The translations under genes and the position numbers were made by a program. From positions 1 through 14,722 of the forward strand of contig JAHJNP010000219.1 in NCBI GenBank assembly GCA_018820745.1: a stretch of DNA of 14,722 bases. The letters are read 5' to 3'. The notes under the pieces were generated by a model. That model did not search any database. It worked only from the letters and a program-made list of their open reading frames with translations, and was not told the origin of the DNA. This DNA comes from Gammaproteobacteria bacterium (GTDB lineage Bacteria; Pseudomonadota; Gammaproteobacteria; Burkholderiales; Thiobacillaceae). This document shows positions 1-14,722 of the stretch, in pieces (position 1 is the stretch's first letter; each line of letters opens with the position of its first letter).

Positions 1-724
1 CCGCCTGTTCCTGCAGGGCGGTGAGGACAGCGAGCGCATCCGCGACCGCCTGGTTGGCTGCGTCGGCAAGTGCCTGGGCGTCGGCCGCTGCCAAGGTGTC
101 GGCAGCGGCGATGACCTGCAGACCACTTGCCGTGGTGGCTGCGGCGGTAGCCGCCGCGGCGGAAGCGGTGGCTGTCGCAATGGCTGCGTCTTCTGCAGCC
201 TGAGCCGCGGCAGCCGCCGCCGGTGCATCAACGGCGGCTTGCTGCGCCTGGGCAATGAGGTTGGCATCGCCGTAGGGATCGGCAGAGCCAGCCACGATCA
301 GCGCCGTGATGATGGCAGCGGGGTTGTTGGGGGTTTGGTCGACGATCAGGTTGCTGATGGTGCGCGGCTGCGAATCGAAGACGTTACCCGCGTTTTGTGA
401 GTAGGAAGTTTGCGTCGTGCCGGCAGGCGATCCGGGACCGAAAAATCCGGCAGGCTGAAATTCAGCCGGCCGGTAAAGCGGCTGCAGCAATCGCGGCATC
501 ACCTGGTCGGCCGCACCTGCGTCCTGCTGGCCGGGCAGCAGGTTGTTGTAGATGCCGCTGACCGTGCGCAAGCCTTCCGGGGCCAGCGAATGGCTCACCA
601 GGTCGACGAGCGCGGCCTCCGGTCCGGTGCCGTGTTGAAAGGCAGCATGGGCCTCTGCGATCTTGATCTGCGCGAGGATTTTCTTGAGGTCGTTCAAGTT
701 AACGTGAAAGTCGTAGAAAGCCAT
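1..724 (-). CDS. Animal-type heme peroxidase family protein, N-terminal part (truncated by window edge)
   Basis: The gene runs off the left edge, so only the first 241 residues are visible. The opening (MAFYDFHVNLNDL, then KIAEAHAA, GLRTVSGIYNNL and ISNLIVD) matches my recollection of the N-terminus of large bacterial peroxidases of the animal heme peroxidase superfamily. Members often carry C-terminal hemolysin-type calcium-binding repeats and are secreted without an N-terminal signal peptide; none is visible here either. Residues from about 160 to 241 form an alanine-rich stretch, probably a helical linker before the catalytic domain. The catalytic heme ligands lie outside the window and cannot be checked. 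ATG at 724 is preceded by AGGAG at good spacing. The gene lies downstream of the oxidase-SCO operon but has its own copy of the repeated promoter module (848-940), with a leader of roughly 120 nt. Family recognition is from memory, not a search. Confidence 0.72.
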   Translation of the reverse strand, partial: MAFYDFHVNLNDLKKILAQIKIAEAHAAFQHGTGPEAALVDLVSHSLAPEGLRTVSGIYNNLLPGQQDAGAADQVMPRLLQPLYRPAEFQPAGFFGPGSPAGTTQTSYSQNAGNVFDSQPRTISNLIVDQTPNNPAAIITALIVAGSADPYGDANLIAQAQQAAVDAPAAAAAAQAAEDAAIATATASAAAATAAATTASGLQVIAAADTLAAADAQALADAANQAVADALAVLTALQEQA

Positions 725-847
725 GATGCTTCTCCTGAAAAATGAGGGCTCAGTCCGGACAAGGAATCGATTCACCTTGTGGTGGAATCATCGTGACGCC
801 TTGCTGGCCAGACCCTGCCCAATCGATGCCCGGCCAATACATGGATA

Positions 848-940
848 TCAGTCTAGGGAAACCAAAACCAATTGCGCCGGGGTAAATCCCCCACTTCGCC
901 TGGGTTTGCCCTGTATTTGAGACGGAGGGGTTCACTGTAG
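848..940 (-). promoter_or_regulatory. Repeated 93-bp promoter module, copy A (peroxidase)
   Basis: This is one of three near-colinear copies (others 3720-3812 and 5643-5736), each upstream of a minus-strand gene. Read on the minus strand, the shared blocks in order are CTACAGT, a CCCT block, ATACAGG, GAAGTGGGGG, a GACCC/TACCCC block, and CCTAGACTSA at the downstream end. The two TACAG blocks are 23-24 nt apart in all copies, and CCCT with AGGG forms a loose dyad. I infer activator sites upstream and a -10-like TAGACT at the downstream end; no good -35 is visible, which fits activator-dependent transcription. This copy is the most diverged of the three. Confidence 0.6.
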
Positions 941-1186
941 AAATCGCTTCGTACGCAGTGGCTGTCTGCAGTGGCCATTCGGTTTGCCAAGACCCCTTCC
1001 ACAGGCTATCCAGCCCGCATGCGGATCGAGTGGAATGAGGCGGCGGAAAAGTAAAACCGGGGGAGCCACACTGCGTTTTTATTGCACGACCCGAGGGGGA
1101 CGTCACGTCATGCCCGCATCGGAGATTGCGGCCAGCCTGAGAAGCGAATTTTCGAATCCGGGCTGGCCTTGCCTGTGATGCGGGTT
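941..1186. other. Intergenic region upstream of the peroxidase promoter, with an 8-bp inverted repeat
   Basis: I see no convincing gene here. GGCCAGCC at 1130-1137 is exactly complementary to GGCTGGCC at 1161-1168, and the interior carries the smaller dyad CGAATTTTCG. The structure sits about 20 nt after the SCO stop codon, so it could end or stabilise that transcript, but there is no T-run to make it a clear intrinsic terminator. Around 957-990 a weak resemblance to the regulator 3' end seen near the other two modules can be argued, mainly CAGTGGCTGT followed by TGGCC. It is too diverged to call a relic. Confidence 0.35.
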
Positions 1187-1840
1187 TCAGGCCGTCGCCG
1201 GGATATGCGCGGTGTGCACGACAGACCTGTCGACGTGGTTGATGGTCGAGACGATCAGTTCGGGACGCACCAACCCGGGAGACATGGTCCAGCGGTCGTA
1301 GGCGGCGTTGCCGATGCGGATCATGTTGGCGTGCTGGGTGCGGATGGCATCCACCGCCGGATCCAGGTCGTAGAAGCCGAGGGCGAACCGCAGCGACTCG
1401 ATGTCGGAGGGCGCGCCGGTCAGAAACGTCCATCCCGGCTTGACGCCGAACTTCTCCGCATACTGCTTCAGGACCCGCGGGGTATCGACTTCGGGAAACA
1501 GGGTGATCGAATACATGAAGACATCGCGTCCGATGCGTTCGCCCAGCATGTCCTGCACCCGGATCAGATTTCCCATCGTGGCCGGACAGGTGGCCGTGCA
1601 CTGCGCATAGGTCATGCTGATGGCGACCACCTTGTCGCGGATGAGGTCGTCGTAGAACTTCACCGCTTTCCCCTCGTGGGTGAAGACGGTGGGGTTGGGG
1701 AGGCGGCCTGTGCCGGGCGCCCGCTGCGGAACCGGCTCACGATCGAGCATCGAGCGCTGGAACGCCAGCGCCCCGAGCGCCGCCACGCCGAATCCTGCAA
1801 GCAGCGTTCTGCGGGTAAACATTTTGTCATCTGTGTCCAT
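1187..1840 (-). CDS. SCO1/SenC family copper chaperone (thioredoxin-like)
   Basis: SCO1/SenC proteins are membrane-anchored or periplasmic copper chaperones and thiol oxidoreductases that usually deliver copper to cytochrome c oxidase CuA. Here the partner may instead be the adjacent multicopper oxidase. The protein has 217 residues. A twin-arginine N-terminus (TRRTLLAGFG) is followed by a hydrophobic stretch at about 13-27. The copper-binding CxxxC is C81-TAT-C85, and the conserved distal histidine is H170 in TQHANM, so the usual Cu ligand set is complete. ATG at 1840 has AGGAG about 8 nt upstream. The gene begins 36 nt after the oxidase stop, so the two are very probably cotranscribed. Within the periplasmic part the family fit is good. 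Assignment to a cytochrome oxidase is not supported by anything in the window. Confidence 0.9.
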   Translation of the reverse strand: MDTDDKMFTRRTLLAGFGVAALGALAFQRSMLDREPVPQRAPGTGRLPNPTVFTHEGKAVKFYDDLIRDKVVAISMTYAQCTATCPATMGNLIRVQDMLGERIGRDVFMYSITLFPEVDTPRVLKQYAEKFGVKPGWTFLTGAPSDIESLRFALGFYDLDPAVDAIRTQHANMIRIGNAAYDRWTMSPGLVRPELIVSTINHVDRSVVHTAHIPATA

Positions 1841-1876
1841 TTCAGTCTCTCCTGCTGGTGCGTAATGCCGGGCCGC

Positions 1877-3652
1877 TCAGGCCGTGATGTCGAAGCGCAG
1901 CATCATCGCGTGGTCTTCGTGAACCAGGTTGTGGCAGTGCATCACATACTTGCCCTGCCAATCCCGGAAGCGTACGAATATCCGCATGGATGTGTTGGGT
2001 GGCAGGACATAAACGTCCCTGCGGCCCTGGTTCTCCGGGGGAATCGGAATTTGAACCCCCGTCTCAATATTCACCATGCTCAAGAGGCGTCCTTCCTCCA
2101 GATGGATGTGAATGGGATGGTGCCAGCCGCCGCTCGGGTTCACCAACTCCCAGATCTCGTAGCTGCCTTTCTGAACCACGACGCTGGGGTTCTCCACGTC
2201 GAACAACTGGTTATTGATCGACCACTGACCGTTCGTGCGGTCAAACGCGAAGCTACGAACCGGCGCCGACGCGAGTTCCGCGGCGCTGATCGTGGGCAAG
2301 CCGCGCAGTAAAAGCGGAACCCGGCTCACATCCGCCTCGGGCGGCTCGCGATCGACGATGATCTTGAGGAGTTGCCGGCCGGCCAGGGACACGCCATCGG
2401 GGCCGCGCGTATCGAGCTGGATCTGGCGGTCGATCAGGTAGAGTTCGGTGCCGATCGGATACACGGAGAAATCGATCACGATATCGGCGCGTTCCGCGGG
2501 GGCGATCTCGATTTTTCTGTGGTTGTGGAGCGGACGTGGCAGCAGGTTGCCGTCGGTGGCGATGCGAATGAAAGGCTGCTGGACCGACGCGGCATTAACA
2601 ATATGGAGGAAATAGAACCGCGACGGCCCGCCATTAACGACCCGCAGGCGGTATTTGCGGCGCGCCACTCGCAGCACCGGCTGGATCTTGCCGTTCACCG
2701 CCACCATGTCGCCGAGGATGCCTTCGGGGCTGAGCTGGTCGTATGACTGCATGCCGTTTACGTCGAAGCGCATGTCCTGGAGCAGGATCGGATAGTCATA
2801 GGGAGGGCTCGGCAAGCGCAGCGCGCTACGGCTGTTGTCGCGCTCATTGCCCGAGTCGAGCCAGTCGTAAATAAGATAGAACCCGATCTGTCCCTTCAGC
2901 ACGTTGGGCGCGGTGAAATCCAGATTGTGGTCATGGTAGAAGCAGGTACCGAGGGCCTCACGCGGATCGCCGATGCCGCCGAACTGCTCGATCCCGGCGT
3001 AGACATTGGGCCAGAAATGGTCCCGCCACTGGCCTGGCACAGTCAGGTTCGGCCCCGCCTTGAGTGGACTGAAGAAGTCGCCTGGAAAGCCGTCGCTCTC
3101 CGACGGATTGTGCGCGTTGTGCAGGTGGGTGCTGATTTCGGGCGAGCCGAATCCGATGTGGTCCTGCGGCAGTTCGTTGTATATACGCGCAATGACTGGA
3201 CGGCCGTAGCGCGCAAAAATGGTCGGACCCGGCGCAGTGACTTGCCCGTCGCTGCCCAGCCAGCCCCACACCGGCTGCGGCGGATAGGCTGGATTAAACA
3301 CCCAGTCGGGATTTTCCCGCGCCCTGAGCTCATAGAACACCGGATTGACATATAGCTGGCCAAAACGCGGATGGTCGTCGCGGCCGCATTCCCCTGCCGC
3401 GACGTTCGCCCATGCCAGGGGGGGCGGATCCAGCGCAGCAACCGGTTGCAACAGATTGGCTTCGGGAGGCAACTCGATCGCCCACGGTACGACGGGGGGG
3501 CTCGGTGGCAACACAACCGCTTGCGCCTCGCTCTTTCTGGGTGCCAGGATCATCGGTGCCGCGACGGTAGCAACGGAACCTTTCAGGAAAGTTCGTCTGC
3601 CGGGACAAACTGGGGCAGTGCCGGAAGTGTCTACGATGTCTTGCGTGCTCAT
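1877..3652 (-). CDS. Tat-exported multicopper oxidase (laccase/bilirubin oxidase-like)
   Basis: This 591-residue protein has a complete multicopper oxidase ligand set: HLH at 176-178, HDH at 240-242, HPIHIH at 512-517, and HCHNLVHEDHAM at 572-583. From these, H512, C573, H578 and M583 would form the type 1 site and the four HxH pairs the trinuclear site. The enzyme should couple one-electron oxidation of a substrate (phenolics, metal ions or similar) to reduction of O2 to water. The N-terminus has a Tat motif (PGRRTFLKG, R19-R20) and a hydrophobic segment, so it is exported folded with copper. I chose the ATG at 3652 because GAGGAG lies 8 nt upstream; an ATG nine codons earlier lacks such a site. 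It is first in an operon with SCO and is preceded by promoter module B. The substrate cannot be read from sequence alone. Confidence 0.93.
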   Translation of the reverse strand: MSTQDIVDTSGTAPVCPGRRTFLKGSVATVAAPMILAPRKSEAQAVVLPPSPPVVPWAIELPPEANLLQPVAALDPPPLAWANVAAGECGRDDHPRFGQLYVNPVFYELRARENPDWVFNPAYPPQPVWGWLGSDGQVTAPGPTIFARYGRPVIARIYNELPQDHIGFGSPEISTHLHNAHNPSESDGFPGDFFSPLKAGPNLTVPGQWRDHFWPNVYAGIEQFGGIGDPREALGTCFYHDHNLDFTAPNVLKGQIGFYLIYDWLDSGNERDNSRSALRLPSPPYDYPILLQDMRFDVNGMQSYDQLSPEGILGDMVAVNGKIQPVLRVARRKYRLRVVNGGPSRFYFLHIVNAASVQQPFIRIATDGNLLPRPLHNHRKIEIAPAERADIVIDFSVYPIGTELYLIDRQIQLDTRGPDGVSLAGRQLLKIIVDREPPEADVSRVPLLLRGLPTISAAELASAPVRSFAFDRTNGQWSINNQLFDVENPSVVVQKGSYEIWELVNPSGGWHHPIHIHLEEGRLLSMVNIETGVQIPIPPENQGRRDVYVLPPNTSMRIFVRFRDWQGKYVMHCHNLVHEDHAMMLRFDITA

Positions 3653-3719
3653 GGTGTTTTCTCCTCGAAGCGTCAACACGAGCCATTTTCTGCCGCGTTC
3701 ACATGGACCATTCGATGTA

Positions 3720-3812
3720 TGAGTCTAGGGGGAGCGGGACAGATATGCGCCCGGGTCTACCCCCCACTTCAGTGCCAAAAATCCTGTATATGAAGTAGGG
3801 ATATGACTGTAG
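3720..3812 (-). promoter_or_regulatory. Repeated 93-bp promoter module, copy B (multicopper oxidase-SCO)
   Basis: This is the second copy of the module, placed about 68 nt upstream of the oxidase start codon. On the minus strand it reads CTACAGT, ATCCCT, ATACAGG, CTGAAGTGGGGGG, TAGACCCGGG and finally CCTAGACTCA. It is most similar to copy C (5643-5736), with nearly rigid spacing over the full length. The similarity continues beyond the module on its upstream side into a relic of the response-regulator 3' end. Its position between the terminator at 3921-3948 and the oxidase makes it the only plausible promoter for that operon. Confidence 0.65.
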
Positions 3813-3823
3813 CCAACTGCAGG

Positions 3824-3871
3824 TCAGCGCTGGAAGCTTCCAGCCTGCAGGGCATTCACGATGGCAATGAC
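3824..3871 (-). pseudogene. Relic of a response-regulator 3' end
   Basis: On the minus strand this stretch encodes VIAIVNALQAGSFQR followed by a TGA stop. The intact response regulator at 5747-6493 ends LVAIVNSLQAKRKQH and stop. In both places the stop codon is followed within about 10-15 nt by CTACAG, the upstream edge of the promoter module. No upstream coding sequence continues here: the region runs back into the terminator at 3921-3948. The simplest reading is that a segment holding the end of the regulator plus its downstream promoter was copied to the front of the oxidase gene, or that a once-complete paralogue was deleted. The tract is short, but colinearity with the module makes chance unlikely. 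Confidence 0.6.
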
Positions 3872-3920
3872 TTGAGACGAAGGAGGAACTTGCGGGCCGG
3901 CTCTCGTTGGGTCATGTCCA

Positions 3921-3948
3921 TAAGAAAGCGGCTTCCAGAGGAAGCCGC
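3921..3948 (-). terminator. Rho-independent terminator of the PEP-CTERM genes
   Basis: A perfect 9-bp stem (GCGGCTTCC at 3928-3936 with GGAAGCCGC at 3940-3948) has a 3-nt loop and on the minus strand is followed by TTTCTTA. It lies about 25 nt beyond the stop of the PEP-CTERM gene at 3974-4687. It separates that transcript from the oxidase operon. Confidence 0.85.
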
Positions 3949-3973
3949 AATCACATTCCACCCAACCAGACGA

Positions 3974-4687
3974 TCAGGCTCGCCGTCGTGCCATGAGCCC
4001 AATCAGGCCCAGGCCAGCCAGCATCATGGCATAGGTTTCGGCTTCGGGAACCGCGCTGATCATGATGGTGGTGCCGCCGAACTTTTTCTCGATGAAGGCT
4101 GCACTGCCGGCAAGCGAGGTGCTGGCATACAGAATGTTTTCAAGGGTGAAGTTGATGTTGTCAACAATGCCATCTGCCCCACCCCAGCCAGAGCCGGGAA
4201 TGGCCACACTCGCATTGGCCGTCCAGTTGGTGGTGGTGATGACGGGGGGAGTGGAAACCACATTGAAGGGCGCATCAGGGACGATGCTGCCTGTGGCCCA
4301 GTTGTTGATGGGGTTGTCCCAGTCGAACACGCGGATCTGGCCGGTTACCCCGACATAGGCATCGCTGCCGATCTGATAGTAATCTCCTCGCTCCGTCATA
4401 CTGATGCTGGAAAACTGATAGCCGGAATTGGCGCTGATCCCGATGTTGAGCGTCGCCTTGGCTGTGACGTAGCCCTGGCCGTTGGCGGACTCGGCAAGGA
4501 AGTTGGTGGGGGTGAAAATCAGACTGTCGCCGGCTAAGGTCGGCGTGCCGTACAACCCCAGCATGTCTGTGTCGTAAGTGAAGCTGACGTTGTTGCCAAC
4601 CAGGGTCACCGAAACGGCAAACGCGCTGCCGCTCAGCAATGCGGCAGAGAGTCCCAAAACGGCAACACCGGTTTCTTTCTTGAACAT
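3974..4687 (-). CDS. PEP-CTERM sorting domain-containing protein
   Basis: This 237-residue secreted protein has an N-terminal signal peptide (hydrophobic core about residues 8-20, cleavage probably after GSAFA). The C-terminal sorting signal is VPEAETYAMMLAGLGLIG followed by the basic tail MARRRA. PEP-CTERM proteins are processed by exosortase and are usually linked to exopolysaccharide or surface structures; no exosortase is in this window. The middle is rich in Gly, Thr, Ser and Asn and lacks cysteine, with a beta-rich look, but I recognise no enzymatic domain. ATG at 4687 is chosen because GAGGAG lies 6 nt upstream; an ATG six bases earlier would abut the Shine-Dalgarno sequence. A 222-nt gap separates it from the next PEP-CTERM gene upstream. 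No promoter module is visible there, so it may be cotranscribed from module C. Confidence 0.9.
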   Translation of the reverse strand: MFKKETGVAVLGLSAALLSGSAFAVSVTLVGNNVSFTYDTDMLGLYGTPTLAGDSLIFTPTNFLAESANGQGYVTAKATLNIGISANSGYQFSSISMTERGDYYQIGSDAYVGVTGQIRVFDWDNPINNWATGSIVPDAPFNVVSTPPVITTTNWTANASVAIPGSGWGGADGIVDNINFTLENILYASTSLAGSAAFIEKKFGGTTIMISAVPEAETYAMMLAGLGLIGLMARRRA

Positions 4688-4909
4688 GCTCATCTCCTCA
4701 ATTCTTTGCTGGACGATCGGCAATCAGCCAGACCCCGCCTGGCGGCTCGGCAACCCAACTGAAGCCAGCTCACTTCTGTTCGACAAACGCCATTCCGGAG
4801 ATGAGGTCAGGCTAACAGCGTGCTGTCGGGCACGATCAGCAGGATCTGCGACCAACCCGGCAGCGAAGGATCGCCGCCCGCGCGTTCCCAACTCGCAAAA
4901 CGTTCGAGA

Positions 4910-5557
4910 TCAGATGGAGGCGACCATGGAGGCGCGCCTGCGTGCCATAAAACCGACCAGGCCCAAGCCTGCCAGTAGCATGCCGTAGGTCTCGGCTTCC
5001 GGCACCGGGGTCGCCATCACCCCTTCGAGACGCCAGTAGGTCTGGAACCCATTAAACGAACTGGCGAGATTTTCGATGGTGGCGCGATAGTCAACCACCA
5101 CGCCATAGTTCCCTCCCCCCAGATCGGAGATCGAAGTGACGGACCATGAATCCGGGAACAGATCCAGGCTTTGGCCGGCGTACTGGGCACCCAAGCTCAG
5201 CGAGCTGAAGGTCAGAACACCATTGGTGATATCCGCCTGCACTCCCGTCCCGAAGGTAAAGGGTTTGATAAATCCCGCGCCACCAAAGTCGAAGCCCATG
5301 GTAAAGGCGTTGACGCCTTGAGGGGTGCCATCGGTCGCGATTGCAGCGCAGGCCGACGTGCCACACAGCTCTGCGGTCGGGCCAAACTCGTTGACCCCAT
5401 CACCATCAGAGGGCTCGATGAAGAACGCGAAATCGCTCATCCAGCCGTCGTTATTGAAATCACCCAGTTGCCAGCTGGAGACCTGAACCGCTTGTGCACC
5501 AGAAGCCATCACAGCCAGCGTCACAGCAGCAGCCATTTTCGTCATAGGGAATTTCAT
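4910..5557 (-). CDS. PEP-CTERM sorting domain-containing protein (second, upstream copy)
   Basis: This 215-residue secreted protein has a signal peptide ending near SGAQA. Its exosortase-type C-terminus is VPEAETYGMLLAGLGLVG followed by MARRRA and a short extension (SMVASI). Its sorting tag is almost identical to that of the gene at 3974-4687, but the mature regions share little, so the pair is tag-related rather than a simple duplication. The body carries DFNNDGWMSDF and a Cys pair (ELCGTSACAA) that could form a disulfide or a small loop. No catalytic domain is recognised. ATG at 5557 has GAGGAGG at good spacing, favouring it over a start 20 codons upstream. It is the first gene after promoter module C and follows the response regulator on the same strand. 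Confidence 0.9.
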   Translation of the reverse strand: MKFPMTKMAAAVTLAVMASGAQAVQVSSWQLGDFNNDGWMSDFAFFIEPSDGDGVNEFGPTAELCGTSACAAIATDGTPQGVNAFTMGFDFGGAGFIKPFTFGTGVQADITNGVLTFSSLSLGAQYAGQSLDLFPDSWSVTSISDLGGGNYGVVVDYRATIENLASSFNGFQTYWRLEGVMATPVPEAETYGMLLAGLGLVGFMARRRASMVASI

Positions 5558-5642
5558 TTCAAACCTCCTCATACAGTTAAGCTTCGATCGAACCACACCC
5601 TTTTCTTCCTGCCACATGGTGACCCGCTCGCACCATTAGGAC

Positions 5643-5736
5643 TGAGTCTAGGCAGAGCGAAACCTGTTTGCCCCCGGGTCTAACCCCCACTTCAGCCGCG
5701 AAAACCCTGTATTTGAAAGAGGGGTATTCACTGTAG
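5643..5736 (-). promoter_or_regulatory. Repeated 94-bp promoter module, copy C (PEP-CTERM genes)
   Basis: This is the third copy of the module, starting 10 nt after the response-regulator stop codon and ending 85 nt before the PEP-CTERM start. On the minus strand it reads CTACAGTGAATACCCCT, AAATACAGGG, CTGAAGTGGGGG, TTAGACCCGGGGG and CCTAGACTCA. TACCCCT resembles the TACYNMT heptamer used by NarL-type regulators, though the regulator encoded next to it has no visible DNA-binding domain. It looks like the likely parental copy, because the intact regulator gene flanks it. Confidence 0.65.
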
Positions 5737-5746
5737 CTGCAGCAGA

Positions 5747-6493
5747 TCAGTGCTGTTTCCGCTTGGCCTGTAGTGAATTCACGATGGCGACAAGTTCGGT
5801 ATGACCGAAAGGGGTCATCGATGCGCAATAGTCCGTTCCGCACGCCCTGGCCAGGGCATCGCAGGAACGCACCACACCGTCAGTCAAGCCGATGAGGGTG
5901 GCATGTCCGCTGGCGGCCCGGAACTGCTGCACCAGTTCGCTGACCTTGTCGCCCACGATATCCAGCTCGAGTAGAACCAGGTCTGGCCTGAGCGTTGCAA
6001 TATGGCTGAGTCCCGTGTCTATGTTCTCCGCCTCGGCTACGATCATGTCCGGCCTGTGGATGTTCAAAAGCTGCTTGATCTGCTCCCTGGAATGCGAATC
6101 GCGGTCGATGATCAGGCTGACGTAGCGTGCCCGCAGCAGGGATTCGACCATGCCGACGATTTCCGCCTCGGTCGATTCGCCTTTCACCATGAAATGGTCG
6201 GCGCCGTTGCGAAACGCGGCTTCACGGTATTCGAGTATGTCGTAGCTGGTGAGGACGCAAATCACCGATTCGTCAAAAACCGATTTGATGATTCGGGTGA
6301 GGTCGAGTCCGTTCTCGCGCGGCAGCCGGATGTCCATGAAGATGAGGTCGAAGCGCCGCGATAGCGCCCGCCGCAGTGCAGTCTCGCCATCTTCTGCCTC
6401 GGCGATGTCCAGCGCGGGGAACCGCCGCTGCAGTAATTGGTGCAGCGACTGGCGGTGCGCCGCATTGTCCTCGACGATCAGTGTGCTCAACAT
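5747..6493 (-). CDS. Tandem-receiver response regulator without an output domain
   Basis: The 248-residue protein contains two receiver (REC) domains and nothing else. The first (about 1-118) is complete: acidic pocket E8-D9, phospho-acceptor D54 in FMDIRLP, T82/S83, and K104 in VKGES. The second (about 124-245) keeps the fold pattern (LIIDRD at 128-132, DLVLLELD at 171-178), but the acceptor position is Glu (E176) and the conserved Lys is missing, so it is probably not phosphorylated. No helix-turn-helix or enzymatic output follows, so it may act by protein-protein contact, as a phosphate sink, or through another regulator. ATG at 6493 follows a GTGAGG Shine-Dalgarno sequence. It is divergent from the histidine kinase at 6823 and points toward the PEP-CTERM, oxidase and peroxidase genes. 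Confidence 0.9.
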   Translation of the reverse strand: MLSTLIVEDNAAHRQSLHQLLQRRFPALDIAEAEDGETALRRALSRRFDLIFMDIRLPRENGLDLTRIIKSVFDESVICVLTSYDILEYREAAFRNGADHFMVKGESTEAEIVGMVESLLRARYVSLIIDRDSHSREQIKQLLNIHRPDMIVAEAENIDTGLSHIATLRPDLVLLELDIVGDKVSELVQQFRAASGHATLIGLTDGVVRSCDALARACGTDYCASMTPFGHTELVAIVNSLQAKRKQH

Positions 6494-6822
6494 AACGCCT
6501 CACCCCGCTTCAGTCCGGTCAAGTTCGGATAATAGGCAAGCACCCTGTACGAGGCCTATACGGCCTTTTTTGTATTTTCACGGGTCGTGATGCTGTAGCC
6601 CGGCGGCGTCATGCTGACTACTGTTAGCAGAAACCCCGTAGTAGCGCCGCATCACTTGCATGCTGTAACCCTTGCCCTGCCTCGCTTTGCTTGTTAAGCC
6701 GGATTTTGAAGGACGACCGGATTCACGTGGGAGACCAAAATCATGGGACCTACCGCCGGCTAGCACTGCGTTTCAAGTTTGGCTAGTTTGAAGAGCAGCA
6801 TTTTATGGAAGGGGTCATCCAT
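6494..6822. other. Divergent intergenic region between response regulator and histidine kinase
   Basis: I see no gene in these 329 nt. It must hold both promoters. At 6552-6571 a short GC stem (AGGCC-TATAC-GGCCT) followed by six T could act as a weak terminator or attenuator on the plus strand. At 6502-6513, 6542-6549 and near 6592-6597 the blocks ACCCCGCTTCAG, ACCCTGTA and CTGTAG occur in the same order as in the repeated promoter modules but with wider spacing. Nearer the kinase, GCCGGATTTTG and CAAAAT...CCGGC (about 6699-6765) can pair as an interrupted stem, perhaps a structured leader. I do not recognise a known riboswitch class. Confidence 0.4.
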
Positions 6823-8181
6823 ATGTTCAGACTGGTGCGTTACTTTTCAGTGGCAAGCCTGGTTGCCATCCTCGCCACCATGCTCGTGCTGGTTTGGTTC
6901 TATCGGCAGCTGGCGATCGAAGGCATTTCCCAGTTGGCCGAACGGGGCAATCTGGTTCTGGCGCGAACTGCGCTGGCGCCAATGAAGCCCATGTTGCTCG
7001 ACCATCTACGCGCCACCGATCACCTGCGTCCGGACAGCCTGGTGCGCCAGCCGCTGCCGCCCGCTCTGGCCTATGCGATCCGGAACTTGTTGGTGGACAA
7101 GGCGGTGGTCAGGGTCAAGCTTCTCAACCGCCATGGCACGGTCGTCTACTCGAACCAGCATCTCCAGGTGGGCAGCGACCAGCGGAACAACCCCGGATTC
7201 AATGCCGCTGTCCGGGGCCGTGATGCCAACGACCTGGTCTACCGCGATAGCTTCAACAAATTCGACGGCGGCACCGAGGATGACAATCTGATGCACACCT
7301 ACCTGCCGATTCGGGACGGGCCGAACGGGCCGGTGCAAGGCGTGTTCGAGATCTATACCGATGTCAATCACCTTGCCCATCAGACCGAACGCACCGAATT
7401 CATGATCATACTGGCCGCCCTGATCATTCTGTCGGCGACGTATGGTGTGGTGGTGCTGATCGCATGGCGCGCCGGCAATATCATCGACCGGCAGCAAGCC
7501 ACCATACGGGAGCGGACAAGCACTCTGGAGGTGCTGTCCGCCCATATGCTGCTAAGCGATGAGTCGCACAAGAAGAAGATCGCCTTTGATCTGCATGAAG
7601 GGCTCGCACAGACCCTGAGCGCCATCAAACTGCATATTGAAAATCTCAATACTCATGGCAAAAATGACCGGACGGATGGGCAGTCGATCGATGCAATCAT
7701 CCCCATCTTGCGGGATGCCATTCAGGACGTGCGGACGATCGCAAGCGAGTTGCGGCCATCAAGCATCGACGACTTTGGCCTGCTGCCCACCCTACAGCTT
7801 TTGTGCCGAAAGTTCGAACAGCAGCATCCGTCGGTCAAGATCGAGCAGCAAATCCCCCTGCAGGAAAAGGACATCCCTGTGCAATTGAAGATCATCCTTT
7901 ACCGCATTGTCGAGTCCGTTCTGGATGATATGACGCGGTACACCGATACGGGCCTGATCGCACTCTCCGTGTGGCGCGACGGCAATGTTCTCAATCTGAT
8001 GATCGATGACACGGCTGCCGGAGTGCTCGACAGTACTTCGATTCCGCTAGCCAACATCAACCCGCAACTGAGCAAGGGATTCGCCCGGATGGAAGAATTG
8101 GCGACATTGTCCGGTGGGACCTTCAGTGCATCGCATCATGCCGGACGCGGAGCGACGCTGCATGCTTCCTGGAATATCTGA
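6823..8181 (+). CDS. Membrane sensor histidine kinase, HisKA_3 (NarX/DegS) type, with divergent ATPase domain
   Basis: The 452-residue protein has a transmembrane helix at about 9-28, a periplasmic sensor region at about 29-192 (Cache-like in layout, with RVKLLNRHGTVVYSN and a final VFEIYTDV), and a second helix at about 193-215. A coiled linker leads to a HisKA_3 dimerisation helix with the phospho-acceptor H258 in KKIAFDLHEGLAQTL. The catalytic domain departs from the norm. The N-box (RIVESVLDDMTRYTDTG) lacks the usual Asn, the DxGxG box reads DDTAAG, and the later glycine box is reduced to KGFARMEEL. It may be a weak kinase, a phosphatase or a pseudokinase. ATG at 6823 is preceded by GGAAGGGG at 8 nt spacing; an in-frame ATG at 6805 is possible but has a poorer ribosome-binding site. 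The partner is presumably the divergent regulator at 5747-6493. Confidence 0.85.
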   Translation: MFRLVRYFSVASLVAILATMLVLVWFYRQLAIEGISQLAERGNLVLARTALAPMKPMLLDHLRATDHLRPDSLVRQPLPPALAYAIRNLLVDKAVVRVKLLNRHGTVVYSNQHLQVGSDQRNNPGFNAAVRGRDANDLVYRDSFNKFDGGTEDDNLMHTYLPIRDGPNGPVQGVFEIYTDVNHLAHQTERTEFMIILAALIILSATYGVVVLIAWRAGNIIDRQQATIRERTSTLEVLSAHMLLSDESHKKKIAFDLHEGLAQTLSAIKLHIENLNTHGKNDRTDGQSIDAIIPILRDAIQDVRTIASELRPSSIDDFGLLPTLQLLCRKFEQQHPSVKIEQQIPLQEKDIPVQLKIILYRIVESVLDDMTRYTDTGLIALSVWRDGNVLNLMIDDTAAGVLDSTSIPLANINPQLSKGFARMEELATLSGGTFSASHHAGRGATLHASWNI

Positions 8182-8528
8182 ATCCCCTGTGGCGACAGAT
8201 ACCGAATTGACTGCATGCACGCGTGCGCGCCGGTCTGGGCTGCTTGTGATGGCTGCGCTGTGCCTCGCATACATTTCAGTCCTTTTTTGTAACGGGATAT
8301 CTCGCATAGCGATCTCCAGTTCAACATGACCGGCGGAATCCGAATCAACCTGGTATGGCCATTTCAGTGGGCTGGCTTTGACTCATCGAAGGTGAAATTT
8401 TCTGGGCCAAACCTGGGCCAAATCAGTGTCGCATCTAGTTGCATGCAGCTGCGGATCGTGTATAGTAACTAACTGTTTTTATTGGTGCTTTGTGAAACCC
8501 ATCCCGACAGAATAGCCAGGAAATCCTG
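8182..8528. other. Non-coding stretch between the kinase and the tRNA-derived repeat
   Basis: No supported gene lies here. Two adjacent copies of CTGGGCCAAA (8401-8420) lie about 110 nt before the tRNA-Asn remnant. Short direct repeats beside attachment sites are sometimes recombinase or excisionase binding sites, but no recombinase gene is nearby, so this is only a possibility. I did not find a clear terminator for the kinase gene; the T6 run in CCTTTTTTG at about 8281 has no convincing stem before it. Confidence 0.3.
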
Positions 8529-8613
8529 CTGTTAATCCGCAGGTCCCTGGTTCGAGCCCAGGTCGGGGAGCCAAATACCAAGAGCCCTGCAGCGATGCGG
8601 GGCTTTTCAATTC
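8529..8613 (+). repeat. tRNA-Asn(GTT) 3'-half remnant plus terminator, copy 1 (attachment-site-like)
   Basis: CTGTTAA at 8529-8535 is the anticodon loop of tRNA-Asn (anticodon GTT). It is followed by TCCGC, an intact T arm (CCTGG-TTCGAGC-CCAGG), the acceptor strand TCGGGGAG and an encoded CCA ending at 8573. The 5' half is missing: the bases before the loop do not pair with TCCGC and no D arm is found upstream. A 3' tRNA half starting in the anticodon loop is the typical footprint of tyrosine-recombinase integration into a tRNA gene. A diverged second copy lies 1072 bp downstream. Confidence 0.75.
8583..8608 (+). terminator. Intrinsic terminator carried with tRNA-Asn remnant 1
   Basis: AGCCCTGC (8583-8590) pairs with GCGGGGCT (8597-8604), with one G-U pair and a 6-nt loop, followed by TTTTC. 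It has the usual position of a terminator just after a tRNA gene, and is repeated after the second remnant. Confidence 0.7.
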
Positions 8614-8795
8614 TGATCCACCGTAGCCAGGTCGCAGCCCGCCACAGCACTTCCCAAGCGGGCCGCAGACTCAGCCAGGTGATCGGATGCCAGGTGGGTG
8701 AGCATGCCGTTCCACCATTGAAGCCGTTCTCCAGCCGCATGGGCGCTGCAGTTCGTGATCCCAGTGGGTTTTAACTAAATCAAGGAGTAACGAGA

Positions 8796-9335
8796 GTGAC
8801 CAACGCACAACGCCGAGCAGCATTGCACGCCAGCCGCAAGGCTGAAGTGGATTCGTTGCGTAACGACACCACACCAGAGCCAACGCCCAGCGGCGCGTTC
8901 CGCCCGCATGAGGCTGGCGCGTATTACCTCGCCGACGTGGGCACTGTCGGCACGTTCAAGATGTTCGCCAGGGACCTCAAGCCGCCCGTTTACACCTACG
9001 GCATCACCACCATTCGTTTTGAACTGGATCCTGATACCGGCAAATGGGTCTGGTTTGATGGCGAGAGAAATCATTCCCCGCGCAAGACCCAGGATGGTTG
9101 GCGTCTTGGCAGCAGGCGCTTGCACGACACACGCGAAGGCGCAGAGGCCGAGGTTCAGCGCGAGATGGTCAAGAACGGCGACCGGGTGACCAAGGTGCAT
9201 GACCTGCCCGACGATATGGCTGCGCTGAAGAAGATCCGTAGCGCACACCATCCAGACCGCAACCCCGACTCCGACGGCGATCTCTATCAGGCGGTCGTCG
9301 AGAAGCTGGACAGGATGCGCACGGCGACCCAGTGA
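8796..9335 (+). CDS. Hypothetical protein with a C-terminal J-domain-like HPD segment
   Basis: This 179-residue soluble protein starts at GTG (8796), supported by AAGGAG 8 nt upstream. Its C-terminus (about 142-175) resembles helices II and III of a DnaJ J-domain around an HPD motif at 152-154 ([12 protein letters not shown], then [12 protein letters not shown]). Helix I is absent or unrecognisable. The HPD loop is the part of a J-domain that stimulates Hsp70 ATPase, so contact with DnaK is possible but not shown. The middle (about 45-130) is an unrecognised domain with aromatic beta-type segments ([23 protein letters not shown]), and the first 25 residues are basic. It lies between the two tRNA-Asn remnants, in the same direction as the next gene, 31 nt away. 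It is probably cargo of an integrated element. Confidence 0.75.
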
Positions 9336-9366
9336 ACCATACCGAAGTCTGACCGGGTCTAAGGCC

Positions 9367-9606
9367 TTGCAAGAAAGCCAGCCCAACAATCCACTCCACG
9401 GCGTCACGCTCGAACAGTTATTGAACGAACTGGTTGCGTTCTATGGTTGGGATGCGTTGGGGCAGAAAATTGCGATCCGCTGCTTCACCCATGACCCGAG
9501 TATTGCGTCGAGCCTCAAGTTTCTTCGGCGTACCCCGTGGGCACGGGAGCGCGTGGAATCTCTGTATATCGAAATGGCACGAAGCATCGGTACCAAGCAG
9601 CTGTAA
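9367..9606 (+). CDS. VF530/DUF2132 family protein
   Basis: This 79-residue protein matches the small VF530 (DUF2132) family closely: [44 protein letters not shown], and RERVESLYI. The family has a compact helical fold and has been suggested to bind DNA; the cellular role is not established. The start is uncertain. The reading begins at TTG (9367) with only a weak AAGG nearby, just before the conserved NNPLHG. It follows the HPD-motif gene by 31 nt. Unusually, its last codons and TAA stop lie inside the tRNA-Asn remnant at 9601, so the end of the gene may have been created or trimmed by integration. The family is usually about this length, so little if anything is missing. Confidence 0.85.
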
Positions 9607-9684
9607 TCCGCAGATCCCTGATTCGAGTCCAGGTTGGGGAGCCATATATCAAGAGCCCTGCAGCAATGCGGGGCTTTTCAATTC
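9601..9684 (+). repeat. tRNA-Asn 3'-half remnant plus terminator, copy 2 (attachment-site-like)
   Basis: This copy is colinear with 8529-8613 from the anticodon loop to the terminator. It lacks one T in the loop (CTGTAA instead of CTGTTAA) and has several transition changes, such as TTCGAGT for TTCGAGC and TTGGGGAG for TCGGGGAG. The T-arm stem now has a mismatch, so the copy cannot be a working tRNA part. It lies at the right-hand end of the segment holding the HPD-motif and VF530 genes. Confidence 0.75.
9654..9678 (+). terminator. Intrinsic terminator carried with tRNA-Asn remnant 2
   Basis: AGCCCTGC (9654-9661) and GCGGGGCT (9668-9675) form the same stem as after remnant 1, followed by TTTTC. 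It probably now ends transcription of the VF530 gene. Confidence 0.7.
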
Positions 9685-9740
9685 CAGCGAGGCAGTCGTG
9701 CTCAGTTTCTAATTGCGAAGCTGACCCCTTATATTCCTTC

Positions 9741-9790
9741 AATGCTATTGAAATAGACCTGACCCCGTGCACGCGGACCTGACCCCGTGC
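9741..9790. repeat. Left copy of 30-bp direct repeat with two GACCTGACCCCGTGCACGCG units
   Basis: The segment 9741-9770 (AATGCTATTGAAATAGACCT followed by GACCCCGTGC) recurs at 11461-11490 in the same orientation with two mismatches. Here a 20-bp unit ending TGACCCCGTGCACGCG is present twice in tandem. Just before it, TTCAATGCTATTGAA can form a small hairpin, and GCTGACCCCTTAT is a related word. From memory, TGACCCC-rich words like these occur near REP-associated tyrosine transposase loci; no such transposase is in this window. The remaining 9791-9904 shows no gene. Confidence 0.7.
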
Positions 9791-9904
9791 ACGCGCCCCA
9801 GCACGTCGGTCTAGAAAGCAGACGCTCAACGTGGTGTTGGGACCCCTGCGCGTTTTTTTGTGCAGATCGCCTCGAACAAAGGGGTAGGTTGCACTCGCGT
9901 CATA

Positions 9905-10786
9905 TCATCCTGCCTCCTTTACTAACAGGAGGATGGCAGCCGCTGTTGCATTAATTGCATATTCCGCTTTGGCTTCAGTTACGTCGCGGGAGTTCAACCC
10001 CGCTCCGTGCGACTTGCTTAATCTGTTTCGGATGGTTGCCACGAGAACGAGAGGCTGTTCGAAGAATGGCTCAAGCCCAGCGTTTGTAACGACCGTTTTT
10101 AGAAGTGGCGACGCAGTGTCCGTTGCGCTGTACGCCCATTTTTTACGCGCGCAGATAACCTTCAGTACACTTTCAAATGCGCTTCCGCACTTGGTAAGAC
10201 AATCTCCATAGTCAGACTTTCGAAAATCCTCGAGTGCTTCAAGAAATTCCCTGTTCGCAGCGCCAAATTCCGATCCACGAAGTAACTGAAGTGCTGGTTC
10301 GATGGCGCTGCTGTGAACAACTTCGGAGTCTTTCCGAATAACTTGGGGATAGGCCGTTAACGTGGTGGTCGCGTAGGGACCATCTTTACCTTCGGTCCAA
10401 ACGAACTCGGTGACTGCGTAAGGCAAGTCATCTTGTCGAAAAAACTCATTTATGTCTTCGACAAGATTGCCTCTACTAGCCGCATGGAAGTACGCTTGCG
10501 TGGGAAAGATATACTCAAGAAAGTCCAGGAAGTGCACATCATCGCAGCCACTTAAGAACGCTATGGCATCGATCATTGGGGAGTCGGTCTTGGTGTTTGA
10601 AAGACGTGATCGGCCGTGGAGATATGTCAGCTTTGAATGGATTTCGTGCCAGAAGTTGCTTCCATCGAACAGGTCTCGGCAACGCATAAAGACCCTGGTG
10701 CGAAACGACTCCGTTAGTGGCTTTGCGAGTTTTGATTGCGTAGCTGTTCTCTTTGAGAACACCTTGAATAGCGCAGAAAAAGGCAT
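9905..10786 (-). CDS. AbiJ-like abortive-infection family protein (putative)
   Basis: The 293-residue protein has the layout I associate with AbiJ-type proteins. An N-terminal domain (about 1-65) has FSKR near the start and FWHEIHSKL at about 46-54. A linker follows, then a C-terminal helical domain (about 175-290) with REFLEALEDFRKSDYGDCLTK, GSAFESVLKVICARKKW, a conserved-looking IRNRLSKSHGAG loop, and AEYAINATAAAILLLV. Similar C-terminal domains are found in phage-defence proteins annotated as abortive infection and in the STM4504/CBY_0614 group. No signal peptide or membrane segment is seen. ATG at 10786 has a weak ribosome-binding site, but the FSKR region supports it. It is 51 nt downstream of a membrane-protein gene, with lower GC than the flanks, and the pair is bracketed by direct repeats. 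Family assignment is from pattern memory. Confidence 0.6.
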   Translation of the reverse strand: MPFSALFKVFSKRTATQSKLAKPLTESFRTRVFMRCRDLFDGSNFWHEIHSKLTYLHGRSRLSNTKTDSPMIDAIAFLSGCDDVHFLDFLEYIFPTQAYFHAASRGNLVEDINEFFRQDDLPYAVTEFVWTEGKDGPYATTTLTAYPQVIRKDSEVVHSSAIEPALQLLRGSEFGAANREFLEALEDFRKSDYGDCLTKCGSAFESVLKVICARKKWAYSATDTASPLLKTVVTNAGLEPFFEQPLVLVATIRNRLSKSHGAGLNSRDVTEAKAEYAINATAAAILLLVKEAG

Positions 10787-10837
10787 ATCGGCTAATTGCT
10801 CACCCCAAAGTCGCGTTCATGGCATTGTTGCTGCGCA

Positions 10838-11389
10838 CTAAATTGAGAGACCAATTGCAAACAACGCAGCGACGGCAAGCACAACATGCAACGCATTGAA
10901 GGCTATCTGAAAACAGAACATTCTCACAAAGCGCTTGTCACCCGAGACGTAGTCCACGAGGCCACGTTCGCCCCCCTTTCGCACAAACGTGGACAATGGC
11001 CAAAGAAAGGGTTCTGCCAACTCTTGAGCTAGCTGCCTTGGCTCAATGGTCATCTGGTTTATTAACCGCTGACCGGCCTCGGAATTGAGCAGGGCCTCGG
11101 TTTCTTTGAGAGTATTTACACCAGCGACAACAGCCATGCCGACTTGCTTGCTCAGTGCGCCAAATAGAAGCGAAAGGGTAAATAGGACAACCGACGTTTT
11201 GATGCCATCGAGCGAGGATATCTTTGCTACGGAATCCAGGTTGCTTACCACCACAGCCACGATTGCAGCGACGCCTCCAATAGTCCAGGTCGTGGACCTC
11301 TCGAGTGCTTCGCCAACCTCGATGGTGCTGCGCCAGATGAACTTCTTGAACACGTGCTCGGCGCGAATGACAGTATCTTCGTCCCTCAT
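10838..11389 (-). CDS. Small multi-pass membrane protein, partner of the AbiJ-like gene
   Basis: I do not recognise a family. The 183-residue protein has a charged N-terminal cytoplasmic segment (1-33), hydrophobic helices at about 34-52 and 63-92, a soluble loop at about 93-150 rich in Glu, Gln and Pro, and a long C-terminal hydrophobic stretch (about 155-183) that could be one or two helices. AAAGGA precedes the ATG at 11389. It is the first gene of a two-gene minus-strand unit with the AbiJ-like protein (51-nt gap). In phage-defence modules a small membrane protein beside a cytoplasmic sensor often acts as a pore-forming or anchoring effector. That role is an inference from context; nothing in the sequence proves it. 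Confidence 0.7.
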   Translation of the reverse strand: MRDEDTVIRAEHVFKKFIWRSTIEVGEALERSTTWTIGGVAAIVAVVVSNLDSVAKISSLDGIKTSVVLFTLSLLFGALSKQVGMAVVAGVNTLKETEALLNSEAGQRLINQMTIEPRQLAQELAEPFLWPLSTFVRKGGERGLVDYVSGDKRFVRMFCFQIAFNALHVVLAVAALFAIGLSI

Positions 11390-11460
11390 TTTTTTTCCTT
11401 TATGCCCAACAGTTATTCACCAGAACGGTCGGTCAGTCACAACAGCCAGATTGTTCGCCC

Positions 11461-11563
11461 AATGCTACTGGAATAGACCTGACCCCGTGCTGTGTGACCC
11501 CGTGCTGTGGACCTGACCCCGTGCTGTGACCCCGTGCTGTGACCCCGTGCTGTGACCCCGTGC
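11461..11563. repeat. Right copy of 30-bp direct repeat with six TGACCCCGTGC units
   Basis: The segment 11461-11490 matches 9741-9770 at 28 of 30 positions. TGACCCCGTGC then recurs at 11480, 11495, 11514, 11527, 11540 and 11553. The last four starts are exactly 13 nt apart (unit ACCCCGTGCTGTG), which looks like replication slippage. The repeats sit in the 232-nt gap before the membrane-protein gene (11390-11621), where I see no gene. They are too short and lack the spacers of a CRISPR array. Confidence 0.8.
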
Positions 11564-11621
11564 TGCGCGCCGGGGCTTCGGGCGGCGTGGATACGCGGAT
11601 AGCCAGAACTTGAGACCTCGG

Positions 11622-12308
11622 CTACGTTTTTGGCTTGTATTTGGCTTGATCGAAGTCACTTACGTCGAACTCAAAAGTAGGAGCACCTTCTTGGTAAACA
11701 TTCACCGCGATCCGTACACGCTTAGCTTTCAACATATTCTCTACAAAGCGACCATAGTTCTGGATAAAGATCACCTCGGAACTATTGTCTTCTGGCTCAA
11801 TTGCCGAAAAGGTCAACGCTGGCCCGTCGTCAAATCTAATTAATACATTACAGCCATCGTAAGAATTACAGAGCAATTGGCCCTTCTCGATTCTGAAGAA
11901 CAGATCCTTTCCCCATCGGGGGTGAGTTCTAAGTGATAGTGTTGCGTGTTGCTCACCTGAGTAAGGAAAGTCAAAATTAACCGTATTGGTGCTCGACACG
12001 TAAGCCCTATAAACAGTGCCTTTCCCCATGTCATCACTGTTTTGATAGTAGGACCACTGCGAACCCGGCAGACTTTGTGTCCCTACAGATGCTGTGGCCG
12101 CTGACGCGTCGCTCGAGGGCCTTGACGAGGTCACAGGCGAAGAAAATATGCTCGAAAATATCAAGATGATGATAACGCCCAAGAATGCCACCCCAATAAG
12201 CGTGCCGCATCCCATGGGCTTTTCCGCGACTCTAGCTCCGCACTTTGGGCACGTTTCTGCTTTTGAGCTTACCTCCGCACCACATTCCTTGCACTTGATT
12301 AGCGCCAT
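11622..12308 (-). CDS. Zinc-ribbon single-pass membrane protein of unknown function
   Basis: The 228-residue protein begins with a zinc-ribbon (CKECGAEVSSKAETCPKCGA: Cys at 6, 9, 20 and 23), followed by a transmembrane helix at about 35-52 (IGVAFLGVIIILIFSSIF) and a Ser/Thr/Ala-rich linker to about 78. The C-terminal domain (about 80-225) looks beta-rich: WSYYQNSDDMGKGTVYRAYV, TLSLRTHPRWGKDLFFRI, CNSYDGCNVLIRFDDG, and FEFDVSDFD. Its closing strand pattern recalls small domains found in secreted or membrane-tethered stress proteins, but I cannot name a family. The zinc-ribbon lies on the N-terminal side, so orientation across the membrane is not obvious. ATG at 12308 follows GGGGGA at normal spacing. 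Codon use and GC resemble the AbiJ-like pair rather than the flanking operons, suggesting the same accessory region. Confidence 0.75.
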   Translation of the reverse strand: MALIKCKECGAEVSSKAETCPKCGARVAEKPMGCGTLIGVAFLGVIIILIFSSIFSSPVTSSRPSSDASAATASVGTQSLPGSQWSYYQNSDDMGKGTVYRAYVSSTNTVNFDFPYSGEQHATLSLRTHPRWGKDLFFRIEKGQLLCNSYDGCNVLIRFDDGPALTFSAIEPEDNSSEVIFIQNYGRFVENMLKAKRVRIAVNVYQEGAPTFEFDVSDFDQAKYKPKT

Positions 12309-12381
12309 ACCCCATCCCCCTTTTGTTAGTTTTTGCCGGTCAAATTCAGCGCTAACAAGCTTACAACAACTTGCATGGTCG

Positions 12382-12570
12382 CCTCGCAGCCTTCATCAGC
12401 CCAAAGCCTACCTAGTGCGGGATATGGGGTCGGACACGATATTCCCGCTTCTTTCAAAAAATGCACTAGACCGCTTCGGGTGGGAGCACACATTCGAAAA
12501 GATGGAAGAGGCCGTTCGGCGCCGTCTAGCGGCTTATGACTGGGCTTGGTTGCACAACGGACATGAGTGA
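12382..12570 (+). pseudogene. Possible 3' fragment of an unidentified gene
   Basis: The plus-strand reading frame ending at the TGA at 12568-12570 gives a protein-like C-terminus (AYLVRDMGSDTIFPLL, then NALDRFGWEHTFEKMEEAV and RRRLAAYDWAWLHNGHE). It has a balanced amino-acid composition unlike the low-complexity shadow frames elsewhere. Upstream the same frame runs into the antisense of the zinc-ribbon gene and has no credible start. It could be the tail of a gene cut by an insertion, or chance. I recognise no family. Confidence 0.3.
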
Positions 12571-12668
12571 TTTGTCTCGCCTTTGGCCAAACATGAGACG
12601 TTAGCGAAAACTGTCGGGGCTTCCGCTTAGGATCGGTTAGGGCAAAGTTGCTGGACGCAGCCATTGAG

Positions 12669-12692
12669 CTTGCCCCGGCAAGCCGGGGCAAG
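12669..12692. repeat. Perfect 10-bp stem palindrome
   Basis: CTTGCCCCGG, a CAAG loop and CCGGGGCAAG form a perfect hairpin. It lies about 100 nt downstream of the stomatin stop codon. Without a T-run it is not a classic intrinsic terminator; it may be a REP-like extragenic palindrome or a transcript-stabilising stem. Confidence 0.6.
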
Positions 12693-12791
12693 TCCCCACG
12701 AGAAAGGGTTGTATATCTTTCGCACCCGCTACCGCCAAGGATGCACGGATCTTTGTCAGTTATGAGCTAAGCCTCAGGACTTCAGGTTTGT

Positions 12792-13712
12792 TTACTGCGC
12801 GCCCGCCCCACTCGACTTCACCACGCTCATCGCCCCCGCGATCAGCGTGCTGATGTCCGCCATGTTGGACGGCACGATCAGGGTGTTGCCGGCCTTGGCG
12901 ATGCCGGCGAAGGCTTCGACGTATTTTTCGGCGACCTTGAGGTTCACCGCTTGCGTGCCGCCGGGCAGTTCGACGGCACGCGCGACGCGGGCGATGGCTT
13001 CAGCGTTGGCGGCGGCAATGGCTTTGATCGCTTCGGCCTCGCCCTGGGCGACGTTGATCGCCGCCTGCATCTCGCCTTCGGATTCCTGGATCGCCGCATT
13101 GCGCGCGCCGGTGGCGATGTTGATCTGTTCCTGCATGCGGCCTTCGCTGGATGCGATGAGCGCGCGCTTTTCGCGCTCGGCGGTGATCTGCCGCTGCATG
13201 GCGTGAAGGATTTCCTTCGGCGGGGTCAGGTCCTTGATCTCGTAGCGCAGCACCTTGACGCCCCAGTTGGTCGAAGCCTCATTCAGCGCCAGCACCACGC
13301 CGCGGTTGATGTCGTCGCGCTCTTCGAAGGTGCGGTCCATTTCCATGCGGCCGATCATCGAGCGCAGGGTGGTCTGCGCCAGCTGCGAGATGGCATCGAT
13401 GTAGTCGCTCGCGCCGTACGACGCCATCTTGGGGTCGGTGACCTGGAAGTAGAGGATGCCGTCGACCGCCAGCTGGGTGTTGTCGCGGGTGATGCAGATC
13501 TGGCTCGGCACGTCGAGCGGGATTTCCTTCAGCGAATGCTTGTAGGCGACGGTGTCGATGAAGGGGATGACCAGGTTGAGGCCGGGGTCGAGCACGGCGT
13601 GGAACTTGCCGAGGCGTTCGACCACCCAGGCGTTTTGCTGCGGGACGACGCGCACGCCCTTGGCGACGACGATAGCGATAACAATCAGAATGACGAGTGC
13701 GACAATGTCCAT
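12792..13712 (-). CDS. SPFH/Band 7 (stomatin-like) membrane protein
   Basis: This 306-residue stomatin/prohibitin-family protein forms membrane-bound oligomers thought to organise lipid microdomains and protect membrane proteins; the closest E. coli counterpart is QmcA. An N-terminal membrane helix (about 3-18, IVALVILIVIAIVVAKG) is followed by the SPFH domain (VVPQQNAWVVERLGKF, LNLVIPF, ITRDNTQLAVDGILYFQV, LRSMIGRMEMD, LNEASTNWGVKVLRYEI). A long Ala/Glu-rich coiled coil (about 180-250) and a hydrophobic Gly-rich tail come after it. ATG at 13712 has GGGAG about 8 nt upstream; a much longer in-frame reading upstream runs through nfeD and is not real. It lies 74 nt after nfeD, the standard pairing for this family, and is last in the operon. 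Confidence 0.95.
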   Translation of the reverse strand: MDIVALVILIVIAIVVAKGVRVVPQQNAWVVERLGKFHAVLDPGLNLVIPFIDTVAYKHSLKEIPLDVPSQICITRDNTQLAVDGILYFQVTDPKMASYGASDYIDAISQLAQTTLRSMIGRMEMDRTFEERDDINRGVVLALNEASTNWGVKVLRYEIKDLTPPKEILHAMQRQITAEREKRALIASSEGRMQEQINIATGARNAAIQESEGEMQAAINVAQGEAEAIKAIAAANAEAIARVARAVELPGGTQAVNLKVAEKYVEAFAGIAKAGNTLIVPSNMADISTLIAGAMSVVKSSGAGAQ

Positions 13713-13752
13713 TGTTTTTTCTCCCTTTGATTTAAGTATTGCGCTGTCCGGG

Positions 13753-13811
13753 TTGTCCAGAATCAGCGTGTTGCGCCGTCCCGGTTTCAATTGCCCAGGA
13801 TCAGCGTATTC
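13753..13811 (-). repeat. Imperfect 21-bp direct repeat from the nfeD 3' end
   Basis: 13791-13811, which encodes the last residues of NfeD (NTLILGN), is repeated with 17 of 21 matches at 13753-13773 in the nfeD-stomatin gap. The second copy would read RRNTLILDNPD if translated, but it lies beyond the nfeD stop codon. It looks like a small tandem duplication in which the outer copy has become non-coding. Confidence 0.6.
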
Positions 13812-14194
13812 CCCTTGACGGCACGAATGACCAGCGGATGCGTGCTGTCGACGCCGGCCGACTCGGCCTCGGCATCCCACAGCGCACCGCGGTATTTGAC
13901 CTGGCCGCGACCGCCCTGCCAGGATTCGACCGATACGCTCTGGCCGATGTCCATGTTCTGCAGCGAGGATTCGGGATGCGATGTGCTCCGCTTCCAGTGA
14001 CGCAGTGCCAGGGTGCCCAGCGTGGCGATGACGCCTGCCGTCAGCAACTGCATGAACAAACCGGCGCCGAGCCAGGCGGCCACGCCTGCTGCCGCGGCCG
14101 CCAGGCCATACACCAGCAGATAGAACGTGCCGCTGGTGAGCTCCACGCCCACCAGCACCGCCGCCAGAACCCACCACACGACATACGCCTGCAT
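13787..14194 (-). CDS. NfeD family membrane protein (short, NfeD1b-like)
   Basis: The 135-residue protein has two to three hydrophobic helices (about 3-22, 26-44 and 47-63, with the typical TSGTFYLLVYGLAAAAAGV segment). A C-terminal soluble beta domain of OB-fold type follows (about 75-135: IGQSVSVESWQGGRGQVKYRGALWDAEAES, then LVIRAVKGNTLILGN). Short NfeD proteins bind and are encoded with SPFH/stomatin proteins, where they help assemble or stabilise the membrane complex. ATG at 14194 follows GGGGAG at 5 nt. It begins one base after the stop of the TPM gene, so the two are translationally coupled, and it lies 74 nt before the stomatin gene. Unlike the long NfeD class, it has no serine-protease domain. 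Confidence 0.92.
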   Translation of the reverse strand: MQAYVVWWVLAAVLVGVELTSGTFYLLVYGLAAAAAGVAAWLGAGLFMQLLTAGVIATLGTLALRHWKRSTSHPESSLQNMDIGQSVSVESWQGGRGQVKYRGALWDAEAESAGVDSTHPLVIRAVKGNTLILGN

Positions 14195-14195
14195 C

Positions 14196-14702
14196 TCATC
14201 TCCCCAGAATGACCGGCCGATTCGCCAGCTCGTCCGGATTATGCCCGGACGGCGGGAAATGCGCCGCCAGCAGCACACTAATTTGCTGGATGCCGTCCAG
14301 CGCGCCGCGCTCGAAGTCGCCCTGCCTGAACGCCGCTTCCATCGTCTGCGCCACCGCCTCCCAGGCGGCCGGGTCCACCTGCGCGGCGATACCGCGGTCG
14401 GCGACGATTTCGATGTCGTGGTCGGCCAGCAGCAGATAGATCAGCACACCGCTGTTGTGTTCGGTGTCCCACACGCGCAGGTTGGAGAACATCTCGATCG
14501 CGCGTTCGCGGCCGCTGATGCCGCGCCAGGCCAGGATGCCGGGCAGGCTGTTCTCGATGGCGAAGCGGACTTCGCCACCGTGGGCGGTTTCGCCGGCACC
14601 GATCGCGGCCTCGATGGCGTCGAGCGTGGCCTGCGGAAACGCGCGCCGCCACGCCCACGGCGGCATGAACATGTGTTTGAGCCAACGCTTGAAATTCACC
14701 AT
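14196..14702 (-). CDS. TPM domain-containing protein
   Basis: This 168-residue protein carries a TPM (YgcG/TLP18.3-type) domain: LDAIEAAIGAGETAHGGEVRF, then ISGRERAIEMFSNLRVWDTE, HNSGVLIYLLLADHDIEIVADRGI, and WEAVAQTMEAAFRQGDFERG. Unlike YgcG it has no N-terminal signal peptide, only a basic aromatic start (MVNFKRWLKHMFMPPWAWRR), so it is probably cytoplasmic or peripheral to the membrane. In many proteobacteria a LemA gene and a TPM-YgcG gene precede such a short TPM gene; those would lie to the right of this window. GGAGG lies about 12 nt before the ATG at 14702, slightly far. Its stop codon is one base from the nfeD start. Its molecular function is not firmly known. Confidence 0.88.
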   Translation of the reverse strand: MVNFKRWLKHMFMPPWAWRRAFPQATLDAIEAAIGAGETAHGGEVRFAIENSLPGILAWRGISGRERAIEMFSNLRVWDTEHNSGVLIYLLLADHDIEIVADRGIAAQVDPAAWEAVAQTMEAAFRQGDFERGALDGIQQISVLLAAHFPPSGHNPDELANRPVILGR

Positions 14703-14722
14703 GAGCCCGATGCGCCTCCGCC

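Follow-up and report, generated by a model that had tools for sequence, protein, structure and literature searches.

Genes and module copies in the window

The window analysed here, the whole stretch of 14,722 nucleotides, is one entire contig (C188) of a draft genome of 2.5 Mb in 431 contigs that is 75% complete. Its features are collected in Table 1. The heme peroxidase part at the left end gave no family match of its own in domain and family scans, but is 80% identical over 166 aa to a protein (L068) that bears An_peroxidase and RTX repeats, and its relative in another genome of the genus (G015) is an animal-type heme peroxidase with RTX repeats. The genes for the multicopper oxidase (MCO) and the SCO1/SenC protein (SCO) are separated by 37 bp and, judging by that gap, likely form one operon. 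Two PEP-CTERM genes follow, and further on a gene for a response regulator made of two receivers (REC-REC), the first of which retains the family-invariant residues, including D54, while the second has glutamate at the phospho-acceptor position. Terminator-like sites such as the hairpin listed number seven in the region, against 5.8 expected by chance.

Table 1. Positions of genes, module copies and their blocks in the window
Feature	Position	Strand	Remark
Heme peroxidase, animal-type, N-terminal part	2..724	-	copy 1 target; truncated by contig end
Module copy 1	848..941	-	5' of heme peroxidase gene
Copy 1 predicted -10 hexamer TAGACT	850..855	-	predicted from position and conservation
Copy 1 proximal GAAGTGGGGG, then ACCC	888..897	-	
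Copy 1 middle ATACAGG	910..916	-	
Copy 1 distal CTACAGT	934..940	-	
SCO1/SenC protein	1187..1840	-	family match
Multicopper oxidase	1877..3652	-	copy 2 target; family match
Module copy 2	3720..3813	-	5' of MCO-SCO
Copy 2 predicted -10 hexamer TAGACT	3722..3727	-	predicted
Copy 2 proximal GAAGTGGGGG	3761..3770	-	
Copy 2 middle ATACAGG	3783..3789	-	
Copy 2 distal CTACAGT	3806..3812	-	
REC-REC gene 3'-end relic	3824..3873	-	5' of copy 2; in-frame ...VIAIVNALQAGSFQR stop
Terminator-like hairpin	3928..3948	-	between PEP-CTERM genes and copy 2
PEP-CTERM protein, second gene behind copy 3	3974..4693	-	family match
PEP-CTERM protein, first gene behind copy 3	4910..5557	-	family match
Module copy 3	5643..5736	-	10 bp 3' of REC-REC gene, 5' of the two PEP-CTERM genes
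Copy 3 predicted -10 hexamer TAGACT	5645..5650	-	predicted
Copy 3 proximal GAAGTGGGGG	5684..5693	-	
Copy 3 middle ATACAGG	5706..5712	-	
Copy 3 distal CTACAGT	5730..5736	-	
REC-REC response regulator, without output domain	5747..6493	-	
Histidine kinase HisKA_3	6805..8181	+	divergent from REC-REC gene

A first-pass annotation had reported three copies of a 93-94 bp module on the minus strand, and there they are, with their blocks exact in all three, block spacing constant to 1-2 bp, and a different transcription unit behind each: the peroxidase, MCO-SCO and the PEP-CTERM pair. From CTACAGT to ATACAGG, start to start, is 24, 23 and 24 bp in copies 1, 2 and 3; ATACAGG to GAAGTGGGGG is exactly 19 bp and GAAGTGGGGG to ACCC exactly 14 bp in 3/3, and GAAGTGGGGG to CCTAGACT is 40, 41 and 41 bp. 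The description 'nearly rigid' suits the blocks but not what lies between them, where identity is 18/49, 27/50 and 31/50 (copies 1-2, 1-3 and 2-3). Nor does CCCT belong with the rigid blocks, as it starts 11, 12 or 13 bp past the first letter of CTACAGT. The dyad CCCT...AGGG, proposed as an activator site, has to be given up: copy 2 reads CAGGA at the AGGG arm, so the dyad is not common to all copies, and it is unconserved in relatives. For equal tandem sites, the best lag for a direct repeat within the module, 22 bp, scored 5.9, below the permutation median of 6.3, and is not significant; an inverted similarity between the C-rich and the G-rich tracts is also seen.

Chance does not readily produce such an arrangement. 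In a spacing-tolerant scan for the blocks each copy scored 36/36 letters, against at most 24/36 when the window was put through 40 mononucleotide shuffles. A 21-letter core, allowed up to three mismatches, occurs in the recovered genome at the three window places only, and its reversed control pattern not at all. The profile scan of the genome that had been proposed as a check was made with R1, a sequence-only model built from the three window copies alone; it finds these three and one weak match (G000:C4, E = 0.225), which was dropped. No fourth copy was thus found in the recovered genome (75% complete) by pattern or by model. Many copies unrelated to gene starts would have pointed to a dispersed repeat; there are three, each ahead of a gene start.

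Recurrence of the module among relatives

An initial search of relatives with a pattern allowing three mismatches gave five matches in 5/99 other genomes, against four for a reversed control, and the sole match inspected (in L010) fell inside a transporter-like frame. Modelling was more rewarding. The genus set comprises 56 genomes, the window's own and 55 others, and under strict filters, at which weak matches are lost, R1 finds the module in 7/55 of the others with E from 6e-9 to 1e-3. In 7/7 of these a module lies 12-179 bp behind a REC-REC gene, whose product is 53-63% identical to that of the window. The genes that follow it are of a recurring kind: PEP-CTERM genes in G032 and G045; large proteins of 1736-1860 residues that look exported, by eye from their N-termini, in G037, G032, G045, G015 and G041 (the G041 frame runs off its contig), with an MCO gene (410-435 residues) next in 4/5 of these loci; and other MCOs in G050 and G046. 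There are two copies in G045; in G032 an improved model recovered one more, which lacks the first block. G015 has, on its contig 18, a module ahead of MCO-SCO-heme peroxidase; on that contig a receiver gene would fall beyond the contig start.

In the reverse direction R3, a model trained on eight copies from other loci, finds each of the window's three (E 5e-12, 3e-10 and 1.4e-9) among 304,551 bases, a check that is reciprocal rather than independent because its eight copies came via R1. A match in G005 (R1 E 0.025) begins at model position 23, without CTACAGT; it was set aside because the first block is absent and because neither R3 nor R2, a model from 11 copies, finds anything there (L072). 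A REC-REC gene does not always come with a module. The paralogous kinase, SLT and REC-REC set on another contig of the window's genome (G000:C187) has none at E<=5, and G094 has only a partial match with R2 (E 0.02) and none with R3. That the module goes with the MCO family as such was considered and rejected: the MCO relatives L012 and L040-L045, which belong to other groups (55-59% identical), lack an R3 match at E<=5, and L040-L045 an R1 match also.

How far does the module extend beyond the genus? R2 was run on 399 genomes of the order. Two genomes of one other genus, G163 and G269, give clear matches (E 4e-8 and 2e-7); their module precedes the same kind of large protein and is downstream of a single-receiver relative of REC-REC, with other frames between. 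Weaker are the matches in G073, of another family (E 5e-4), and in G420 (E 2.6e-4), which precedes a flippase-like gene and is a candidate only; in the 18 kb examined there, a 28% receiver match was the nearest thing to a NarL-type, kinase or REC-REC gene. At E<=0.05 the order-wide search matched 17 genomes, with about 20 chance matches expected for 399, and twelve of the 17 (E 0.0036-0.044) are treated as chance. One of these twelve, in G255, overlaps an open frame on the opposite strand. Recurring at matching places in relatives that share its sensor and regulator genes, the module has the look of a genuine genetic switch.

Proposed promoter anatomy and a candidate regulator

Alignment of 11 copies, whose conservation is partly a matter of selection because they were found with a model, has CTACAGT invariant, the middle word mostly ATRCAGG, the proximal block mostly GnAGTGnGGG followed by CCC, and, at the module end, CTAnnCT in 10/11. 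If CTAnnCT is read as the -10 element, CTACAG stands 82-85 bp from it in 11/11 aligned copies and 84 bp in G073. From CTAnnCT to the start codon is 76-132 bp in 12/13 copies measured and 46 bp in G073; left out of these distances were the first copy of G032, which has GATACT, and the copies of G163 and G269, which lack CTAnnCT at the expected place. No -35 hexamer near TTGACA was found, and no promoter-like site was called at the three window copies, an absence to be expected of an activator-dependent promoter. A loose sigma-54-like pattern occurs in 2/16 modules (G050 and G046) and in none of the window; TGGC-N-GC at fixed spacing, as a sigma-54 promoter would have it, was not found.

Promoter positions, binding, activation and the flow of signal are what we infer from these sequences, as follows. 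Each copy would be a complete activator-dependent sigma-70 promoter in which CCTAGACT, general form CTAnnCT, supplies the -10 hexamer, as the first-pass annotation had supposed and as comparison across genomes supports. In place of a good -35 box there would be the GAAGTGGGGG-N4-ACCC block, at about -55 to -37, with the TACAG words upstream of it, ATACAGG near -71 and CTACAGT near -95; these positions follow from reading CTAnnCT as the -10. With class II activators the site overlaps the -35 place, as the proximal block would here. The TACAG words were already suspected as activator sites, and the same comparison upholds them as likely ones, together with the notion of a local regulon of three units behind one promoter module. 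The copy on contig 18 of G015 falls short of the others by 21 bp, or roughly two turns of the helix: its proximal block is missing, and ATACAGG stands roughly where that block sits elsewhere. This one case suggests that a unit was lost and the helical phase preserved.

Which protein would read the module? The adjacent regulator, once put forward for a binding test, is an unpromising direct binder, as it consists of two receivers, with the receiver alignment reaching the C-terminus, and has no DNA-binding domain. The other suggestion, a NarL-family regulator encoded elsewhere, is supported as a candidate by its co-occurrence with the module across genomes. With G005 set aside, the module and the REC-REC gene are found in an identical set of 8/56 genomes (Fisher p 7e-10, rising to 6e-9 if G005 is included among the module carriers; both values overstate independence because the genomes are related). 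Orthologues (E<=1e-70) of one NarL-type regulator occur in 9/56, the eight module genomes and G039, which is to say in 8/8 module genomes against 1/48 others, G005 again set aside; in G039, 79% complete, neither a module nor a REC-REC gene was detected. A domain scan of the G032 protein gave receiver plus GerE. The gene adjoins the kinase only in G032, G046 and G015 (the G015 copy is 73% identical); the G037 copy has one TAG inside, and the orthologue in the window's genome (G000:C87:5924-6568, 86% identical to the G032 protein) adjoins pseudopilin-like genes. A NarL-type regulator of 83% identity lies 2.1 kb from the G073 module, the interval holding a PAS-type kinase relative, and an order-wide search that scored the six best candidates per genome reported no REC-REC match for G073, which is not listed by name. 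The link between module and NarL-type regulator is one of association by co-occurrence, and the regulator is the likeliest candidate binder. It fell below the cut-off of each NCBIfam family among the 25 listed of 104 matched (G032 protein), and neither protein reaches the NCBIfam equivalog cut-offs for the MctS/MctR two-component system, with the window kinase at 82 of 700 bits and the G032 regulator at 184 of 300.

On the proposed mechanism, then, the DNA-binding protein would be this NarL/FixJ-type response regulator (receiver plus GerE) on C87, the HisKA_3 kinase beside the locus would feed it, and the REC-REC protein, which lacks a DNA-binding domain, would have the part of an auxiliary receiver, a phosphate sink or relay. 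The output would be co-expression of the exported heme peroxidase, MCO-SCO and PEP-CTERM proteins.

Descent of the copies, competing readings and known systems

Ahead of copy 2 lies a relic of a REC-REC gene end. It reads VIAIVNALQAGSFQR stop, aligned with the LVAIVNSLQAKRKQH stop of the REC-REC protein end, and has 20 bases identical to the end of the G032 REC-REC gene, the best of nine ends compared, where 2000 shuffles reached at most 13. Upstream, copies 2 and 3 have some 60 bp in common, this gene tail among them (alignment score 23.4, narrowly above the 22.1 of the best of 1000 shuffles), and their spacer identity means that they are alike also through descent. By their sequences these two copies are related by duplication, copy 2 having retained the gene tail. 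Upstream of copy 1 no comparable relic turned up; its alignment score is reached by 488/1000 shuffles. In G015, where the MCO, SCO and heme peroxidase genes are behind one module, no second module was found between SCO and peroxidase; copy 1 may have been gained in the window or lost in G015, either being allowed. Conserved spacing had been taken as a sign of function. Fixed spacing alone is no proof of that, given the duplication that links copies 2 and 3; the case for function is built on the module's conservation in other genomes.

The module is real and conserved, and we take it for an activator-dependent promoter element of an oxidase and surface-protein regulon, most likely read by a NarL-type regulator. 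In its specific form, a sigma-70 promoter with CTAnnCT as -10, activated by the NarL-type regulator under the neighbouring kinase with REC-REC as auxiliary receiver, we regard the proposal as rather probable. It is possible, if on the unlikely side, that the promoter is the same and some other DNA-binding protein uses it, the kinase, REC-REC and the NarL-type regulator merely travelling in one gene set. In favour of another binder, the GC-rich proximal block is unlike the TACAG words, which would allow for two proteins on the module, and four more NarL-type relatives (E<=1e-20) are encoded in the recovered genome; such a reading is harder to square with the distribution of the regulator over module and other genomes, and with the NarL-type gene close to the weaker module in another family (G073).

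Three more distant readings leave the promoter aside. That the copies are leftovers of duplication with little or no regulatory role fits the likeness of copies 2 and 3 outside the blocks and their common upstream sequence and gene tail, but is improbable given that 39-42 of 43 block letters are kept where the drifting spacers still agree at 18-31 of about 50 positions, and that blocks and spacing persist in species whose REC-REC proteins have diverged as far as noted above. A little less credible still is that the module works at the RNA level, forming a structured leader or an attenuator, and not as promoter DNA: a consensus fold does pair C-rich with G-rich tracts, but 0/17 predicted pairs are changed on both sides (in only three sequences), the window has no Rfam match, and a -10-like element closes the module at nearly constant distance. 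Several copies in one locus, as in the window, G032 and G045, might bring to mind a dispersed mobile repeat that lies before genes by accident, a thought that hardly survives the count of three copies in the recovered genome, all 5' of gene starts, and the seating of the copies in the seven other genus genomes at this same gene set.

Returning to the regulated promoter, a broader picture may be drawn, tentatively and with more doubt than conviction: a three-protein set (kinase, REC-REC and NarL-type regulator) with a portable module that is copied along with the REC-REC 3' end, bringing further operons for exported oxidases and surface proteins under common control, and that can bear the loss of a whole unit, some two helical turns long. 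The regulon would then serve to build matrix or to oxidise metal, possibly manganese, outside the cell. Whatever becomes of that, there is now a testable cis-element with a named candidate regulator for the set of MCO, animal-type heme peroxidase and PEP-CTERM genes, and a case in which duplication has multiplied a promoter and left a relic that can be traced. What does a receiver-only REC-REC protein do between kinase and activator?

In the open-licence literature searched, neither a description of this module nor one of the control of these MCO, heme peroxidase and PEP-CTERM genes in these bacteria was found. For RpoN-dependent control of PEP-CTERM genes the naming is PrsK-PrsR. That case resembles the present one in having regulated PEP-CTERM genes and differs in that control there reportedly depends on RpoN, whereas here CTAnnCT is at the -10 place (PMC9850573, PMC9012009). 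EmbRS of Rubrivivax gelatinosus likewise pairs a LuxR-type response regulator with a kinase over a biofilm-matrix set including PEP-CTERM genes, but by its description EmbR is itself the HTH regulator and adjoins its kinase, and the accessible text describes no promoter element, the word 'promoter' being absent from it (PMC3684757). The heme peroxidase MopA and the MCOs of manganese oxidation are reportedly of the same two enzyme classes as those here (PMC6247904); manganese as a substrate is a guess from the enzyme classes. Similar in kind is CrbR, a NarL/FixJ-family regulator with an ACTU motif at sigma-70 promoters (PMC5715377). There too a LuxR/NarL-type two-component regulator goes with a conserved element 5' of RpoD-type promoters, and the regulon was recognized through an element shared by promoters and through co-occurrence with the regulator; ACTU, though, is one imperfect inverted repeat at acetate genes (PMC5715377), and the module three blocks over about 90 bp at oxidase and PEP-CTERM genes. 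The mechanism is of a known kind, of which this promoter module is a new member.

Receiver genes and their surroundings

In four of the ten two-receiver proteins aligned, those of the window and of loci L065, L067 and L069, the phospho-acceptor D of the second receiver is replaced by E or Q. An SLT lytic transglycosylase gene is close to the receiver gene at all 11 loci compared other than the window (L037-L039, L064-L067, L069-L071 and L115), and none was found beside the window's receiver gene. One of these loci, L037, is on another contig of the same genome and carries a paralogous set, with type II secretion-like genes close by. Behind its REC-REC gene CCTAGACT is present, perhaps a decayed copy of the promoter module, though no module was detected there at E<=5. 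The NarL-type gene of genome G037 has one in-gene TAG.

On sequence inspection, an additional CTACAG ... CAAATACAG pair is evident immediately upstream of the short G015 module; the module models gave no match to this pair.

Features of the window and of related loci
Feature	Location	Strand	Basis
REC-REC gene	window 5747-6493	minus	
81-nt direct repeat	window 8533-8613, 9604-9684		
DUF7014 protein	window 9905-10786	minus	domain match
13-bp tandem repeat, unit TGACCCCGTGCTG	window 11514-11578		
Paralogous set (genes for a kinase, an SLT transglycosylase and a REC-REC protein)	L037 (G000:C187) 7343-10382		
NarL-type gene	G037:C91:71749-72393		
Additional pair	L068, about 180-220		sequence inspection

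Direct repeats and the DUF7014 gene

The two 81-nt repeats are 91% identical and may be the end marks of an old integration. By eye each resembles a tRNA gene's 3' end with a hairpin behind it; neither ARAGORN nor Rfam gave a match at either copy. Adjoining them is the DUF7014 gene, whose product has an AbiJ N-terminal domain match below threshold and a PADLOC AbiJ match (E 7e-5); judged from its sequence, REMOVE
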